This document shows positions 1 through 64,000 of a DNA stretch of 64,000 nt, piece after piece (position 1 is the stretch's first letter; every line of letters starts with the position of its first letter). The position numbers and the translations under genes were made by a program. Origin of the DNA: Paludisphaera soli (GTDB taxonomy: Bacteria; Planctomycetota; Planctomycetia; Isosphaerales; Isosphaeraceae); the NCBI RefSeq assembly GCF_011064595.1, contig NZ_JAALJI010000016.1, positions 107,149 to 171,148 of the forward strand. The letters are read 5' to 3'. The notes beneath the pieces were generated by a model. The model ran no database searches. It saw nothing but the letters and a program-made list of their open reading frames with translations, and was not told where the DNA came from.

Positions 1-1
1 G

Positions 2-2395
2 GCCCGCGCCGCCTCGACCGCTCGGACGCGCAAGGAGCGGCACCGGATCGGCCACGGCGAGGTCCCGCCGGGTACGCCTTCGCCCTACGCCGAGTTTTCC
101 GAGGACGGCTCGAAGCTCCTCGTCCGCACGCCGTTCACGCCCCGGCCGTTCGACCACACGATGTCGAACGTGCTGGGGCACGTTTTGGTCGTGACCAATC
201 GAGGGCTTCACACGTCGGCGAGCGTCAACGCCCAGCAGAACCGGCTCACGCCCGACTGGTCGGACGTCGTGACGAAGGAGGTCCCGTCGGAGGCCTTCTA
301 CCTCTTCGACCCGGCGACGGGCGAATGGTTCTCGCCGACCTACCACCCGCTGAATGATCCCGAGGCGGCGACGGAATCGGAGTTCGGAGTCGATGGCACG
401 GCCGTTTTCCGCATGACGAAGGGGACGATCGCGACCGAGCTGACCGCCTTCGTCCCCCCCGACGAGCCGACCGGCGTCTACCTGCTGACCGTGCGTAACC
501 GTTCCCGATCCGCCCGCCGGCTGCGGCTGGGCGTCTACTTCCAGATGGTCCTCGCCGGCCAGCCCGAGCACTCCGGTCGGCTCATCTCGAAGGTCGACGA
601 GACCCTGGGGGCGGTCTTCTTCACGAACCCTCGAAACACCTTCCGCACCGGCCCGGGGTTCGCGGCGATCTCGGGCGAGGTCGAGAAGATTGAGACGTCG
701 CGCGGGCGGTTCTTCGGTCGGCTCCGGGCCCTCGACCGTCCGCACTTCGTGCAGCACGGCGGGCCGGACGCGACCGCTGTCATCGACAATCGCCCGATCG
801 CCGGATTGCTGTCGACGCTCGACGTCCCCGCGATGGGCGAGCACACGGTGGTGGTCGTGCTGGGCCAGGCCGACGACCGTCGCGCTGCCGAGGCGGTCGT
901 CCGCAGGTTCCAGGACGTGGCCGACGCCGAGGAGTCGCTGGAAGCGACCCGCCGTTGGTGGAACGATTTCCGCGACTCGCTCCGGGTGGAGACCGAAAGC
1001 CCCGAGTTCGACGCCTACCTCGACTGGCTCAAGTACCAGGCGCTCGCCGAGCGGATCTGGTCGCGGCGGGGTTTCTACCAGGCGAGCGGCGCCTACGGCT
1101 TCCGCGACCAGCTCCAGGATTCCGTCAACCTGATCTGGGCCGACCCGGCGATCACGCGGAAACAGATCCTGCTGCACGCGTCGCAGCAGTTTTTGGAAGG
1201 CGACGTGGTCCACTGGTTCCACAGGCTGCAGGACGGCCGCACCGGGTTCGTCGGCCGCTCGCACGCCTCGGACAACCTGCTCTGGCTGGCCTGGGCCGTG
1301 GTCGATTACCTCGACGCGACCGGCGACGTCTCTCTCCTCGACGAACGCACACCCTACCTGGAGTCGGAGCAGCCCTTCGAGCCGCTGCCGAAGGGCAAGC
1401 ACGGGATGGGCTTCGACCCGATCCGCTCGACGCGGTCGGACACGGTCTACGAGCACTGCCTGCGGGCGATCGACCTGGTCCTGGATCGGCGCATGGGCGC
1501 CCACGGCCTGCCGCTGATCGGCACCGGCGACTGGAACGACGGCCTCGACGAGATCGGCAGCGAGGGGCGGGGCGAGAGCGTCTGGCTCGGCTTCTTCCTC
1601 TCGTACATCCTCCAGCGGTTCATCCCGAGGATCGCGGCCCGCGACGGGGCGCTCGGCGATCACTACACCTCCCGCCTGACCGACCTGAACGCGGCGATCG
1701 AGCGGACCTGGCGGGGCGACCGCTACCTTCGCGCGATCCACGACGACGGCACCGAGATCGGCGTGAAGGGGAGCGGCGTCTGGGAGATCGACGCCCTCAC
1801 CGCCGCCTGGGCCGTGATGGCGCGGATCGACCCCGAACGCGGGCGGATCGTCTTCGAGACGGCGCTCGCCGAACTGGAGCGCGACGACACGATCCTCCTT
1901 GGAACGCCGCCGCTCCGCGAGGACACGCACCCGTACCTGGGCCGCAGCAGCTGGTATCCCGAGGGGGTCCGCGAGAACGGCATGTACTGCCACGGCGTGC
2001 AATGGCTCGTCGGGGCCGCCCGGATTCTGGCCGATCAGGCGCGCGAGCGCGGGGACGGTGCGGCGGCCTCGGCCTACGTCGAGACGGCTTTGCGGCTCTG
2101 GAAGAAGGTCGCGGCCGTGTACCACGCGACGCCGGAGACGATCGAGACCTACGGCGGCCAGCCCAACAAGCAGGCGGCCGACATGGTGACGACGTTCGAC
2201 CCCGGCCGTATGATCTGGAATGGCTACACCGGCGCGGCGGGCTGGATGTTCCGCCAGGCGATCGAGTCGGTCCTGGGCCTGAAGCTCGCGGCGGGGGGGG
2301 CCGACCTCTCGGCCGTCGACTCCGCCGACGAGCTGGGCGACGTCCGGGTTTCGCGAAGCGTAGGTCGGGGTTCCGCGACGAGGATCGAATCATGA
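2..2395 (+). CDS. GH94 glycoside phosphorylase (cellobiose/cyclic-glucan type), 5' end outside window
   Basis: The frame is open from base 2 and runs through the first ATG at 161, so the start lies upstream of the window. The visible part begins with the beta-supersandwich region of GH94 proteins (RGLHTSASVNAQQNRLTPDW) and continues into the (alpha/alpha)6 catalytic barrel. The GTGDWNDGLDEIG motif near residue 456 (counted from the ATG at 161) holds the aspartate that acts as general acid in cellobiose and chitobiose phosphorylases. The family uses phosphate to split or build beta-glucosidic bonds; the missing N-terminus could carry further domains, as in cyclic beta-1,2-glucan synthases. The stop overlaps the next start (ATGA), so the two are translationally coupled. 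Substrate cannot be read from this fragment. Confidence 0.9.
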   Translation, partial: ARAASTARTRKERHRIGHGEVPPGTPSPYAEFSEDGSKLLVRTPFTPRPFDHTMSNVLGHVLVVTNRGLHTSASVNAQQNRLTPDWSDVVTKEVPSEAFYLFDPATGEWFSPTYHPLNDPEAATESEFGVDGTAVFRMTKGTIATELTAFVPPDEPTGVYLLTVRNRSRSARRLRLGVYFQMVLAGQPEHSGRLISKVDETLGAVFFTNPRNTFRTGPGFAAISGEVEKIETSRGRFFGRLRALDRPHFVQHGGPDATAVIDNRPIAGLLSTLDVPAMGEHTVVVVLGQADDRRAAEAVVRRFQDVADAEESLEATRRWWNDFRDSLRVETESPEFDAYLDWLKYQALAERIWSRRGFYQASGAYGFRDQLQDSVNLIWADPAITRKQILLHASQQFLEGDVVHWFHRLQDGRTGFVGRSHASDNLLWLAWAVVDYLDATGDVSLLDERTPYLESEQPFEPLPKGKHGMGFDPIRSTRSDTVYEHCLRAIDLVLDRRMGAHGLPLIGTGDWNDGLDEIGSEGRGESVWLGFFLSYILQRFIPRIAARDGALGDHYTSRLTDLNAAIERTWRGDRYLRAIHDDGTEIGVKGSGVWEIDALTAAWAVMARIDPERGRIVFETALAELERDDTILLGTPPLREDTHPYLGRSSWYPEGVRENGMYCHGVQWLVGAARILADQARERGDGAAASAYVETALRLWKKVAAVYHATPETIETYGGQPNKQAADMVTTFDPGRMIWNGYTGAAGWMFRQAIESVLGLKLAAGGADLSAVDSADELGDVRVSRSVGRGSATRIES

Positions 2396-4503
2396 GCATC
2401 GTTGCGAACGCGTTGGAGTTCTTCGGCCGCCCGGAGCGACGTCTGCTGGCCGGGCTGGCCCTGGCCATGGGGCTGGTCCCCGCGACGGCGTCGGCCGCGC
2501 CACCGGAGATCGAGCCCGGCTTCCGGTTCCCGACCGTCCCCGAGGAGCACCCGCACGCCCGGGCGCTGCTGGCGAACGCGCTGAAGTACATCGGGCCCGA
2601 GAACCGCATCTTCGACCCCGCGTCCGGCTATCCGTTCGAGGGCTGGAACCAGGACCCGGCGCGGGGGATCTACCTCCGCTCGTTCACGCAGCTGACGGCG
2701 ATCGGGCAGGGCATGGAGATCCTGGCGAACGTGGCCGCCGGCGTCTGCGAGGCGCCCTTCGTGTCGCGTCGCGAGGCGCTGGCCCTGCTGGGCCGGCAGG
2801 CTCGGACGCTTCTCGTCGATCAGTCCGACCCTCGCTTGAGCGCCGACGGGCTGCTCGGCAACTTCTTGGACCTGGCGACGGGCCGGCGGCTCGGCCCGCT
2901 GACGACCGACGTGACGTGGGACAAGCTCGCGGCGGCGATCGGCGCCGGCAAGGCCGAGGCGGCCTGGCGGGGGCTCGAAGCGAAGGGCTGGATCACGCCC
3001 CGGAAGGACGGCCGAGAGGCCGCCGTGAATCGCAAGCCGGGCTTCGGCTGGGAGCATTTCAACGGCCCGCTGGAGGCCTTCGCCGACAACGCCACGAAGC
3101 AGAAGATCATGGACGTGCTCGACGAGCGGGTCGTGATGACCGTCTTCGTCGACAACGCCAACCTGTCGTCCTCCGTCGCCCGCTGCCTGGGCGCGCTGCT
3201 GCGACCCGAGGTCGCTGAAGACCCGGAGGCCGTCGCCATCCGCAAGAGCCTGGAGACGTTCCTGGAACGCCAGGCCGAGGGCTACGCCCGGCTCTACGAC
3301 CCGGCCGCCGGCCAGTTCTACTTCGGCCGCGACGTGACCCACGACCGCCTCTTCGGCTGGAACGACCTGGAGGGGAAGTGGGTGACGGGCCACGTCGACT
3401 ACCTCGTCAACGAGTTCCGCGGCCCCGCCACGTTCATCGTCCTGCGCTACGGGATGCCGGCCGACGCGATCGCCAACCTGGGCTTCAAGATGAAGCCCTA
3501 CCGCGCCGCCGACGGCCGCTCCCGCCACGTCCTCGCCCCGTGGGAAGGCTCCGCGTTCCAGGGGCTCGGCTTCGAGCTGACGATGACCGAGCTGGAGCGG
3601 CCGAGCTGGCGGCGCCTGCTGGAGGACTTCGTCGACGTCGAGGTCGACTACTCCACGCGCCACGGCCTCCCCGGCTTCCTCTCCGAGTCGTACAGCGGCC
3701 GGGGCGAGCAGTACACCGGCTCCATCGGCATCCCCGAGGTGACCGTCGCCCCCGACCCGAGGATCACCGACGCCCCCTCGCTCTACACCATCGGCCCGGC
3801 CTACGCCGTCTCCCCCGCGAGGGTCGAGGCGTTCCTCGCCGCCCAGTGGCCCCTGATCGAAACCCTCCAGACCGACCACGGCCCCTGGGAGGGCTACCAC
3901 GCGACCGAGCGCGGGCCGATCCTGTTCCAGACCTCGGCGCACACGTTCTCGCTGATCCTGGGCCTCCTGGGGACGGCGTCCGACAACATGAAGGCCTACC
4001 TCGAATCCAGGGGTCTGCACGAAAACCTGGAGAGGATCTTCCGCCCCGGCGCGGGCGCCGACCTGCTCGCCGAGCCGGCGGCGGTCTTCGCCTGGGACGC
4101 CCCCGCGAACCCGCTCACCTCTCGTCGCGACGACCAAGGCTTCCACGTCGCCAGCCCGAAGGCCGCCGAGCCGGGCGTCGCCTTCGTCGCCCCGGCCGAC
4201 TCGGGCGTGGATCTCTCGGGGACCGTCCTCTCCCTCCGCTACCGCCTCAAATCCCCGGCCGCCCCCGCGAAGATCGCCCTCAAGCCGGTCAAGACCGAGA
4301 CCAACTCCGCCGCCGGCCTGATCGCCACCGAGCTGTTCGTCGAGCTGGCCCCGTCCAGCGACGAGGCCGAACTCCGCATCCAGCTCCCGGCGACGCCCGG
4401 CCTGGCGCGAATCAAGGAGGTCGTCCTCTCGCTCGGCCCCGACGCCAAGGGCCGGCCGCTGGAGTTGTCCATCCTCGGCCTGGCCGCCTCCCCGCCGCGC
4501 TGA
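2392..4503 (+). CDS. Secreted (alpha/alpha)6 glycosidase-like protein
   Basis: 703 residues. The start at 2392 is chosen because it overlaps the GH94 stop and gives a signal peptide (hydrophobic LLAGLALAMGLVPATASAAP). A longer open frame upstream lies inside the GH94 gene and is a shadow. Aromatic, Trp/Tyr-rich stretches such as FEGWNQDPARGIYLRSF and RHGLPGFLSESYSG resemble the glucoamylase-like/GH144 type of six-hairpin hydrolases, a fold that also occurs inside cyclic beta-1,2-glucan synthases beside a GH94 domain. The last 110 residues look like a beta-sandwich. Coupling to a GH94 enzyme suggests joint handling of a beta-glucan, with this protein acting outside the cytoplasm. The family assignment is by eye and only moderately sure. 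Confidence 0.72.
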   Translation: MSIVANALEFFGRPERRLLAGLALAMGLVPATASAAPPEIEPGFRFPTVPEEHPHARALLANALKYIGPENRIFDPASGYPFEGWNQDPARGIYLRSFTQLTAIGQGMEILANVAAGVCEAPFVSRREALALLGRQARTLLVDQSDPRLSADGLLGNFLDLATGRRLGPLTTDVTWDKLAAAIGAGKAEAAWRGLEAKGWITPRKDGREAAVNRKPGFGWEHFNGPLEAFADNATKQKIMDVLDERVVMTVFVDNANLSSSVARCLGALLRPEVAEDPEAVAIRKSLETFLERQAEGYARLYDPAAGQFYFGRDVTHDRLFGWNDLEGKWVTGHVDYLVNEFRGPATFIVLRYGMPADAIANLGFKMKPYRAADGRSRHVLAPWEGSAFQGLGFELTMTELERPSWRRLLEDFVDVEVDYSTRHGLPGFLSESYSGRGEQYTGSIGIPEVTVAPDPRITDAPSLYTIGPAYAVSPARVEAFLAAQWPLIETLQTDHGPWEGYHATERGPILFQTSAHTFSLILGLLGTASDNMKAYLESRGLHENLERIFRPGAGADLLAEPAAVFAWDAPANPLTSRRDDQGFHVASPKAAEPGVAFVAPADSGVDLSGTVLSLRYRLKSPAAPAKIALKPVKTETNSAAGLIATELFVELAPSSDEAELRIQLPATPGLARIKEVVLSLGPDAKGRPLELSILGLAASPPR

Positions 4504-4620
4504 TCGCGGGCCGTCGAGACGTTCGAAGTGGGTCGCACGCGGCGAACCCTCATACGGCGTCGGTCGTGCGGTTCGATCTTCTCCTCACGCCGATTTCGGA
4601 TGTCCATATGGAGTCTGGTC

Positions 4621-5025
4621 ATGATCGGCCGCGAACTCGCGCTTTATCGGATGGTCTCGGCCGAGGAGCTGAAGAACCTCGTCAGTGAACTGGGCGGCCG
4701 TTGGCACGTCGGAGAAGGCGGGTGCTGCCAGGGAGTCCTCGATGACGCCGGCGCGCTTGTGTGGCCTTATCCCCCCTATCCGATCGACCGATTCCCTTGC
4801 GAGCCGGAGCACCTGGCGATCATCGCGGATCACGCGACGAGCGAGCTCGTGAGCGTCCTGGAGATCGGCGTCAGCCATAACGAGGGCTCCCAGGAGCTGG
4901 CCTCGCGGGTGATCGAGATCATGCTCGGGCGGTGGGGCGGGATCGAGATCGATGAGGAATGGTTTTGCACGCCCGAGGACGCGGACTGGTTGGCGAGGTG
5001 GGACGAGGCCCGCCTCGGGCTCTGA
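4621..5025 (+). CDS. Small acidic protein of unknown function
   Basis: 134 residues with no recognised family. It is acidic, rich in Trp and Glu, and lacks a signal peptide or membrane segment, so it is probably cytoplasmic. Notable features are two adjacent cysteines in GEGGCCQG and a C-terminal stretch with EWFCTPEDADWLARWDE. A start at 4600 would add seven residues; 4621 is preferred because the sequence before it is not protein-like. It stands alone between the GH94 operon and a MITE-like element. Proteins of this size and composition are sometimes immunity proteins, but nothing here proves that. Confidence 0.6.
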   Translation: MIGRELALYRMVSAEELKNLVSELGGRWHVGEGGCCQGVLDDAGALVWPYPPYPIDRFPCEPEHLAIIADHATSELVSVLEIGVSHNEGSQELASRVIEIMLGRWGGIEIDEEWFCTPEDADWLARWDEARLGL

Positions 5026-5141
5026 AAATCCTCGATCCTCGCCCTGCCTGCCTCGCGGCCCTGAGCCTCGCGGGCGGAACTCGGGGAGGGGGGGAGGGGC
5101 GACCCGTCCCGCGGACCCTGGTCCTGCTGCCGCGTCAGGAC

Positions 5142-5151
5142 CCGACCTGCA
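5142..5151. repeat. Left copy of 10-bp direct repeat (target-site duplication)
   Basis: CCGACCTGCA occurs here and again, exactly, at 5381-5390. The two copies directly flank the inverted-repeat element between them, as a target-site duplication would. Confidence 0.6.
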
Positions 5152-5380
5152 GGGTGTAGCTCTCGATCCCGGAGTTTCGGAGAGGGGGCCGCCGTACGCT
5201 CGTGGTCCGGGCGGCCCGCCCGGACGTGGGAGCCTCGACGCCCGGGCGGGCCGCCCGGGCCACGGAGGGTCGCACGGGTCCGGATCACGGCGGGGCGGCC
5301 GGGCCGGCCGCCCCACGGGAGGCCCCGGAAGTCCCGTGCGAGCGGAGGGCCGACGAAACCCCGGGATCGAGAGCTATACC
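5152..5380. mobile_element. MITE-like non-coding element with terminal inverted repeats
   Basis: The left end (5153-5179, beginning GGTGTAGCTCTCGATCCC) is matched in inverted orientation by the right end (5354-5380, ending GGGATCGAGAGCTATACC), 25 of 27 positions. A 10-bp direct repeat flanks the pair. The inside is non-coding and strongly self-complementary: CCGGGCGGCCCGCCCGG near 5208 and its reverse complement near 5241. Size, termini and duplication fit a miniature inverted-repeat transposable element mobilised by a transposase encoded elsewhere. The family is not identifiable from the ends alone. A structured RNA gene is the alternative, but would not explain the flanking duplication. Confidence 0.6.
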
Positions 5381-5390
5381 CCGACCTGCA
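5381..5390. repeat. Right copy of 10-bp direct repeat (target-site duplication)
   Basis: Exact copy of CCGACCTGCA at 5142-5151; see the element between them. Confidence 0.6.
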
Positions 5391-5521
5391 TGGGGTCGAC
5401 CCCCAGCCGTGCGGACTTTAGGATGATGAATGATTCTTCATGGTCAATCGGGAAGGGCAGCCCCTCCGGTTGGTCACCAACGTCGTCACGCGCCGGGGGG
5501 CCTCCCTCGCGAGGTCGGCTC

Positions 5522-6478
5522 ATGAACACGATCGACTACATCTACCGCTTCGACCCCGAAAAGCCCTCGGCCAAGCCTCCGCCGCGCGACGAGGAGGCGG
5601 CGCGTCGGGTCCTGGAGGACGGCAACCGGCTGTTCTCGCAGTGGATGGAGAGCTGTCGGACGCGCACCCCGTCGCGGGGCGAGCCGCGCTACATCGTCTC
5701 GTGCAACGGCCTGGAAGTCGGCATGCCGCGGACCTACGGCGAGATGCCCCGGCAGTCGCCGTTCGCGGTGGTGGTGGGCTGCTCCGACGCCCGCGTGCCG
5801 ACGGAGATGCTCTTCGGCCAGGGCTTCAACGATCTGTTCGTGATCCGGGTGGCCGGCAACGTGATGGGCGACGTCTGCCAGGCGAGCGTCGATTTCGCGC
5901 TGGCGAACCTGAGCGAGAGCGTGCGGGTGGTGGTGGTCCTCGGCCACAGCGGCTGCGGCGCGGTGACGGCGGCGGTGGACGCCTATCTCCGGCCGCTGAA
6001 GTTCTGGTCGAAGACGGTCACGCCGATGCTGCGGTCGCTCACCCAGAGCCTCTTCGTCGCCGTCCGCGAGGCCGCGAACGGCCTCAAGGAGGTCTGGGGC
6101 CACGACGCGGCCGACGCGCCGGGGTATCGGGAGGCCCTGATCGAATCGGCCGTCTGCATCAACGCGGCCCAGGCCGCCTTCGGCCTCCGCCAGGAGGTGG
6201 AGGGGACCGGCAAGTGGGAGGTGGAGGTCCTCTACGGCGTGCACAACATCCGCAACCATCAGGTCTGCATGCCCGTCGACCCCTCCGCCCCGCGTTGCGA
6301 CGAGAACGTTCGACTCGCCTCCGCCCCGTCGAACCCCAAGGAGTTCCACGCCCTCGCCGTCCAGATGGCGCGCATCCTCAAACGCGACGATCCCTGCCTC
6401 GCCCCCAAAACGATCGCCCCCCCCGTCGAGGTCGCCCCCGTCCCGGGCGAGGCCGTTTCCGGAACGCGTGTCCAGTAA
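5522..6478 (+). CDS. Beta-class carbonic anhydrase
   Basis: 318 residues. It interconverts CO2 and bicarbonate. The zinc ligands and catalytic dyad of the beta class are all present: Cys87-Ser-Asp89-Ala-Arg91 (GCSDARVP) and His142-Ser-Gly-Cys145 (GHSGCGAVTA). It is longer than the usual 200-230 residues because of an N-terminal 80-residue extension, an insert between the ligand region and the C-terminal beta strand, and a Pro-rich tail. No signal peptide is seen, so it is probably cytoplasmic. The start at 5522 follows a GAGGT ribosome site; upstream in-frame codons lie in the MITE-like region. It is a single gene, convergent with the next operon. Confidence 0.93.
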   Translation: MNTIDYIYRFDPEKPSAKPPPRDEEAARRVLEDGNRLFSQWMESCRTRTPSRGEPRYIVSCNGLEVGMPRTYGEMPRQSPFAVVVGCSDARVPTEMLFGQGFNDLFVIRVAGNVMGDVCQASVDFALANLSESVRVVVVLGHSGCGAVTAAVDAYLRPLKFWSKTVTPMLRSLTQSLFVAVREAANGLKEVWGHDAADAPGYREALIESAVCINAAQAAFGLRQEVEGTGKWEVEVLYGVHNIRNHQVCMPVDPSAPRCDENVRLASAPSNPKEFHALAVQMARILKRDDPCLAPKTIAPPVEVAPVPGEAVSGTRVQ

Positions 6479-6646
6479 TACGCCGCGCCTCGTGGCCATG
6501 GCCGGGCTCTCGACCCGAACGCCGGGATCGGCCGCGTCGATGACCCGGATCTGCCAGGCGCCGTCGGCGAGGGGTGCGAGCCTGGCGCGGCTCATCGGCT
6601 GCGGTGGGCTCTGCACGCAGGGCATGGCCTCGCGCGACGGGCCGTT

Positions 6647-8347
6647 TCAGGGCACGTTGCGGTCGAGCTTCAGCAGGAGCCGCTCGACGCGATGGACGAC
6701 CTCGACGTCCTTGTCGCGGAGGGCCTCCTCCAGCGCGGGGACGGCGGCGGGGCCGAGGGTGAAGAGTCGCGCCTCCGCCTCTTCGCGCGACTTCCAGGCG
6801 GGGTCGCCGAGCTGCTTGACGAGCACCTTGGCGCGGTCCTGGAGTCGCGGGTCGACGCCGTGGATCACGATCAGCGGGACGCGCGTGAGCTTCTTCGGGG
6901 TCGGGAAGACGTCGAGGGGCACGGCCTCGTCGATCGCCTCGCGGGAGATCCGGGCCAGGACGATCAGCTCGCCGGGCTCGAACAGGTCCTTGGCGTAGCG
7001 TTCCAGCAGCATGGCGACGAGGTCCTTGCGGAGACCCTGGCCCTCCAGCCGGCGGGCCAGGGCGTCGCGGGTAAACTCGCGGTACGAGGGGTCGGGCCCC
7101 TTGAGGGGCTGCGACATGCCGAGCTTGACGGGGGGCCCCTCGACGGGGCCGCCGGTCTTCTCGGCCGCCTCGGCGAGGCGGGCGGCGGTGGTGACGAACA
7201 GCCGGCCCTCCTCGGTGACGCGGTAACTGAGGCCGACGCCCCCCAGCAGGTCGGCCAGGGCGTCGCGCGCGGGGACGTCGGCCGCTTTCAACTCCGTCGG
7301 CTCGTCGACCTTGATCTTCTCCTTGGCGAGCGTCTCGTCGTCGAACTGCAACCGGAGCCGGGCCTGCTGGGCGACCATCCCCAGCAGCTCGCGACGGGGG
7401 GCCGACGCGACGGCCAGGCTGATCGGCCGGTTGAGGAACTGGTCGACGCGGGCGCGGATCTCGGCGTCTCCCTCGGCGGGCAGGGGGGCGGGGGCGTCGT
7501 CCTTGGGCTTCTTCGGCTCGGCCTTGTCGGCGTCCTTGAACAGCTCCTCGGCCTGCTTCGCGGGGTCGGGCTTCTCAGCGGCCTCGCCCTTCTTCTCGGC
7601 GGCCTTCCCCTCGGCCTCGGCCTTACCGCCGTCGGCGTCGACGGCGGCCGCGCTGGGGAGTTCGTCGAGCCAGCCGACGCGGAATCCGTCCTGGGACGGC
7701 GCGATCACGGCCACGTCGACGAGGCGGCGGTTGGTCATGTTTTGCAGCGTGTATTCATCGGGCCCGCCCTTGACTCGCACGGGGATCGGCAGGGTCAGCT
7801 CGGCGTCGTAGGCGAGGAACCGCTCGAAGCGCGACTCGTTCCGGAGGTAGAGCGCCGACGGGGTCGTCCGAAGCGCGGCCAGGACGCCGCCGTCGTCGGG
7901 GAGGTAGCTGGGGGGGATGCCGGCGGGGGGCTCGGCGGTCAGCTCGGAGCCGAACCAGCGGATCCGCCCGGTGTGCTCCTTGCCGGCCGGCCAGTGGGCG
8001 AGGAAGCTCCCCTTCTTGATCTTCAGGTCTACGTCCAGGTCCCGGCAGGGGTCGCCGAAGAACTGGACGAAGCCGACCGGCGCGATGGGGAAGCGTCCCT
8101 CCAGATCCTTGTCGTCGAGCTTCGGCCGGCTCGTCCCCACGACGCCGGGCAGGGCGTTGCGGTAGAACTTGGAGGCGTTGAGCGTGGTCTGCGACGGGTT
8201 GCCGACCCAGATCGAGACGTCGACCACCTCGACCGGCGATTGCGCCTCGGTGTCGTCTCGCGGCTTCGGAGCGGGCTCCTCGGCGGCGGCGGGGGAGACG
8301 ATCGAGAGCGTGAGGAGCGCGACGGTCAGGCGCAAACGCATCATCAT
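6647..8347 (-). CDS. Secreted protein with STN-like segment and HEAT-type C-terminus
   Basis: 566 residues with a signal peptide ending near SPAAAEEP. Three parts are visible: an N-terminal domain of unknown fold, a Lys/Glu/Ala-rich linker (about residues 225-270), and a C-terminal half. That half has a stretch resembling the secretin/TonB short N-terminal domain (ALADLLGGVGLSYRVTEEGR) and a final HEAT-like helix pair (LFTLGPAAVPALEEALRDKD). It is the last gene of the long minus-strand operon and overlaps the previous stop by four bases, so it is translationally coupled. An envelope role is inferred from the signal peptide; no specific function is recognised. Confidence 0.75.
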   Translation of the reverse strand: MMMRLRLTVALLTLSIVSPAAAEEPAPKPRDDTEAQSPVEVVDVSIWVGNPSQTTLNASKFYRNALPGVVGTSRPKLDDKDLEGRFPIAPVGFVQFFGDPCRDLDVDLKIKKGSFLAHWPAGKEHTGRIRWFGSELTAEPPAGIPPSYLPDDGGVLAALRTTPSALYLRNESRFERFLAYDAELTLPIPVRVKGGPDEYTLQNMTNRRLVDVAVIAPSQDGFRVGWLDELPSAAAVDADGGKAEAEGKAAEKKGEAAEKPDPAKQAEELFKDADKAEPKKPKDDAPAPLPAEGDAEIRARVDQFLNRPISLAVASAPRRELLGMVAQQARLRLQFDDETLAKEKIKVDEPTELKAADVPARDALADLLGGVGLSYRVTEEGRLFVTTAARLAEAAEKTGGPVEGPPVKLGMSQPLKGPDPSYREFTRDALARRLEGQGLRKDLVAMLLERYAKDLFEPGELIVLARISREAIDEAVPLDVFPTPKKLTRVPLIVIHGVDPRLQDRAKVLVKQLGDPAWKSREEAEARLFTLGPAAVPALEEALRDKDVEVVHRVERLLLKLDRNVP

Positions 8348-11115
8348 CGGTCGGCCCTCGGATCGGTGGCGGCCGTGCTGGGCCCGGCGGCGCGGAAGAG
8401 TCGGGCGTCGGCCCAGATCACGCGGTCGCCCGCGTCCTGGCCGGCGCCGAAGTCGACGACGAGCTTGAGCTGCGAGGCCCCCGCGACGCGGAGCTTCAGC
8501 GGGACCGGCGGGGCGTCGGCCCGCAGGTCGGGCTCGGCGTAGAGTTCCTGGTCGTCGGCGAGCACCCGGCAGGCGACCCGGCCCTTGCCCCGGGCCTCGT
8601 CGTCGAAGCCGAGCAGGGCCTCGAAGGTGTCGTACCGGCCTTCGAGGTCGTAGGTCAAAATGCAGCGCGAGTGAACGGCCACCCCGCGCTCGTGGATCCG
8701 CCCGTTCATCTTGAGCTTGCCGCCGGTCAGGCCGACGTCGCGACGCCAGGGGGATTTGCGGCCGAAGAACGGCGTCTCCTCGACCCGGCTGGGATTCAGG
8801 TCGGACAGGTACGTCATCTTGCCGCCCCGGAACCGGACCTCCTGGACGTCGGCCGCCGGGAGCTTCAGCTCCTCGCCCCAGGGGGCCTCGACCTTCCAGA
8901 CGGCCGGGTCGATCGACTTCCAGCGCCCGGAGACGGCCACGCCGCCGGGGAGGAGGAACGTCGATCGCAGGTCGTCGACCGCCGGGGAGGGCCGCGAGGC
9001 CAGGACGAAGCCCTCCACCTGTTTGACCGCCAGAGACCGCGACTTGCCCTGGTAGAGGAAGCGGAGGCGGCCGTCCTCGACCGCCTCCAGCACGCCCGCG
9101 ACCGGGACGACCTCGCCGGCCTTCGACTGGGCCAAAAGCAGGTCCTCCGAGCCCCTCGCCTTGAGGCGGCGGGCGAACGATTCGGGGGTCTCCTTGCGGT
9201 CGGCCGGGCTCAGCTGCACGCCGGCGATCCGCGAGAGCGGGATCTTCAGTTCGTCCTTCCAGGGCGTCGTCAGCCGGAGCGCGTCGGCGGACACGCCGCC
9301 GAACTTGCCGAACAGCTTCTCGTCGCCTTCCAGGTGGACCCAGGCGTCGGGCGATTCGACGACCTCGGCCTTCTCGTCGACGGCGAGCTTGGGGTCGGAG
9401 TGGCCGTCGGCCTGGAAGTTCGCCGAGGCGGCCTGGCCGTCCTCGTAATTCACGTTGATCGAGAAGCTCTTCTGGAAGCAGTCGCCGGGGGGCGGTTCGA
9501 GGAAGAGGTCGGCCGTGGGGTCGGTCCCGGTGCGGCGGAGGATCAAGGGCCAGCCCGCGCCTCCGGACGCTTCGAGCTGCCAGCTCGTCGCCCCCTTGTC
9601 GGTCTGGCAGTTGACCATGACGTTCTGGATCTTGGCCGCGCGGAGGCCGGACAGGCCGATCTGGATGTCGCGGACGCCGTTCTTCTTGGCCTCGACCTTG
9701 ACGGGAGGCTTGACGATCGTGGTCCCGGGCGGGGGGGCCGCCACGTCGTCGCCGGGCTCGGGCTTCTTCCCCGCCTCGGGCTTCTTGGCGGCCTCGGCGG
9801 CGGCTTCTTCGGGGGAGGGCGCCCCCTGGGTGAAGTCCAGGTTGGGCTGGCCGAGGAACCGCGCGGCGAAGGTCGGCTGGCGATCGAAGCGGATTCCCGC
9901 AACCTCGTCCATCGGGATCCGGGCCTTCGGCTCGGGGGGGGCGGCGGGCGCGAAGACGTCGGCCGGCAGCCCGCCCTCGGCGGTCGTCGATGTGGTCGCT
10001 GCGGCGGGAGACGTCGCGGGCTGGGCGGGGGTCGCGACGCGGGTTTCCGTGACCGTGACGGCACCGACGACCGGGGCGGGGGCGTTGATGACCACCGCCC
10101 CCTGCGCCTGCACGACGACGCCTGCGGGCATCGCTTGAGCCCGCGCCCGAGCCCGGGCGGCGAGCATCTGCGCCCGGGCCTCCGCCGGCATCGCGGCGGC
10201 GGTGGGGGTCGCGGACGCGGCCCCGGGCGTCGCGGCGGATGCGGACCCGACGACGAGCTTGCCGTCCTCGATGGCGGAGGGCTCGCCGTAGACGACCTCG
10301 TCGAAGACGGTGCGGACGGCAGTCCCCAGGCCGGTGATCCGATCGGCGCGGACGGAGAGGTTCTTGAAGACGACGCCGATCGGCCCGGCGCCGTTGCGGT
10401 TGGTCGCGAACAGCTTCACGGCCATCACGTCCTGCGGCTGGACGGTGAGCTGGCCGAGATAGCGGGGCTCGGCCGACTTGGCGTCGACCACCCGGAAGCG
10501 AAGGGTCTGGCCCTCGCGGGTCAGCTCCAGCCGGAACGCCTCGCCCTCGGCGGGGAAGGTCCGGCGCGGGGGGGCGGCGGGCTTGCCGCCGGGCTGGCCC
10601 ATGACCATGCCGCCGCCCATCACCACCATGCCCATGCCGTTCTGGATGATCACGCGATTGCGCATCATCATCATCGCCTGCTGATTCGGGTCCATCCCGC
10701 CGGCGGCGGCCTTCTCGATTGTGCGATAGACCGACGCCCCGCCGGGCTCGACGACGCGAAGGAACGTCGCGTCGGGCTGGTCGATCGAGCTGAAGGCGAT
10801 CGCCAGCCCCACGGCGACGCCGTCCTCGGTCCCGGCCTTGGGGAGGGACCTGGCGACGAACTCGGCGGCGATGGTGAAGTCGCCGCCGAATCGGAGGGCC
10901 TGGGGGGTCTTCCAGCCGGTCTCGGCGGCCCCCGGGTCGACGACGACGCGGAGGCCGTCGCCTTCCCGCTTGAGGGCCTTCTTGTCGCCGTACCCCTCCG
11001 CGTCGAGCGCGGCCTGGTCGAGCTTCCGGGCGTCGAGCGCGCGGGCGTATTCGACGGAACCGGGAGCGGCGGCCGTCGTCGCGAGGGCGAGCGCGAGCAG
11101 TGGGGTCGCAAGCAT
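8344..11115 (-). CDS. Large secreted protein with C-terminal NPCBM domain
   Basis: 923 residues with a signal peptide (LLALALATTAAAPG). The N-terminal 250 residues look like a lectin/LamG-type beta-sandwich with a Met/Gly-rich insertion (MVVMGGGMVMGQPGG). An Ala/Pro/Thr-rich linker follows, then a repeated beta region, and the last 140 residues match the NPCBM (novel putative carbohydrate-binding module) pattern, including GRIHERGVAVHSRC and DRVIWADARLF. NPCBM domains bind glycans in secreted enzymes, but no catalytic domain is apparent here. It overlaps the next gene by four bases and follows a short lipid-free secreted protein in the operon. It is likely an exported glycan- or envelope-associated protein. 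Confidence 0.8.
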   Translation of the reverse strand: MLATPLLALALATTAAAPGSVEYARALDARKLDQAALDAEGYGDKKALKREGDGLRVVVDPGAAETGWKTPQALRFGGDFTIAAEFVARSLPKAGTEDGVAVGLAIAFSSIDQPDATFLRVVEPGGASVYRTIEKAAAGGMDPNQQAMMMMRNRVIIQNGMGMVVMGGGMVMGQPGGKPAAPPRRTFPAEGEAFRLELTREGQTLRFRVVDAKSAEPRYLGQLTVQPQDVMAVKLFATNRNGAGPIGVVFKNLSVRADRITGLGTAVRTVFDEVVYGEPSAIEDGKLVVGSASAATPGAASATPTAAAMPAEARAQMLAARARARAQAMPAGVVVQAQGAVVINAPAPVVGAVTVTETRVATPAQPATSPAAATTSTTAEGGLPADVFAPAAPPEPKARIPMDEVAGIRFDRQPTFAARFLGQPNLDFTQGAPSPEEAAAEAAKKPEAGKKPEPGDDVAAPPPGTTIVKPPVKVEAKKNGVRDIQIGLSGLRAAKIQNVMVNCQTDKGATSWQLEASGGAGWPLILRRTGTDPTADLFLEPPPGDCFQKSFSINVNYEDGQAASANFQADGHSDPKLAVDEKAEVVESPDAWVHLEGDEKLFGKFGGVSADALRLTTPWKDELKIPLSRIAGVQLSPADRKETPESFARRLKARGSEDLLLAQSKAGEVVPVAGVLEAVEDGRLRFLYQGKSRSLAVKQVEGFVLASRPSPAVDDLRSTFLLPGGVAVSGRWKSIDPAVWKVEAPWGEELKLPAADVQEVRFRGGKMTYLSDLNPSRVEETPFFGRKSPWRRDVGLTGGKLKMNGRIHERGVAVHSRCILTYDLEGRYDTFEALLGFDDEARGKGRVACRVLADDQELYAEPDLRADAPPVPLKLRVAGASQLKLVVDFGAGQDAGDRVIWADARLFRAAGPSTAATDPRADR

Positions 11116-11167
11116 GACTGCGGACCTCGAAGTAGGCGTCGGGATGCGGCGGCCTGGTGGACCGGGG

Positions 11168-11710
11168 TCAGGGAGTCTTGGGTGCCTCGGCCGGGGCTTC
11201 GGCCGAAGGCTCGGTCGAGGCGGCCGACTGCTCCTCGGCCAGGCGGCGGTAGTACCGCTCCAGGACCGTGCGATACTCGGGGGGGAAGCCCTCGGACATG
11301 GACTGGAGGATGCGGTCGCGCTCGCGAGGGGTGAGCTTGGCCCACTCCTTGTCGCTCGCGCCGGCGTCGACGAGGTCGCCGATGCCGCCGGTCCCGCCGT
11401 GGGGGTTCGAATCGGCCGCGGGCCGGGTTGGGCGGTTCGAGGCGATGCCGTTGCGGCAGCCCTGGCACTGCTTCTCCAGCTCGGCGATCAGCTCGTCGAG
11501 GCCCCGGAGGACGGCCTTCTGGCCCTTCTGGGTCGGGTCGCCGGTGACCGTCTTGGCCAGCGAGTCGACGACGACGTCCATCCGGCCGACGATCGCCGTC
11601 ATCGTGGGGGGTGCCTTCTTCTCCGGGATCGGAGCGGCGGCGACGGACGCCGAGGCGGCCGCGCCGAGGGTCGTCAGCGCGGCTCCGAGGATGCGTAGGC
11701 TCGTCTTCAT
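11168..11710 (-). CDS. Small secreted protein with CxxC motif
   Basis: 180 residues. The start at 11710 gives a clean signal peptide (MKTSLRILGAALTTLGAAAS) and sits behind an AAGGGATG ribosome site; a longer frame starting at 11767 would bury it. Mature features are a CQGC motif, a Gly/Asn-rich stretch, and a helical ERDRILQSMSEGFPPEYRTV segment that resembles C-terminal helices found in other planctomycete exported proteins. It is encoded in the MoxR/BatA operon directly after the coiled-coil protein. Function unknown. Confidence 0.7.
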   Translation of the reverse strand: MKTSLRILGAALTTLGAAASASVAAAPIPEKKAPPTMTAIVGRMDVVVDSLAKTVTGDPTQKGQKAVLRGLDELIAELEKQCQGCRNGIASNRPTRPAADSNPHGGTGGIGDLVDAGASDKEWAKLTPRERDRILQSMSEGFPPEYRTVLERYYRRLAEEQSAASTEPSAEAPAEAPKTP

Positions 11711-11763
11711 GGCGTCATCCCTTCGGGTCGGTTTCGGGTCGGGTCGGTACGGTCCACGTCGGG

Positions 11764-13368
11764 TCATTCGGGCTTCGCGGGCTCGGCGTCGGCCCCCGGC
11801 TGGGGCGCGGGGCCCTCGACGCGCTCGGCGATGCGGGCCAGGGTGTTCAGGATCTCGCCCTGGCCGGACTCCAGCTCCTCGATCTCGCGACGGAGGGCGG
11901 GGGGAAGGACTTCCTCGGCGGGGCGGCCCTGGTCCACCTTCACGGTGTCGTCGTTCAGTCGGGCCTGGAGCATCCGGATCATCTTCAGCTCGGCGATCAG
12001 GCGGTTCAGCTCCCGCTCGCGCTGGCGAAGGTCCTTCGGCAGCGGGGTGCCGGGCTTGGGCGGCGTCGAGGGGGGGAGGCGGCGGAGGGCCTCGGCGAGC
12101 GCGAGCAGGTCCTCCTCGATGCGCCTCTCCATGCGGACGGTGGGCTCGGACGGGTCCCCCTTCTGGAGCAGGATCCGGACGGTCCCCATCTCGCGGTTGA
12201 TGACGCGGAGGGCGGTCGGCAGGGCGATGCCGAATTCGGTCTCCTCGGTCAGGGCGCGGAGCTGGTCGATCCGACCGGCCAGCTCGTCCTCCTTGGGGGC
12301 GAGACCGGTGACGAGGAGGAGGGCGGTGCGCGAGTTCTGGGCCACGCGGGGGGCCTGGCTCTCGGTGGTCTCGCGGATGGAGACCTGGATCTCGTGCATC
12401 TCGGCCAGCTCGGCGAGGATCCGCGAGAGCAGCTCGGTCCGCAGCTCGACGAGCAGGGCCTCGGTCGCCTTGTCCAGCTCGCCGCTCGACTTGACGAGGT
12501 GCTTGAGGGCCTCGTCCTGCTTGACGGCGGCGGGGTCGGCGGCCTCCTTCCCGAGCTGGCCCTCGGCCTCGCCCATCGCGGCGGAGGCGCGAATCAGGTC
12601 CTTCTGGAGCGCGACGCCCTGGTTCCCCAACCGGGCCGAGGCCGCCCCCAGCGCGTCGGCCGCCTCGCGGTTGCGGGCTTGGTCCTTCTCGAACTTGGCG
12701 AACTCCTCCTTGCTCGGCTTGGCCTCCTTGGCCTCGACGGCCTCCCGCGACCAGGCCAACTCGCGGCGCTCCTCGGCGACGATCCGGGCGAGCCGCGCCT
12801 GGGTCTCGCGCAACTGGCGGAGCCGGGCCAGCTTCATCTGGAAGTCCAGGTCCTCGGCCAGCAGCAGGCGGCGGAGGTGCTCGAGCTTGGCGAGCATCTC
12901 GCGGACCTCGGTCTCGGCCTTGGCGAGCTGGGCGTCGCTCAGGAGCTTGCGGGCGTCCTTCATCTGCTGGAGGATCAGCTCCTCGCGCGAGAACTTCAGC
13001 GCCAGCTTGAGTCGCGAGGCGTTCTCGGGCTCCAGGCTGCGCAGGGCCTCGGAGAGCCGGAACATCCGCTCCTCCAGCTCGTTCATCTGGGCCGCGACGT
13101 TCTCCTGCGTGAACCCGATCGCGTCGCGGTCGGAGACCTTCGGGTCGGCCCCCGGGTCCTTCCTGGGCTCCTCGGCCTTCTTCGCGGCCGGCTTGTCGGC
13201 GGGCTTGGGCTCGGCCTTCTTCGCGGCCGGCTTCTCGGCCGGGGCGTCGTCGAAGACGTCGCCGGCGTCCTGGGCGCGGGCGGACCCGGACCCGGCCCAG
13301 GCGAGGGCCAGGGGCGCCAGGAGGAGGAGGAGCCGCGAGGGGCGGCGGCGATCACGGCTTGTCGTCAT
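11764..13368 (-). CDS. Secreted coiled-coil protein of the MoxR/BatA operon
   Basis: 534 residues with a signal peptide (RLLLLLAPLALAWAGSGSARAQ), then a Lys/Ala/Pro-rich linker and a long run of Glu/Leu/Arg-rich helices from about residue 90 to the C-terminus that should form coiled coils. No enzymatic motif is seen. The start overlaps the end of the upstream DUF4175-like gene by 17 bases, so the two are translationally coupled. Position in the operon suggests it works in the periplasm with the membrane vWA proteins. Confidence 0.78.
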   Translation of the reverse strand: MTTSRDRRRPSRLLLLLAPLALAWAGSGSARAQDAGDVFDDAPAEKPAAKKAEPKPADKPAAKKAEEPRKDPGADPKVSDRDAIGFTQENVAAQMNELEERMFRLSEALRSLEPENASRLKLALKFSREELILQQMKDARKLLSDAQLAKAETEVREMLAKLEHLRRLLLAEDLDFQMKLARLRQLRETQARLARIVAEERRELAWSREAVEAKEAKPSKEEFAKFEKDQARNREAADALGAASARLGNQGVALQKDLIRASAAMGEAEGQLGKEAADPAAVKQDEALKHLVKSSGELDKATEALLVELRTELLSRILAELAEMHEIQVSIRETTESQAPRVAQNSRTALLLVTGLAPKEDELAGRIDQLRALTEETEFGIALPTALRVINREMGTVRILLQKGDPSEPTVRMERRIEEDLLALAEALRRLPPSTPPKPGTPLPKDLRQRERELNRLIAELKMIRMLQARLNDDTVKVDQGRPAEEVLPPALRREIEELESGQGEILNTLARIAERVEGPAPQPGADAEPAKPE

Positions 13369-15598
13369 CGAAGACCTCCTGGGCGCGGGACTCGCGGGCC
13401 TGCTCGGTCTCGCGCAGGACCTTCTGTTCCATCTTGATGACCTCGGCCACCTGGTTGACGACGTCGACGAAGCTCTCCCACTGCGACATTTGTTCGAGGA
13501 TGGTCTTCATCGTTGTAACAACCTCGGCGTGCCGGCGTCGAGCTTCATCCTTGGCCGGTCCGTTGCGGTCGGCGGCCGAGGCGAAGGCCTGGAGCGACGC
13601 CTGGAGCTGGGCCATCGGCCCCGAGGCCAGGTTCCGCAGCGGGTCGACCACGCCGTGCTGCAGCAGCCGCTGCGACTTCGGCGAGCCGACCTGGTTGAGC
13701 TTCATCTCCTGGAGGGCGTCGGCAACGCGGCCGGCGATCTGGCCGAGCTGCCGGCCCGCGCCCTGCTCGGCGCGGGCCATGGCGACGATCTCTTCGACCT
13801 TCGGGTCCCCTTCCAGCGCGGGGGTCTGCTTCTCGGTGGCCTCCAGGATCGCCAGGAACTTGGCCCGCTCGGCGCGCTGGCGGATCAGGATCTCGTAGAA
13901 CAGCTCGTCGGGCGAGACGACCGAGAAGGCGAGGACGCCCGATCGGCCGGTCTGCACTCCTCGGGCGCACTGGTCGTCGGCCTCGGCGGTGAACCGCAGG
14001 ACGGCGCCCACCGGCGGCGGGTCGGACTGGAGGGCCACGTCGTGGCGCGCCTGATGGTCCAGCGTGGGCCGCGCGGGGTCGGACTCGAACGGGATGGCGA
14101 TCGTCGACCGCTTGGTCTGGGCCTCGGGCTTGCCGGCGTCGGCCTCGCCGGCGATCACGCTGCGGTCGGCCTGGATGCGGAGGGCGGCCAGGCCGAAGTC
14201 GTCGGTCGCGGCGAGGGTCAGGGGGATGGTGGCGACCGGCGTCACGCGACCGCCGACGCCCATCGCCCGCAGCGTGACGCGGGGCTCGCGGTCTCGCAAA
14301 AGGCCGACGGATAGGAACGACGGCTTCGAGGTCAGCCCGGTCTCCGACGAGGTGAGGACAATTTCCAGCGTGACGGCCTCGCGGAGCGTCCAGGTGGTCG
14401 TGAAGGTCCGGCCGTCGGTTCGGGTGAGCGGGGGTGCCGCGCCGGGGTTCACGATGATCTTCGCATCGGAGAGTTCCTGGGTCCCCTCCAGCGTCAGCTC
14501 CACCTCGCTGTCGGGGAGGAAGAGGAGTCGCGAGGGGGCGTCGTCCACCTCGCGGGACTCGGGGTCGGCGGTGCCGGGCTCCTTCACGCGGATCCGGGTG
14601 CGGGCCAGGGCGGGGCGGTCGACGCGCTCGATGGGGATCGGCCCGAGCCAGTCGTCGCCGCCGGTCAGCTCGAAGGTGGACGAATCCGAGGACGGCGGGA
14701 ACTCGTACTGGTAGCGCGACGGGGCCGTCTCGGTCATGGTCGCCGACCTTGAAGGGCCCTGCAGGGCGCGCTCGCGGACGGTCACGGCCCCGGGCGCCCG
14801 GGAGGTCTTCGGCTTCGAGCGGAGGAGAAGGGGGGGCTCGCCCCGGCCGCCGACGGACCAGCGATCGGCCGTCGGCTCGATCAGGGGGAGGTCGCTGCGC
14901 ACTTCCACGAGCGTCCGCTCGTCGCGGGGGGCGATGAGCCGGCCGCGGGCGTCCAGGCCCATGACGGTCAGGTAGGTCTCCTGCGGCCAACGCTCCTCGG
15001 AGCCCCGCAGCCAGCGGGCGAAGCTGAGCCGCGCGGCGTCGGGGTCGATGGTCGCGAAGGCGACGGGGACGATCAGGGCGAACGTCCCGAGCGCGGCGTA
15101 GGCGATCGTCCGGCCCGGGTTCCAGAGCTGCGTCCAGTCCGAGGATCGCAGGGCTTCGGACGCGCGACGGACGGCCAGGCGGATCATGGCCGGCGACGCG
15201 TCGCTCCCTTCCTCGTCGAGCAGGCCGGGGAGCTGCAGGACGTCGGCGACCTGCTGTCCCAGGCCCGGCCGATGGCGGTCGAGCGTCAGGGCCAGCGACA
15301 GCTCGTCCAGCCGCGCCGGGGCGAGGCGTCGCGAAGCCCGGACGTAGACGAGGGCCGCGACCGCCGCGAGGGCCGTCGCCAGTAGGGCCAGCCGCGCGGC
15401 GAGGCCCGGCCGGAGCGACCAGTCGAGCAGGACGAGGGCCGCGCCGGCGGCGACCGCGATCGCGAGGGCTTCGGCGAGGACCTCCAGGGCGAGCTGCGAC
15501 CGCAGCCGACGTCGCAGCCGCGAGAGTTCGGCCCTCAGCCGGCCTCGGGCCTCGGCGATCGTGGCGTCCGTGGTCGTCGCTTCGTTCAGGGTCGGCAC
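13352..15598 (-). CDS. DUF4175-like membrane protein
   Basis: 748 residues. Two N-terminal membrane segments (near residues 45-62 and 70-88) are followed by a third near 165-185 and then a large exported region with beta-rich domains and C-terminal helices. This layout and the neighbourhood match the DUF4175-type protein that accompanies MoxR, DUF58 and BatA genes in planctomycetes. The start is a GTG at 15598 behind an AGGA ribosome site. It lies 37 bases after the vWA gene and overlaps the next gene by 17 bases. Role unknown; a scaffold for envelope assembly is an inference from context. Confidence 0.78.
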   Translation of the reverse strand: MPTLNEATTTDATIAEARGRLRAELSRLRRRLRSQLALEVLAEALAIAVAAGAALVLLDWSLRPGLAARLALLATALAAVAALVYVRASRRLAPARLDELSLALTLDRHRPGLGQQVADVLQLPGLLDEEGSDASPAMIRLAVRRASEALRSSDWTQLWNPGRTIAYAALGTFALIVPVAFATIDPDAARLSFARWLRGSEERWPQETYLTVMGLDARGRLIAPRDERTLVEVRSDLPLIEPTADRWSVGGRGEPPLLLRSKPKTSRAPGAVTVRERALQGPSRSATMTETAPSRYQYEFPPSSDSSTFELTGGDDWLGPIPIERVDRPALARTRIRVKEPGTADPESREVDDAPSRLLFLPDSEVELTLEGTQELSDAKIIVNPGAAPPLTRTDGRTFTTTWTLREAVTLEIVLTSSETGLTSKPSFLSVGLLRDREPRVTLRAMGVGGRVTPVATIPLTLAATDDFGLAALRIQADRSVIAGEADAGKPEAQTKRSTIAIPFESDPARPTLDHQARHDVALQSDPPPVGAVLRFTAEADDQCARGVQTGRSGVLAFSVVSPDELFYEILIRQRAERAKFLAILEATEKQTPALEGDPKVEEIVAMARAEQGAGRQLGQIAGRVADALQEMKLNQVGSPKSQRLLQHGVVDPLRNLASGPMAQLQASLQAFASAADRNGPAKDEARRRHAEVVTTMKTILEQMSQWESFVDVVNQVAEVIKMEQKVLRETEQARESRAQEVFDDDKP

Positions 15599-15635
15599 GA
15601 TGATGGTTTCCTATCCTCGTTGATCCGCGTCCCGC

Positions 15636-18095
15636 TCAGACCAGCCGGTATCGCTTGCGGAGGAGCCATTCGGCGGTGAGGCCGACGACGATGATGCCGA
15701 AGAGCAGGGGGGCGTCCCACAGCTCGTCGCGGTTCTCGATGGTCCGGGTCACCTCGCGCATGGGGATGGCGGCGTCGAGCTGGTCGACTTCGGACAGCTC
15801 GAACACCCGACCGCCGCTGAGCCGCGCCAGGTCGGCCAGGAGCGGGCGGTTGAGCGCCGGCTCATCGATCTCGCGGCGTGGGGGCTCGACCCGGAAGGCG
15901 GTCGTCGAGACCCGCGCCAGGTCGCCGCCGCCGCCCAGGTCGGGCGCGGACGCCGGGGCCACGCGGAGCGAGTACGCGCCGGCCTGCTGGGCGGGGAACT
16001 CGGCCGTCGCCAGCCCGGGGTCCTCGGGCGACTTCTCGAACCGGATCGGCTCCGGCGGCTGGCCGGCCGCCTCCAGCTCTGCGACCAGCTCCGACGCCTC
16101 GGCGAGCGCCGCGGGGTCGGAGTAGCGGACCGAGGCGTGGACCCGGTCACCCACGCGATAGAGGCTCTTGTCCAGGTGGACCTGGAACGGGAACCGGCCG
16201 CCGAGCGCCTTGTTGCGGCCCACGCGGTCGACCAGCCGGGCCCAGAAGCCGTCGAAGTAGTCCTCGCCGAGATACCGCCAGCGGTAGGTGCTGTCGAAGC
16301 CGATGAACACGGTGCGGCCCGGCCCGTAGAGCTGCGAGGCCAGCAGGACGTGGCGGCCGTTCTGGTTGGCCATCCGGGGGTCGCCGTGACGGGCCAGCAC
16401 CACCGCGCCGGGGCGGGCGCGGGTGACGGGGAAGCTCCAGTACATGCCGGGCAGGCTGGTCAGCGCGGCGCGGTTGCGGATCGGGTCGGGGTGGAACTCG
16501 AACACCGGGTCGCCCCGCCCTTCGGGGGTGAGGTCCAGCGTGTACGTGTTCTGAGTCGTCAGCCGGACCTCGGCGTCGCTGCGGAACAGGCCCGGGTCGC
16601 GGACCACGGGGAGGATCCTGGTCCAGTCGCCCCCCGGCGACTTGGGGTCGACCGCCTCGAAGAGCTGCTGCGAGAACTGCTCGCCGGCGATGAAGATCAG
16701 GCCGCCGCCGTCCTTGCCCACGAACTTCTGGATCATCTCGGGCCACTGCGGGCCCATCGCCTTGATGTCGGGGTCGACCAGGAGGAGGGCGTCGTAGCGG
16801 GCCAGCTCCTCGTCGTTGTTCGGCAGCCGGGTGATGGGGCGGTCGCCGGGCTGGCGGAAGCCGGGGTCGGCGTGCTGGAGCCAGCCGGCGAACTCCACCT
16901 GCTGGTCGCGCATCAGCGCGTTGCGGAGGAACTGGACCTCGGGCGAGGGGCCGCCGGCGATCAGCAGCACGCGGATCTGACGCCGGACCACGCGCGACGC
17001 GGCGGTCGCGACGTTGTCGTCCTCGGTCAGCTCGGGGCCGGCGTCCTCGACCCGCGCGCGGTATTCGTACTGGCCGACGACGGCCGGGACCACGCGGAAC
17101 GTCGCGCGCTTCAGGACCCCGTCCTCGCCCAGCACGACACGCTGGGAGCCGACGGGCTCCCACGCCCCCTCGTTGACCCGGCGTTCGAGGACGACCGAGG
17201 CGTCGGCGTCTCGCAGGCCTCGGGACTCGACGACGACCGATATCGTCGTCGGGTCGCGGGCGAAGACGACGGGGTCGACCTGCAGCTCGGCCAGGCGGAT
17301 GTTCCTGGGCCCCTCGTCGGCGCCGGCGGCGATCGCGAAGATGGGGATCTTCTGGCGGGCGGCGGCCTCGACCACCCGCGCCGGGTCCTCGCCGGCGTTG
17401 GACCGGCCGTCGGTGGCGATCACCAGGCCGGCGACCGGCTGGCCGCGATGCGCCGCGAGCACCCCGCGCAGGGCGTCGCCCAGCGGCGAGACGGAGAGCT
17501 TCGGCCGCACGTCTTCGAGCTTCCGCGCCCTCGCGGCGTCCCCCCCGCCGGGGCGGGCGGCCGACTCCAGGTCGTAGACGAACAGGTCGCGGCCCTTCGC
17601 CAGGGCCTCGACGTTCGCCCCCAGGACCTTCTGCACCAGGTCGAGCCGGGGCGACTCCCGCAGCCGATCGACGGGCGACTTGCCGTCCTTCGACTCGACG
17701 CCCAGCTTGGCGGCGATCGCGGCGGCCTGCGAGTCGTCGGTGTACGGGTCGGAGAACCGCATGCTCTCCGAGTCGTCCAGGATCAGGGCCAGTCGCGACG
17801 GGTCCTGCTCGCGGCGGACGAAGACCAGGACGGGTTCGATCAGCATGACCCCGAGCGCGGCGATCGTCGTCAGCCGGAGCGTCGCCAGGAGGACGCGACG
17901 CGACAGGCTCAGGTCCGGGCGGCCCCAGCGAGCCAACCGCCAGACCAGGAACGCCAGCGCGAGCGCCCCCAGCGCCAGCCCGACCGCCGGCGCGCCGTGC
18001 GGCAGCGACGCGAATTCGAGCCGCACGTCGTCCGGGGGCGTCATCCCGGGCGACGTCGCCTCGATCCCCAGGAGGTATTGCCAGAGTCGATTCAT
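15636..18095 (-). CDS. Membrane vWA/glutamine-amidotransferase-like protein
   Basis: 819 residues with membrane segments near residues 38-53 and 76-92 and at the very C-terminus (LLFGIIVVGLTAEWLL). A von Willebrand A domain follows the second segment with a metal-site motif D107-x-S109-x-S111 (ILDDSESM). The central part (LLIAGGPSPEVQFLRNAL, then GLIFIAGEQ) resembles the class I glutamine-amidotransferase-like fold seen in this protein family. The start at 18095 is preferred over 18107, four codons upstream. It sits between the BatA-like and DUF4175-like genes. These proteins are thought to act as metal-dependent adaptors at the inner membrane. Confidence 0.83.
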   Translation of the reverse strand: MNRLWQYLLGIEATSPGMTPPDDVRLEFASLPHGAPAVGLALGALALAFLVWRLARWGRPDLSLSRRVLLATLRLTTIAALGVMLIEPVLVFVRREQDPSRLALILDDSESMRFSDPYTDDSQAAAIAAKLGVESKDGKSPVDRLRESPRLDLVQKVLGANVEALAKGRDLFVYDLESAARPGGGDAARARKLEDVRPKLSVSPLGDALRGVLAAHRGQPVAGLVIATDGRSNAGEDPARVVEAAARQKIPIFAIAAGADEGPRNIRLAELQVDPVVFARDPTTISVVVESRGLRDADASVVLERRVNEGAWEPVGSQRVVLGEDGVLKRATFRVVPAVVGQYEYRARVEDAGPELTEDDNVATAASRVVRRQIRVLLIAGGPSPEVQFLRNALMRDQQVEFAGWLQHADPGFRQPGDRPITRLPNNDEELARYDALLLVDPDIKAMGPQWPEMIQKFVGKDGGGLIFIAGEQFSQQLFEAVDPKSPGGDWTRILPVVRDPGLFRSDAEVRLTTQNTYTLDLTPEGRGDPVFEFHPDPIRNRAALTSLPGMYWSFPVTRARPGAVVLARHGDPRMANQNGRHVLLASQLYGPGRTVFIGFDSTYRWRYLGEDYFDGFWARLVDRVGRNKALGGRFPFQVHLDKSLYRVGDRVHASVRYSDPAALAEASELVAELEAAGQPPEPIRFEKSPEDPGLATAEFPAQQAGAYSLRVAPASAPDLGGGGDLARVSTTAFRVEPPRREIDEPALNRPLLADLARLSGGRVFELSEVDQLDAAIPMREVTRTIENRDELWDAPLLFGIIVVGLTAEWLLRKRYRLV

Positions 18096-18151
18096 CCCGC
18101 GTTCCATCCTCGTTCCAGGGGACGCCCCACCTCGCCGCGCTCGCCTTCGTC

Positions 18152-20350
18152 TCAACGGGAACGGCCGACCCAGGCCGCGAAGGCCGCCTCGGCCACGAGC
18201 AGCACCAGAAGGGCCGTCGCCAGGTCGCGCCAGATCTCGCGGCCGGTCGCCGCGAACGAGGAGGCGTCCCCGCGGACGGCGACCTCCACGTTCAGGGGCC
18301 GCATCAGGGTCTTCAGCTCCTCGGCCTCGATCCTTTCCAACCGGCTCTCGCGGACGTCGGGGTCGGCCGCGAAGACGTCCTCGCGAGAGCCGAGCGGGCC
18401 CTCCTCCCAGGAGAGCCGATACACCCCCGCGCGGCGGGTGTCGGGGACGTCGATCCGCACGGCCGGGCCGCGGTCGTCGGCCGGGTCTTCCGGCAGGGGC
18501 ACGGCCGAGAGCGAGACCGGCTCGGCCCCTTCGGGGGGCGTTAGCCGGGCGTTCGAGACCTCGTGGCTGGAATGGACGACGCGGCGGATCGGGTCGCCGG
18601 CCGTGACGGTGTTGGCCGTGGTCGTGGCGCGGGCCGCCCCCTTCGCCGCCTCGCGGATCGCCAGCACGAAGCTGGGCTCCACCGGCCAGTCGTTGCCGGC
18701 GCGGTCGGCGGTCGTCGTCCAGAGCAGGACCCGGCCCTCGCCCACCACCCGCTCGGCCACCGCCGCCGAGCGGTCGGGGTCGTTCCAGCGGGCCAGGACG
18801 CGCGCCTGGCCCCGGTCCTTCTCGTCGGCCTTGTACCGATCTCCGCCTTCGGTTTCGCCGCCGGCCGATTCGTCGACGGTCGCGATCCAGCGCACCGGGA
18901 CGCGCTCGAAGGCCGACGCTTTCAGCTCCAGCAGCTTCTCCAGGGGCGACGGCCGGACGAGCTCGATCACCAGGCCCCGGAACGGCTGGTCGGAGGTCGC
19001 CTTGAACGGGAACGGCAGGATGCGCTCTCCGGGTCGGTCGAAGAGGTCGTTGTAGAGGCCCAGGTCGATCCGGGCACCGGCGAAGATCATCAGGCCCATC
19101 CCCTCGCGGACGAGCTTGCGGATGCGGTCGGCCTGCTCGGGCGTCGGCGCGGCGACGTTCGCCAGGACGAGGACGTCGGGGGTCTCCAGCCGGGGGGAGA
19201 GGAAGTCCTGCTCGGGGACGACCTCGATCCGCCAGGCCTCGGCCGAGCCGACGCCGATGGACAGAGGCGCGGCGAGGTAGTCGACCTCGGAGCCGAACGG
19301 CTCGGTCGAGGGTTCGCCGTCTACGAGCCGGATGAGGAGCGAATCCTTCACCGGCGCGGCGGCCCAGCGGCGGCCGTCGGCAGGCAGCTCGTCGTCCGGG
19401 AGCTGGAGCGAGAACTCGTGCGGCCCCGCGCCGGGGAAGGCGACGGAGAGCGGCGTGCGCACCGTCTCGCCGGGGGCGATCTCGGGGAGCGGGATCTCGC
19501 TCGGCTTGTCGTCCACGCGGAGGACCGCCTTGGCCCCGACGAGCGCCCGGGGCGAGCCGTTGCGGATCACCGCCTCCCAGGCCGAGGGGGCGCCGGCCAG
19601 GATCGTCCGCTCCAGGGGGACGAGCGACTCCAGCGCCACGTTCGCCGTCTCGGCCGAGCCGACGTCGACGACGCGGACGACCACGCCGTCCTCCTCCCAC
19701 CGCTTGGCGATCTCGCCCACGGTCGCGTCCCAGCCGCTGCGCCTCAGGTCGGTCAGGATCGTGAGGCGTCGCGTGGGGTACGTGCAGGACTTGAGGACGT
19801 CGTCGATCCCGGCGAGGACCGACGGCCAGGCGGCGTGCGTGGCCGTGGCGGCGAGCCCCGAGACGGCGGCGGCCAGCTCCTCGCGGCGGCTCGCCTCCAC
19901 GTCGTGGATCACCGGCGCGGTCGGGGCCGAGGTGGTGGCCAGGCTGCAGCGGTCCTGCGGCGGCGTGGTCTCCAGCAGGGCGCCCGCGACCTGGAGCGCC
20001 TTCTGGATGGCGGTCCCCTCGCCGGCGGCGTAGCCCATGCTCAGCGAGTCGTCGACGAGCATGACCTCGCTCGAACGACCGCCGCGGCCGATCCAGCTCT
20101 CCATCCCGGTCGGGTTGAGGATGGGCCGGGCCAGGAAGAAGAAGAGGAGGACCGGGAGCGCGATGCGGAGGAGCAGGAGCAGCAGCTCCTCCAGCTGGAT
20201 CCGGCGGCGGTTGCGCTGGATGGTCAGCTTCAGGTACTTCATGGGCGCCCAGTCCACGCGGCGGAACCGACGACGGTTCAGCAGGTGGATGACGATGGGG
20301 ATCGCGCCCAGCAGGGTCCCCCAGATCAGGAGCGGGCTCAGGAACGTCAT
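18152..20350 (-). CDS. BatA-like aerotolerance N-terminal domain protein with vWA domain
   Basis: 732 residues. It opens with the BatA N-terminal signature FLSPLLIWGTLLGAIPIVIH followed by NRRRFRRVDW and a second membrane segment (LLLLLRIALPVLLFFFLARP). A vWA domain follows with D100-x-S102-x-S104 (VDDSLSM), and the C-terminus has another membrane helix (TALLVLLVAEAAFAAWVG). BatA/B proteins of this type occur with MoxR and DUF58 in many phyla. It is 52 bases downstream of DUF58 in the operon. Confidence 0.87.
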   Translation of the reverse strand: MTFLSPLLIWGTLLGAIPIVIHLLNRRRFRRVDWAPMKYLKLTIQRNRRRIQLEELLLLLLRIALPVLLFFFLARPILNPTGMESWIGRGGRSSEVMLVDDSLSMGYAAGEGTAIQKALQVAGALLETTPPQDRCSLATTSAPTAPVIHDVEASRREELAAAVSGLAATATHAAWPSVLAGIDDVLKSCTYPTRRLTILTDLRRSGWDATVGEIAKRWEEDGVVVRVVDVGSAETANVALESLVPLERTILAGAPSAWEAVIRNGSPRALVGAKAVLRVDDKPSEIPLPEIAPGETVRTPLSVAFPGAGPHEFSLQLPDDELPADGRRWAAAPVKDSLLIRLVDGEPSTEPFGSEVDYLAAPLSIGVGSAEAWRIEVVPEQDFLSPRLETPDVLVLANVAAPTPEQADRIRKLVREGMGLMIFAGARIDLGLYNDLFDRPGERILPFPFKATSDQPFRGLVIELVRPSPLEKLLELKASAFERVPVRWIATVDESAGGETEGGDRYKADEKDRGQARVLARWNDPDRSAAVAERVVGEGRVLLWTTTADRAGNDWPVEPSFVLAIREAAKGAARATTTANTVTAGDPIRRVVHSSHEVSNARLTPPEGAEPVSLSAVPLPEDPADDRGPAVRIDVPDTRRAGVYRLSWEEGPLGSREDVFAADPDVRESRLERIEAEELKTLMRPLNVEVAVRGDASSFAATGREIWRDLATALLVLLVAEAAFAAWVGRSR

Positions 20351-21291
20351 GGCTCGGCGGTGGCCCTCGCGGGGTCGGGGTCGAGTCGCGCCTGGGTTCG
20401 GGTCATCGGCCTCGGCGGTCGGCCCGGCCGGCTTCCAGGCGGGCGTGGAGGAATCGGCTGAGGGCGTCGGCCAGGGGCTCGTCGGTCAGGAAGCGGACGT
20501 GGTCGTAGCCGCGGGTCCCGCAGGCCTTCCGAACCCCCCGGAGGAACTCGTCCATCGCGGCCCGGTACGACTTCTGGAACCCCCGGGGCTCGGCGAACAG
20601 CTCCTCGTCCCCTTCCAGGTCGCGGAAGACGGTCGGGCCGTCGAACGGCAGGTCCAGCTCGTCGTGGTCGAGCACCTGCATGACCAGGACCTCGTGGCCG
20701 CTGAACCGGAGCCGGTCGAGCCCGGCGTAGAGCGCGTCCAGGTCGGTGAGCAGGTCCGAGACGATCACCAGCATGTTCCGCCGGCGGAACTGGTCGCCGA
20801 GGGCCAGCAGGAGGCCCCCCAGCTCGGTCTTCCGGGCCGGCGTGCAGTTCTGGAGCATCCCGGCGACGAGCTGCACCTGCGCCTGGGTGGCGCGGGGGGG
20901 GATGTTCTTCACCGCCTTCTCGTCGAACAGGACCAGGCCCACCGGGTCTTGCTGGCGGGTGAGGAGCATCGAGAGGGCGACGACCAGGGTCGAGGCGTAC
21001 TCGAACTTGCTCAGCGCCGCGCGCCCCCCCTTGTAGTTCATCGAGGCGCTGGCGTCGACGAGGAACGTCACGCGGACGTTGCTCTCCTCCTCGTACTGCT
21101 TGACGTAGTGCCGGTCAGACCGGGCGAAGACCCGCCAGTCGAGGCGGCGGAGGTCCTCGCCGGGGGAGTACTCGCGGTACTCGGCGAACTCGACGTTGAA
21201 GCCGTGGAACGGGCTCTTGTGCAGGCCGCTGATCGCGCCTTCCACCAGCCGCCGCGACCGAAGCGTCAGGTCGGCGATCCGGCCGAGGGCG

Positions 21292-22338
<1,047 letters not shown>

Positions 22339-22350
22339 GGTCGCGTCCCC

Positions 22351-23448
22351 TTAGCGCTGGAAGACCGGGAGGAATTTGAACGGGAGCTGGAGGATGATCG
22401 CGGCGACGGAGGTCCCGAAGACCTGGCCGATGCCGTCGCCGTTCCAGGAGCCGTCGGGCTGCTGCTGGGCGAGGAGCTGGTCGCGGGCCTTGGGGAAGTA
22501 CTCGTCCCAGTAGGAGTCGCCGGCCATGTAGAAGCCCTGGGAGGCGTAGAGGTGGGCGTAGTAGTCGTGCGCGCCCCCCTTGCTCCAGCCCTCGTTGTTG
22601 CGGAACTGGTCCCAGACGTACTTGAGGCAGTCGGTGGCGATGGGGCCGTCGAACCGGCCGGCGTTGTACAGGGTGGCGACGGCGGCGGCCGAGATCGGCA
22701 GCCGGGGGCCGCCCCCGCTGGCCAGCGAGTACTGGATGCCCCCCTCGGGCGTGCGGCACTTGTCCAGGTACCTCACGGCCTCCTCGATCACCGCCGCGGG
22801 CACGAGGAACCCCGCGTTCTGCGCGGCGCGGAGGGCCTGGACCTGGGTGACGGTCACGGACCCTTCGTCGCCGCCGCCGGGGGTGTAGGTCCAGCCGCCG
22901 GCGCCGCTCTGGCCCTGGCTGGTGAGCGCGACCGCCTTGCGGACGGCCGCCTGCACCTGCTGGCGCAGGGCCTCCTTGGTGATCATCCCGTAGACGCTCG
23001 CCAGGAACATCAGGGCGAAGCCGTGGCCGTGCATCGGGATGCCGCCGTCCTCGCCCGGCCCGGTGATCAGGCCGCTGGGCGTGGCGCAGCGGACGAGGTA
23101 CTCGACGGCCCCCTGGACCGACTTCGAGTACTTGCCGCGCGTGGGGGTGTCGCCGTGCGCCAGCAGCGCGGTGCCCGCCAGGCCGGTCATCGCCACCGGG
23201 TACATCTGGCCGCCGCCGGTGATCCACGACCCGTCGTCGGCCTGCTGCGAGGCCAGGTAGTCCAGCCCCTTCAGCACGGCCCGGATCGTCTCGGGCGTGA
23301 CGTGCTTGGGGAGCACCTCCTCGGCCGAAAGCCCGGCGACGGTCCCGGCGAGCCAGCCGCCGCCCGCCGCCAGCGCCGGGGCGGCCGCGGCGCAGCGACG
23401 CAGGAAAGCCCGGCGGCTCGCGTCCTGGAAGCCCACGGTCGCGCTCAT
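22351..23448 (-). CDS. Exported prenyltransferase/squalene-cyclase-repeat protein
   Basis: 365 residues. The start at 23448 overlaps the SIMPL gene stop (ATGA) and gives a twin-arginine-like leader (SRRAFLRRCAAAAPALAAGG). The body is a run of (alpha/alpha)6-type repeats with the QQADDGSWI and QQQPDGSWNGDGIG motifs typical of prenyltransferase/squalene-oxidase repeats. The catalytic DxDD motif of squalene-hopene cyclases is not seen and the size is about half of such enzymes, so an enzymatic terpene cyclase is unlikely. Proteins of this kind are common beside MoxR clusters in planctomycetes; binding or scaffolding is more likely than catalysis. Confidence 0.8.
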   Translation of the reverse strand: MSATVGFQDASRRAFLRRCAAAAPALAAGGGWLAGTVAGLSAEEVLPKHVTPETIRAVLKGLDYLASQQADDGSWITGGGQMYPVAMTGLAGTALLAHGDTPTRGKYSKSVQGAVEYLVRCATPSGLITGPGEDGGIPMHGHGFALMFLASVYGMITKEALRQQVQAAVRKAVALTSQGQSGAGGWTYTPGGGDEGSVTVTQVQALRAAQNAGFLVPAAVIEEAVRYLDKCRTPEGGIQYSLASGGGPRLPISAAAVATLYNAGRFDGPIATDCLKYVWDQFRNNEGWSKGGAHDYYAHLYASQGFYMAGDSYWDEYFPKARDQLLAQQQPDGSWNGDGIGQVFGTSVAAIILQLPFKFLPVFQR

Positions 23449-24347
23449 CGCTTGGGCTCCGCGGGCGTGATGGCGTAGCGGACCTGCAGCTCCACGCGGA
23501 TCGGCACGTCCTGGAACTTCGGGGTCGTGAGCCGGTCGCGGGCCCCGTCGTCTTCCTCCTGGGTCGGTGCGTCGCTGAGCATCATGCCGGAGTAGTAGTA
23601 CCGCGTCGCGTTGTCCGACGAGACCTCGCGGACGGAGAGCACCGGGCCGAGCTTCACGCCGTTGAGGCGGGCGAGGCGTTCGGCGCGGGCGCGGGCGTCG
23701 GCGGCCGCCTTGGCGTAGGCCTCCTCCTTCAGCTTGTCGTAATCCTCGACGACGAACCGGACGAGGTTGGTGGGCTGCATGTTGCCGTAGCGGTAGGCCA
23801 TCATCGCGGCGTTGGCCGGCGGGCCGACGCGGGCACCGGCGTCCTGGGCGACGTCCAGCAGGCGGCCGACGAGCTGGAGCACGGCCTCCTCGTCCATGCC
23901 CTGGATGCCGGACGCCTTGACCACCAGCTTGCGCGAGAGCTGGACCTCGCTCTTGGTCTTCGTCTGGACGCCGTAGTCCATCATGTAGGGGTTGAACGCC
24001 GCCCCCTTCTGGTCCAGGAGGAGCCCGCGCTCCTCGACGGCCACGTCGGGGAGCTTGAGGGCGGCGAAGGCGTCGTGGACGCGCTTCTTGGCGTCGCGGA
24101 ACTTCACGATCGCGTCGCCGGTCAGCTCGGCGGCGGCGGAGACGTCCAGGTCGATCTCGGCGAGGCTCGGCCTGGCGGAGACCGAGCCCTTGCCCTGGAC
24201 GGTGAGCCCCTCGACGCCCGAGGGCTCGGCGACCTGGGCCGCGGCGGGCGGGGGGACGGCGACGATCACGGCGGCGGCCATCCCGAGGCAGGCCGCCAGG
24301 CGGAGGGCGGCGATCGTCCACGGCCGTGGCGAGCGGGGGGGCTTCAT
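23445..24347 (-). CDS. SIMPL (DUF541) domain secreted protein
   Basis: 300 residues with a signal peptide (ALRLAACLGMAAAVIVAVPP). The mature part starts with LTVQGKGSVSARPSLAEIDL, the typical first strand of the SIMPL/DUF541 fold, and has the ARARAERLARLNGVKLGPVL helix-strand typical of its second half. SIMPL proteins are periplasmic or outer-membrane associated; their role is poorly known (oxidative-stress phenotypes in some bacteria). Overlaps the genes on both sides by four bases, which fixes the start at 24347. Confidence 0.87.
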   Translation of the reverse strand: MKPPRSPRPWTIAALRLAACLGMAAAVIVAVPPPAAAQVAEPSGVEGLTVQGKGSVSARPSLAEIDLDVSAAAELTGDAIVKFRDAKKRVHDAFAALKLPDVAVEERGLLLDQKGAAFNPYMMDYGVQTKTKSEVQLSRKLVVKASGIQGMDEEAVLQLVGRLLDVAQDAGARVGPPANAAMMAYRYGNMQPTNLVRFVVEDYDKLKEEAYAKAAADARARAERLARLNGVKLGPVLSVREVSSDNATRYYYSGMMLSDAPTQEEDDGARDRLTTPKFQDVPIRVELQVRYAITPAEPKR

Positions 24348-26410
24348 CGCGGGGGGTCCTCCTGGGGGGGCGCCGACCGGGCGGGATAGGCGGTGATCGC
24401 GCGGTTGGAGATGGTCAGCAGGCGATCGCCGGCCGCGACGAGGTCGGCCGCCTCGGACCCGAGGTCCTCGCCCCGGAAGATCCGACGCACCCGGCCGTCC
24501 GCCGGGTCGAGTTCGAAGACGCCCCGAGGCGTGGCCTGCCAGATGCCGTCGGGCCGGATCAGGACCGTCGCCTCCAGGCTGCCGCCCGGGAGCCGCGTGG
24601 CCCACGAGAGGGTCCGGGTCTTCGCGTCGAGCGCGGACAGCTCCTCGCCGCCGAGATAGATCGAGCGGTCGTCGCAGCCCACAACCCGCGCCGCCTTGCC
24701 GAACGGGCGTCGCCAGGCGACCGTCATCCGGTTCGGGTCGATCGCGTAGATCCGGCTCGACTGCGCCCCCTTGAACACGAGCGCGTCGCCGCGCTCCCGG
24801 GGGGGCTCGCCGGCCGGCTGGGGGTCCTGGGGCATGTTCCCGTAGAAGTAACGCTCGGTCTGCAGCGGGGCCGTCTCGTAGCCGTAGCCCCAGTCGAGCG
24901 TCCCGGTGTCGGCGTCGAGCCGGGCCAACAGGCCGACGTGCGTGTCGACGTAGAGGGCGCCGGAGTTCCACATCAGCCGGACCTGCGGCGTCTGCTCGCG
25001 ACGGCCGGAGTAGTAATACCTCTGCTGGCTCTGGCGGGACACGGCGACCTGGGTCTTCCAGATCGGGCGGCCGGCTTCCGGCCTCATCGCCAGGACCCAC
25101 TGCTCGGGGAGCGGCTGGTTCTGCTGGATCTTGGCCGGGACGTAGAGGACGCCGTCGGCCAGGATCGGCGGGCCCGAGGGCTCGTAGCCGGCGTACTCCG
25201 GCAGGTCCGCCATCTTCCAGACGACCTCGCCGTCCTCCGCCCGTCGGCATTCGAGCTGGAACGGCCCCATGGAGTTCTGGTCCTTCAGGTCGCGCGTGAC
25301 CGTCCAGAGCCGCTCGCCCCGGGCGAGGAGCGCGAACCGTGAGGGGTCGAGCATCTGGGCGGCGGGCTGCGTGGCGATCTGCTCCAGGTTGTGGAAGGAC
25401 TCGGTCCGCCACCGGAGCCGGCCCGTCGCCAGGTCGAGCGCCATCAGCCGGCCCAGGTAGTTCACGTAGAGCGTCTCGCCGTCGATCGCCGCGGCCGGAC
25501 GCGCCGAGCTGAGCGGGTTGGAGCGCCACTGGTTCAGCTCGACCGGGGCCATACCGGCCTCGATCGAGTCGGCGATGCGGAACTGCCAGTCGGGCGCGAC
25601 GGCCTCCGCCAGGCCGATCGACGCGTCGGCCCCCCGGCCGTCCGAGGGCGGCGCGACGGGGGCCGCGGCGTCGACGAGGCGACGGAGCGACTCGGGGGCG
25701 GTCGCGGTCTCGCCGCCGAGCGTCGTCGGCTCGTCGCGGTAACGGTCCTCGATCTCGGCCCGGATCTGGTCGAATTCCGAGCGGCGGCCGGCCCGGGACA
25801 GGGCGACGGCCGCCTTGACGGCGATGGTCGCGGGCGAGAGGTCGGAGTCGGGCCGATCGCGGAGGATCGTCAGCCAGCAGTCGGCCGCGCGGTCGAACCG
25901 CCCCTGCTCGAAGTCGAGGTCGCCCAGCCGGTCGGCCGCGGCGGCGCCCACGGTCGTCGTGAAATAGGACGAGTAGATCCGCTCCAGGTTCGCCCGCTCG
26001 GCGTCCCCCTCGGCCTGGTCGAGCAGCTTCCTGGCCTCGGCGTCGTAGAAGAGGCGGTAGGCCGACTGTCCCTCCGGGGGCAGCGCGGTCAGGACCTCGC
26101 GCCGCTTGCGGGCGACCGGGACGATGAAGCCGTCGGCGCCGTCGACGAACCGGAGGGACTGGTCGTCGCCGATCGTATAGAGCGCCTTCAACGCCCGCTC
26201 CCAGGCCCCGCGCTTCCGAAAGCGCTCGAAATCCTCCAGCGCCTCCTTGACCTCGGTGGCGGCCGGCGGCATCTGCAGGGGACGCCCGGGATCGTCGTTC
26301 GAGACCTTGTCCGGATCCTTGCCCTCGGCGTCATCCGCCACCTGGGCCAGCCCGGTCGACGCGGCCCACGCGAGGACGAGCAGCGCGATGAGGCGTCGCG
26401 TCCAGATCAT
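24344..26410 (-). CDS. Secreted PQQ-binding-like beta-propeller protein
   Basis: 688 residues with a signal peptide (LIALLVLAWAASTGLAQ). The N-terminal half is helical, TPR-like (LGDLDFEQGRFDRAADCWLT); the C-terminal half has repeated strands of the PQQ/outer-membrane-propeller kind (LYVNYLGRLMALDLATGRLR, LARLDADTGTLDWGY). The family usually binds substrates or acts as an assembly platform, not as a PQQ enzyme. The start at 26410 follows a GGAGG site. It is the first gene of the 12-gene operon, so the promoter upstream probably serves the whole block. Confidence 0.83.
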   Translation of the reverse strand: MIWTRRLIALLVLAWAASTGLAQVADDAEGKDPDKVSNDDPGRPLQMPPAATEVKEALEDFERFRKRGAWERALKALYTIGDDQSLRFVDGADGFIVPVARKRREVLTALPPEGQSAYRLFYDAEARKLLDQAEGDAERANLERIYSSYFTTTVGAAAADRLGDLDFEQGRFDRAADCWLTILRDRPDSDLSPATIAVKAAVALSRAGRRSEFDQIRAEIEDRYRDEPTTLGGETATAPESLRRLVDAAAPVAPPSDGRGADASIGLAEAVAPDWQFRIADSIEAGMAPVELNQWRSNPLSSARPAAAIDGETLYVNYLGRLMALDLATGRLRWRTESFHNLEQIATQPAAQMLDPSRFALLARGERLWTVTRDLKDQNSMGPFQLECRRAEDGEVVWKMADLPEYAGYEPSGPPILADGVLYVPAKIQQNQPLPEQWVLAMRPEAGRPIWKTQVAVSRQSQQRYYYSGRREQTPQVRLMWNSGALYVDTHVGLLARLDADTGTLDWGYGYETAPLQTERYFYGNMPQDPQPAGEPPRERGDALVFKGAQSSRIYAIDPNRMTVAWRRPFGKAARVVGCDDRSIYLGGEELSALDAKTRTLSWATRLPGGSLEATVLIRPDGIWQATPRGVFELDPADGRVRRIFRGEDLGSEAADLVAAGDRLLTISNRAITAYPARSAPPQEDPPR

Positions 26411-27085
26411 GCCGCCTCCGTCCAAAGGTCGATCGCGGAACGAAACGTCCAGGTCCGAATGGATCCGCCGGGGGAGGTCCGGCGCCGAGTTCGGGGGGGG
26501 ATCCCTCTCGTAACGGCCGGAGACAGTTGTAGTGCTCCCAATTCCCTCGTGCAAGATCCTACCGCGGAACTGCCCGAATCCAGGGCCTTGATGGGAGGGC
26601 CCTCAAGACCGGACGTCCCGAAATCCGCGGAAGGTTTGCACGGTGACGAGATCCTCCGTCCCGACCGGAGCCGCCGCGAGCCCGAGACGAGGAGGGACCG
26701 AGGCGACTTCATCCAGATTCGCAACCGCCGACTCATCGAAGCAGGGCGCCGCAACGAGGACGGAAACTCGGAGAGGCCCGGCGGCGACGCGACCCGAACG
26801 GGCGGCCGGTGCCGCGTCCAGGCCTGCGCGGCGACGTCGCGGGCAGTGCCAAGATCCCCGCCGAGAGCTTATACTCGCGGGCCCCGGCGGTGCTTTGCGG
26901 CCTTGTCACGGGGGCCGCAACGGAACGTTCCGATCCGCGGGGCGGGCCGAACGCGCCATCCCCTCGACGCCCCCTTCGGCCGAGGCGGCCCCGCGAGGCC
27001 GTCGAGGGCCTCGCCCGGCGACGAACGGCACGCCAAGTTTACGTCGCGCGGTCCGACATCGCGCGAAAGCCAGGGAGTCAAGCGG
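26411..27085. other. Intergenic region between divergent genes
   Basis: 675 bases without a convincing gene. It holds a sigma70-like promoter for the minus-strand operon (26526-26554). A possible plus-strand -10 box TATACT (26870-26875) has GTGCCA 18 bases upstream and would give the winged-helix gene a leader of about 200 bases. Open frames through this stretch are Arg/Gly/Pro-rich shadows. Confidence 0.5.
26526..26554 (-). promoter_or_regulatory. Candidate sigma70 promoter of the MoxR/BatA operon
   Basis: Reading the minus strand, TTGCAC (26554-26549) and TACAAC (26531-26526) are separated by exactly 17 bases, each matching four of six consensus positions. Transcription would start about 110 bases before the PQQ-propeller gene. 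No other promoter-like spacing was noticed within the operon. Confidence 0.45.
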
Positions 27086-27505
27086 ATGGGCAAAGAGAAG
27101 ACTTCGCCGGGCCGGGCCTCGGAATGGACGTTCCTGAGCAATCACGCCCATGTGCTCCTCTGCATCGCCCGGGAGTCGGAGATCCGCCTGCGCGACGTGG
27201 CCGAGAAGGTGGGCATCACCGAGCGGGCCGTCCAGCGGATCGTGGCCGACCTGGAGGCCGGCCGGTACCTGGAACGCGCCCGATCCGGCCGCCGCAACCG
27301 CTACGAGGTCCATCCCGAATTGCCGCTCCGCCACCCCATCGAGTCTCACCGCGACGTGGGGACCTTGCTCGCGCTGGTGCTCAGCCCGGCCCCGACCGCC
27401 GACGAGACGCCCGCCCCGGCGCGGCCGGGACGCGAGGCCGAGGCCCCGCCCCGGCCCAGGCCCGCCCGGCCGAGGGCGCCGCGCAAGCGGCCGAGCGAGG
27501 GTTGA
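27086..27505 (+). CDS. Small winged-helix DNA-binding protein
   Basis: 139 residues. The N-terminal 75 residues form a MarR/ArsR-like winged helix: the recognition part is LRDVAEKVGITERAVQRIVA and the wing DLEAGRYLERARSGRRNRYE. The last 60 residues are Ala/Pro/Arg-rich (PARPRAPRKRPSEG) and likely disordered, perhaps adding non-specific DNA affinity. The start at 27086 is the first ATG that does not add shadow-like sequence upstream. It is single-gene, 75 bases before the GntR gene on the same strand. Target unknown. Confidence 0.82.
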   Translation: MGKEKTSPGRASEWTFLSNHAHVLLCIARESEIRLRDVAEKVGITERAVQRIVADLEAGRYLERARSGRRNRYEVHPELPLRHPIESHRDVGTLLALVLSPAPTADETPAPARPGREAEAPPRPRPARPRAPRKRPSEG

Positions 27506-27580
27506 AAACTTGTTGGAACGGGTCTGATCATCTGATAAACTCGCAACCTGCAATCGCCCTCTGGAGTCCGGGGAGACGCC

Positions 27581-28258
27581 ATGATCAACGCCGTGGGAAG
27601 GACCAAGCTCAGGGACGTCGTGGCGGGGCGGCTCAAGTCGTACATCGTCGACGCGAACCTCAAGCCGGGGGACCGGCTGCCGACGGAGAACGACCTGGCG
27701 AAGCGGTTCGGCGTGAGTCGGCTGAGCCTGCGCGAGGCGACCAAGTCGCTGGAGTTCCTGGGGATCGTCGAGGCCCGGCCGGGCCGGGGGCTGAGCGTCG
27801 GCCAGGTCGACATGGACCGGGTCACGGAGTACCTCGGGTTCCACCCGGCGCTCCAGGACGTCCCGCCGACGGTGCTGATCGACACCCGGGTCGTGCTCGA
27901 GGCCGGCGTGCTGCCCCACGTCGCCCGCCGGATGGCCGCCGACGCGACGGCGTACGAGTCGCTCGACGGCATCAACCGCAAGCTCGGCCGCGCCCGGGGG
28001 CTCGCGGCGGCGATCGAGCTGGACCGGACCTTCCATCACGAGCTGATCGCGGCCAGCGGGCTGACCCCGTTCATGGCCTTCGGCGACCTGCTCGCGGTCT
28101 TCTTCCGCCGATTCGGCGAGCACCTGGACGTCGACGCCGCCGTCCGGGGCCACCAGATCATCATCGACGCCCTCAAGGCCGGCGACGTCGCGGAGGCCGA
28201 TCGCGAGGTGCGGCTCCACATCGAGAACCACCGCAACTTCCTGGAGACGACCCCGTGA
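27581..28258 (+). CDS. GntR-family regulator with FCD domain
   Basis: 225 residues. N-terminal winged helix with the GntR signature (DLAKRFGVSRLSLREATKSL), then an all-helical FCD ligand-binding domain with LDRTFHHELIAASG and, near the C-terminus, EADREVRLHIENH, which supply the Asp/His residues that hold a metal and an organic-acid ligand in this family. Starts behind a GGGGAGA ribosome site. Its TGA overlaps the GTG start of the giant cytochrome-domain gene, an uncommon coupling that suggests it controls that gene or its substrate pathway. Confidence 0.92.
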   Translation: MINAVGRTKLRDVVAGRLKSYIVDANLKPGDRLPTENDLAKRFGVSRLSLREATKSLEFLGIVEARPGRGLSVGQVDMDRVTEYLGFHPALQDVPPTVLIDTRVVLEAGVLPHVARRMAADATAYESLDGINRKLGRARGLAAAIELDRTFHHELIAASGLTPFMAFGDLLAVFFRRFGEHLDVDAAVRGHQIIIDALKAGDVAEADREVRLHIENHRNFLETTP

Positions 28259-31200
28259 GAGCCCCCTCCCGCGTCGGCCGGCTGCGATGCGTCGCGGCCG
28301 GGGCCGCCTTGCTGATCGCGACGTCGACGCCGACGTCGGCCGCCGAGCCGGACTCGTTCGACGACCTGGCGAAGGCCTACGCGGGCGAGGTCCGCCCGCT
28401 GCTCGGCCGCTTCTGCCTCGACTGCCACTCGACGGAGGACAAGGAGGGGGACCTCGACCTGGAGGTCTTCGCCGAGCTTGACGACGTGCGCAAGGCCCCG
28501 GGCGCCTGGGGGAAGGTCGTCGAGATGCTCGACGGCGGCGAGATGCCCCCCAAGGATTCCGACCAGCCGACCGCCGAGGAGCGGGCGACGATCCGCGGCT
28601 GGGTCGGCCGCTACCTCAAGGCCGAGGCCTACGCCGACGCCGGCGACCCGGGGCCGGTGGTCCTCCGACGCCTCAACAACGCGCAATATACTTATACGCT
28701 CCGCGACCTGACCGGCTTCGACTTCCGGCCGGCCCGGGAGTTCCCGGCCGACGGCGCGGCGGGTGAGGGGTTCACGAACGCCGGCAACGCCCTGGTGATG
28801 TCGCCGGCGATGCTGGGCAAGTACCTCGACGCCGCCAAGCGGGTCGCCGCCCACGCCGTCCTGCTGCCGGACGGGATGCGGTTCGCCCCCGGCGAGACCC
28901 GCCGCGACTGGACGGACGAACTGCTGGCCTCCATCCGCGGCCTCTACGCCCGCCACGCCGACGCCGAGGGCCGCCTGCCGCTGGAGAAGTACCTGGCCGC
29001 CGCCCTCGACGGGCGCGGGGCCGTCGCCGAAGGGCGGGAGACCTGGGAGGCCGTCGCGAAGCCTCGGGGCCTGAACCCCCGCTACCTCGCGAGCCTCGTC
29101 AAGCTTCTGGAAGGGGGCGAGCCCTCGCCCGTGCTCGACCCGATCCGCGAGCGTTGGCGGGCCGCGAAGCCCGGCGAAGCCCCCGCGCTCGCGGCCCAGG
29201 TGGCCGCCTGGCAGCCGGCGCTCGCGAAGTTCCAGGCGGTCGGCCATATGAAGTCCTGGGTCGCCGCCATCGACCCCGTCGTCTCCCGCCAGGACGTACG
29301 GTTCAAGTTCCCCGACGCGCCCGGCTCGCGCGAGGTCACGGTCCATCTGGCCGCCGAGGGCCCGACGCGGCCGAACGCCGTCGTCTGGCAGAACCTGCGG
29401 ATCGCCCGGCCGGGCCGCCCCGAGGTCGCCCTGCGCGACGTCCGCGCGGTCGCCGAGGGGATGGCCGCGCGTCGCGAACAGGTCGTCGCCACCGCCGCGA
29501 AGTGCCTGGAGGCCGCGGCGGAAGCCTCGGCCGACCCGACGGCCGTGGATCGCGACGCGCTGGCGAGGAAGCACCAGGTCGACCCCGAGATCCTGGGGGC
29601 CTGGCTGGACTGCCTGGGGATCGGCTCGGTCGCCACGGTGCCTCTGGACCTCTTCACCCAACGGCTCGAAGGGGTCGGCGGGTTCGAGTTCGTGCGCGGC
29701 TGGGGATCGCCGGAGACGCCGTCAATCGTCGCCAACAGCTCGGACCGGACCGTGAACGTCCCCGGCGAGCTGAAGGGCCGGGGCGTGGCCGCGCATCCCT
29801 CGCCGACGCTCCGGGCCGGCGTGGCCTGGCTCTGCGCGACCGGGGGCGAGTACCGCATCCAGGCCGAGGTCCAGCACGTCCACGCGGCGTGCGGCAACGG
29901 CACGACCTGGCGGGTCGAGCTTCGTCGAAGGGCCGCGCGGCTGGTCCTCGCCGAGGGGGTCACGGCCGGTCGGACGCCGATCAAGGCCGGGCCGTTCGGG
30001 CCGATGGCGCTGGGCGCCGGCGACCTGGTCGCGCTCGTGATCGGCCCTCGCGACGGCAACCACGCCTGCGACCTGACCTCCGTCGACCTGACCGTCTCCG
30101 ACGCCGGAGCGGGGGGGCGGACCTGGGACCTGGCGAAGGACCTGGCCGGCGACGCCTTCGCGGCCAACCCGCACGCCGACGGCCTCGGCGCGGCCGGCGC
30201 CTGGCACGCCTTCCGCGAGCCCGACGATGATGCACAAGGCCTGGTCCTCCCGCCCGGCTCGCTCCTCTTCCGCTGGCTGGCGACCTCGTCGGCCGATGAG
30301 AAGAAGGCGATCGCCGAGAAGGTCCAGCAGCTCCTGACCGCGGGCCCCGCCGGCTCCGAGGCGGCCGACGTCGTGCTCTATCATCACCTGACCTCTCTCG
30401 GAGGCCCGATCGTCCCCGCTCGGCCGGGTAACGCCCCAGTCCCCGACGACTCGCCCTGGGGGCTCGACCCCGCCGGATTCGGGCCGGGCGTGGTGAGCGG
30501 GATCGCCGCCGAGGACCTCGCGGTGCGGAGCCCCTCGGTCGTCGCCCTGAAGCTCCCTTCCGAGCTGGTCGCCGGCGCGGAACTGGTCGGCTCGGCGGTC
30601 GTCCGTCCCCTGGAGGGGGGCGACGATTTCGTCCAGCTCCGCGTCACGACCGAGGCCCCCGCGATGACCGCCGGACTGCGGCCCGACGCCCCCGTCCTCG
30701 TGACCGACGAGGCCGCCGCGGCGCGGCTCAAGTCCGCGTTCGCGGAGTTCCGCAGCTGGTTCCCGCCCGCCCTCTGCTACGAGAAGCTCGTCCCGGTCGA
30801 CGAGGTCGTCACCCTGACGCTCTTCCACCGGGAGGACGAGCCGCTCCGCCGACTGATGCTCGACGAGGCCGAGGCCGCGCGGCTCGACCGATACTGGGAG
30901 GAGCTGCACTTCATCAGCCAGGACGCGCTCACGCAGGTCGATGCGTTCGCCCAGCTGATGGAGTACGCCACCCAGGACAGCGACCCCCGGCTGTTCGAGC
31001 CCTTCCGCAAGCCGATCCACGAGCACGCCGAGGCGTTCCGCAAGCAGTTGATCGAGGCCGAACCCCGCCAGCTCGACGCCCTGGTCGCCTTCGCCTCGCA
31101 GGCCTACCGCCGGCCGACGACCGAGCAGGAGGTCCGCGACCTTCGCGACCTCTACGCCCGCCTCCGCGCCGAGGAGATCCCGCACGACGAGGCCTTCCGC

Positions 31201-32328
31201 CTGACCCTGGCCCGTATCCTGGTGTCTCCGAACTTCCTCTATCGCCTGGAGAAGGCCCCCGAGGGGACGGCCTCGGCGCGGGTCTCCGACTGGGAGCTGG
31301 CCTCGCGGCTCAGCTACTTCCTGCGATCGTCGGCGCCCGACGCCGAGCTTCGCGAGGCCGCCGCGTCCGGCCGCCTGAGCGACCCCGACGTCCTTGCGGC
31401 CCAGGCGAGACGGCTGCTGCGGTCGCCCGACGCGCGTCGGCTGGCCGAGGAGTTCGCCTGCCAGTGGCTGCACATCTACGATTTCGCCTCTCAGGACGAG
31501 AAGAGCGAGCGCCACTTCCCGACCTTCGCCGCCCTCAAGGGGGCGATGTACGAGGAGGCGATCCTCTTCTTCGCCGACCTGTTCCGGAGCGACGCCTCGG
31601 TCCTGTCGATCTACGACGCCGATCACGCGTTCTTGAATGAGCAACTGGCGGCCCATTACGAGATCCCGGGCGTGACCGGCCCCGAGTGGCGGCGCGTCGA
31701 TGGGGTCCGCAAGTTCGGCCGTGGCGGGATCCTCGGGCTGTCGGCGACCCTGGCGAAGCAGTCGGGGGCGTCCCGCACCAGCCCGATCCTGCGCGGGAAC
31801 TGGGTCACGGAGGTCCTGCTCGGCGAGCGGACCCCGAAGCCGCCGAAAGACGTGCCGCTGCTGCCGGACGACGAGGAGGCGGGGGGCGGGCTCTCGGTCC
31901 GTCAGCTCGTCGAGCGGCACACCCGCGACGTCCGTTGCGCCGGCTGCCACGCCAGGATGGACCCCTACGGGTTCTCGCTGGAGGCCTACGACGCCATCGG
32001 CCGGTTCCGCGAACGCGACGCCTCGGGCCAGCCGGTCGACGTCCGCGCCAAGGTCCTGGACGGTTCGGAGTTCGCCGGCGGCGACGGCCTTCGGGAGTAT
32101 CTGCTCTCCAGCCGCCGCGACGCGATCGAGCGTCAATTCTGCAAGAAGCTCCTCGGCTACGCGCTGGGGAGGGGCGTGCAGCTCTCGGACGAGCCGTTGC
32201 TCGACGAGATGCGGCGTCGCCTCGAATCGGAGAACCACCGGGTCTCGGCCGCGGTCGACGCGATCGTCCGCAGCCGGCAGTTCCGCGAGATCCGCGGGGC
32301 CGCGACGGTCGTCGCCGAGGCCCCCTGA
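28255..32328 (+). CDS. Planctomycete cytochrome C / DUF1587-DUF1592-DUF1588-DUF1585 protein
   Basis: 1357 residues. A GTG start at 28255, overlapping the regulator stop, gives a signal peptide ending TSTPTSAAEP. A cytochrome-like heme-binding motif C54-L-D-C57-H58 opens the planctomycete cytochrome domain, followed by GGEMPPKDSDQP. Next is the LRRLNNAQYTYTLRDLTGFD motif of DUF1587. A middle part of about 600 residues is beta-rich and may include carbohydrate-binding modules. The C-terminal DUF1595/1592/1588/1585 series contains a second C1228-A-G-C1231-H1232 followed by RMDPYGFSLEAYDAIGRF. Such proteins are exported, nearly always paired with a DUF1552 protein as here, and have been linked to polysaccharide use, but no reaction is proven. 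Confidence 0.92.
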   Translation: MRAPSRVGRLRCVAAGAALLIATSTPTSAAEPDSFDDLAKAYAGEVRPLLGRFCLDCHSTEDKEGDLDLEVFAELDDVRKAPGAWGKVVEMLDGGEMPPKDSDQPTAEERATIRGWVGRYLKAEAYADAGDPGPVVLRRLNNAQYTYTLRDLTGFDFRPAREFPADGAAGEGFTNAGNALVMSPAMLGKYLDAAKRVAAHAVLLPDGMRFAPGETRRDWTDELLASIRGLYARHADAEGRLPLEKYLAAALDGRGAVAEGRETWEAVAKPRGLNPRYLASLVKLLEGGEPSPVLDPIRERWRAAKPGEAPALAAQVAAWQPALAKFQAVGHMKSWVAAIDPVVSRQDVRFKFPDAPGSREVTVHLAAEGPTRPNAVVWQNLRIARPGRPEVALRDVRAVAEGMAARREQVVATAAKCLEAAAEASADPTAVDRDALARKHQVDPEILGAWLDCLGIGSVATVPLDLFTQRLEGVGGFEFVRGWGSPETPSIVANSSDRTVNVPGELKGRGVAAHPSPTLRAGVAWLCATGGEYRIQAEVQHVHAACGNGTTWRVELRRRAARLVLAEGVTAGRTPIKAGPFGPMALGAGDLVALVIGPRDGNHACDLTSVDLTVSDAGAGGRTWDLAKDLAGDAFAANPHADGLGAAGAWHAFREPDDDAQGLVLPPGSLLFRWLATSSADEKKAIAEKVQQLLTAGPAGSEAADVVLYHHLTSLGGPIVPARPGNAPVPDDSPWGLDPAGFGPGVVSGIAAEDLAVRSPSVVALKLPSELVAGAELVGSAVVRPLEGGDDFVQLRVTTEAPAMTAGLRPDAPVLVTDEAAAARLKSAFAEFRSWFPPALCYEKLVPVDEVVTLTLFHREDEPLRRLMLDEAEAARLDRYWEELHFISQDALTQVDAFAQLMEYATQDSDPRLFEPFRKPIHEHAEAFRKQLIEAEPRQLDALVAFASQAYRRPTTEQEVRDLRDLYARLRAEEIPHDEAFRLTLARILVSPNFLYRLEKAPEGTASARVSDWELASRLSYFLRSSAPDAELREAAASGRLSDPDVLAAQARRLLRSPDARRLAEEFACQWLHIYDFASQDEKSERHFPTFAALKGAMYEEAILFFADLFRSDASVLSIYDADHAFLNEQLAAHYEIPGVTGPEWRRVDGVRKFGRGGILGLSATLAKQSGASRTSPILRGNWVTEVLLGERTPKPPKDVPLLPDDEEAGGGLSVRQLVERHTRDVRCAGCHARMDPYGFSLEAYDAIGRFRERDASGQPVDVRAKVLDGSEFAGGDGLREYLLSSRRDAIERQFCKKLLGYALGRGVQLSDEPLLDEMRRRLESENHRVSAAVDAIVRSRQFREIRGAATVVAEAP

Positions 32329-32387
32329 CGGGCCGCGACGCCGCGGCCTTCCTCCCTCATCCTCCTTCCCGAACGTCGAGGTGACCG

Positions 32388-33692
32388 ATGCCGACCCCCG
32401 AGCTTTCCCGTCGCCTGTTCCTGCGAGGCGTGGGCGTCACGATGGCGCTGCCGTGGCTCGAATCGCGCAACGTCTGGGGCGTCGAGTCGGCGGCCCGGCC
32501 GGCGAGCGAGGCCCCGGTCCGGGTCGGCGTCCTGTTCGCCGGCAACGGCTTCCACGGCAAGGAGTGGTGGGCCAAGGGGCGGGGCAAGGCCATGGAGCTT
32601 GGCCAGGTGCTCGCCCCGCTCCAGGACTTCCGCGAGAAGCTGGTCTTCATCAAGGGCCTCTATAACGAAGAGGCCCTGAAGGGGAACATCCACAGCTCGC
32701 AGACCGGCAACCTGCTGTCGGGCGCGCCGCTGGCCTCGGGCGGCGAGATCCGCTCGGGCACCAGCTTCGACCAGCTCCTGGCGCAGAGCCACGCCGGGTC
32801 CACCAAGGTCCCCAGCCTGGTCCTCGGCTGCGAGCAGGCGAACCCGTCGGTGCACAAGAATTACTCGATGCTGTACAGCTCCCACATCTCGTGGAGCTCG
32901 CCCACCAGCCCGACGCCGCTGGAGCTGTTCCCCGCGCTGGCGTTCGACCGCCTGTTCAAGGACGAGGCCCGCCGGGGCGACCAGAGCGTCCTCGACGCCG
33001 TGCTCGCCGACGCCGACGACTTCCGTCGCGACGTCAGCCTGGCCGATCGGCGCAAGCTCGACGAGTACCTGGAGTCGGTCCGCGAGGTCGAGCAGCGGAT
33101 CGAGCGCGCCGGGACGCGCGGCGAGCTGCAGGGCTGGAAGCCGACCCTCGACAGGCCGAACGTCCCGCGCCCGGCCGACGGCGTACCCCAGGACATCGGC
33201 GAGCACATGCGGCTGATGTGCGACATCCTCGTCCTGGGCTTCCAGACCGACGCCACCCGGGTCACCACGCTCAAGCTGAACAACGACCACAGCTCGCTGC
33301 GGTTCCCCCAGCTCGGCGTGGACTACATGATCCACCACCTGCTGTCGCACGCCGACACGCCCGACTGGCTGAAAGTCAACCAGCTCTTCACCGGCCAGCT
33401 CGCCTACATCGCCCGCAAGCTCGACGCGATCCAGGAAGGCGAACGCACGGCCCTCGACAACACGATGCTCATGCTCTGCTCCAGCATGCTCTCCGGCGGC
33501 ACCCACGACGCCACCCAGCTCCCCGTCGTCCTCGTCGGCGGAGGGGGCGGCAAGCTCCAGGGCGGTCGCGTGCTCGACTACCTGAACGCCCCGAACCGCA
33601 AGATGTGCAGCCTGTACCTGTCGATGCTCGACAAGGCGGGCCTGCGCCTCGACGCCTTCGGCGACTCGACCGAGCCGCTCGCCGAGGTCTGA
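32388..33692 (+). CDS. DUF1552 protein
   Basis: 434 residues with a twin-arginine-like leader (LSRRLFLRGVGVTMALPWLE), as expected for DUF1552. Conserved features include VGVLFAGNGFH, GNLLSGAPLAS, LVLGCEQANPSVHKNYSM and, late in the protein, TTLKLNNDHSS. It follows the cytochrome-domain gene by 59 bases, the standard planctomycete pair, and starts behind a GAGG site. The structure is alkaline-phosphatase-like by family; activity unknown. Confidence 0.92.
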   Translation: MPTPELSRRLFLRGVGVTMALPWLESRNVWGVESAARPASEAPVRVGVLFAGNGFHGKEWWAKGRGKAMELGQVLAPLQDFREKLVFIKGLYNEEALKGNIHSSQTGNLLSGAPLASGGEIRSGTSFDQLLAQSHAGSTKVPSLVLGCEQANPSVHKNYSMLYSSHISWSSPTSPTPLELFPALAFDRLFKDEARRGDQSVLDAVLADADDFRRDVSLADRRKLDEYLESVREVEQRIERAGTRGELQGWKPTLDRPNVPRPADGVPQDIGEHMRLMCDILVLGFQTDATRVTTLKLNNDHSSLRFPQLGVDYMIHHLLSHADTPDWLKVNQLFTGQLAYIARKLDAIQEGERTALDNTMLMLCSSMLSGGTHDATQLPVVLVGGGGGKLQGGRVLDYLNAPNRKMCSLYLSMLDKAGLRLDAFGDSTEPLAEV

Positions 33693-33723
33693 TCGGGGGA
33701 GGGACGTCGGAGTGGCGACGAAC

Positions 33724-33752
33724 AGGGCCCCGGGGGATCGCCCCGGGGCCCT
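33724..33752. terminator. Bidirectional terminator-like hairpin
   Basis: AGGGCCCCGGGG and CCCCGGGGCCCT form a perfect 12-bp stem around a GATCG loop, midway between convergent genes that end at 33692 and 33790. There is no T-run, as is usual in very GC-rich genomes. Confidence 0.65.
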
Positions 33753-33789
33753 GGCGTGCGCGTCGATCGGATGGCGAGTCGCACCCGCG

Positions 33790-34305
33790 TCAGGTGGTGC
33801 GGGAGGTCATGTCGTAGCCGCCGTGGCGGCGGAGGATGGCGGCGGCCTCGTCGCCGCGATCGGCGGTGTTGACCGTGATGATGGTCCGGCCCGCCTCGAA
33901 CTCGCGGTGGTAGTACTGGGCCTCCTCCTCGGGGATGCCCGAGCCGATCAGGGCCCCGGCGAGGCCGGCCGCCGCGGCGCCGGCCGCCGCGTTCGAGAGC
34001 AGGACGCCCAGCGTCCCGCCCGCGATGGCCGGTCCGATGACCGGGATCACCCCGGAGAGGACGCCCAGCCCGGCGAGGGCCCCCAGGCCCAGGCCGGCGA
34101 GCGCGCCGGTCGTCGCGCCTTCCTCCGCGTAGGTCCCGCCGTCGTCGGCCGCCTGGGCCTCAACCGTACCTTCGGCCCGGCGCAGGGCCACGCCGATCTG
34201 ATCGTCGCGGAAGCCGGCCCCGCGGAGCTCGGCGACGGCCTGGTCGGCGTGAAGCCCATCCTCGAAAACGCCGACGATGGTCGTGCGGTGCGTCGTCATA
34301 GCCAT
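33790..34305 (-). CDS. General-stress-protein-17M-like protein with glycine-zipper core
   Basis: 171 residues. The N-terminal 50 residues (TTIVGVFEDGLHADQAVAEL, then RDDQIGVALR) match the YflT/general stress 17M domain pattern. A long Gly/Ala-rich hydrophobic stretch (about 65-120) has the GxxxG spacing of membrane-inserting zippers, and the C-terminus (EFEAGRTIITVNTADRGDEA) repeats the first domain's strand. Start at 34305 behind AGGGGG. It stands alone and is likely a stress- or membrane-associated protein. Confidence 0.78.
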   Translation of the reverse strand: MAMTTHRTTIVGVFEDGLHADQAVAELRGAGFRDDQIGVALRRAEGTVEAQAADDGGTYAEEGATTGALAGLGLGALAGLGVLSGVIPVIGPAIAGGTLGVLLSNAAAGAAAAGLAGALIGSGIPEEEAQYYHREFEAGRTIITVNTADRGDEAAAILRRHGGYDMTSRTT

Positions 34306-34463
34306 GGTGTTCGTCCCCCTGGTGTCATGGACCCATGAAGGATTCCCTTCCGATTCGCATCTCCCTCGGCGACCTATCCATCCGGCAAAGCGCGCGCCAA
34401 ATCCGTCGAGCCGTGAACGGAACTCCCGCGCGGTCGAGGGCCGCTTTCGGCGCGGCGGGCGGC

Positions 34464-34469
34464 TATAAT
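34464..34469 (+). promoter_or_regulatory. Consensus -10 box before the DUF1080 gene
   Basis: A perfect TATAAT, rare in this GC-rich sequence, lies 35 bases before the DUF1080 start, with AAAGGAGA as ribosome site. No good -35 hexamer is seen at 17 bases. Confidence 0.45.
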
Positions 34470-34504
34470 CCGCGGACGACGCCTCGTCACCAAAGGAGAA
34501 CGCC

Positions 34505-35158
34505 ATGCGACGCGCCCTGACCTCCGCCGCCGTGCTCGCGGCCCTCACCCTCCCCGCCCTGGCGCACGCCCAGGAAGGGCCGATCCGTCTCTTCAACGGC
34601 AAGGACCTCGCCGGATGGTCGGCCGTCTTCGACAAGGAAGGGCCCGACCCGGCCGCGACGTGGAGCGCGGCCGACGGCCTCTTGAAGTGCACGGGCAAGC
34701 CGGTGGGATACCTGAAGACGGATCGGGAGTTCGGCGACTACGTTCTGACCCTGCAATGGCGATGGCCGGCCGGGAGCCAGGGAGGGAACAACGGCGTGCT
34801 CGTGCACGCGTCCACCCCCCGCGCCCTGGGGGTCTGGCCGAAGTCGATCGAGGTCCAGCTCGCCCAGGACAACGCGGGCGATTTCTGGGTCATCGGCACC
34901 GACCTCGACGTCCCCGACGAGGCGAACCGCAAGCAGGACCGTCGGCACAAGAATTTGACCGACGGATCGGAGAAGCCGGCCGGCGAGTGGAACAAGATGG
35001 AGATCACCTGCCGGGGCGACGTCATCCGCGTGACCGTGAACGGCGACCTCGTGAACGAGGCGACGAACTGCAGCGCGACCCGAGGCGCGATCGCCCTCCA
35101 GTCCGAGGGCGCCCCCATCGAGTTCCGCGACATCGTGCTGACGCCGCTGCCGAAATGA
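34505..35158 (+). CDS. DUF1080 (3-keto-disaccharide hydrolase) secreted protein
   Basis: 217 residues with signal peptide (AAVLAALTLPALAHAQ). The typical first motif IRLFNGKDLAGWSAV is followed by the concanavalin-like strands of DUF1080 (LKTDREFGDYVLTLQWRWPA, NNGVLVHAS, KMEITCRGDVIRVTVNG, IEFRDIVLTPL). The family includes 3-keto-glycoside hydrolases but also non-catalytic binding proteins; this short single-domain form fits the usual planctomycete secreted type. The next frame opens at its stop (ATGA), though the real start of the following gene is probably 57 bases later. Confidence 0.92.
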   Translation: MRRALTSAAVLAALTLPALAHAQEGPIRLFNGKDLAGWSAVFDKEGPDPAATWSAADGLLKCTGKPVGYLKTDREFGDYVLTLQWRWPAGSQGGNNGVLVHASTPRALGVWPKSIEVQLAQDNAGDFWVIGTDLDVPDEANRKQDRRHKNLTDGSEKPAGEWNKMEITCRGDVIRVTVNGDLVNEATNCSATRGAIALQSEGAPIEFRDIVLTPLPK

Positions 35159-35211
35159 ACGACGGCCGGCCGCCAGACAATGACTGTTCACTTGATGGAT
35201 ATCGACGAATC

Positions 35212-37404
35212 ATGAAGTCTTCCGAAGGTCGCAGGCGATCGGGACTGGGCGCGGCTCGCAGGGCCTGGACGGGGGCCCTGGAGCGGTTGGAGGGCCGGAC
35301 GCTCCTGAACGCTTCGATCGACGTCGCGGCGGACGGCTCGCTCCTCTACCGGTCGGGCCCGTCGCCTCTGGCGGAGGTGAAGATCTCCCGGGTCGGCGAG
35401 GTCTACACCTTCGCCGCGAACATCGCGATCGACGTCGGAGGCAACGCGCCGGGCCTGGCAGTGACCGGGTCGGGGACGCCGACCGTGACGGTGACGGGCC
35501 CCGCCAGCCTGCGGATCGAGGTGGCCGCCGTCGCCCAGAGGGTGCAGATCGAGAGCACGGGCGTGGCGGCCGACGTCGCCTTCCAGGCCCACCAGCAGTT
35601 CCTGACGCTGGGAGGGGCCGGGGGGGTCCAGGCGCTGGAAGGCCCGATCACCGTCTCGACCGACCCGGGCGCATCGGACAGCCGCCTGATCGTCGACGAC
35701 GCCGCCGGCGCGTACGACGCCGTACACTCGCCGGAGTACGTCCTCACCGCCGACGCGATCGGGGCGAACGACCCGGACGTCCAGGCTCGGTTCGCCGGGA
35801 TCACCTACTCGGGCGTCCCGCACGTCACCCTCCTGGGGACCCGGCAGTCCTCCGCGGCCTCGCCGCTGTTCCTGGTCTACGACACGCCCGACGACGCCGA
35901 CCTCTCGATCTCGGCCGACGGCTTCGTCGGGGGCGCGGAGTCCACGGCTCCGCACGTCGCCGTCCTGGGGACCTCGGCCGACCCGTCGAGCGACCTGCTG
36001 ATCGGCTCGAACGTCCGGCCGGTGATCTCGCTGGCTTCGAACTCCTCGCAGGTCACGTATCTGGACCGATACCAGGGTCCGGGGGCGTGGATCCGGGTCG
36101 AAGGGGTCCGCGGCGAGGGCTACGGCCTGGGGGCGGATCTCGTCGTCTTGGCCGGCGAGACGGGGCGGGTCGACGTCTCCATCGGCAACTTCTGGAACCC
36201 GACGAGGTTCCAGGGCGACGCGAATTGGTTTATGGGCTACGACCCGGTGACCGGCCCCGACAACGCCTACGCCGCGCTTCGCGACGCGAACGGCCCCGCG
36301 GCCTCGGGGATCTACTTCCGGCCCGGCTCGCTCCACAGCCTGAACGTCGACGCCCGGGGGAACCGAGGCGCGTCCATGATGGTCGACTTCCGCAACGGCA
36401 ACCCCGTCCCCTACGGCGCGCCCGCGACCGGGGCGACCAACCTGCCCCTGCAGAGCCTGACCTACGTCGGCGCGTCGGCGACGAACCAGGGCTCGCCCTA
36501 CGCGCTCAGCTTCGTCGGGGACGACGCCTCGCCATACTCCTACGAGGTCCACACGGCCGTGCCGCTGTACCGCGGCCTGATCGCGCTGTCCGAAGCCCCC
36601 AGCCCGGCGCAACCGCGACGCGTGGCCTATCAGCTCGACTCCGGCGCCCCCCTGTTCGACGACACGCTGGCCGTCGGCTCCTACAGCTTCGTCTACGAGA
36701 TCATGGACGGGACCCTGGCGAGCGACTACCGATTGCGCCGCGCCCCCGACGGCTCGATCGTCTCGTCGGCCGTGCCTTCCGACCTGGCGTTGACCGCCGG
36801 CGGCGCGGCGATCGACGGCCGCGCCTCGCTCCGGATCGCCGAGCGGAATCCCGACGCCTTCCTGGCGGAGACCCGGATCAACGACAAGGCCAGGGCCGCC
36901 GTCCTCCGGCGGTGGTCGATCGCCCCGGTCTCGACCACGATCGACTACGCGAGCCCCGCCGCCGTCCCCGGCCTGCTCGGGCTGTCCGTCGTCGACGACT
37001 CGCCGTCGACGTTCGCCTCGAACGACGTGGCGAGGCTGGACGCCCTCCCGCCCGGCGTGGGGGTCAACGTCCTCCAGCAGTACGGCGACGACCGGGCCAT
37101 CGTGTCGGCCGACGGCGTCGCCCCCGCCAGCCTGGTCTGGCTCGACGGCGGCCCGGGGACCAACACCCTGGAGATCGACGCCGACCAGCAAGTCCTCCGG
37201 ATCGACGACCTGGGCGACGCCCGATTCGCCGTCGTCCGCGTGGTCGCCGGCCTGGGCGAGGTCCTGTTCCTGTACCACCAGTACGGGACGCCGACGATCG
37301 TGGACGCGCCGACCTCGCCCCAGATCGCGGCCGTCGACGGCGTGGCGCTCCTGGCGGCCGCCGACGCGAACGAAACCACTCGGCGAAAGGCCGGCCGGTC
37401 CTGA
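35212..37404 (+). CDS. Large surface protein with planctomycete LEGR-type N-terminus
   Basis: 730 residues. The N-terminus, basic then ALERLEGRTLLNAS, is the planctomycete export/anchoring signature seen on giant surface proteins. The rest is beta-rich without cysteine pairs or known catalytic motifs; repeated Asp/Gly loops suggest a beta-helix or repeated beta-sandwiches. A start at 35155 overlapping the DUF1080 stop would add 19 residues and is possible. The protein ends without a sorting motif I recognise. Function unknown; probably cell-surface. Confidence 0.75.
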   Translation: MKSSEGRRRSGLGAARRAWTGALERLEGRTLLNASIDVAADGSLLYRSGPSPLAEVKISRVGEVYTFAANIAIDVGGNAPGLAVTGSGTPTVTVTGPASLRIEVAAVAQRVQIESTGVAADVAFQAHQQFLTLGGAGGVQALEGPITVSTDPGASDSRLIVDDAAGAYDAVHSPEYVLTADAIGANDPDVQARFAGITYSGVPHVTLLGTRQSSAASPLFLVYDTPDDADLSISADGFVGGAESTAPHVAVLGTSADPSSDLLIGSNVRPVISLASNSSQVTYLDRYQGPGAWIRVEGVRGEGYGLGADLVVLAGETGRVDVSIGNFWNPTRFQGDANWFMGYDPVTGPDNAYAALRDANGPAASGIYFRPGSLHSLNVDARGNRGASMMVDFRNGNPVPYGAPATGATNLPLQSLTYVGASATNQGSPYALSFVGDDASPYSYEVHTAVPLYRGLIALSEAPSPAQPRRVAYQLDSGAPLFDDTLAVGSYSFVYEIMDGTLASDYRLRRAPDGSIVSSAVPSDLALTAGGAAIDGRASLRIAERNPDAFLAETRINDKARAAVLRRWSIAPVSTTIDYASPAAVPGLLGLSVVDDSPSTFASNDVARLDALPPGVGVNVLQQYGDDRAIVSADGVAPASLVWLDGGPGTNTLEIDADQQVLRIDDLGDARFAVVRVVAGLGEVLFLYHQYGTPTIVDAPTSPQIAAVDGVALLAAADANETTRRKAGRS

Positions 37405-37521
37405 GGCCCGACCAGGGTTGGCGCGCCGCGCGGAGCGGGGGGCTCTACGCGAGTTACAGACGACGAGGGAAGTCCGGATCTGGGCGAAAATCGCCGGCTC
37501 TCCGATGTCCGCGGGAAAGGC

Positions 37522-37538
37522 TTATACCCGGGGTATAA
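37522..37538. promoter_or_regulatory. Palindromic operator candidate before the ParB-like gene
   Basis: TTATACC and GGTATAA form a perfect 7-bp inverted repeat around CGG, 50 bases before the start of the ParB-like HTH gene. The AT-rich arms overlap what could be a -10 box, so binding would block transcription. This is a candidate site for autoregulation. Confidence 0.5.
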
Positions 37539-37587
37539 CCCGTCCGATACAGGCTCGTGAGGACCTGGATTCGGGGGGAGAGCACGC

Positions 37588-38145
37588 ATGCTGGAAATCG
37601 GCGAGGGCGAGTCGAGGGCCCTGCCATGGGTCGAGGAACGCCCGCGCGAAGACCCGGGGCCCATCGAGCAGGCGCGGGCCTTCAAGGCGCTGATGGAGCG
37701 CAACGGCTGGTCGGGCAACCAGGCCGCCAAGGCGCTCGGCGTCGCCCAGCCGACCGTGGTCCGGGCGCTGGCCCTGCTGGACCTCCCCGCGCCGATCCAG
37801 GAGTGGGTGGAGCAGGGGGACCTGTCGCCCGGGACCGCCTACGAGATCGGCAAGATCCAGGACGCCGGCATCCAGGGCGAGCTGGCCGACCGGGTCGTCT
37901 CCGAAGGCCTGAGCCGGGCCGAGGCCGTCGAGGCCGTCCGAGCCGCCGCCCGCAAGGCGCCGTCGACCGTCGGCAAGGGGAGGGGGGCCGGCCGCCCCGG
38001 CAAGGTTTCGACCGCTCGCACCCTCAAGGCCGCCGGATGCAAGATCACCGTCGAGAACCGCAAGGGGGTGGACGACGCCCGGCTCGTCGCGGCGCTCCGC
38101 GAGGCCCTCGACCGGCTCGCGACGCGGGACGACCGGGCCGCCTGA
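37588..38145 (+). CDS. ParB/KorB-like HTH protein lacking the nuclease/CTPase domain
   Basis: 185 residues. Residues 27-120 match the central HTH of ParB/KorB proteins: ALMERNGWSGNQAAKALGVA, then QPTVVRALALLDLPAPIQEW and EQGDLSPGTAYEIGKIQD. The ParB N-terminal domain with the GxRR and ENxxR motifs is missing, and no parA is nearby, so this is not a chromosome-partition ParB. The C-terminus is basic. It starts behind a GGGGGGAGA site. An autoregulated DNA-binding protein, possibly of plasmid or phage origin, is the likely role. Confidence 0.82.
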   Translation: MLEIGEGESRALPWVEERPREDPGPIEQARAFKALMERNGWSGNQAAKALGVAQPTVVRALALLDLPAPIQEWVEQGDLSPGTAYEIGKIQDAGIQGELADRVVSEGLSRAEAVEAVRAAARKAPSTVGKGRGAGRPGKVSTARTLKAAGCKITVENRKGVDDARLVAALREALDRLATRDDRAA

Positions 38146-38164
38146 TCTTCCCCGGAGGAGAAGT

Positions 38165-38374
38165 ATGCCGCCCTCGCTCCGCCTCGGCCTGCTCGCGGCG
38201 ACGTTCCTGGCCGTCGCCCTCGGGGTGATCTGGAAGGAGCGCCGGGCCGCGGCCTGCCCGCGGCACCGTCGCGCAGCGGGGTTCGCGGCGCGGACCCTGG
38301 CGGCGGCCTGCCTCGCGGCGGGGCTCGCCCTGGCGGCCTGGGCGGCGATCGCCGGACGATGGTTCGAGCCTTGA
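38165..38374 (+). CDS. Small two-helix membrane protein
   Basis: 69 residues with two hydrophobic helices (LGLLAATFLAVALGVIW and AACLAAGLALAAWAAIAG) separated by a basic, Cys-containing loop. A strong GGAGGAG ribosome site lies before the ATG. It is 19 bases after the ParB-like gene and probably co-transcribed. No family recognised. Confidence 0.6.
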   Translation: MPPSLRLGLLAATFLAVALGVIWKERRAAACPRHRRAAGFAARTLAAACLAAGLALAAWAAIAGRWFEP

Positions 38375-38420
38375 ACTCGGTGCGACCGAAGGACCGATCG
38401 GATTGGGACGACGACATTCC

Positions 38421-40007
38421 ATGATGCGTGAAGCCCGCACGGTGCGACTGATCTTGTGGGCGACCCTCGGCCTCCTGCTGACCCCCTGGTCGCTCGCGGC
38501 CGGCCAAGAGCCCGCGCCCCCGGCATCGGAGATCCTCCGACAGTTCGAAAGTCGGCTCAAGGCGCTCGAGGACGAGAACCGCGCCCTGCGCGAGCAGATG
38601 CGGACCTTCGTCGAGACCCGGGGCCCCGAAGCCGCCCCCGAACGCCCGACCGTCCCGGCCCCCGAGGAGCGGGCGACTTCGCCCTCCACCGACTCTGACC
38701 CGATTAGTCGGGACCTGGGAGCCCCTGCTCGACCGGTCGGGCCGACCGCCGCCGCGGCCAACTCGCGAGGGACGCGGAAGCGGACGTCGCTCAACGCCTG
38801 GCTCGGTCAGGGTTTCGAGCTGACCAGCGACAACGAGGAGTTCCAGCTCCAGTTCCACAACGAGACCCAGGTCGACTACCGACTCTTCGACCACACGGGG
38901 CCCGGGTCCGCCCAGAGCGGGTTCTTCATCCCCCGGCAGATCTGGGCTTTCAACGGACGGCTGACGAAGTCGGTCGAGTACATGGCGTCGTTCCAGCGGG
39001 GCCTGGGCTCGTTCGAACTGCGCGACGCCTTCCTGAACTTCCGCCCGTACAACCAGGACAAGTTCATGATCAAGGCGGGCCGCTACCGCGTCCCGTACAC
39101 GTACGAGTTCTACGCGATCTCCAACCAGGACCTCATCTCGCCCGAGCGTTCGGTCTACGCGATCAACTTCGGCAACAACCGCGAGATCGGCGTGACGGCC
39201 TGGGGCGTCCTCTACGACGACAGGCTCGACTACGCCGCCGGCGCCTTCAACGGCCCTCGCAATTCTTACGAGGACAACAACGACGAGCCCAACTTCATCG
39301 GCTTCGTCAACGCTCGGCCGTTCCGGCACTCGACCCGGTTCGAGTTCCTCAACTTCCTCAACCTGGGCGGGACGGTCGACGTCGGCAACAGCGACGATCG
39401 GCTCGCGCCGCTCCCCTTGCGAACCTCGGTCAACGCGGGCCAGGGGTCCGGCAGCTCGACGGCCTCGCCGAGCTTCCTGGCCTTCAACAACACGGTCCGC
39501 GAGTCCGGCCCGCGCGCCCAGTACAGCCTGCACGCCGCGCTCTTCTACAAGCGGTTGTCCCTCCTGGCCGAATGGGACTACAGCCGCATCAACTACCTGC
39601 CCTCCGCGGAGGAGCCGCGCGTCCCGATCCTGGTCGACGCGTTCTACGTCCAGGCCGGCTTCTTCCTGACCGGCGAGCACGTCACCCGGCGCGGGCCCAT
39701 CGAGGTCAAGCGGCCGCTGAACCTGAAGCGAGGGAAGGATTTCGGCCTGGGCGCGATCGAGCTGGGGGCCCGCTACGCCAGCCTCCGGCTCGGCGACGAC
39801 GTCTTCACGCAGGGCCTGGCCGACCCCAACCTCTGGACCAACCGCGTCGGGGTCACGGACCTGGGCGTGAACTGGTATCTCAACCAGTATCTCAAGGTCT
39901 ACCTCGACTGGCAGCATTCGGATTTCGGGGCCCCCGTCGCCTTCGCCCCGGGGCAGTTCTTCCTTACGAGCGACCTGTACTGGGCCCGGCTCCAGCTGTC
40001 GTTCTGA
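38421..40007 (+). CDS. Phosphate-selective-porin (OprO/OprP)-type outer-membrane porin
   Basis: 528 residues with a signal peptide (LILWATLGLLLTPWSLAAGQ), an N-terminal coiled coil (FESRLKALEDENRALREQM) and a 400-residue beta-barrel with alternating aromatic strands (FMIKAGRYRVPYTYEFYAIS, GVNWYLNQYLKVYLDWQHSD). The pattern and the final aromatic residue (RLQLSF) match OprO/P-type porins. A TTG codon at 38403 could add six residues. The coiled coil probably forms the trimer stem that reaches the cell wall. Anion preference cannot be judged. Its last 44 bases overlap the convergent uvsE gene. Confidence 0.88.
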   Translation: MMREARTVRLILWATLGLLLTPWSLAAGQEPAPPASEILRQFESRLKALEDENRALREQMRTFVETRGPEAAPERPTVPAPEERATSPSTDSDPISRDLGAPARPVGPTAAAANSRGTRKRTSLNAWLGQGFELTSDNEEFQLQFHNETQVDYRLFDHTGPGSAQSGFFIPRQIWAFNGRLTKSVEYMASFQRGLGSFELRDAFLNFRPYNQDKFMIKAGRYRVPYTYEFYAISNQDLISPERSVYAINFGNNREIGVTAWGVLYDDRLDYAAGAFNGPRNSYEDNNDEPNFIGFVNARPFRHSTRFEFLNFLNLGGTVDVGNSDDRLAPLPLRTSVNAGQGSGSSTASPSFLAFNNTVRESGPRAQYSLHAALFYKRLSLLAEWDYSRINYLPSAEEPRVPILVDAFYVQAGFFLTGEHVTRRGPIEVKRPLNLKRGKDFGLGAIELGARYASLRLGDDVFTQGLADPNLWTNRVGVTDLGVNWYLNQYLKVYLDWQHSDFGAPVAFAPGQFFLTSDLYWARLQLSF

Positions 40008-40902
40008 CGGCCGGCCCCAGGTCGTCCCTCAGCTTCATCACGGCGACCTCCTTGGCCTTCGCCTCGACCTCGACGGTCGCCTCCAGGCCGAGCCAGCAGG
40101 CCGGGAAGTCCGCCGGGTCGATGAAGTCGTGATGGCGTTCCGGACGGGTGCCCTCCCACCCCGCGATCGGGCTGGAGACGTGGAACAGGGGCTCCCGATC
40201 CCACGTCCCCGCGGCGAGCGCCGTGGCCTCCTCCACCGAGAGCCCGTCGGGCTTGCAGCGGTGGTGATGGGAGTCGTAGACCAGCGGCACGCCGGTCGCC
40301 CGGCAGAGCGGGAGCAGGTCGGCCGGCGTATACGTCCGGTCGTCGTTCTCCACCGTCAGGCGGCCCCGAGCCCGGGGCGAGAGCCGATCGAGGGACCGGG
40401 CGAAGTCGTCGAGGGCCCGGGCCTTGTCGCCGAACGCCCCGCCCCCGTGAACGTTGAGCACGTCGGCCCCGATCCACTCGGCCACCTCGGCCTGGTACTC
40501 CAGCTCCCGGAGCGAGGCGTCCACCACCTCGGCCCGCTGCGAGTTGAGCACCACGAACTGGTCGGGGTGGAAGCACGTCCGCAAGCCTCGCTCCCGCGCG
40601 AAGTCCCCGCACGACCGGAAGCGGTCCACGATCGCCCCGCCCCCGGGAAGGTCGTCCATCTCGTAGCCCTGCTGCGGGTGGGTCTTCAGGGGCAACACCT
40701 GGCTGTTGACCCGGAAGCAGCCGATCCCGTTCGCGTCGCAGAACCGGAGCGCCGCCATGAGCGCCTCCGCATTCGCCAGGCAGAGGCCCGCCAGCTTCGC
40801 CAGTGCGTCGCCGCGGTTCATCCGCGAGACCACCGCGGCCGTGGTGACGCCGAACTTGATCGGCTCGTCCCGGAACGTGCAGCAGAGTCCCAGTCGAATC
40901 AT
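39964..40902 (-). CDS. uvsE: UV damage endonuclease
   Basis: 312 residues. It nicks DNA 5' of UV photoproducts. The TIM-barrel motifs of UvdE/UvsE are present: IRLGLCCTFRDEPIKFG at the N-terminus, LRTCFHPDQFVVLNS, GADVLNVHGGGAFGDK, RLTVENDD and VPLVYDSHHHRCKPDG, which carry the metal-binding His, Glu and Asp residues. The start at 40902 is standard; an ATG 15 codons upstream adds an unusual extension. It converges on the porin gene with a 44-base coding overlap. Solitary gene, no SOS box noticed. Confidence 0.95.
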   Translation of the reverse strand: MIRLGLCCTFRDEPIKFGVTTAAVVSRMNRGDALAKLAGLCLANAEALMAALRFCDANGIGCFRVNSQVLPLKTHPQQGYEMDDLPGGGAIVDRFRSCGDFARERGLRTCFHPDQFVVLNSQRAEVVDASLRELEYQAEVAEWIGADVLNVHGGGAFGDKARALDDFARSLDRLSPRARGRLTVENDDRTYTPADLLPLCRATGVPLVYDSHHHRCKPDGLSVEEATALAAGTWDREPLFHVSSPIAGWEGTRPERHHDFIDPADFPACWLGLEATVEVEAKAKEVAVMKLRDDLGPAVRTTAGAGPSTGRS

Positions 40903-41059
40903 CAACCGCCCCGATCGTCCGCACTCGTCCCGGCAGCGTCCAAACACGCCCTAGGAGCGGATCCTATTCTACCCGCCCCCAGGGGGGGGCGACACGGAGA
41001 GCCCGACTCGCCCGCACTTCGACCTACGGGCCGATCGTCCTCGGGGATCGCAGTCGCGA

Positions 41060-42001
41060 TCAAGGTCTCACCTTGTTTTGGATCGACGTTCCGCGGAGCG
41101 AAGTCTCGGCGTCGACCCCGACTTCCGCGAACAATTCGCGGGCGAAAGCAAGGCCTGCCGGGGAGAGCGAGCGGTCGGCGAGCCAGACGAGCCCCGTGTA
41201 ATAGGCCAGCGGCGGAGCGCCGAACTCGAGCGGCACGAAATCACCCCGCTCGAGTTCCAGCCGCACCTCATCAGGATGGATGAGGGTGACCGCATCGCTC
41301 TGCCTGACCATCGCCTTGATCATGGTGACCGAAGCCGTGTTCACATGACGTCGAACCACCTGCGAGCGACGTTCCTCGGCGACGAGCCAGCGCTGGATCC
41401 GGGGTGGGAGCTGGGGGCTGATCATCACGTAACGGCGGAGGTCCTCACGTGACGGCGATGCCTGCGACGCGAGGGGATGACCTGCACGACATACCCAGAC
41501 GCCATGCTGCTCCGGAAATTCGATGATTCGGAATTCCTTGCGGCGACGGATCTCCTCGATGCTCGCGACGAACAGGTCGATGCGGCCTCGGAGCAGCAGG
41601 TCCGGGAGGTCCTCCCAGGGGGCGACGTGGATGGACATACGCAGCCGGGGATGTCGCTCGAGCAATCGGCCGGAGACTCGCCCGATCCAGATGTCGGCGG
41701 CGTAGGCGCCCGCGCCGACGGCCAACACCCCCCCGTCCAGGGCGGCGGCCTGTCCGACGGCCCGGAACATCGCCTCCTCCGTGTCGAGGAGCCTGCGGGC
41801 CGTGTCGATGACGATCGCGCCGAACACGGTGGGCGAGATCGTTTGGCCGTGCCGGTCGAAAAGTCGATGGCCCACGTCACGTTCGACCTGGAAGAGGCTC
41901 TTGGTCAGCGCCGGTTGAGAGATGCCCAGCGCCTCGGAAGCTTTCCGGAAGCTGGCGGAGTCGGCCAGGGCCAGCACATGCCGGAACTGTCGCAATTCCA
42001 C
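41060..42001 (-). CDS. LysR-family transcriptional regulator
   Basis: 313 residues with a GTG start at 42001 behind GGGGAGGGG; upstream in-frame codons lie in the operator and are not protein-like. The HTH (ELRQFRHVLALADSASFRKA, then SEALGISQPALTKSLFQVE) is typical, followed by the periplasmic-binding-protein-like ligand domain. A palindromic T-N11-A site lies only 12 bases before the start, suggesting autorepression. The divergent neighbour at 42309 encodes a secreted protein and may be its target. Confidence 0.93.
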   Translation of the reverse strand: MELRQFRHVLALADSASFRKASEALGISQPALTKSLFQVERDVGHRLFDRHGQTISPTVFGAIVIDTARRLLDTEEAMFRAVGQAAALDGGVLAVGAGAYAADIWIGRVSGRLLERHPRLRMSIHVAPWEDLPDLLLRGRIDLFVASIEEIRRRKEFRIIEFPEQHGVWVCRAGHPLASQASPSREDLRRYVMISPQLPPRIQRWLVAEERRSQVVRRHVNTASVTMIKAMVRQSDAVTLIHPDEVRLELERGDFVPLEFGAPPLAYYTGLVWLADRSLSPAGLAFARELFAEVGVDAETSLRGTSIQNKVRP

Positions 42002-42012
42002 GACCCCTCCCC

Positions 42013-42031
42013 GGTTATCGGCCCGATAACC
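42013..42031. promoter_or_regulatory. LysR-type operator palindrome
   Basis: GGTTATCGG and CCGATAACC form a perfect 9-bp inverted repeat around one C; TATCGGCCCGATA inside it is an ideal T-N11-A LysR box. It lies 12 bases upstream of the regulator's GTG and 278 bases from the divergent gene. Confidence 0.65.
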
Positions 42032-42308
42032 ACCGGAAAAACGCCTGAATCGAAACGCTTGCAACCGCAAGGTTTCACAGTATACCAGTCTCTCACATGT
42101 GGGAAGGAACGATGGGACGCCGACCGTCCGATCCCGCGCCCTCCGCTCCGGCCGCCTCCGGGACGAGGTCGCCGGCAGTCGTCGCCTGGCTCGCCCGAGC
42201 GACGAATACCCCCCATGTCGCCCACCGGGTGGGGCGGAAACGCATGTGCATCGCGTTCATGATGCACCGTCGGTTCATTAGGTTCAACAACTCGAAAGGA
42301 ATGATGCG

Positions 42309-42974
42309 ATGCCGGTTTTCAAGGTGTTCCGCCGAACTGGTCGTTACGCGGGGTTGGCCTTGGTCGCCTGCGCCGTCACCGCCTCGGTGCCCGCCTTCGC
42401 GGGGGGCGGCAACGTCCTCCCGCCGACGGCAAAACCGAAAGGCCATTCGCTGGCCGATCTCGCCGGCGAGACGGGGATCTTCAACGCCAGCGGCCCCGCC
42501 GCACGGAGCGAGGCGAACGAGCCGGAAGTGCCGTTCCAGATCCTGTATACGAGCGACGCCAACCCGTCGAGCACCTTTGAGGTGAGGCCGGGTACCATGC
42601 TCTACGTGCCCGTCGTCTGGTCCGATGATTCGGCTCCGATCCTCGGGGACTTCCCTGACGTCAACGATCCGGAGGCTGTCGCGGACTACTACTTCAACCC
42701 CGATCAGCTCGGTGCCGAGTTCATCGAGATCGAGGTCGACGGAAACACCACGGCGCTCGAACCCGAGTACTCGGTCGGGGCGGACGTCCCGGGCCTACCG
42801 TCCGGGGCGACCCACTACACCGTGGCCGCCGCCGTACTGACCCCGTTTTCGAAGGGGACTCATACGGTGACCATCCGCGCTCGGTTCACGGGTGCGGCGA
42901 TCGCGGAATTCCCCGAGTTCTTCCCAGGAGGCGTCTTCGAGTTCTCGAATACGTATACGGTGATCGTTGACTGA
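42309..42974 (+). CDS. Secreted protein of unknown function, divergent from LysR
   Basis: 221 residues with a signal peptide (YAGLALVACAVTASVPAFAG) and an AAAGGAATG ribosome site. The mature part is acidic and beta-rich, with conserved-looking GTMLYVPVVWSDDSAPILGD and EFIEIEVDGNTTALEPEYSV stretches and a C-terminal Ig-like strand pattern ending EFSNTYTVIVD. No family recognised. The 307-base region before it contains the LysR operator and a CACATGTG palindrome near 42096, so regulation by the divergent LysR protein is plausible. Confidence 0.7.
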   Translation: MPVFKVFRRTGRYAGLALVACAVTASVPAFAGGGNVLPPTAKPKGHSLADLAGETGIFNASGPAARSEANEPEVPFQILYTSDANPSSTFEVRPGTMLYVPVVWSDDSAPILGDFPDVNDPEAVADYYFNPDQLGAEFIEIEVDGNTTALEPEYSVGADVPGLPSGATHYTVAAAVLTPFSKGTHTVTIRARFTGAAIAEFPEFFPGGVFEFSNTYTVIVD

Positions 42975-43016
42975 GCCCGATCCGGGGCGTCATCGATCGA
43001 GGCAATGACCCAGAGA

Positions 43017-43064
43017 GGCCTCGCGGGAGCGACCGACCCAAAGCATCTCACGCCTCGCGAGGCC
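43017..43064 (+). terminator. Possible terminator stem after the secreted protein
   Basis: GGCCTCGCG and CGCGAGGCC are perfect complements separated by 30 bases, 43 bases after the stop and followed by CCTTTG. The long loop makes this uncertain. The rest of the stretch 42975-43327 shows no gene. Confidence 0.35.
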
Positions 43065-43327
43065 CCTTTGACGTTCCGAAGTCACGCCCGCTCGAAAGTG
43101 GCCGACTGCTCCATCGCGCATGACGACTCCCCTCGCAACATCGATGTGAATTCATGATGCGGCGTGGGGATGTCTCTGCGACTGGACCGATGCGAAATGA
43201 TCGTGGATGAAGCCGCCGAAGGTAGGGAGGTGGGCGATCGGTCTACGGACCGGATGCCCATGGCATGCGACTCGCAAGGCTGGATCTCCGGTATCTCCAC
43301 CGAGGATCTGATCCGGGAGCGAGCACG

Positions 43328-43543
43328 ATGGTAAACCCTGACGATAAGAGCGACCGCGAACACATGACCGGGGCCAGCGGGATGCGGGCCGAGCCCGCCG
43401 ACGAGGGCGTCGTCCTCGAGGCGGCGGACGTGGTCCAGAAGGAGAACGCCCCGCCCCCGCCGCCCAGCCCCTCGGGACGCGATGGCGAGCGACCGGCCCT
43501 GCCCCCGCACGCCCCGGACGCCGATTTCCTCAACGAGAACTGA
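43328..43543 (+). CDS. Small acidic protein, unknown
   Basis: 71 residues, acidic, ending PHAPDADFLNEN, with a Pro run (PPPPPSPS) and no membrane segment. A GGGAGCGAG site precedes the ATG. Codon composition is like the neighbouring genes, but no family is recognised and small open frames are common in such GC-rich DNA. Confidence 0.4.
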   Translation: MVNPDDKSDREHMTGASGMRAEPADEGVVLEAADVVQKENAPPPPPSPSGRDGERPALPPHAPDADFLNEN

Positions 43544-44315
43544 TTCCGGACGACGTCGGGATGAGGACCGGCGCGGACCGGCCGCGCCGCCTCGTCCTTC
43601 GCCCGTGACCCGCCCGGCTCTTCGTCCGTTCGTCCCCGGGGCGTGTCGCTCGCAAGTCTTCCGTCCCCATCCTGTGTTTGCCGCCCGCCTCGACGGGGGG
43701 ATCCTGCTCGTCCTCGGGTTCGGATGCCATCGTGAGACATGGCGAGATCCTCGGCAGCAAGGCCGTGCCTCGTCCTCGACGCTTCGCGATCGGATCGCAC
43801 TTGGCGAGCCGAAGGGCGCAGGGACGGCAAGTCCACGCGCACCGACCGGACCAACGCCTCCGGCGACAGACGAGGGCATACCGAGACGGTCGCGTCGGTC
43901 GTCTCCGGCCGAGGGGCTTCTGCGTGATCGTCGTCCAGGTCCACGTCGTCGGTCGCGGGATCGCCGGGGTTTCGCCTGGCGAGCACGCCGCGGACCAGCG
44001 CGACCTCGCTCTCGATGCGACGGGCCGACGGGACGGCGATAGGCTCTGAAAATTCCTCGGTGATTCCGACACGCAACTCGGTCTCTTCGAGAACGCCGAG
44101 CAGCCTCGTCATCGGCCAGCGTCGAGCGACCTCGGCCCTCAGATACGCAAGGTTCACGGGTCACGGCCGGGAGATGGACACGAATTCGTGTCTCAGATCG
44201 ACACATTCTTGACTAGGCTATACGACCAAGCTAACATGAGCCGCGGCACCTTGACCGAAAGAGTGAGAAGGCGACTTCGAATCGTTTTCACCTCGGTTCG
44301 CCAAAGGTCAAACGC
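43544..44315. other. Gene-poor stretch, possible gene remnant on the minus strand
   Basis: 772 bases between a small acidic protein and a PEP-CTERM protein. On the minus strand from a GTG at 44157 about 80 codons look protein-like (AYLRAEVARRWPMTRLLGVL, then ETELRVGITEEFSEPIAVPS), but the frame turns into Arg/Gly-rich shadow sequence towards 43780 with no natural end. This may be the head of a decayed gene. Nothing else is supported. Confidence 0.3.
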
Positions 44316-45104
44316 ATGTCACGAGCAATGTTTCGGTTCGTCTTCTTTTGCGGCGTCGCCGCCCAGCTCGCGGCCCCGGCCCGCGCCGGATTCATGACGG
44401 GGAAGATCGTCGTCGACGCGACGGGCGTCGCCGGCATCGAAGAGTCGATCAGGGTCAGGTCGTCGGTCGTCGCCCCCCCCATGGGGTCGTCGACCGAGCA
44501 AGTCAAGTTCACGCCGGCGGCCGCGGACGTCGCCAACGCCGCCGCCAAGGCCGCCTTCATCGCCGCCCAGATCAACGCCCAGTCCGTCAATCAGACCGCC
44601 GTCGCCGCAGGAGGCGTGGTGACCGTGACCGCGATAGCTGGGAGGCAACTCGACAGGATCATCTTCAACCCCGGCAAATCGGGGGAAGTCCTGCGGGTGA
44701 ACCCCCAACAGTTGGCCGCGGGATTGCGTCCCATTTACGATCTCGAGTTGGCAGGCGTGGAGACTCCGGGCTTCGGAGGGACCGCAACGCTTTCGATCGG
44801 CGGCCCCGGAGGCGGCGATTTTACGACTCTGACGAGCGGCCTGACCGCCAGCCAGATCCTGCTCGACCTCGAGATGCAGATCAACTCCGCGACCTCGCTC
44901 GGCGCCATGGTCCTCGGCAATAGCCTCCTCCTGACCAACGTCACCACGAGCAACGACATCGCCGCGCTCGTGACCGACGCCGGTTTCTCCTATTCCTACG
45001 GCGTCGCGGCCGTTCCCGAGCCCTCATCGCTGGCCCTCTGCGGCATCGCCGGTACGCTGGCCCTCGGCTACGCGCGGGCCTCGCGCTCCCGGAGCGGATC
45101 ATAG
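44316..45104 (+). CDS. PEP-CTERM exported protein
   Basis: 262 residues. A signal peptide (MFRFVFFCGVAAQLAAPARA) is followed by a Ser/Thr/Ala-rich body and a C-terminal sorting signal: VPEPSSLALCGIAGTLALGY and then a basic tail (RASRSRSGS). This tripartite end is read by an exosortase (EpsH type), none of which is in the window. The body has a small-residue beta pattern without enzyme motifs. It is monocistronic. Confidence 0.88.
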   Translation: MSRAMFRFVFFCGVAAQLAAPARAGFMTGKIVVDATGVAGIEESIRVRSSVVAPPMGSSTEQVKFTPAAADVANAAAKAAFIAAQINAQSVNQTAVAAGGVVTVTAIAGRQLDRIIFNPGKSGEVLRVNPQQLAAGLRPIYDLELAGVETPGFGGTATLSIGGPGGGDFTTLTSGLTASQILLDLEMQINSATSLGAMVLGNSLLLTNVTTSNDIAALVTDAGFSYSYGVAAVPEPSSLALCGIAGTLALGYARASRSRSGS

Positions 45105-45145
45105 GCTAACCTCACGGCGGGGCCTCCCTGAGGCGCCAAGATCGT

Positions 45146-45370
45146 TCAGGCGGGGACGGTCGCGGGGTCCCCACGAGCCTCGGTCGGTTCGAACCCTACC
45201 AGGGCGTTCAGGGCGGCCCCGTCGAGACACGAGAGCAACGAGTCGCAGGACCGCGAGCAAAGGTCCAGGGCGATCGGCCCGCGTCGCCTGCGCAGGCCCC
45301 CGGCCGAGACCTCCAAGACTGTCCCGTCGGCGACGATCGACGCGCGACATCTGCCGCAGGACGTCCGCAT
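45146..45370 (-). CDS. Small cysteine-containing protein, paralogue of 49185-49430
   Basis: 74 residues starting MRTSCGRCRASIVADG. It shares with the gene at 49185-49430 the core LRxRRGPIxxDLxS, then D, LDG, a G and PTE at the same spacing, so both belong to one small family. The four N-terminal cysteines could bind metal (CGRC plus two later). It is the last of three minus-strand genes. Function unknown. Confidence 0.6.
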   Translation of the reverse strand: MRTSCGRCRASIVADGTVLEVSAGGLRRRRGPIALDLCSRSCDSLLSCLDGAALNALVGFEPTEARGDPATVPA

Positions 45371-45451
45371 GGTCTTCAGGGTGGTCGAACAGCCTCGAGC
45401 AGGACGCGAGGTCGGACTCTCGAGGCTGCGTCCGGGAAGGGGCTTCGAGGT

Positions 45452-46339
45452 TCAGGGCCCAGGTGGGGCGGTGGGGGCGATCGCCGATCCGGTCTTCGTT
45501 TCCATCGCTCCGCACGACTCCGACGTCATCTGCGCGATCGACTCGAGACCCATCCGCCGGAGGACGTCCGCGTGCCGCTCCCACGGGACGGTCCTCGTGG
45601 GCACGGGACATGTGCGGCGGTCGAGGGCCAGATCGAGCACGTACATCGTCTCCGCGTAACGACTCGGCCGGCCCTCGCGACGCAGGAGGTCGATCCGGGC
45701 CTGTTCCTCGCGGCGGCGACGGGCCAACGCCATCAGGGTCAGGACCCGCGTCCCGTCGCCTCCGTGTTCGACGCGCACGCCCCGGCAGGAAGACCAGGAG
45801 TCGAAGAGGGCCAGGTCGTCCACGGCGATCAGGACCACGGTGATGGGCTGGTGATGGGCCAGCTCGCTGGGCTCGCAACAGGGGGCCATCACGTAGAGGT
45901 CGTGGTCGAAACAGAGGCCGCCGCCGGCTCGGTCGCCCACGAAGCCGGTCAGCGTCTCGAGCAGGTACGAGCCCTCGGCCCCGGCCATGGAGATCAGGGT
46001 GCGCTCGGGCGTGACCTTCCATGCGCGAGCCAGGAACTCCTCGGCGAGGTGGCCGTTGGGGATGACGCGCCGGAGTTCATCCTGGCCCAGCGCCCGGATG
46101 CGGAGGACGCCGGGCATCGGCTTGGTGCATCCGGGGCGCTCCGGATCGGGCGAGCAAACGGCCTCGACGATGTGATGCTCGATGACGACCGTGTCGCGGG
46201 CGTCGCCCCTGAGGATGAGGCGACGCTGGCGTATCCGCCGCCATCGGCCGAGGAGCCGGCCGGTGGCCCAGCCCAGGATGAAGGCGACGAGGCTGGCGGT
46301 CCCGCGGCCGCCGAGTTCCCTGGTGAAGGTTTCCCACAT
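45452..46339 (-). CDS. Membrane-anchored protein of unknown function
   Basis: 295 residues. One N-terminal membrane segment (ASLVAFILGWATGRLLGRW) is followed by a basic patch and a soluble domain. Conserved-looking parts are VVIEHHIVEAVCSPDPERPG, then ISMAGAEGSYLLETLTGFVG and LCFDHDLYVMAPCCEPSEL, with several Cys/His residues that might bind metal. No family recognised. It lies 67 bases after a four-helix membrane protein in the same direction; the two are probably one operon. Confidence 0.68.
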   Translation of the reverse strand: MWETFTRELGGRGTASLVAFILGWATGRLLGRWRRIRQRRLILRGDARDTVVIEHHIVEAVCSPDPERPGCTKPMPGVLRIRALGQDELRRVIPNGHLAEEFLARAWKVTPERTLISMAGAEGSYLLETLTGFVGDRAGGGLCFDHDLYVMAPCCEPSELAHHQPITVVLIAVDDLALFDSWSSCRGVRVEHGGDGTRVLTLMALARRRREEQARIDLLRREGRPSRYAETMYVLDLALDRRTCPVPTRTVPWERHADVLRRMGLESIAQMTSESCGAMETKTGSAIAPTAPPGP

Positions 46340-46406
46340 TGCGCGCCTCTCGGCCCTGGCGATCTCTCGTGAAGTTCCACGTCGCCCCCGCCGGGGGGCT
46401 GATTTC

Positions 46407-47387
46407 TCAAGCGCCGCCGGCCGACCCGTCGGCGTCGGCCCCCTGCCGTCGGCGCGAGACGATGCGGTCGATCGAGTCGGGGACCAGCCGCTCGGCGAAG
46501 CCGGCCGCGAAGGACCAGATCAGCAGCTTGAACCAATCGAGCCCCGAGGCCGGGCCGGTGGCGCGGACGAATTCCGGGAAGGGCAGGTAGCCCCCCCGGC
46601 CGGCCATCTCGGCGCCGGCCGTCACGATCTCCGGGAACGCGCTCCCCTTGACCAAGCCCGCACCGAAGATCAGATAGAGGATCGCCGCGAAGATCGCGCC
46701 GCTGAACGGGGCCAGGAACAAGCTGCCCTGCGCCTGCTCCCAGGCCAGGCTGGAGGCGATCGGATCGCCGCCGCCCTGGACCTGCTCCATCCGATGGAGG
46801 ACGCTCATCGTGGCCCCGACCAGGCCCGTGAAGAGCACCAGGACCAGCGACGGGTTGTGCTCCCGATGCACGATCGCGAGGTAGCCGATGAAGGCCGTCG
46901 CGAGCACGAACAGCAGGGTGCTGACATAGCGGATGAAGCGGATGCGGAATCGTTCGCGGACCGGCTGCAGGCCGTAGTACCAGTGGAGTTCGCCGATCAA
47001 GTGCTCCAAGTCGGCCCTCACCTCGGCCTCGGACGCGGCCTGGGGGTCGGGGGGGGTCGACGCCAGGTAGGCGTCGTAGCGCGCGTGGCCGGCCACGTCG
47101 CGGAGCCGGTCGCGATGGGCCCAGACGTCGCGGCGCAGCCGGTCGATCGGCTGCAGCCGCGAGATCGCGAGCTCGAGGGGGTACAGGTCGGCTCGGTGAT
47201 GCTGCGGGTTGTGCAGCAGCTCCTCGACGATTCTCCGGGCCCCGGGTTCGCCCACCTCCGGCGGCAGGCCCCGGTAGGCCGAGGCCAGGTAGTCGAAGTA
47301 CACCCGGTCGAACTCGTGCATCCGGCTGCGGCCTCGTCGACGAGGGTGTCTCGAGGACGCGGCGATCGGGGCGTCGGCTTGGCTCAT
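46407..47387 (-). CDS. Polytopic membrane protein of unknown function
   Basis: 326 residues. The start at 47387 follows a GAGGT site; codons further upstream are Arg-rich shadow. The first 160 residues are soluble and helical (ELLHNPQHHRADLYPLELAI), followed by about four membrane segments (YVSTLLFVLATAFIGYLAIV, LVLVLFTGLVGATMSVLH, FLAPFSGAIFAAILYLIFGA, LLIWSFAAGFAERLVP). The arrangement resembles sensor or channel-like proteins with an N-terminal cytoplasmic domain. Family unknown. Heads the operon that ends at 45146. Confidence 0.75.
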   Translation of the reverse strand: MSQADAPIAASSRHPRRRGRSRMHEFDRVYFDYLASAYRGLPPEVGEPGARRIVEELLHNPQHHRADLYPLELAISRLQPIDRLRRDVWAHRDRLRDVAGHARYDAYLASTPPDPQAASEAEVRADLEHLIGELHWYYGLQPVRERFRIRFIRYVSTLLFVLATAFIGYLAIVHREHNPSLVLVLFTGLVGATMSVLHRMEQVQGGGDPIASSLAWEQAQGSLFLAPFSGAIFAAILYLIFGAGLVKGSAFPEIVTAGAEMAGRGGYLPFPEFVRATGPASGLDWFKLLIWSFAAGFAERLVPDSIDRIVSRRRQGADADGSAGGA

Positions 47388-47664
47388 GTAGGCGACCTCG
47401 TGATTCCGGATCCCTCGACCTTCGACGCGAGTCAGCACGCGGGAACGCCGTCGGCCTGGACACATGATTGCACGACTGCGACGTTCGAGCGAGTTGGGAG
47501 TCTTTTCTCCACGCCTCATCTCGCGCGAGTTCCCGACGAGAATGGGCCTGACGACGGCGGTCCCCCTGGGCCCGGGGGAATGAAGCCGATCGTTCATGGG
47601 TCGACCCGGAAGTCCAGGAATGCTGAACACCGCAAGGTCACCGTCTCCTTCGCCGCCACGGACC

Positions 47665-47895
47665 ATGAGCAAGGTCATGATCGCGACCGCGGCCCTCGGC
47701 CTCGCATTCGCGTCCCTTCCCTTACTCTTGTCGTCGGCGTTGTCGGCCGCCGTGATCGGCATCCTCGTTCTTCAAGGGATGCGACCGGCGGTGTTGAGCC
47801 GCAGGGGAGGTGCGTGGCGAGGGCTCCCGTGGGCGCTCTGGTCGCTGAGGCTGGCGGCCTGCCCGGTCGTGACCGCCTTGGTGGGGACGCTGTAG
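47665..47895 (+). CDS. Small membrane protein
   Basis: 76 residues from the ATG at 47665, with two hydrophobic segments (ALGLAFASLPLLLSSALSAA, VIGILVLQG) and a third weaker one at the end. No clear ribosome site. Divergent from the membrane-protein operon. The hydrophobic pattern supports a real gene but could arise by chance. Confidence 0.4.
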   Translation: MSKVMIATAALGLAFASLPLLLSSALSAAVIGILVLQGMRPAVLSRRGGAWRGLPWALWSLRLAACPVVTALVGTL

Positions 47896-47948
47896 AGCAT
47901 GCAGGCCCTCCGACTTTCTCGGAGCCTCGTCCGTGGGCGGCTCGCGTA

Positions 47949-48203
47949 GTGGATCGGATCGCCTTGGTCCACCTCGGCGTCTCGGTCGTCGCCTCGATCG
48001 CCGTCGTCATCCTCGCCCGGGAGGCCTATCGCTGGCTGGCCTGGGCCGCGATCCTCGCCGTGGGCGTCTTCGCCCTCATCGCGGGCCTTGGCACCGCCAT
48101 GGCGAGGACGGGCTCGACTTGTGACCGGAGGCGTCCCGCCGGCCGCCGAAGACGGATTGAGGAGCCTCGGCAATTCCATCATAACCGTCACACGGCGACA
48201 TGA
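47949..48203 (+). CDS. Small two-helix membrane protein
   Basis: 84 residues from a GTG at 47949 (VDRIALVHLGVSVVASIAVV). Two membrane helices (LGVSVVASIAVVILA and LAWAAILAVGVFALIAGLG) are followed by a basic tail. It is 53 bases after another small membrane protein. Start and reality are uncertain. Confidence 0.4.
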   Translation: MDRIALVHLGVSVVASIAVVILAREAYRWLAWAAILAVGVFALIAGLGTAMARTGSTCDRRRPAGRRRRIEEPRQFHHNRHTAT

Positions 48204-48245
48204 TCGAACATAACCGCCATTATCGGACGCACTTTCCCCCCGGCC

Positions 48246-48264
48246 CCTGGGGGAATTCCCCAGG
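48246..48264. terminator. Hairpin between convergent genes
   Basis: CCTGGGG and CCCCAGG pair around GAATT; the stem lies between the small membrane gene ending at 48203 and the PEP-CTERM gene ending at 48367. No T-run follows on either strand. Confidence 0.45.
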
Positions 48265-48366
48265 ATTCTAGTCCCGCCGCCGTCCGGCCGAGAGGCTTCG
48301 GCGCATGAGGAAGGCCGGGACCGCCGATCGCTCGGGGAGCCCGGCCGCCTCGTCTTCCGCGATCGA

Positions 48367-49026
48367 TCAGGCCGTGCGCCGCCTGGCGAGGCCCAGCGCG
48401 CCGAGGGCCCCGAGGCCCAGCATCGCCAGCGAGGCCGGCTCGGGGACGGCCGCGACGGCCGTCGCATTGATCGTGAACGAGTTCACGACGGCCGATGCGT
48501 TCCAGGTCGTGCCGCCGTCGGGCGTGAAGCGGTTGCCGCTGAGCGTCGCGACGCCCGTCGGGGTGACCGGAGGGTTGGATGCCAACCAGTCCAGGCCCGA
48601 TGTGTTGAAGTCGGCCGCGGAGCTCAAGGCCAGCCAGTATCTCCGGCCGGCTGACAAGGTGAACGGGCTGGTCGGCGTGAAGGTGAAATCGTTGATCCCG
48701 CCCACGAGCGTCGGGGTGGAGAAGGTGGCCAGCACGGTGGAGCCCGGGACGTCGGGGCCGCCCGAGTCGTCGAGCAATTGGAGGATCGGAGTCGTCAGCG
48801 GGCGGCCGAAGGTGTCGAGCCGCAGGCGCAGGACGACCGAATCCAGGGTGTAATCCTGGTCCGGCATGGTGAAGGCGAGGGCCTTGATCCGCAGGGGGCC
48901 CAGTAATGCGGAGGAGACGCTGTCGTTCGTCTGGGGGAGCGTGCTGAGGATCATATCCCCGCGGCCGGCCGTCGCGAGCATCATCGCCGCCGCCGCAAGG
49001 GCTAGACGCATCGTCTTCATGCGCAT
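48367..49026 (-). CDS. PEP-CTERM exported protein
   Basis: 219 residues; start at 49026 behind AGGAG gives the signal peptide MRMKTMRLALAAAAMMLATA. The body is a beta-sandwich type with PFTLSAGRRYWLALSSA and GNRFTPDGGTTWNASAVVNS, a pattern common in choice-of-anchor PEP-CTERM proteins. The C-terminus is VPEPASLAMLGLGALGALGL plus ARRRTA, a textbook exosortase signal. Monocistronic. Confidence 0.9.
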   Translation of the reverse strand: MRMKTMRLALAAAAMMLATAGRGDMILSTLPQTNDSVSSALLGPLRIKALAFTMPDQDYTLDSVVLRLRLDTFGRPLTTPILQLLDDSGGPDVPGSTVLATFSTPTLVGGINDFTFTPTSPFTLSAGRRYWLALSSAADFNTSGLDWLASNPPVTPTGVATLSGNRFTPDGGTTWNASAVVNSFTINATAVAAVPEPASLAMLGLGALGALGLARRRTA

Positions 49027-49184
49027 GGAACGACTCCTGTCGGCGCGACTCGACCGCCGCTCGCCGCGGCCCGACGCGGGCCCGCCGGGCGGCATCGCAC
49101 GCTGCCGGAAGGGCCATCATAGGATGTGATCCTTTGCGTATACAAGTGTGTGGTCAGGAACGCACGTAATCAAAGTCGGTTCGA

Positions 49185-49430
49185 TTAGGCCGTTCTCGTG
49201 ACGATCGCTCCCGCGTCCTCGGTCGGCACCAGGCCGGACGGGGCCTCGTTGGGGTTGCCGTCCAGCCAGTTCACGAATACGTCCGTGCAGCCGGAATACA
49301 AGTCGATGCTGATGGGCCCGCGACGCTTCCGCAGGTTCCCGGCCTCGGCGGTGAGGGCGGAGCCGTCCGCGAGGATCGGGTCCAGGCGGCGGTCGCAGAA
49401 CGTGTTGACTTGCTTCCTGGTCGGCTCCAA
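49185..49430 (-). CDS. Small protein, paralogue of 45146-45370; last gene of four-gene cassette
   Basis: 81 residues from a TTG at 49430. The core RKRRGPISIDLYSGCTDVFV and then NWLDG and PTEDAG match the gene at 45146-45370. It overlaps the 3' part of the zinc-ribbon gene in another frame. The start is uncertain since no ATG is available. Function unknown. Confidence 0.5.
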   Translation of the reverse strand: MEPTRKQVNTFCDRRLDPILADGSALTAEAGNLRKRRGPISIDLYSGCTDVFVNWLDGNPNEAPSGLVPTEDAGAIVTRTA

Positions 49431-49660
49431 TGGCCTTGCGGGCGGTCCTCGGCCCTGGCCCACGGCTTCGCGGCCAGGCTGCAGCCGCAAGCCCGGCAGC
49501 GGTCTCGATCGGCGTCGTAATGGCCGGTCGGACACGCCCGGCAGACGGCCCGGCGGCGGTCGTATTCCTCTCGGTCCACCACGGCCAGGCCGCTCCGGAC
49601 GAACCGGGCGGCGGCCCCGGCGAGGTTCGCGGCTTGGGTCGCAAGCGGCGGGTAGCTCAT
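49271..49660 (-). CDS. Small zinc-ribbon protein
   Basis: The first 75 residues are convincing: a helical ATQAANLAGAAARFVRSGLA, then a zinc ribbon with C40-x2-C43 and C55-x2-C58 (VCRACPTGHYDADRDRCRAC). After about residue 78 the sequence is a shadow of the overlapping downstream gene, so the natural end may be lost by a frameshift. In full it is 129 codons. Zinc ribbons of this form occur in phage- and accessory-type proteins. Third gene of a four-gene minus-strand cassette. Confidence 0.55.
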   Translation of the reverse strand: MSYPPLATQAANLAGAAARFVRSGLAVVDREEYDRRRAVCRACPTGHYDADRDRCRACGCSLAAKPWARAEDRPQGHWSRPGSKSTRSATAAWTRSSRTAPPSPPRPGTCGSVAGPSASTCIPAARTYS

Positions 49661-49726
49661 GGGCGGCCTGGAGGTGCGGGTCGCAGCCTCGCGTCGCGAT
49701 CGTCGCGCAGGCGGAGGCAGGGTCGG

Positions 49727-50119
49727 TCACGCCGCATCTCGTCGCCCGCTCCTGCCTCCGGTTCGGGCTCCCGGCCTCTGCAGCGATGCAGGGATCTCGA
49801 TGCGGGGCGGCGCGTCGGCCGCGACTCGATCGGCGAGGTATGCCGGGCGGGCGTCCCTGGCGACGCAGTAGCGGAGCAGGATGGCGAGCGCGGGGGCTTT
49901 GTCGAAGGACTCGACGTCCACGAAGTCGGACCTGTCCGTCTTTCCGACTCGGGCCCGCTTCAGGAACCCGAGGCGCGCGGCCTCCCGGATGCGGTCCGCA
50001 TCGGCCCGGACCGAGCCGCCGGGCCCGATCTCCACGAGGTCGCCCATGCGGCAGTCGACGAACGCGAGGAGCCGTTCCAGGGATTCGAGACTCGAGGTGG
50101 GCATCGCGGGGTCTCCCAT
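49727..50119 (-). CDS. Cytoplasmic protein of unknown function
   Basis: 130 residues (125 if translation begins at the ATG at 50104, which has the better GGGAGA site). It contains a winged-helix-like run: LVEIGPGGSVRADADRIREA and ARLGFLKRARVGKTDRSDFV. No membrane segment. It lies six bases after the gene upstream, so the two are co-transcribed. No family recognised. Confidence 0.6.
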   Translation of the reverse strand: MGDPAMPTSSLESLERLLAFVDCRMGDLVEIGPGGSVRADADRIREAARLGFLKRARVGKTDRSDFVDVESFDKAPALAILLRYCVARDARPAYLADRVAADAPPRIEIPASLQRPGARTGGRSGRRDAA

Positions 50120-50125
50120 GCGGCG

Positions 50126-51058
50126 TCAGGAAGGATCGTCGCGGCGGGGCTCGACCTGGACCACCTGGCGTCGGTTGTCGACGGCGAGGTTGATCGACCC
50201 GACGACGACCGGGAGCGACATCCGGCGGGCCTTCTCGACCGCGAGGAGAGACCGCTGGTAACGCGCCGTCGCCTTGTCCATGTTCCGCTGGTAGGCCGCC
50301 CAGGTCTTCGGGCTGACGCTCCCCTGCCAGGTCATCGCCAGGGCCTGCTCCCAGACGGCGACGTGCAGCCAATCCAGGGCCGCCCTCGACGCCAGCAGCT
50401 CCAGCACCGGTCCGGAGCCGGGCGGGGCGAGCTGCCGCCGCATCTGCTCCATCCTCGCCTCGACGGCGGCGCGGTGCGGCTTCGACCCGGCCGCGCCCAG
50501 CAGCAGCCCGAGGATGTTGCTCTCGGCCACCTCCTCGGGATCGGCCCCGCCCTTCTCGATCGCCTCCTGGAGGGACGCCGAAAGCCTCTCCCGGGCGATC
50601 CCGTCGCCCCGGCGGGCCAGCGTGACCAGCTCGCGGACCTTCGACCTGGCGGCTCCCACGACCTCGACCGACTTGAACTCCGGCATGTCCCGCCTCCTTC
50701 GCCACCCGCCCCGGTCGTGCCTTCGATACCCCAACGCTTCGAGCGCCCCGGAGATCGCGGCGTCGACTTCCGCCCCGAACCCGGCCAGCTCCCGCCCGAA
50801 GGCCTCCAGGCTCCGCATCGACTCGCGGGCGGATCTCCACGCGGCCTCCTCGGCCTTCGCCGCCTCCCTCGCCTTGCGGCGGTCCTCGGCCCTCGCCCTC
50901 GCCAGCGCCTTCCGGTCCTCGGCGATCAGGCGCGCGACCGCGAGGAAGTGCCCCGCGAGCGGCCCGGACGTCGGGCCCAGGCTGCGGCTGGTCACGCGGC
51001 CCCCGCGCCTCACGCTCTCGTACAGGTACATCCGGCCGGCGATCCGTTTGAAGTGCAT
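50126..51058 (-). CDS. Accessory protein with 'YLYESVRRGGRV' N-terminal motif
   Basis: 310 residues. The N-terminal strand pair RMYLYESVRRGGRVTSRSLG resembles a motif shared by many planctomycete and cyanobacterial accessory proteins and some transposases. A long charged helix (ARARAEDRRKAREAAKAEEA) follows and then a helical bundle. No catalytic signature. First gene of the cassette 49185-51058. A link to mobile DNA is possible but not shown. Confidence 0.62.
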   Translation of the reverse strand: MHFKRIAGRMYLYESVRRGGRVTSRSLGPTSGPLAGHFLAVARLIAEDRKALARARAEDRRKAREAAKAEEAAWRSARESMRSLEAFGRELAGFGAEVDAAISGALEALGYRRHDRGGWRRRRDMPEFKSVEVVGAARSKVRELVTLARRGDGIARERLSASLQEAIEKGGADPEEVAESNILGLLLGAAGSKPHRAAVEARMEQMRRQLAPPGSGPVLELLASRAALDWLHVAVWEQALAMTWQGSVSPKTWAAYQRNMDKATARYQRSLLAVEKARRMSLPVVVGSINLAVDNRRQVVQVEPRRDDPS

Positions 51059-51675
51059 CGTCCCGCCCCGAAAATCCTTAACCTACACGTCGGCTGTACT
51101 CGACCTGCCCCGCGCGTCGAGCGTCAGGTTCCGAGATGCTGGGATCTGTCGGATTCAACAGATCCCCCAACACCCGCTCCCATTTTAGACGGCCTCGATT
51201 GTCTCAGGATTCGGCTTGGCGCGGCGTCGGGGCGGCCTTCTTCGATTCGGCCCCGGCGATCGTGCGTCCCGAAACCCGACGTGGCCGGCCGGTTCCGGGA
51301 TTTTGATTCCGAGACGGGATACGGCCATGCGTTCGAGACCCTCGGCACGATCAGCTGGACGCGTCCCAATAACGGGCGTTTTTGAGACACTCAATTGGCC
51401 GCACGACAAGGCGATTATCTGGGGTGTAGAGAGGCAGGGACGAATCGGCCTGCCCCGGACGGCCCGGGGCGGGAAACATACGCATAGGTCGTACAAGGAC
51501 TTCGGCGACCGGCCCTCTTCCGGGTGGACCGTCGGTGTCGCGTGGAATATGCTCGGCTGCTGGTCGAGCTGCGGTGTCTCCATCATCGCTGGTCCAGGGT
51601 CTCCCGTCCGAATATGGCTCCACACCTCTCCATGACGGGTCGGAACGGGATCGACGCCGCCACGGCTCGCGTCGC
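51059..51675. other. Intergenic region before selB
   Basis: 617 bases with no convincing gene. It contains a degenerate copy of the palindromic repeat at 51363-51388 and must hold the selB promoter, but no good -10/-35 pair stands out. selB itself lacks a strong ribosome site. Confidence 0.4.
51363..51388. repeat. Palindromic repeat, degenerate copy 1
   Basis: Right arm CGTTTTTGAGAC is perfect; left arm GTCCCAATAACG differs from the consensus GTCTCAAAAACG at two positions. CACGAC follows at 51402-51407, in inverted orientation to the GTCGTG beside copy 2 at 58053-58058. Confidence 0.6.
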
Positions 51676-53652
51676 ATGACCCCGCCTCGGCCTCGACAGC
51701 GAGTGCTCGGGACGGCCGGGCATATCGACCACGGCAAGACCGCCTTGGTGCGTGCGCTCACCGGGATCGACGCGGACCGGCTCCCCGAAGAGAAGCGGCG
51801 GAGGATCACCATCGACCTGGGTTTCTCGTTCCTGGACGTGGACGGGACCCATCTCGCCCTGATCGACGTACCCGGCCACGAGCGGTTCGTGCGGAACATG
51901 CTCGCCGGGGCCACCGGTCTGGATCTGGCCATGTTGGTGGTGGCGGCCGACGACTCGGTGATGCCCCAGACGCGCGAGCACCTGGATATCCTGCGCCTGC
52001 TCGGGCTCTCGGGGGGCCTGGTCGCCCTGACCAAGTGCGATCTGGCGGCGCCGGAATGGATCGCCCTGGTCGAGGACGAGATCCGCGACCTCGCCCGCGG
52101 GAGCTTCCTCGAAGGATCTCCGATCGTCCGCACCTCGGCCGCGACCGGCATGGGGATCGAGGAATTGAGGGCCCGGCTCGGCGCGCTGGCCGCGACGAGC
52201 CCGGAACGGCCCGATCCGGGGCCGTTCCGGATGGCGATCGACAGGGCTTTCACCGTCGCCGGCCACGGCACCGTCGTGACCGGCACGGTCGCCTCGGGGA
52301 TCGTTCGGGTCGGCGACGACCTGGAATGGCTACCCGAGATGCGTGCGGTCCGCGTCCGCGGGTTGCAGCAGCACGGTCGGTCGGTCGAACGCCTCGGCCG
52401 CGGGACCCGAGCGGCGATCAATCTGGTCGGGGTCCACCACGCCGAGGTGCATCGAGGGCAGGAACTCGGAGCGCCCGGGTACCTCCGGCCGACGCGGCGG
52501 CTGTCGGCGGAGGTCCGCGTCTCGCCCGACGCCCTCCGGCCGCTCGCGAGCCGATCCCGGCATCGACTCCACCTGGGGACGGCCCAGGTCCTGGCGACGA
52601 TCGCGCTGCTGGACTCCGGGGCGATCGAACCCGGGGGCGTCGGCCTCGCGCAGTTGTCGCTGGCCGAGCCCGTCGCGGCGGTCTACGGCGAGCCGTTCGT
52701 GCTCCGCGCGGAGAGCCCGCCGGCGACGGTCGGGGGCGGCCGGGTCTTGCAGCCCACGGCCCGGCGAGTCCGCAGGCGCGACGCGGCCGAGGTCGCCCGC
52801 ATCGGGAGGATGGGGGATCCCGGCCCGATGGGACGGGCGGCAGTCGCCCTGATGGCCACGGGCCTGGACCCCTGGACGACGAGGGACCTGGTCAGGGAGG
52901 CGGGGTTGAACGAGTCCGAGGCCCCTGCGGCGATCGAGAGCCTCGCCGCCGGCGGCATCCTGGTCGAATTGCCCCTCGGCCCCCGCCGTTCGACCCGGGT
53001 CCCCGTCGAGCGCGTCGCCGACCTGGAGTCGCGGATCCTCCGCGTCGTGGGCCGGCTGCACGAGGCGCGACCGCGGCTGTCGACCGTCCGCCGGCCCCAC
53101 ATCGCGTCCGCCCTCCCCGACATCGGCAACGAGGCCCTGATCGCGGCCGTGATCGACCGTCTGCTCTCACGGGGCGAGCTCGTCGGCGACGGCCTGGCCG
53201 TCGCCCTACGCGACTTCAGGCCCCGCCTCAGCCACGCCGAGGGCAAGTTGAAAGAGACGATCGCGGCGGCCTATCGGGCCGGATGGTTGGCCCCGCCGGA
53301 TGTCGCCGAGCTGACCTCGCGGGCCGGATCTCGGGCGTCGCTCGTGCCCGAACTCCTCGCCTTGCTGGTGGACGAAGGACGCTTGGTCGAGCTGAGCCAC
53401 GGGCTCTATCTCGATCGCGACGCCGAGGCGGAGCTGCGCCGCCGGACCGCGGAACGCCTCGCCGATGGATCGTCCGTCGTCATGGCGGAATTCCGCGACC
53501 TTCTCGGCGTCACCCGAAGGCACGCCGTCCCATACGGCGAGCATCTCGACCGCATCGGATTGACGCGGCGCGAGGGCGATGCACGCCGGCTGGCTTCGGC
53601 CTTCGGCGACGGCGGGACCGCGGAGGCGCCGACGCGAATTCCTAGTCCCTAG
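51676..53652 (+). CDS. selB: Selenocysteine-specific elongation factor SelB
   Basis: 658 residues. It carries Sec-tRNA(Sec) to UGA codons marked by a SECIS hairpin. The GTPase motifs are GHIDHGKT (15-22), DVPGHE (64-69) and TKCD (119-122), the last a SelB-type variant of NKxD. Three beta-barrel domains follow, and the C-terminal 230 residues form the winged-helix domains that bind the SECIS RNA. Switch I reads RRRITIDLGF where most SelBs have RGxTIDLGF; the Gly is replaced. The start at 51676 is placed 11 residues before the G1 region, as in the family. Followed by selA after 27 bases. Confidence 0.96.
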   Translation: MTPPRPRQRVLGTAGHIDHGKTALVRALTGIDADRLPEEKRRRITIDLGFSFLDVDGTHLALIDVPGHERFVRNMLAGATGLDLAMLVVAADDSVMPQTREHLDILRLLGLSGGLVALTKCDLAAPEWIALVEDEIRDLARGSFLEGSPIVRTSAATGMGIEELRARLGALAATSPERPDPGPFRMAIDRAFTVAGHGTVVTGTVASGIVRVGDDLEWLPEMRAVRVRGLQQHGRSVERLGRGTRAAINLVGVHHAEVHRGQELGAPGYLRPTRRLSAEVRVSPDALRPLASRSRHRLHLGTAQVLATIALLDSGAIEPGGVGLAQLSLAEPVAAVYGEPFVLRAESPPATVGGGRVLQPTARRVRRRDAAEVARIGRMGDPGPMGRAAVALMATGLDPWTTRDLVREAGLNESEAPAAIESLAAGGILVELPLGPRRSTRVPVERVADLESRILRVVGRLHEARPRLSTVRRPHIASALPDIGNEALIAAVIDRLLSRGELVGDGLAVALRDFRPRLSHAEGKLKETIAAAYRAGWLAPPDVAELTSRAGSRASLVPELLALLVDEGRLVELSHGLYLDRDAEAELRRRTAERLADGSSVVMAEFRDLLGVTRRHAVPYGEHLDRIGLTRREGDARRLASAFGDGGTAEAPTRIPSP

Positions 53653-53679
53653 ACGTTTCACGATCGGGAATCTCCGAAT

Positions 53680-55074
53680 TTGCACGACAACCCGCTGCGC
53701 AGCCTGCCTCCCGTGAACGCCATCCTGGCCGACGCGGGGCTGGCGGGATTGGTGTCCGATCTCGGCCGCGAGACCGTCCTGGCCGCCGTCAGGGCCTCCC
53801 TCGAGGAGGCCCGCGCGGCGGGGCTGCGGGGCGATCCCGTCGATCCGCACCCCGGACGCCTGGCCAGGCGGGCGAGGGAGCTGCTCGAGGCCGACAGGTC
53901 GACGTTGCGTCCGGTGATCAATGCGACGGGGATCCTGATCCATACCGGGCTGGGACGGGCGCCGCTGGCGGACGAGGCGATCGAGGCCGTCGCCGCGGTG
54001 GCGCGGCAATACTGCAGCCTCGAAATCGACCTCGATTCCGGCGAGCGGGGGCGGAGGACCGACGATGTCGAAGGGCTGCTCCGCCGGCTGACGGGAGCCG
54101 AGGCGGCGACGGTGGTCAACAACAACGCCGCCGCCACGATCCTGTCGCTGCGGGCGTTGGCCGCGGGCCGGGAGGTCGTGGTCTCTCGCGGGCAGCTGGT
54201 CGAAATCGGCGGGAGTTTCCGACTTCCGGACGTTTCCGAGGCCTCGGGGGCGCGGCTCCGCGAGGTCGGCACGACAAACAGAACCAGGCTGTCCGACTAC
54301 GAGCGGGCGATCGGCCCCGACACCGCCGCCCTGATGCGCATCCACACCAGCAACTACCGCATCGTCGGGTTCAGCGAATCGGTCGGCATCGCCGAACTGG
54401 CGGCGCTGGGCCGTTCGCGCGGGCTGTGGACGATCGACGACATCGGCTCCGGAGCCCTGGGCCCGGGCCGACCGCCGGTCGACGGCGACGATCCGACCGC
54501 CGCCGAGGCCTTGGCCGCGGGGGCCGACGTCGTGCTCTTCTCGGGCGACAAGCTCCTGGGCGGCCCGCAATGCGGGATCATGGTCGGTCGCCGGGCCGCG
54601 ATCGGCCGCGTGACCTCCGACCCGCTGATGCGGGCCCTGCGCGTGGACAAGATGACGCTCGCCGCGCTCGGGGCCACGCTCCGATTGGCGCTCGCCCCCG
54701 CGCGGGCGGCCCGCAGGATCCCGCTCTGGACCTTCCTGACCGTCCCCCGGGAGGCGCTCCGCGAGCGGGCCGAGCGGCTCGCTTCGTCGCTCCGTCGCGA
54801 CGCCGGATTGGAGGCCGACCCGGTCGAGGAGAAGGCCTACCTCGGCGGCGGCAGCACGCCGTTCGAGCCGATCGCGTCGATGGCCGTGCGCATCGGCCCG
54901 CCCTTCCCCAAGGGGATCGAGTCCGAGGGCGCCTTCGCCCGCGCCCTCAGGGCGGCCGATCCCCCGGTCGTCGGCCGTGTGCGGGGCGGTGCCGTCCTGC
55001 TCGACCTGCGGGCCGTGACCCCGGAGCAGGACGACGCGATCGAGGCCGTCGTGCGGCGGATCGCGTCGGCGTAG
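53680..55074 (+). CDS. selA: L-seryl-tRNA(Sec) selenium transferase
   Basis: 464 residues, PLP enzyme that converts Ser-tRNA(Sec) to Sec-tRNA(Sec) with selenophosphate. The N-terminal helical domain starts LRSLPPVNAILADAG; the PLP lysine is Lys291 in FSGDKLLGGPQCGI; TTVVNNNAAATIL, DDIGSGALG and TNRTRLSDYERAI (with HTSNYRIVGF) are family motifs. A TTG start behind GGGAA is used; no ATG is near. It forms an operon with selB. The tRNA-Sec gene follows on the opposite strand. Confidence 0.96.
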   Translation: MHDNPLRSLPPVNAILADAGLAGLVSDLGRETVLAAVRASLEEARAAGLRGDPVDPHPGRLARRARELLEADRSTLRPVINATGILIHTGLGRAPLADEAIEAVAAVARQYCSLEIDLDSGERGRRTDDVEGLLRRLTGAEAATVVNNNAAATILSLRALAAGREVVVSRGQLVEIGGSFRLPDVSEASGARLREVGTTNRTRLSDYERAIGPDTAALMRIHTSNYRIVGFSESVGIAELAALGRSRGLWTIDDIGSGALGPGRPPVDGDDPTAAEALAAGADVVLFSGDKLLGGPQCGIMVGRRAAIGRVTSDPLMRALRVDKMTLAALGATLRLALAPARAARRIPLWTFLTVPREALRERAERLASSLRRDAGLEADPVEEKAYLGGGSTPFEPIASMAVRIGPPFPKGIESEGAFARALRAADPPVVGRVRGGAVLLDLRAVTPEQDDAIEAVVRRIASA

Positions 55075-55105
55075 GAGTCGAGTCGAAGGGGCGCGACCGG
55101 AGGGA

Positions 55106-55204
55106 TGGCGGGAGCGTATGGGAATCGAACCCACCAGCGATCGCTCTCGCGACCGCTCTCTGGTTTTGAAGACCAGGCCGGGCACCAGCCTCGGACACGC
55201 CCCC
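55106..55204 (-). tRNA. selC: Selenocysteine tRNA, anticodon TCA
   Basis: 99 bases with encoded CCA. The acceptor stem has 8 pairs (GGGGGCGT with ACGCTCCC, one G-T), anticodon stem CTGGT/ACCAG with loop CTTCAAA (anticodon TCA), a 9-pair variable arm AGCGGTCGC/GCGATCGCT with one wobble closed by GAGA, and a five-pair T stem around TTCGATT. These are the hallmarks of bacterial tRNA-Sec. It lies antisense between selA and selD; an open frame reading through it on the plus strand is an artefact. Confidence 0.95.
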
Positions 55205-55236
55205 CCGAGCGACGGGTCGGACCCCGCCAGGAGCCG

Positions 55237-55265
55237 ACACTACCAGAGGGCGGCGCGGGAGTCAG
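55237..55265 (-). promoter_or_regulatory. Candidate selC promoter
   Basis: On the minus strand CTGACT (55265-55260) and TAGTGT (55242-55237) are 17 bases apart, about 32 bases before the tRNA 5' end. Weak matches to consensus. On the plus strand TACAAT at 55313-55318 may serve as the -10 box of selD. Confidence 0.4.
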
Positions 55266-55377
55266 CCCGCAACCCGGAGCGGCCCGATCCTCCCGAGAGC
55301 GGTCCTCCGCGATACAATGGCTCTCGGCCGGCCCGTCCGGTTGCCAGACCTCGCGCCTGGATCGAGGACCGACCCCC

Positions 55378-56457
55378 ATGTCCACCCCGGAACCCGTGCG
55401 ACTGACCCGATACGCCAGGCGGGCGGGCTGCGCGGCCAAGCATCCTCAGGATTTCCTCCTGCCGCTCCTCGGCGGGCTGCCCGCCGTCACCGATCCGAAC
55501 GTCCTCGTCGGGAGCGCGACGGCCGACGACGCGGCGGTCTACAAGCTGTCCGACGACCTGGCCCTGGTCATGACGACCGACTTCTTCACCCCGATCGTCG
55601 ACCGGCCGTACGACTTCGGCGTCATCGCCGCCGCCAACGCGCTCAGCGACGTCTACGCGATGAACGGCGTGCCGTTCGCCGCTCTGAGCATCGTCGGTTT
55701 TCCCGACGCGACCCTGACGCCGGAGGTCCTGGCGGAGATCTTGCAGGGCGCCGCCGCGAAGGCCGGCGAGGCGGGGGTCTCGATCATCGGAGGGCACACG
55801 ATCAAGTCCGAGGAGCCGATCTTCGGCTTGGCGGTGGTCGGACGCGTGCACCCCGACGGGGTCCTCACCAACGCGGGCGCCCGGCCGGGCGACGCCCTGG
55901 TGCTCACGAAGCCGCTGGGGTCGGGCATCATCACGACGGCGGCCAAACGGGGAGAAGACCACCTGGGGGCCATCGACGAGGCGATCACGGTGATGTCGGC
56001 CCTCAACCGGGACGCCTCCCGAATCCTGGCCGGGGCGGGCGCCCGGGCCTTGACCGACGTCACGGGTTTCGGCCTGCTCGGGCACCTCCGGAACATCGTC
56101 GCCGCCAGCGACGTCTCGGCGACGATCTGGAGCGATCGGGTCCCCGTCATGGCCGCGGCGCGGGAATACGCCCGCGTCGGCGTCGTCCCTGGGGGGACCC
56201 ATGCCAACCGCCGCTCCCTGGCGGGCGTCGTGCGCTTCGGGCCGGACGTCGACGACGCGGAACAGCTGCTGCTCTGCGACGCCCAGACCTCGGGCGGCCT
56301 CCTGGGAGTCCTTCCCGCCGATCGCGCCGACGAGGCGGTGCGTGACCTCCGACGGGCGGGGACTCGCGCCTCCGCCGAGATCGGTCGCATCGAGGCCGAG
56401 GGGGCCGGCGGCATCCGCGTGTCCCGAGGCGCATTCGGCGGCGATGTCGGGTCATGA
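55378..56457 (+). CDS. selD: Selenide, water dikinase (selenophosphate synthase)
   Basis: 359 residues. It makes selenophosphate from selenide and ATP for SelA. The catalytic Cys18 and Lys21 in AGCAAKHPQDF correspond to Cys17 and Lys20 of E. coli SelD; this is the Cys form, not Sec. DDAAVYKLSDD, MTTDFFTPIVDRPYDFGVIA, ANALSDVYAMNG and GGHTIKSEEPIFGLAV are the AIR-synthase-fold motifs that bind magnesium and ATP; DVTGFGLLGHL and CDAQTSGGLL complete the family. Start at 55378 behind GAGGA. Together with selA, selB and selC it completes the Sec pathway. Confidence 0.97.
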   Translation: MSTPEPVRLTRYARRAGCAAKHPQDFLLPLLGGLPAVTDPNVLVGSATADDAAVYKLSDDLALVMTTDFFTPIVDRPYDFGVIAAANALSDVYAMNGVPFAALSIVGFPDATLTPEVLAEILQGAAAKAGEAGVSIIGGHTIKSEEPIFGLAVVGRVHPDGVLTNAGARPGDALVLTKPLGSGIITTAAKRGEDHLGAIDEAITVMSALNRDASRILAGAGARALTDVTGFGLLGHLRNIVAASDVSATIWSDRVPVMAAAREYARVGVVPGGTHANRRSLAGVVRFGPDVDDAEQLLLCDAQTSGGLLGVLPADRADEAVRDLRRAGTRASAEIGRIEAEGAGGIRVSRGAFGGDVGS

Positions 56458-56628
56458 CTGCATCGGTCGCCGTGCGGATCGCTCGTGCGAACGGGGCGAC
56501 GTCCAAAAAATGGCGCGGTCCCGTTCGCGACCATCCTTTACGCTATACCGCGATCCGGCATCGCCGTGCACGAAAGGTCGATGACGAGAGATCGCGGTGT
56601 TCCCGGCTCGTCTAGGAGGAATCCTCGC

Positions 56629-57891
56629 ATGAGACGCGTCTTCGCGGGCCCGGTAATCTTGGCGCTCAGCTGGTCGCTGCTGTCGGCCGAGGTCGGGGGA
56701 CAGGACGGGCCGGCGACGCCGGCCGAGCAGTACAAGGCACTCGTCAAGGAATCCCAGTCGCGATACGACGCGGCCCAGAAGGAAGCGTTCAAGTCGGTGC
56801 CGAAAGGCGGCGTCCTGCCCGACGACGAGCGGACGGCGCTGGTCGGGCTCGCCTACCGGTCCAAGTACGAGCAGGCCCCGAAGCTCGTGGGACTCGCCGA
56901 GCGATATCCGCGGGACCCGGTCGCCCTGGACGCCTTAACCGAGGCGGTCTGGCAGGTGAACACCACCCCCTACCCGGTCGAGATGGTCGGGCGGGACCCG
57001 GCGCGCCCAAAGGCGTTCGAACTCCTCAGGCGGGACCATATCGGCAGCGAGAAGCTCGGCCCCCTCTGCGAGCGGATTTCCTACGGATTCGGCGCCGAAT
57101 ACGAGCCCTTCCTGCGAGACGTCCTGGAGAAGAACCCCCACAAGGAGGTCCGGGCCCAGGCTTGCCTCGCCCTGGCCCATTTCCTCGGCAACCGGTCGCT
57201 GAAGCTCGACCTGGTCCTAGGAGACCCGAAGCAGGCCCGGGAGTTCGCGGACCTCTACGGCGAGGAGTACCTCGAACGGCTGCGACGCCAGGACCGCGTC
57301 AAGGCCGCGGAGGAAGCCGAGGCCCTCCTCGTCCGCGCCATGCGGGACTATGGCGGCGACGTGAAGCTGCCCGACGGCGAGACCGTCGCCGAGAAGGCCG
57401 AGCCGGAGCTCTTCGGCCTCCGCCACCTGGCCGTCGGGAAGACGGCCCCGGACATCGAGGGGCAGGACCAGGACGGCGTGAGGTTCAAGCTCAGCGACTA
57501 TCGCGGCAAGGTCGTGCTGATCGACTTCTGGAGCGAGGTCTGACTCACCTGACGGGCCCAATGGCCCCACGAGCGGTCGCTCGTGCAGACGCTGAAGGAC
57601 AGGCCTTTCGCCCTCATCGGCGTGAACGTCGGGGGCAACGCGAAGAACCTCAAGGACGTGATGACGAAGGAGGACGTGACCTGGCGGACGTTCGCCGACA
57701 TGGGCGACGCCGGTCAGGGGGCCATCGCAGCCCGCTGGAACCTGACGAGCACGCCGACGCTCTACGTCCTCGACGCCCGGGGAGTGATTCGACACAAGTG
57801 GCTGGGCGCCCCCGGGGCCGAGGCCCTCGACGCGGCCCTGGAGACGTTGATCCGCGAGGCCGAGGCGGACTCCGAGAAAGCCCCGAAGTGA
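56629..57891 (+). CDS. Probable UxxU selenoprotein: secreted thioredoxin-fold redoxin with two in-frame TGA
   Basis: 420 residues if TGA at 57541-57543 and 57550-57552 are read as selenocysteine (U305, U308). Start behind an ideal TAGGAGGA site; signal peptide VILALSWSLLSAEVGGQ. Residues 30-270 are a helical domain of unknown role. Residues 275-410 are a TlpA/AhpC-type redoxin: VGKTAPDIEGQDQDGVRFKL, KVVLIDFW, then SEV-U-L-T-U, PHERSLVQTL, FALIGVNVGGN, the cis-Pro loop STPTLYVLD and GVIRHKWLG. In Cys homologues the CxxC comes three residues after DFW, exactly where U305 and U308 fall. The frame is uninterrupted otherwise, and coding character continues after the TGAs to the final TGA. A SECIS-like hairpin follows. 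It lies 171 bases after selD. The alternative is a pseudogene, but two TGAs at both active-site cysteines make that unlikely. Confidence 0.88.
57568..57585 (+). promoter_or_regulatory. Bacterial SECIS-like hairpin
   Basis: CACGAGC and GCTCGTG form a perfect 7-bp stem with loop GGTC. The apical loop begins 22 bases after the second TGA and 31 after the first, inside the 16-37 base window known for bacterial SECIS elements, and has G at the first two loop positions. A second, smaller stem GGGCC/GGCCC (57554-57567, loop CAAT) lies just before it. One hairpin may serve both codons. Confidence 0.7.
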
Positions 57892-57903
57892 AGCGACTCC
57901 CGT

Positions 57904-57937
57904 CGGGACGATGCCCCTCTCCCCATGGGGCGTCCCG
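57904..57937 (+). terminator. Terminator-like hairpin after the selenoprotein gene
   Basis: CGGGAC-GAT-GCCCC pairs with GGGGC-GTCCCG, 11 pairs with a three-base bulge and a 9-base loop, 13 bases after the stop. No T-run. The rest of 57892-58255 holds a palindromic repeat and no gene. Confidence 0.5.
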
Positions 57938-58074
57938 GCGGGACCTTTCGCGAGATGCGGCTTACGGGGCGGATAACGCACTCGGCCTCCAGGTCGCGAC
58001 GAGCGACATGAAATAGAGCTTATCGGACACGATCCTGCTCCTACCGAGCTAGGTCGTGTCGCGTTGGGTGGGGT

Positions 58075-58100
58075 GTCTCAAAAACGAGCGTTTTTGAGAC
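58075..58100. repeat. Palindromic repeat, copy 2
   Basis: GTCTCAAAAACG and CGTTTTTGAGAC, a perfect 12-bp inverted repeat around AG. GTCGTG lies upstream at 58053-58058. Identical to copy 3 at 63644-63669. Confidence 0.85.
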
Positions 58101-58255
58101 GGCCGCATTGCTCGGCCGGGGGCGACCGCGGACTGGTGTCCCGACCCCAGGCGGACGGCGTATCCCCTCTCATGAATGGGGGCTAATATGGGTTGGTGAG
58201 CCCCGGGGGTTCGGGGCTGCCCTCCGCGTCGTCCTTTGCCGTGCCGCCGGAACCG

Positions 58256-58828
58256 ATGAACGACGTCACCCGCATCCTCTCGGCCATCGAGCACGGCGAC
58301 CCGCATGCGGCCGACAGGCTCCTGCCGCTGGTCTATGACGAGCTCCGCAAGCTGGCGGCCCGGCGGCTGGCCCACGAGAAGCCGGGCCAGACCCTCCAGG
58401 CCACGGCCCTCGTGCACGACGCCTACCTGCGGCTCGTCGGCGCCGACGACCCCGGCTGGGATAGCCGCGGCCACTTCTTCGCCGCCGCGGCCGAGGCGAT
58501 GCGCCGCATCCTCGTCGACAACGCCCGCCGCAAGCGCACCACCAAGCACGGCGGGGGCCATCGCCGTCGCGACCTCGACGAGGTGGAGATCGCCGCCGGA
58601 GAGCCAACCGACGACCTGCTGGCCCTGGACGAGGCCCTGGCCCGGCTGGCGGCCGAGGACCCGCAGAAGGCCGAGCTGGTCAAGCTCCGCTACTTCGCCG
58701 GCCTGACGATCGAGGAAGCCGCCCAGGCCCTCGGCATCTCCGCCGCGACGGCCAAGCGATACTGGGCTTACGCGCGGGCGTGGCTGTTCCGCGCCGTCGA
58801 GGCTGCTGACCCGCCCATGTCCCCCTGA
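58256..58828 (+). CDS. ECF-like RNA polymerase sigma factor (sig70_X6 type)
   Basis: 190 residues. Typical planctomycete sequence: [40 protein letters not shown] (region 2) and [20 protein letters not shown] with [16 protein letters not shown] (region 4 HTH). The start at 58256 matches the usual MNDVTRIL beginning; an upstream TTG frame adds an odd extension. No anti-sigma gene; instead a membrane Ser/Thr kinase starts 88 bases downstream, the arrangement known from planctomycetes where the kinase is thought to control the sigma factor. Confidence 0.94.
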
Positions 58829-58845
58829 GGAATCTCCCGGATCTC

Positions 58846-58878
58846 GTGAGCCGGTCGGCGCCCGGTTCTCGCATTGCC
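58846..58878 (+). repeat. 33-base intergenic element, copy 1
   Basis: GTGAGCCGGTCGG, four to five variable bases, then CGGTTCTCGCATTGCC; the same arrangement recurs at 61845-61877. It lies 38 bases before the kinase start. It may be a promoter recognised by the neighbouring sigma factor or a duplicated leader. Confidence 0.6.
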
Positions 58879-58916
58879 CTGAGGGCCGACCGGATCACTG
58901 ACGCGGGGGATGCGCG

Positions 58917-61724
58917 ATGGGGGCGAAGCTGCCGAGTGTGGAGACCGTCTTCGGCGAGGCGATGGAGATCGCCGGGCCGGCCGAGCGGGCCGCCTTCCTC
59001 GACCGGGCCTGCGGCGGGGATCAGGCCCTGCGCCGCCAGGTCGAGTCGCTGCTGGATGCCCACACCCGGGCCGGCGGCTTCCTCGAATCCCCCGCCGCGA
59101 CGCCGACGATCACGCGCGACGCGAGTCCGACTGACGACGGGCCGGGCGGCGTCATCGGCCCCTACCGGCTCCTGGAGGAGATCGGCGAGGGGGGCATGGG
59201 CGTCGTCTACATGGCCGAGCAGACGCGCCCGGTCCGCCGCCGGGTGGCCTTGAAGGTCATCAAGCCGGGGATGGACAGCAAGCAGGTGGTGGCGCGGTTC
59301 GAGGCCGAGCGGCAGGCGCTGGCCCTGATGGACCACCCCAACATCGCCAAGGTCCACGACGGCGGCGCCACCGGATCGGGACGGCCCTACTTCGTCATGG
59401 AGCTGGTCCGGGGCCTGCCGATCACCGACTACTGCGACCGCGAGGGGCTCACCGTCCCGGAGCGGCTGGAGCTCTTCGTGCTGGTGTGCCGGGCGGTGCA
59501 GCACGCGCACCAGAAGGGCGTCATCCACCGCGACCTGAAGCCCTCGAATGTCCTGGTCACCGTCGTCGACGGCGTGCCGACGCCGAAGGTCATCGACTTC
59601 GGCGTGGCCAAGGCCACCGGCGCCAGCCTGACCGACCGGTCGCTGTTCACCGGCTTCCACCAGCTGATCGGCACGCCGCTGTACATGAGCCCCGAGCAGG
59701 CGGACCTGTCCTCGGCCGACGTGGACACCCGCAGCGACATCTACGCCCTGGGCGTCCTGCTCTACGAGCTGCTGACCGGGAGCACGCCGTTCGACCGGGA
59801 GACCTTCGCGAAAACGGCGTTCGACGAGATGCGGCGGATGATCCGCGAGGACGAGCCGCCGACGCCGAGCACGCGGCTAGGCTCGCTGGGGGAGAGGCTA
59901 TCTACCGTCTCGTCCAGGCGCGGCTCGGACCCGCGGCGTCTGAACCGAGCGGTGCGGGGGGAGCTGGACTGGATCGCGATGAAGGCGCTGGAGAAGGACC
60001 GCCGGCGGCGGTACGAGACGGCCAACGACTTCGCCGCCGACGTGATGCGCTATCTCACCGACCGGCCGGTGGAGGCGTGCCCGCCGTCGGCCCGGTATCG
60101 CCTCACGAAGTACGCGCGCCGCAACCGCACGGCGCTGGCGACCGGGGCGGTCGTCGCCGTGGCGCTCGCGACGGGCTCCGCCGTGAGCGCCTGGCAGGCC
60201 GTCAAGGCGACCCGGGCCGAGCGCCGGGCCGAGGCACGCTTCGAACAGGCCCGGCGCGTGGTCGACGACATGTACACCCAGGTCGCCGAGCGCTGGCTCG
60301 GCCAGAACGGCGGTCTCGCCCCGATCCAGCGCGAATTCCTGGAGAAGGCGCTGGCCTTCTACGAGCCGTTCGCCGAGGAGCGGCACGACGACCCGGACGT
60401 GCAGTTCGAGGCCGTCCGGGCCCGCGGCCGGGTGGGCGTGATGCGGCGCCTGCTCGGCAAGCTCGACCAGTCCGAGGACCTGATCCGCCGGTCCGTCGAC
60501 GACCTCGACGACCTGGCCAACCGGTTCCCCGATCGGGCCGATTACCGCCAGGAACTCGCGCTGAAGCTGGGCGACGTCGCCGCGCTGCGGGCGGACCGGG
60601 GCCAGGCCGCCGAGGCCGAGCCCTCGATGAAGCGATCCGTCGCGGTGATGGAAGCCGTCGTGGCACAGCACCCGAAGGACCAGCAGTACCTCTGCAATCT
60701 TGCCAGGGTCCTCGGCTGGCAGGGGAACCTCTTCGAGAGACAGAAACGTTATGCGGAAGCCGAGATCGTCCTCCGAAGGAGCCGGGACCAGTTCGAGCGG
60801 CACATCGCGGAGGGGCCGCACGGGGCGAACTGCCGCTTGGAACTCGCCAGGGTCGAGATGACCCTCGGGCTGATGCTGATGCACATCGGCCGCCTCCCGG
60901 AGGCCGAAGCCGCCCTGCGGCGCTCGATCGTCCCGTCGCGGGCGATCCTGGCCGAGAGCCCGACCCACCCGGTGGCACGCGAGCAGCTGGCCAAGTCGCT
61001 GATCAACCTCGCCATCATCGAGGGGGCCCCGAAGGGCGCGGTCGAGGACCTCCGGCAGGCCGAAGGGCTGCTCGGTGGCCTGGTGGAGGAGTCCGGCGTC
61101 CTCGACCGTCGATGGGCGCTCGCCGCCTGCCGGGAGTATCTCTTCAAGGACCTCGTCGAAGCGGGGCGATTCGAGGAGGCCGAGGAGGTCGCACACCGCT
61201 GGGCGGAGGTGTCCGAGAAGCTGGTCGCCGACCAGCCGGCCATCCCCCACTTCCGCGACTCCCTGGGCCGCTTGCATCATCGGTTGGCATTCTACTACGC
61301 CTCGCCGCCCGAGCCGCGCCTCCGCGACCCGTCGAAGGCCATGACGCACGCCCGCAGGTCGGTGGACCTCCTGCCGCAGTCGGGGGCGGCCCGGCAGTCG
61401 CTGGCCTGGGCCCATTACCGCGCGGGCGACTGGACGGCCTGCGTCGAGAGCGGATTGAAGGCGACGGAGTTGCACGAGGGCGACGACTGTGGTGCCTGGT
61501 TCTTCCTTGCCATGGCCTACCTCCACCTCGGCGACCAGGCCCGTGCCCACACCTATTACGAGCGAGCCGTCAGGGGGCTGGCGGATTTCGAAGGGCGGGT
61601 CGCCCGGCCCGCGAGCCCTGCGATGACCTACGACCCCGATCCTGCGGCCATGCGGAGGGTCCGCGACGAAGCCGCCTCCCTCCTGCTCGGGACGCCTCCC
61701 GAAGCGAAACCGATCCGCAGGTGA
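58917..61724 (+). CDS. Membrane Ser/Thr protein kinase with C-terminal TPR-like region
   Basis: 935 residues. Kinase domain about 80-385: GEGGMGVVY (90-98), Lys113 in [10 protein letters not shown]204-R-D206-L-K-P-S-N, D227-F-G and [10 protein letters not shown]; all catalytic residues are present, so it should be active. A single membrane helix ([20 protein letters not shown]) near residue 405 is followed by a long helical repeat region with TPR spacing ([40 protein letters not shown]) that would face the periplasm. Start behind GGGGGA. Linked to the ECF sigma factor upstream. Confidence 0.95.
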
Positions 61725-61844
61725 TTCGACCGGGGAGCCCAGGGCCAACGGTGCTCGTCGGCGGCCCTCAGCGTCGTGCACGCCCACTCCTCCGTCGGCG
61801 GCGAGGCACCGGACGGGCCGAACCGAAACAATTTCGGGATCCCG

Positions 61845-61877
61845 GTGAGCCGGTCGGGCCGCGGTTCTCGCATTGCC
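61845..61877 (+). repeat. 33-base intergenic element, copy 2
   Basis: Second copy of the element at 58846-58878, here 81 bases before the SBBP surface-protein gene. Both blocks (GTGAGCCGGTCGG and CGGTTCTCGCATTGCC) are identical; only the spacer differs. Confidence 0.6.
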
Positions 61878-61958
61878 TTCCGAGCACGCACCCCGACGAC
61901 GCGAGTCGGGCGCGTCGAGCATGACCATCGGAAACACGAGCCCCTGAGGAGCCCCGCC

Positions 61959-63443
61959 ATGTGGAATCTCTTGACGGCCCCGACACGATTGACGCCGAAG
62001 CCGCGCCGCCGCACCCCGCTCCGCCCCCGCCTGGAGTCGCTGGAGGGCCGCGTCGTCCTCTCCGTCGCCTTCGACTCGGTCCTCGGCGTCGGCAGCGACA
62101 CCGCCTCGTTCGGCGCCTGGGACAACGCCGTCGACTCCGCCGGCAACTCGTACGTGACCGGAATACTCTACGGCACGACGGACCTCGACCCGGCCGTCGA
62201 CCGACCCGACGGCTCCGACATCCTGACACCGCGAGGCAATACGGATGCGTTCCTCGCCAAGTACGCCCCCGACAACACCCTCCTCTGGGCCCGACAGATG
62301 GGCGGCGACCTCGACACCAGCAGCCTCTACTCCTATGACTGGGGCCGGAGCGTCAAGCTCGACGTGGCCGGGAATGTCTATGTCTCCGGCGGGTTCCACG
62401 GCCAGGCGGACTTCGGGCCCTACCGCCTGACCAGCGCCGGCGACAGTGACGCCTTCGTGGCCAAGCTCGACTCCTCGGGCAACTTCCTCTGGGCGAACCG
62501 CTGGGGCGGGACCGCCCGCGAGAGCGCCCGGGACCTGGCCATCGACTCGGCCGGGAATGCCGTGTCGGTCGGCGCGACGAACCTCGTCCCCCCCAGCGGG
62601 AGCGGCTCCATCATCCCTAACGGGTCCGAGGTGCACCGGTTCGGCGCGACCGGGGCGGCCTCCCGGGCGGTCCGCTACGACACCGCCCGTGCTAACGGCG
62701 TCACGACGGACGCCGCCGGCAACGTCTACGTGGTCGGCAGCTTCCAGGGCACGGTCGACTTCGACCCCAACCCCCGCAGGGCCACCTATCTCTCCGGCGC
62801 GTCGGGCGCGTCCAACGGCTTCGTCCAGAAGCTGACCTCGGCCGGGGCGTTCGCCTAGGCCGTGCCGTTCGTGGCCAAGACGGGCGATGACCCGAATTCG
62901 TCCGCCCAATGTCATGATGTCGAGGTGGATGCCGCCGGCGACGTCATCGTGACGGGCTTGTACGCCGGCAAGGTGGACTTCAACCCGAGCTCGAAGGTCG
63001 ACTACCGCCTGCCGAACGTGACATCCGGCAGCGACGGGTTCGTCACCAAGCTGTCCTCCGGCGGTGCCCTGAAGTGGGCCACGGCTTTGGGGGGCGCGTA
63101 CATCAGAGACCTGACCATCGACGCGGCGGGGTCCGTGTACCTCACCGGCTCGTTCTCCCAGACGTTCGTCCCGGGATTCGGCCTGCCGTCGGTGAACAGC
63201 AACGGCAGAAGTGATGTCTTCGTCACGAAGCTCAGCACTACCGGCTCCGTGATTTGGGCGACGGCTTTCGGCGGGACGAGCGACGACGATAGTAACGGGA
63301 TTGCCGTGGACGGGGCCGGCACCGTCTATGTGGTCGGGACGTATAGGAGCACGGTCGATTTCGACCCGGATGCCGTCGGGACTTACGAGCTGTCCAATGC
63401 CTCGTGGTCCGACTCCTACCTGCTGAAGCTGAGGCAGCAGTGA
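61959..63443 (+). pseudogene. SBBP-repeat surface protein interrupted by one amber codon
   Basis: 495 codons with a TAG at 62856-62858 (codon 300); the same frame continues for 195 codons of equally good repeats. The N-terminus PLRPRLESLEGRVVLSVAFD is the planctomycete surface-protein signature. The body has repeats of the SBBP beta-propeller kind: LAIDSAGNAVSVG, VTTDAAGNVYVVGSFQGTVD, LTIDAAGSVYLTGSF, IAVDGAGTVYVVGTY, each with a LWA/KWA/IWA strand. The TAG falls exactly at the Trp of that strand (GAFA-stop-AVPF), so TGG to TAG is the simple reading. Start behind TGAGGAG. Either a recent pseudogene, a truncated 299-residue protein, or amber readthrough. Confidence 0.82.
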
Positions 63444-63774
63444 CGCGAGGCCGGGATGGACGGCCCTCGCGGTGATTCGTTGTTGACCTCCCCAAGTTGA
63501 CCGGCGTCCCGTCCTCCACTCGGAGGGCGGTCGACGTCGGTCGCCTCCATTCCGAGTTACGGATTGCTCGGCCGAGAGGATCCCGCCACTGAGGTATACA
63601 TATCTTGATTAGTCGTGTCGTCTCTATGGTGATGAGTCGTGTCGTCTCAAAAACGAGCGTTTTTGAGACGAGCGGTTGTGCATAAGAAAGGGGGTTATCC
63701 TGCACAAAACCAGCGGCAGGAACGGACCGCCGCGAGAGTCACGGCAGTCCGCCTCAATCCCGAAGGGACGTGAC
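63444..63774. other. Intergenic region with repeats
   Basis: 331 bases between the surface-protein gene and the partial DUF1259 gene. AGTCGTGTCGTCTC occurs twice in direct orientation (63611-63624 and 63635-63648), the second running into the palindromic repeat. No gene seen. Confidence 0.5.
63644..63669. repeat. Palindromic repeat, copy 3
   Basis: Identical 26-base palindrome to 58075-58100 (arms GTCTCAAAAACG and CGTTTTTGAGAC, centre AG), preceded by GTCGTGTC. Confidence 0.85.
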
Positions 63775-64000
63775 TTAACGGTGGCTCGCCTCCGCACCCC
63801 TCGACGCCTGTGCCTGGGCGTCCAACGCGGCTTTGACCCCCTGGGCCAGCTCCTTGGCTGAACCTTTGCCCCAGAAATGCGTGAAGTAGAAGGCGGGCTT
63901 CTCGCCCACCATGTGGTTGTGCAAGGCCACGATATGGATGCCCGACTTGCGGAGGGCCCTCAAGACCGTCTGCACCTCCTCGGCGGTCATGATGAAGTCG
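63775..64000 (-). CDS. DUF1259 (LppY/LpqO-like) protein, C-terminal fragment
   Basis: The frame is open to the right edge of the window, so only the last 74 codons are seen. VQTVLRALRKSGIHIVALHN-H and FYFTHFWGKG are typical of the DUF1259/LpqO domain, which often occurs twice in one protein and binds metal through these histidines. Usually a secreted protein. The stop is TAA at 63775. Confidence 0.8.
   Translation of the reverse strand, partial: DFIMTAEEVQTVLRALRKSGIHIVALHNHMVGEKPAFYFTHFWGKGSAKELAQGVKAALDAQAQASRGAEASHR

What the first reader, a model, noticed from the sequence alone, without database searches (positions are those of the whole stretch)
56629..57891. A UxxU redoxin: two selenocysteine codons in place of the CxxC active site
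Seen: the frame from 56629 to 57891 is interrupted only by TGA at 57541 and 57550. Both TGAs fall where the CxxC of a thioredoxin-fold protein belongs (three residues after DFW), giving U-L-T-U. The cis-Pro loop STPT and the C-terminal strands follow in frame. A start with an ideal ribosome site and signal peptide is present. Known: most redox selenoproteins replace one Cys; a UxxU pair forming a diselenide is known from SelL-type proteins and is rare. Inference: an exported diselenide oxidoreductase in a planctomycete, with an extra N-terminal helical domain of about 240 residues that I do not recognise.
Basis: partly seen in the sequence, partly recalled or inferred. Interest (0 to 1): 0.95.

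Follow-up and report, generated by a model that had tools for sequence, protein, structure and literature searches.

The report
Double-selenocysteine redox protein of planctomycetes
In this bacterial gene both cysteine positions of a common redox active site are UGA codons, which are predicted to be read as selenocysteine with the help of one shared RNA hairpin, so the cell would likely export an enzyme with a rare pair of selenium atoms in its active site.

Summary
In detail: one 420-codon frame (56629-57891) is interrupted only by TGA at 57541 and 57550, where homologues have CxxC. An error or pseudogene is very unlikely: I found 19 UxxU genes in 15 genomes, and 117 of the 120 best-listed database proteins stop at the first TGA. 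The window also holds selB, selA, tRNA-Sec and selD. A hairpin (57568-57585, loop GGUC) is nearly frozen at nucleotide level in Sec-type genes (core exact in 73 of 82) but not in CxxC homologues (0 of 41). It meets the published bacterial SECIS model for both UGAs (31 and 22 nt to the loop), so one SECIS likely serves two UGAs. UxxU members form one clade beside a UxxC gene, with a matching active-site remodelling. The catalytic domain is ResA-like; the N-terminal domain is modelled as all-helical. Sec incorporation, diselenide and function are inferred, not measured. UxxU selenoproteins are a known kind (SelL; PF00578 UxxC/UxxU in reviews). New as far as my searches reach: this planctomycete clade, its frozen single SECIS, and its UxxU-specific active site.

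The parts
56629..57891 (+). UxxU redoxin gene, 420 codons, read through two in-frame TGAs, ordinary TGA stop at 57889-57891
56614..56619 (+). AGGAGG ribosome-binding site, 9 nt before the ATG
   Evidence: sequence
56629..56706 (+). likely signal sequence (residues 1 to about 26: basic start, hydrophobic run, AEVGGQD)
   Evidence: sequence; helix 7-20 of low confidence; similar N-termini in most homologues shown. No signal-peptide program was run
56707..57390 (+). N-terminal all-helical (solenoid-like) domain, residues about 27-254
   Evidence: AlphaFold models, pLDDT 92.3 (whole protein) and 93.9 (domain alone); weak HEAT_2, 19.8 bits against cut-off 27.7
57430..57876 (+). ResA/TlpA-type thioredoxin-fold domain, residues about 268-416
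57541..57543 (+). UGA codon 1 (residue 305, first position of CxxC)
57550..57552 (+). UGA codon 2 (residue 308, second position of CxxC)
57568..57585 (+). predicted SECIS hairpin CACGAGC-GGTC-GCTCGTG; loop 57575-57578 starts 31 nt after UGA 1 and 22 nt after UGA 2
   Evidence: model constraints from PMC13188914
57748..57759 (+). cis-Pro loop S-T-P-T (residues 374-377; Thr 375 precedes the cis-Pro 376)
51676..53652 (+). selB, Sec-specific elongation factor (ORF opens at 51535; likely start ATG 51676)
   Evidence: TIGR00475 345.9 bits, cut-off 242.25; start
53680..55074 (+). selA, Sec synthase
   Evidence: TIGR00474 508.6 bits, cut-off 267.9
55106..55204 (-). selC, tRNA-Sec with anticodon TCA
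   Evidence: ARAGORN; Rfam RF01852 74.3 bits at 55110-55204
55378..56457 (+). selD, selenophosphate synthase, Cys form (likely start ATG 55378)
   Evidence: TIGR00476 372.8 bits, cut-off 125; start

Best explanation
The gene carries UGA codons at both cysteine positions of a ResA/TlpA-type CxxC site, and the cell is predicted to read both as selenocysteine with SelB, tRNA-Sec and one hairpin 3' of them, giving a likely exported protein that likely works as a diselenide/diselenol oxidoreductase. Shown by sequence: the two UGAs, their alignment to Cys in homologues, the frozen hairpin, the sel genes next door, the single UxxU clade, and the ResA-like catalytic domain. Inferred: SelB bound to the hairpin delivers Sec-tRNA twice in a row, since both UGAs lie inside the 16-37 nt spacing of the bacterial SECIS model. 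Inferred: the ancestor was a UxxC protein with the same hairpin at 31 nt, and the second UGA (22 nt) could use it without any new RNA element. Inferred: outside the cytoplasmic membrane the pair cycles between Se-Se and two selenols and acts on disulfide (or oxidised) partners held by the helical domain. The site around it differs in step with the second Sec (Trp lost before the motif, GP to LT, a Trp seven residues after the first Sec, Thr before the cis-Pro), which I read as tuning for a diselenide.
For: UGA/Cys correspondence: 19 UxxU, 63 UxxC and 41 CxxC rows. 117 of the 120 listed database homologues, the window's own included, end exactly at the first TGA. The 16-nt hairpin core is exact in 17 of 19 UU (the other 2 have one change that still pairs) and 56 of 63 UC, but in 0 of 41 CC (fewest mismatches 2); HERSL could be coded in 864 ways but the codons are almost fixed. 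The genome-contig loci were found with protein patterns upstream of the hairpin and the relatives' with the whole protein; only L131 was fetched by the hairpin pattern, and its gene is also in the protein list. Hairpin energy -8.5 to -10.5 kcal/mol in 19 of 19 UU, within the published model. TGA-N6-TGH-N16-core hits 65 of 392 Planctomycetota genomes, the reversed control none. Coding beyond the TGAs: in the 17 codons counted, the three codon positions differ by 0.252/0.174/0.463 in UU. SelB over cut-off in 15 of 15 UU genomes (2 of 14 named controls), SelA in 17 of 17 handles (two of them seem repeats) and in the own genome. UU is one clade, SH-aLRT 98, with UxxC L027 as sister, 95. ResA-like fold.
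Against: No protein, Se or RNA data. The 60-nt fold from UGA 1 is only mildly more stable than shuffles (-22.3 kcal/mol, z -1.5, 16 of 200 shuffles as good). RNAalifold gives little beyond the small hairpin in UU and no structure in the mixed UC set; the hairpin hardly varies, so there is no covariation test. Seven of 63 UC rows lack it. The 16-mer alone is not specific: with up to 2 mismatches the own genome has 30 matches against 43 of the reversed control, and of 8 relatives with an exact match (4 with a control match) two, G002 and G017, have no TGA at the right spacing. In the tree UxxC and CxxC are intermixed (10 and 9 changes) and three CxxC rows branch next to the UU+L027 group, so the UxxC-to-UxxU direction is not proven. 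The second UGA could be decoded poorly. No sel gene was found in the other 17 UU loci (flanks of up to 8 kb, many shorter), so the linkage is not a rule. No recurrent neighbour points to a substrate.
Confidence: 0.75

Rival explanations
1. Only one of the two UGAs is decoded efficiently; the usual products are the 304-residue helical part and a minority of full-length protein, so the UGA pair is a selenium-dependent switch rather than a diselenide site.
For: The helical domain is modelled with high confidence on its own (pLDDT 93.9), so a stopped product could be stable. Double decoding from one SECIS is expected to be costly (general knowledge).
Against: The stretch after the TGAs keeps coding-type third-position change and the active site differs in step with the second Sec, which a mere switch would not need. 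A single UGA (UxxC) would do for a switch.
Confidence: 0.07
2. Pseudogene or sequencing error: a CxxC gene hit by two stop mutations.
For: None beyond the stops themselves.
Against: The same two TGAs in 19 genes of 15 genomes, 117 of 120 listed database relatives cut at the same residue, frozen hairpin.
Confidence: 0.01
3. TGA is read as another amino acid (changed code or suppressor tRNA), not Sec.
For: The frame is open under any TGA=residue code.
Against: TGA ends other genes of the window, among them selD and the two downstream genes that I read as an ECF sigma factor and a kinase, as well as this gene; tRNA-Sec (TCA anticodon), SelA, SelB and SelD are present; the inner TGAs align with Cys of homologues.
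Confidence: 0.02
4. Both UGAs are Sec, but the pair binds a metal or acts as a peroxidase rather than as a ResA-like disulfide exchanger (this rival concerns the function only and shares the decoding with the best explanation).
Against: The motif aligns with the CxxC of ResA/TlpA/DsbE, which are the best matches in sequence and fold. A pair two residues apart fits disulfide exchange.
Confidence: 0.15

Closest known systems
SelL (selenoprotein L), UxxU protein reported to have a diselenide bond
   Same: Two Sec two residues apart, served by one SECIS (passage in PMC3316567), with a diselenide bond (passage in PMC2397514). That SelL has a thioredoxin-like fold is recalled from the 2007 paper, which is not held.
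   Different: Said to be restricted to aquatic organisms: fish, invertebrates and marine bacteria (PMC2397514). The present protein is likely exported, has a helical N-terminal domain and a ResA-like domain. No SelL sequence was compared here; no SelL family was among the NCBIfam matches.
Prx-like thiol:disulfide oxidoreductase, PF00578, UxxC/UxxU, 1-2 Sec (tables in PMC13188914 and PMC9312934)
   Same: Same Pfam domain (PF00578) and the same two motifs.
   Different: The tables name one reference protein (WP_010940744.1), not compared here; the passages that I saw give no N-terminal domain, no planctomycete and no SECIS shared by two UGAs.
ResA / TlpA / DsbE (CcmG) thiol-disulfide oxidoreductases
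   Different: UGA in place of both Cys codons, no Trp before the motif, extra helical domain.
UxxC selenoprotein relatives, mostly of Planctomycetota (typically DFWGxWUGPCRAMYPHERS)
   Same: Same catalytic domain and, in 56 of 63 rows, the identical SECIS core at the same place.
   Different: One Sec; Trp before the motif in 60 of 63, mostly GP between; W/F/Y before the cis-Pro in 30 of 30 rows of A2.

Membership tests
Bacterial selenoprotein gene (bSECIS model as printed in PMC13188914) | Apical loop 3-9 nt, upper stem 4-16 bp | tested here: met
   Loop 4 nt, stem 7 bp in the window, 6-7 bp in 19 of 19 UU rows
Bacterial selenoprotein gene (bSECIS model as printed in PMC13188914) | G in the first two loop positions | tested here: met
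   Loop GGUC
Bacterial selenoprotein gene (bSECIS model as printed in PMC13188914) | 16-37 nt between Sec-UGA and loop | tested here: met
   31 nt from UGA 1, 22 nt from UGA 2 (sequence)
Bacterial selenoprotein gene (bSECIS model as printed in PMC13188914) | MFE of -7.5 kcal/mol or lower | tested here: met
   -10.5 in the window; -8.5 to -10.5 over 19 UU rows
Bacterial selenoprotein gene | Cys-containing homologues aligned at the UGA | tested here: met
   41 CxxC rows
Bacterial selenoprotein gene | SelA, SelB, SelD and tRNA-Sec in the genome | tested here: met
Bacterial selenoprotein gene | Selenium in the protein | not testable with these tools
   needs Se-75 labelling or mass spectrometry
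AhpC-TSA / Redoxin (PF00578, PF08534) | Score over Pfam's gathering cut-off | tested here: met
   68.6 against 26 and 62.6 against 26.6 bits
ResA (NCBIfam PRK03147 / NF002854) | Score over the curated cut-off | tested here: not met
   60.2 against 170 bits: ResA-like in fold, not filed as ResA
WAxxUGC_long (NF041054) and redoxin_TUGYCR (NF053656) | Score over the curated cut-off | tested here: not met
   26.7 against 300 and 22.5 against 100 bits
SelL | UxxU in a thioredoxin fold with a single SECIS | tested here: met
   motif; fold model; one hairpin
SelL | Sequence homology to SelL proteins | not tested
   no SelL sequence was at hand; the 2007 paper is not held
SelL | Diselenide bond shown | not testable with these tools
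   needs protein chemistry
Prx-like thiol:disulfide oxidoreductase UxxC/UxxU (review tables) | PF00578 plus UxxC or UxxU | tested here: met
Prx-like thiol:disulfide oxidoreductase UxxC/UxxU (review tables) | Homology to the tables' reference protein | not tested
   its sequence was not fetched

The most novel reading that the evidence does not exclude
A dedicated diselenide enzyme lineage: one frozen SECIS decodes two UGAs nine bases apart in succession, and the thioredoxin-fold active site was rebuilt at four places so that the Se-Se pair itself is the catalyst outside the cytoplasm. In this genome the enzyme sits directly behind selD and may be the main client of the whole selenocysteine machinery.
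Probability: 0.4. Interest if true: 0.78.

Novelty: new variant of a known kind. Interest (0 to 1): 0.62.

Why it matters
Diselenide proteins are rare: SelL is the example named in the papers I saw, said in PMC2397514 to be restricted to aquatic organisms, and what reduces such a low-potential bond is posed there as an open matter. Here is a clade with at least 19 genes in 15 genomes, with UxxC and CxxC relatives of related architecture and one SECIS at a fixed place. It allows direct tests of how one bacterial SECIS serves two UGAs, what the second selenium adds, and which residues tune it. It also shows an annotation gap: 117 of the 120 best-listed database proteins lack most of their catalytic domain because they stop at the first UGA.

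Tried and rejected
Pseudogene, sequencing error and changed code were considered and rejected (see rivals). A third Sec at the terminal TGA was rejected because UxxU relatives stop there with TAA, TAG or TGA. A further hairpin between UGA 2 and the SECIS (about 57554-57567 in the window) is not kept in all UU rows (single folds), so I do not call it a part. Neighbour genes as a clue to substrate: among the families shared by four or more UU loci I saw only the gene itself, its antisense or shadow frames and a kinase-like family. sel linkage as a rule: no tblastn hit for the window's SelA, SelB or SelD in the other 17 UU loci.

Literature: searches. In their listings I saw no paper on UxxU proteins of Planctomycetota. 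Of the papers I saw only passages, no whole text. Subscription journals are mostly not held, so absence there is not shown.

Rows dropped before counts: L118, L126, L128, L129, L130 as second copies of genes already counted; rows under 110 bits (among those listed, the two 'AA' rows of L109/L129). The tree used 106 rows of at least 330 residues after trimming, duplicates removed (17 of the 19 UU); its method was the quick one, without bootstrap. The cis-Pro count used the 51 rows of A2. Fisher values treat related rows as independent and are only descriptive.

Full report
Observation. The frame 56629-57891 is open but for TGA at 57541 and 57550. It reads DFW-SEV-U-L-T-U-RAQWPHERS inside a thioredoxin-fold domain (PF00578, PF08534), then the cis-Pro loop STPT. 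AGGAGG stands 9 nt before the ATG. The terminal TGA is an ordinary stop, since UxxU relatives end there with any of the three stops.

Sec machinery in the same window. selB (from about 51676), selA (53680-55074), tRNA-Sec on the other strand (55106-55204; RF01852 74.3 bits) and selD (from about 55378) lie just upstream; selD ends 171 nt before the redoxin. SelD has Cys, not Sec. SelB is over its cut-off in 15 of 15 genomes that hold the UxxU loci. SelA is over its cut-off in 17 of 17 handles, of which G176 and G367 give the same hits as G065 and G072 and so seem to be the same genomes, and in the own genome. Among 59 relatives (own included) SelA passes in 32, so the trait is patchy. Within the genus 2 of 6 pass, and only the own genome shows a match strong enough for a UxxU gene: the best E-value among the 58 others is 8.8e-62, against 5.4e-282.

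Homologues. A search of 5.8 billion proteins (7998 candidates scored, 1653 matches, best 120 listed, the window's own among them) shows 117 of 120 ending exactly three residues after DFW, that is at the first TGA. Two of the other three (P0006, P0095) seem, from their letters, to run on in a shifted frame. From genome contigs (best 80 of 490 stretches) and relatives I counted 123 rows after dropping second copies: 19 UxxU, 63 UxxC and 41 CxxC. TGA stands exactly where others have Cys. The 19 UxxU genes lie in 15 genomes, own included; G060 holds four of them, G061 two. A sixteenth genome, G381, shows the UxxU pattern in DNA only.

SECIS. Downstream of the TGAs the DNA CACGAGCGGTCGCTCGT recurs at a fixed place. 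Its 16-nt core is exact in 17 of 19 UU and 56 of 63 UC rows and in 0 of 41 CC rows. HERSL could be coded in 864 ways, yet in UU the codons CAC, GAG, CGG, TCG, CTC are used in 18, 18, 19, 19 and 19 of 19 rows, while neighbouring conserved residues vary in codon. The genome-contig loci were found by protein patterns upstream of this stretch, though the best 80 were kept by likeness to the whole protein. The hairpin folds to -8.5 to -10.5 kcal/mol with loop GGUC. The published bacterial model asks for a 3-9 nt loop, 4-16 bp, G in the first two loop positions, 16-37 nt to the UGA and at most -7.5 kcal/mol (PMC13188914, passages). All are met for both UGAs, at 31 and 22 nt. TGA-N6-TGH-N16-core is found in 65 of 392 Planctomycetota genomes, its reversed control in none; four of these have TGA as the second codon: G000, G176, G367, G381.

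Results against. The 16-mer alone is not specific: 30 matches with up to 2 mismatches in the own genome against 43 of the reversed control, and exact matches in 8 of 59 relatives against 4 for the control, two of the 8 (G002, G017) without TGA at the right spacing. The 60-nt region as a whole is only mildly more stable than shuffles (z -1.5). The hairpin is too invariant to test covariation, and seven UC rows lack it.

Origin. In a tree of 106 rows with the two motif columns masked, the 17 UU rows form one group (SH-aLRT 98), and the UxxC gene L027 is its sister (95). UxxC members in other parts of the tree carry the same hairpin, so I infer that the second UGA arose in a gene whose SECIS was already in range. 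The direction is my reading: the root is midpoint only, UxxC and CxxC rows are intermixed, and three CxxC rows branch next to this group.

Active site. UU members differ in step with the second Sec. Trp before the motif: 0 of 19 UU, 60 of 63 UC, 37 of 41 CC. Trp seven after the first Sec: 19 of 19, 0 of 63, 0 of 41. Between the two Sec mostly LT (Leu in 14, Thr in 15 of 19) in place of GP. Residue before the cis-Pro: Thr in 16 of 16 UU, W/F/Y in 30 of 30 UC and W/F in 5 of 5 CC rows of alignment A2. That this residue tunes thioredoxin-fold redox properties is recalled, not looked up.

Mechanism. Shown: two UGAs, Cys correspondence, sel genes, frozen hairpin, one clade, ResA-like sequence and model. 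Inferred: double Sec insertion from one SECIS, export, diselenide, exchange with partner disulfides, the helical domain as partner-holding part. Substrate and electron donor are unknown; no neighbour gene that would tell recurs.

Known and new. UxxU is known: SelL, with one SECIS for two Sec and a diselenide bond, is said to be restricted to aquatic organisms (passages in PMC2397514, PMC3316567; the 2007 paper itself is not held). UxxU sequences are reported from ocean metagenomes (PMC2398784, passages), and UxxC Prx-like proteins from the Sargasso Sea (PMC1088965, passages). Reviews list a PF00578 'UxxC, UxxU' family (PMC13188914, PMC9312934, passages). Selenoproteins of planctomycetes are reported without this one in the passages I saw (PMC4807772; its supplements were not read). 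The listings of searches showed me no description of this clade. I therefore rate it a new variant of a known kind.

Noticed in passing
L024, L027, L028, L030-L044 and others; A large UxxC selenoprotein family of Planctomycetota (typically DFWGxWUGPCRAMYPHERS) shares the same frozen SECIS; most of the 65 of 392 genomes are of this type, and some hold three or four copies (G124, G128, G326, G442).
   Followed up: partly
L055, L074 (two genes), L084 (two genes), L086, L088: Seven UxxC genes lack the frozen hairpin; single folds show other stems, so a second SECIS type may serve this family.
   Followed up: no
L010:280-4062; L017; L026: Two UxxU genes in tandem, and four UxxU genes in one genome (G060).
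   Followed up: no
window 55106-55204: tRNA-Sec lies antisense between selA and selD inside an otherwise same-strand sel cluster.
   Followed up: no
L022: A UxxU gene from a bin labelled Verrucomicrobia sits inside the mostly planctomycete clade, next to L020: gene transfer or a binning error.
   Followed up: no
L004 (own genome, C127:16137-16901): A relative of the redoxin with one TGA and one TAG in the matched stretch; I could not place them on the redox motif. Possibly a decayed paralogue.
   Followed up: partly
window 58193-61724: By reading the translations only (no family search): an ECF-type sigma factor followed by a serine/threonine kinase with repeats, downstream of the redoxin.
   Followed up: no
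window 50126-51058 (-): A 310-residue ORF with no Pfam match upstream of selB.
   Followed up: partly
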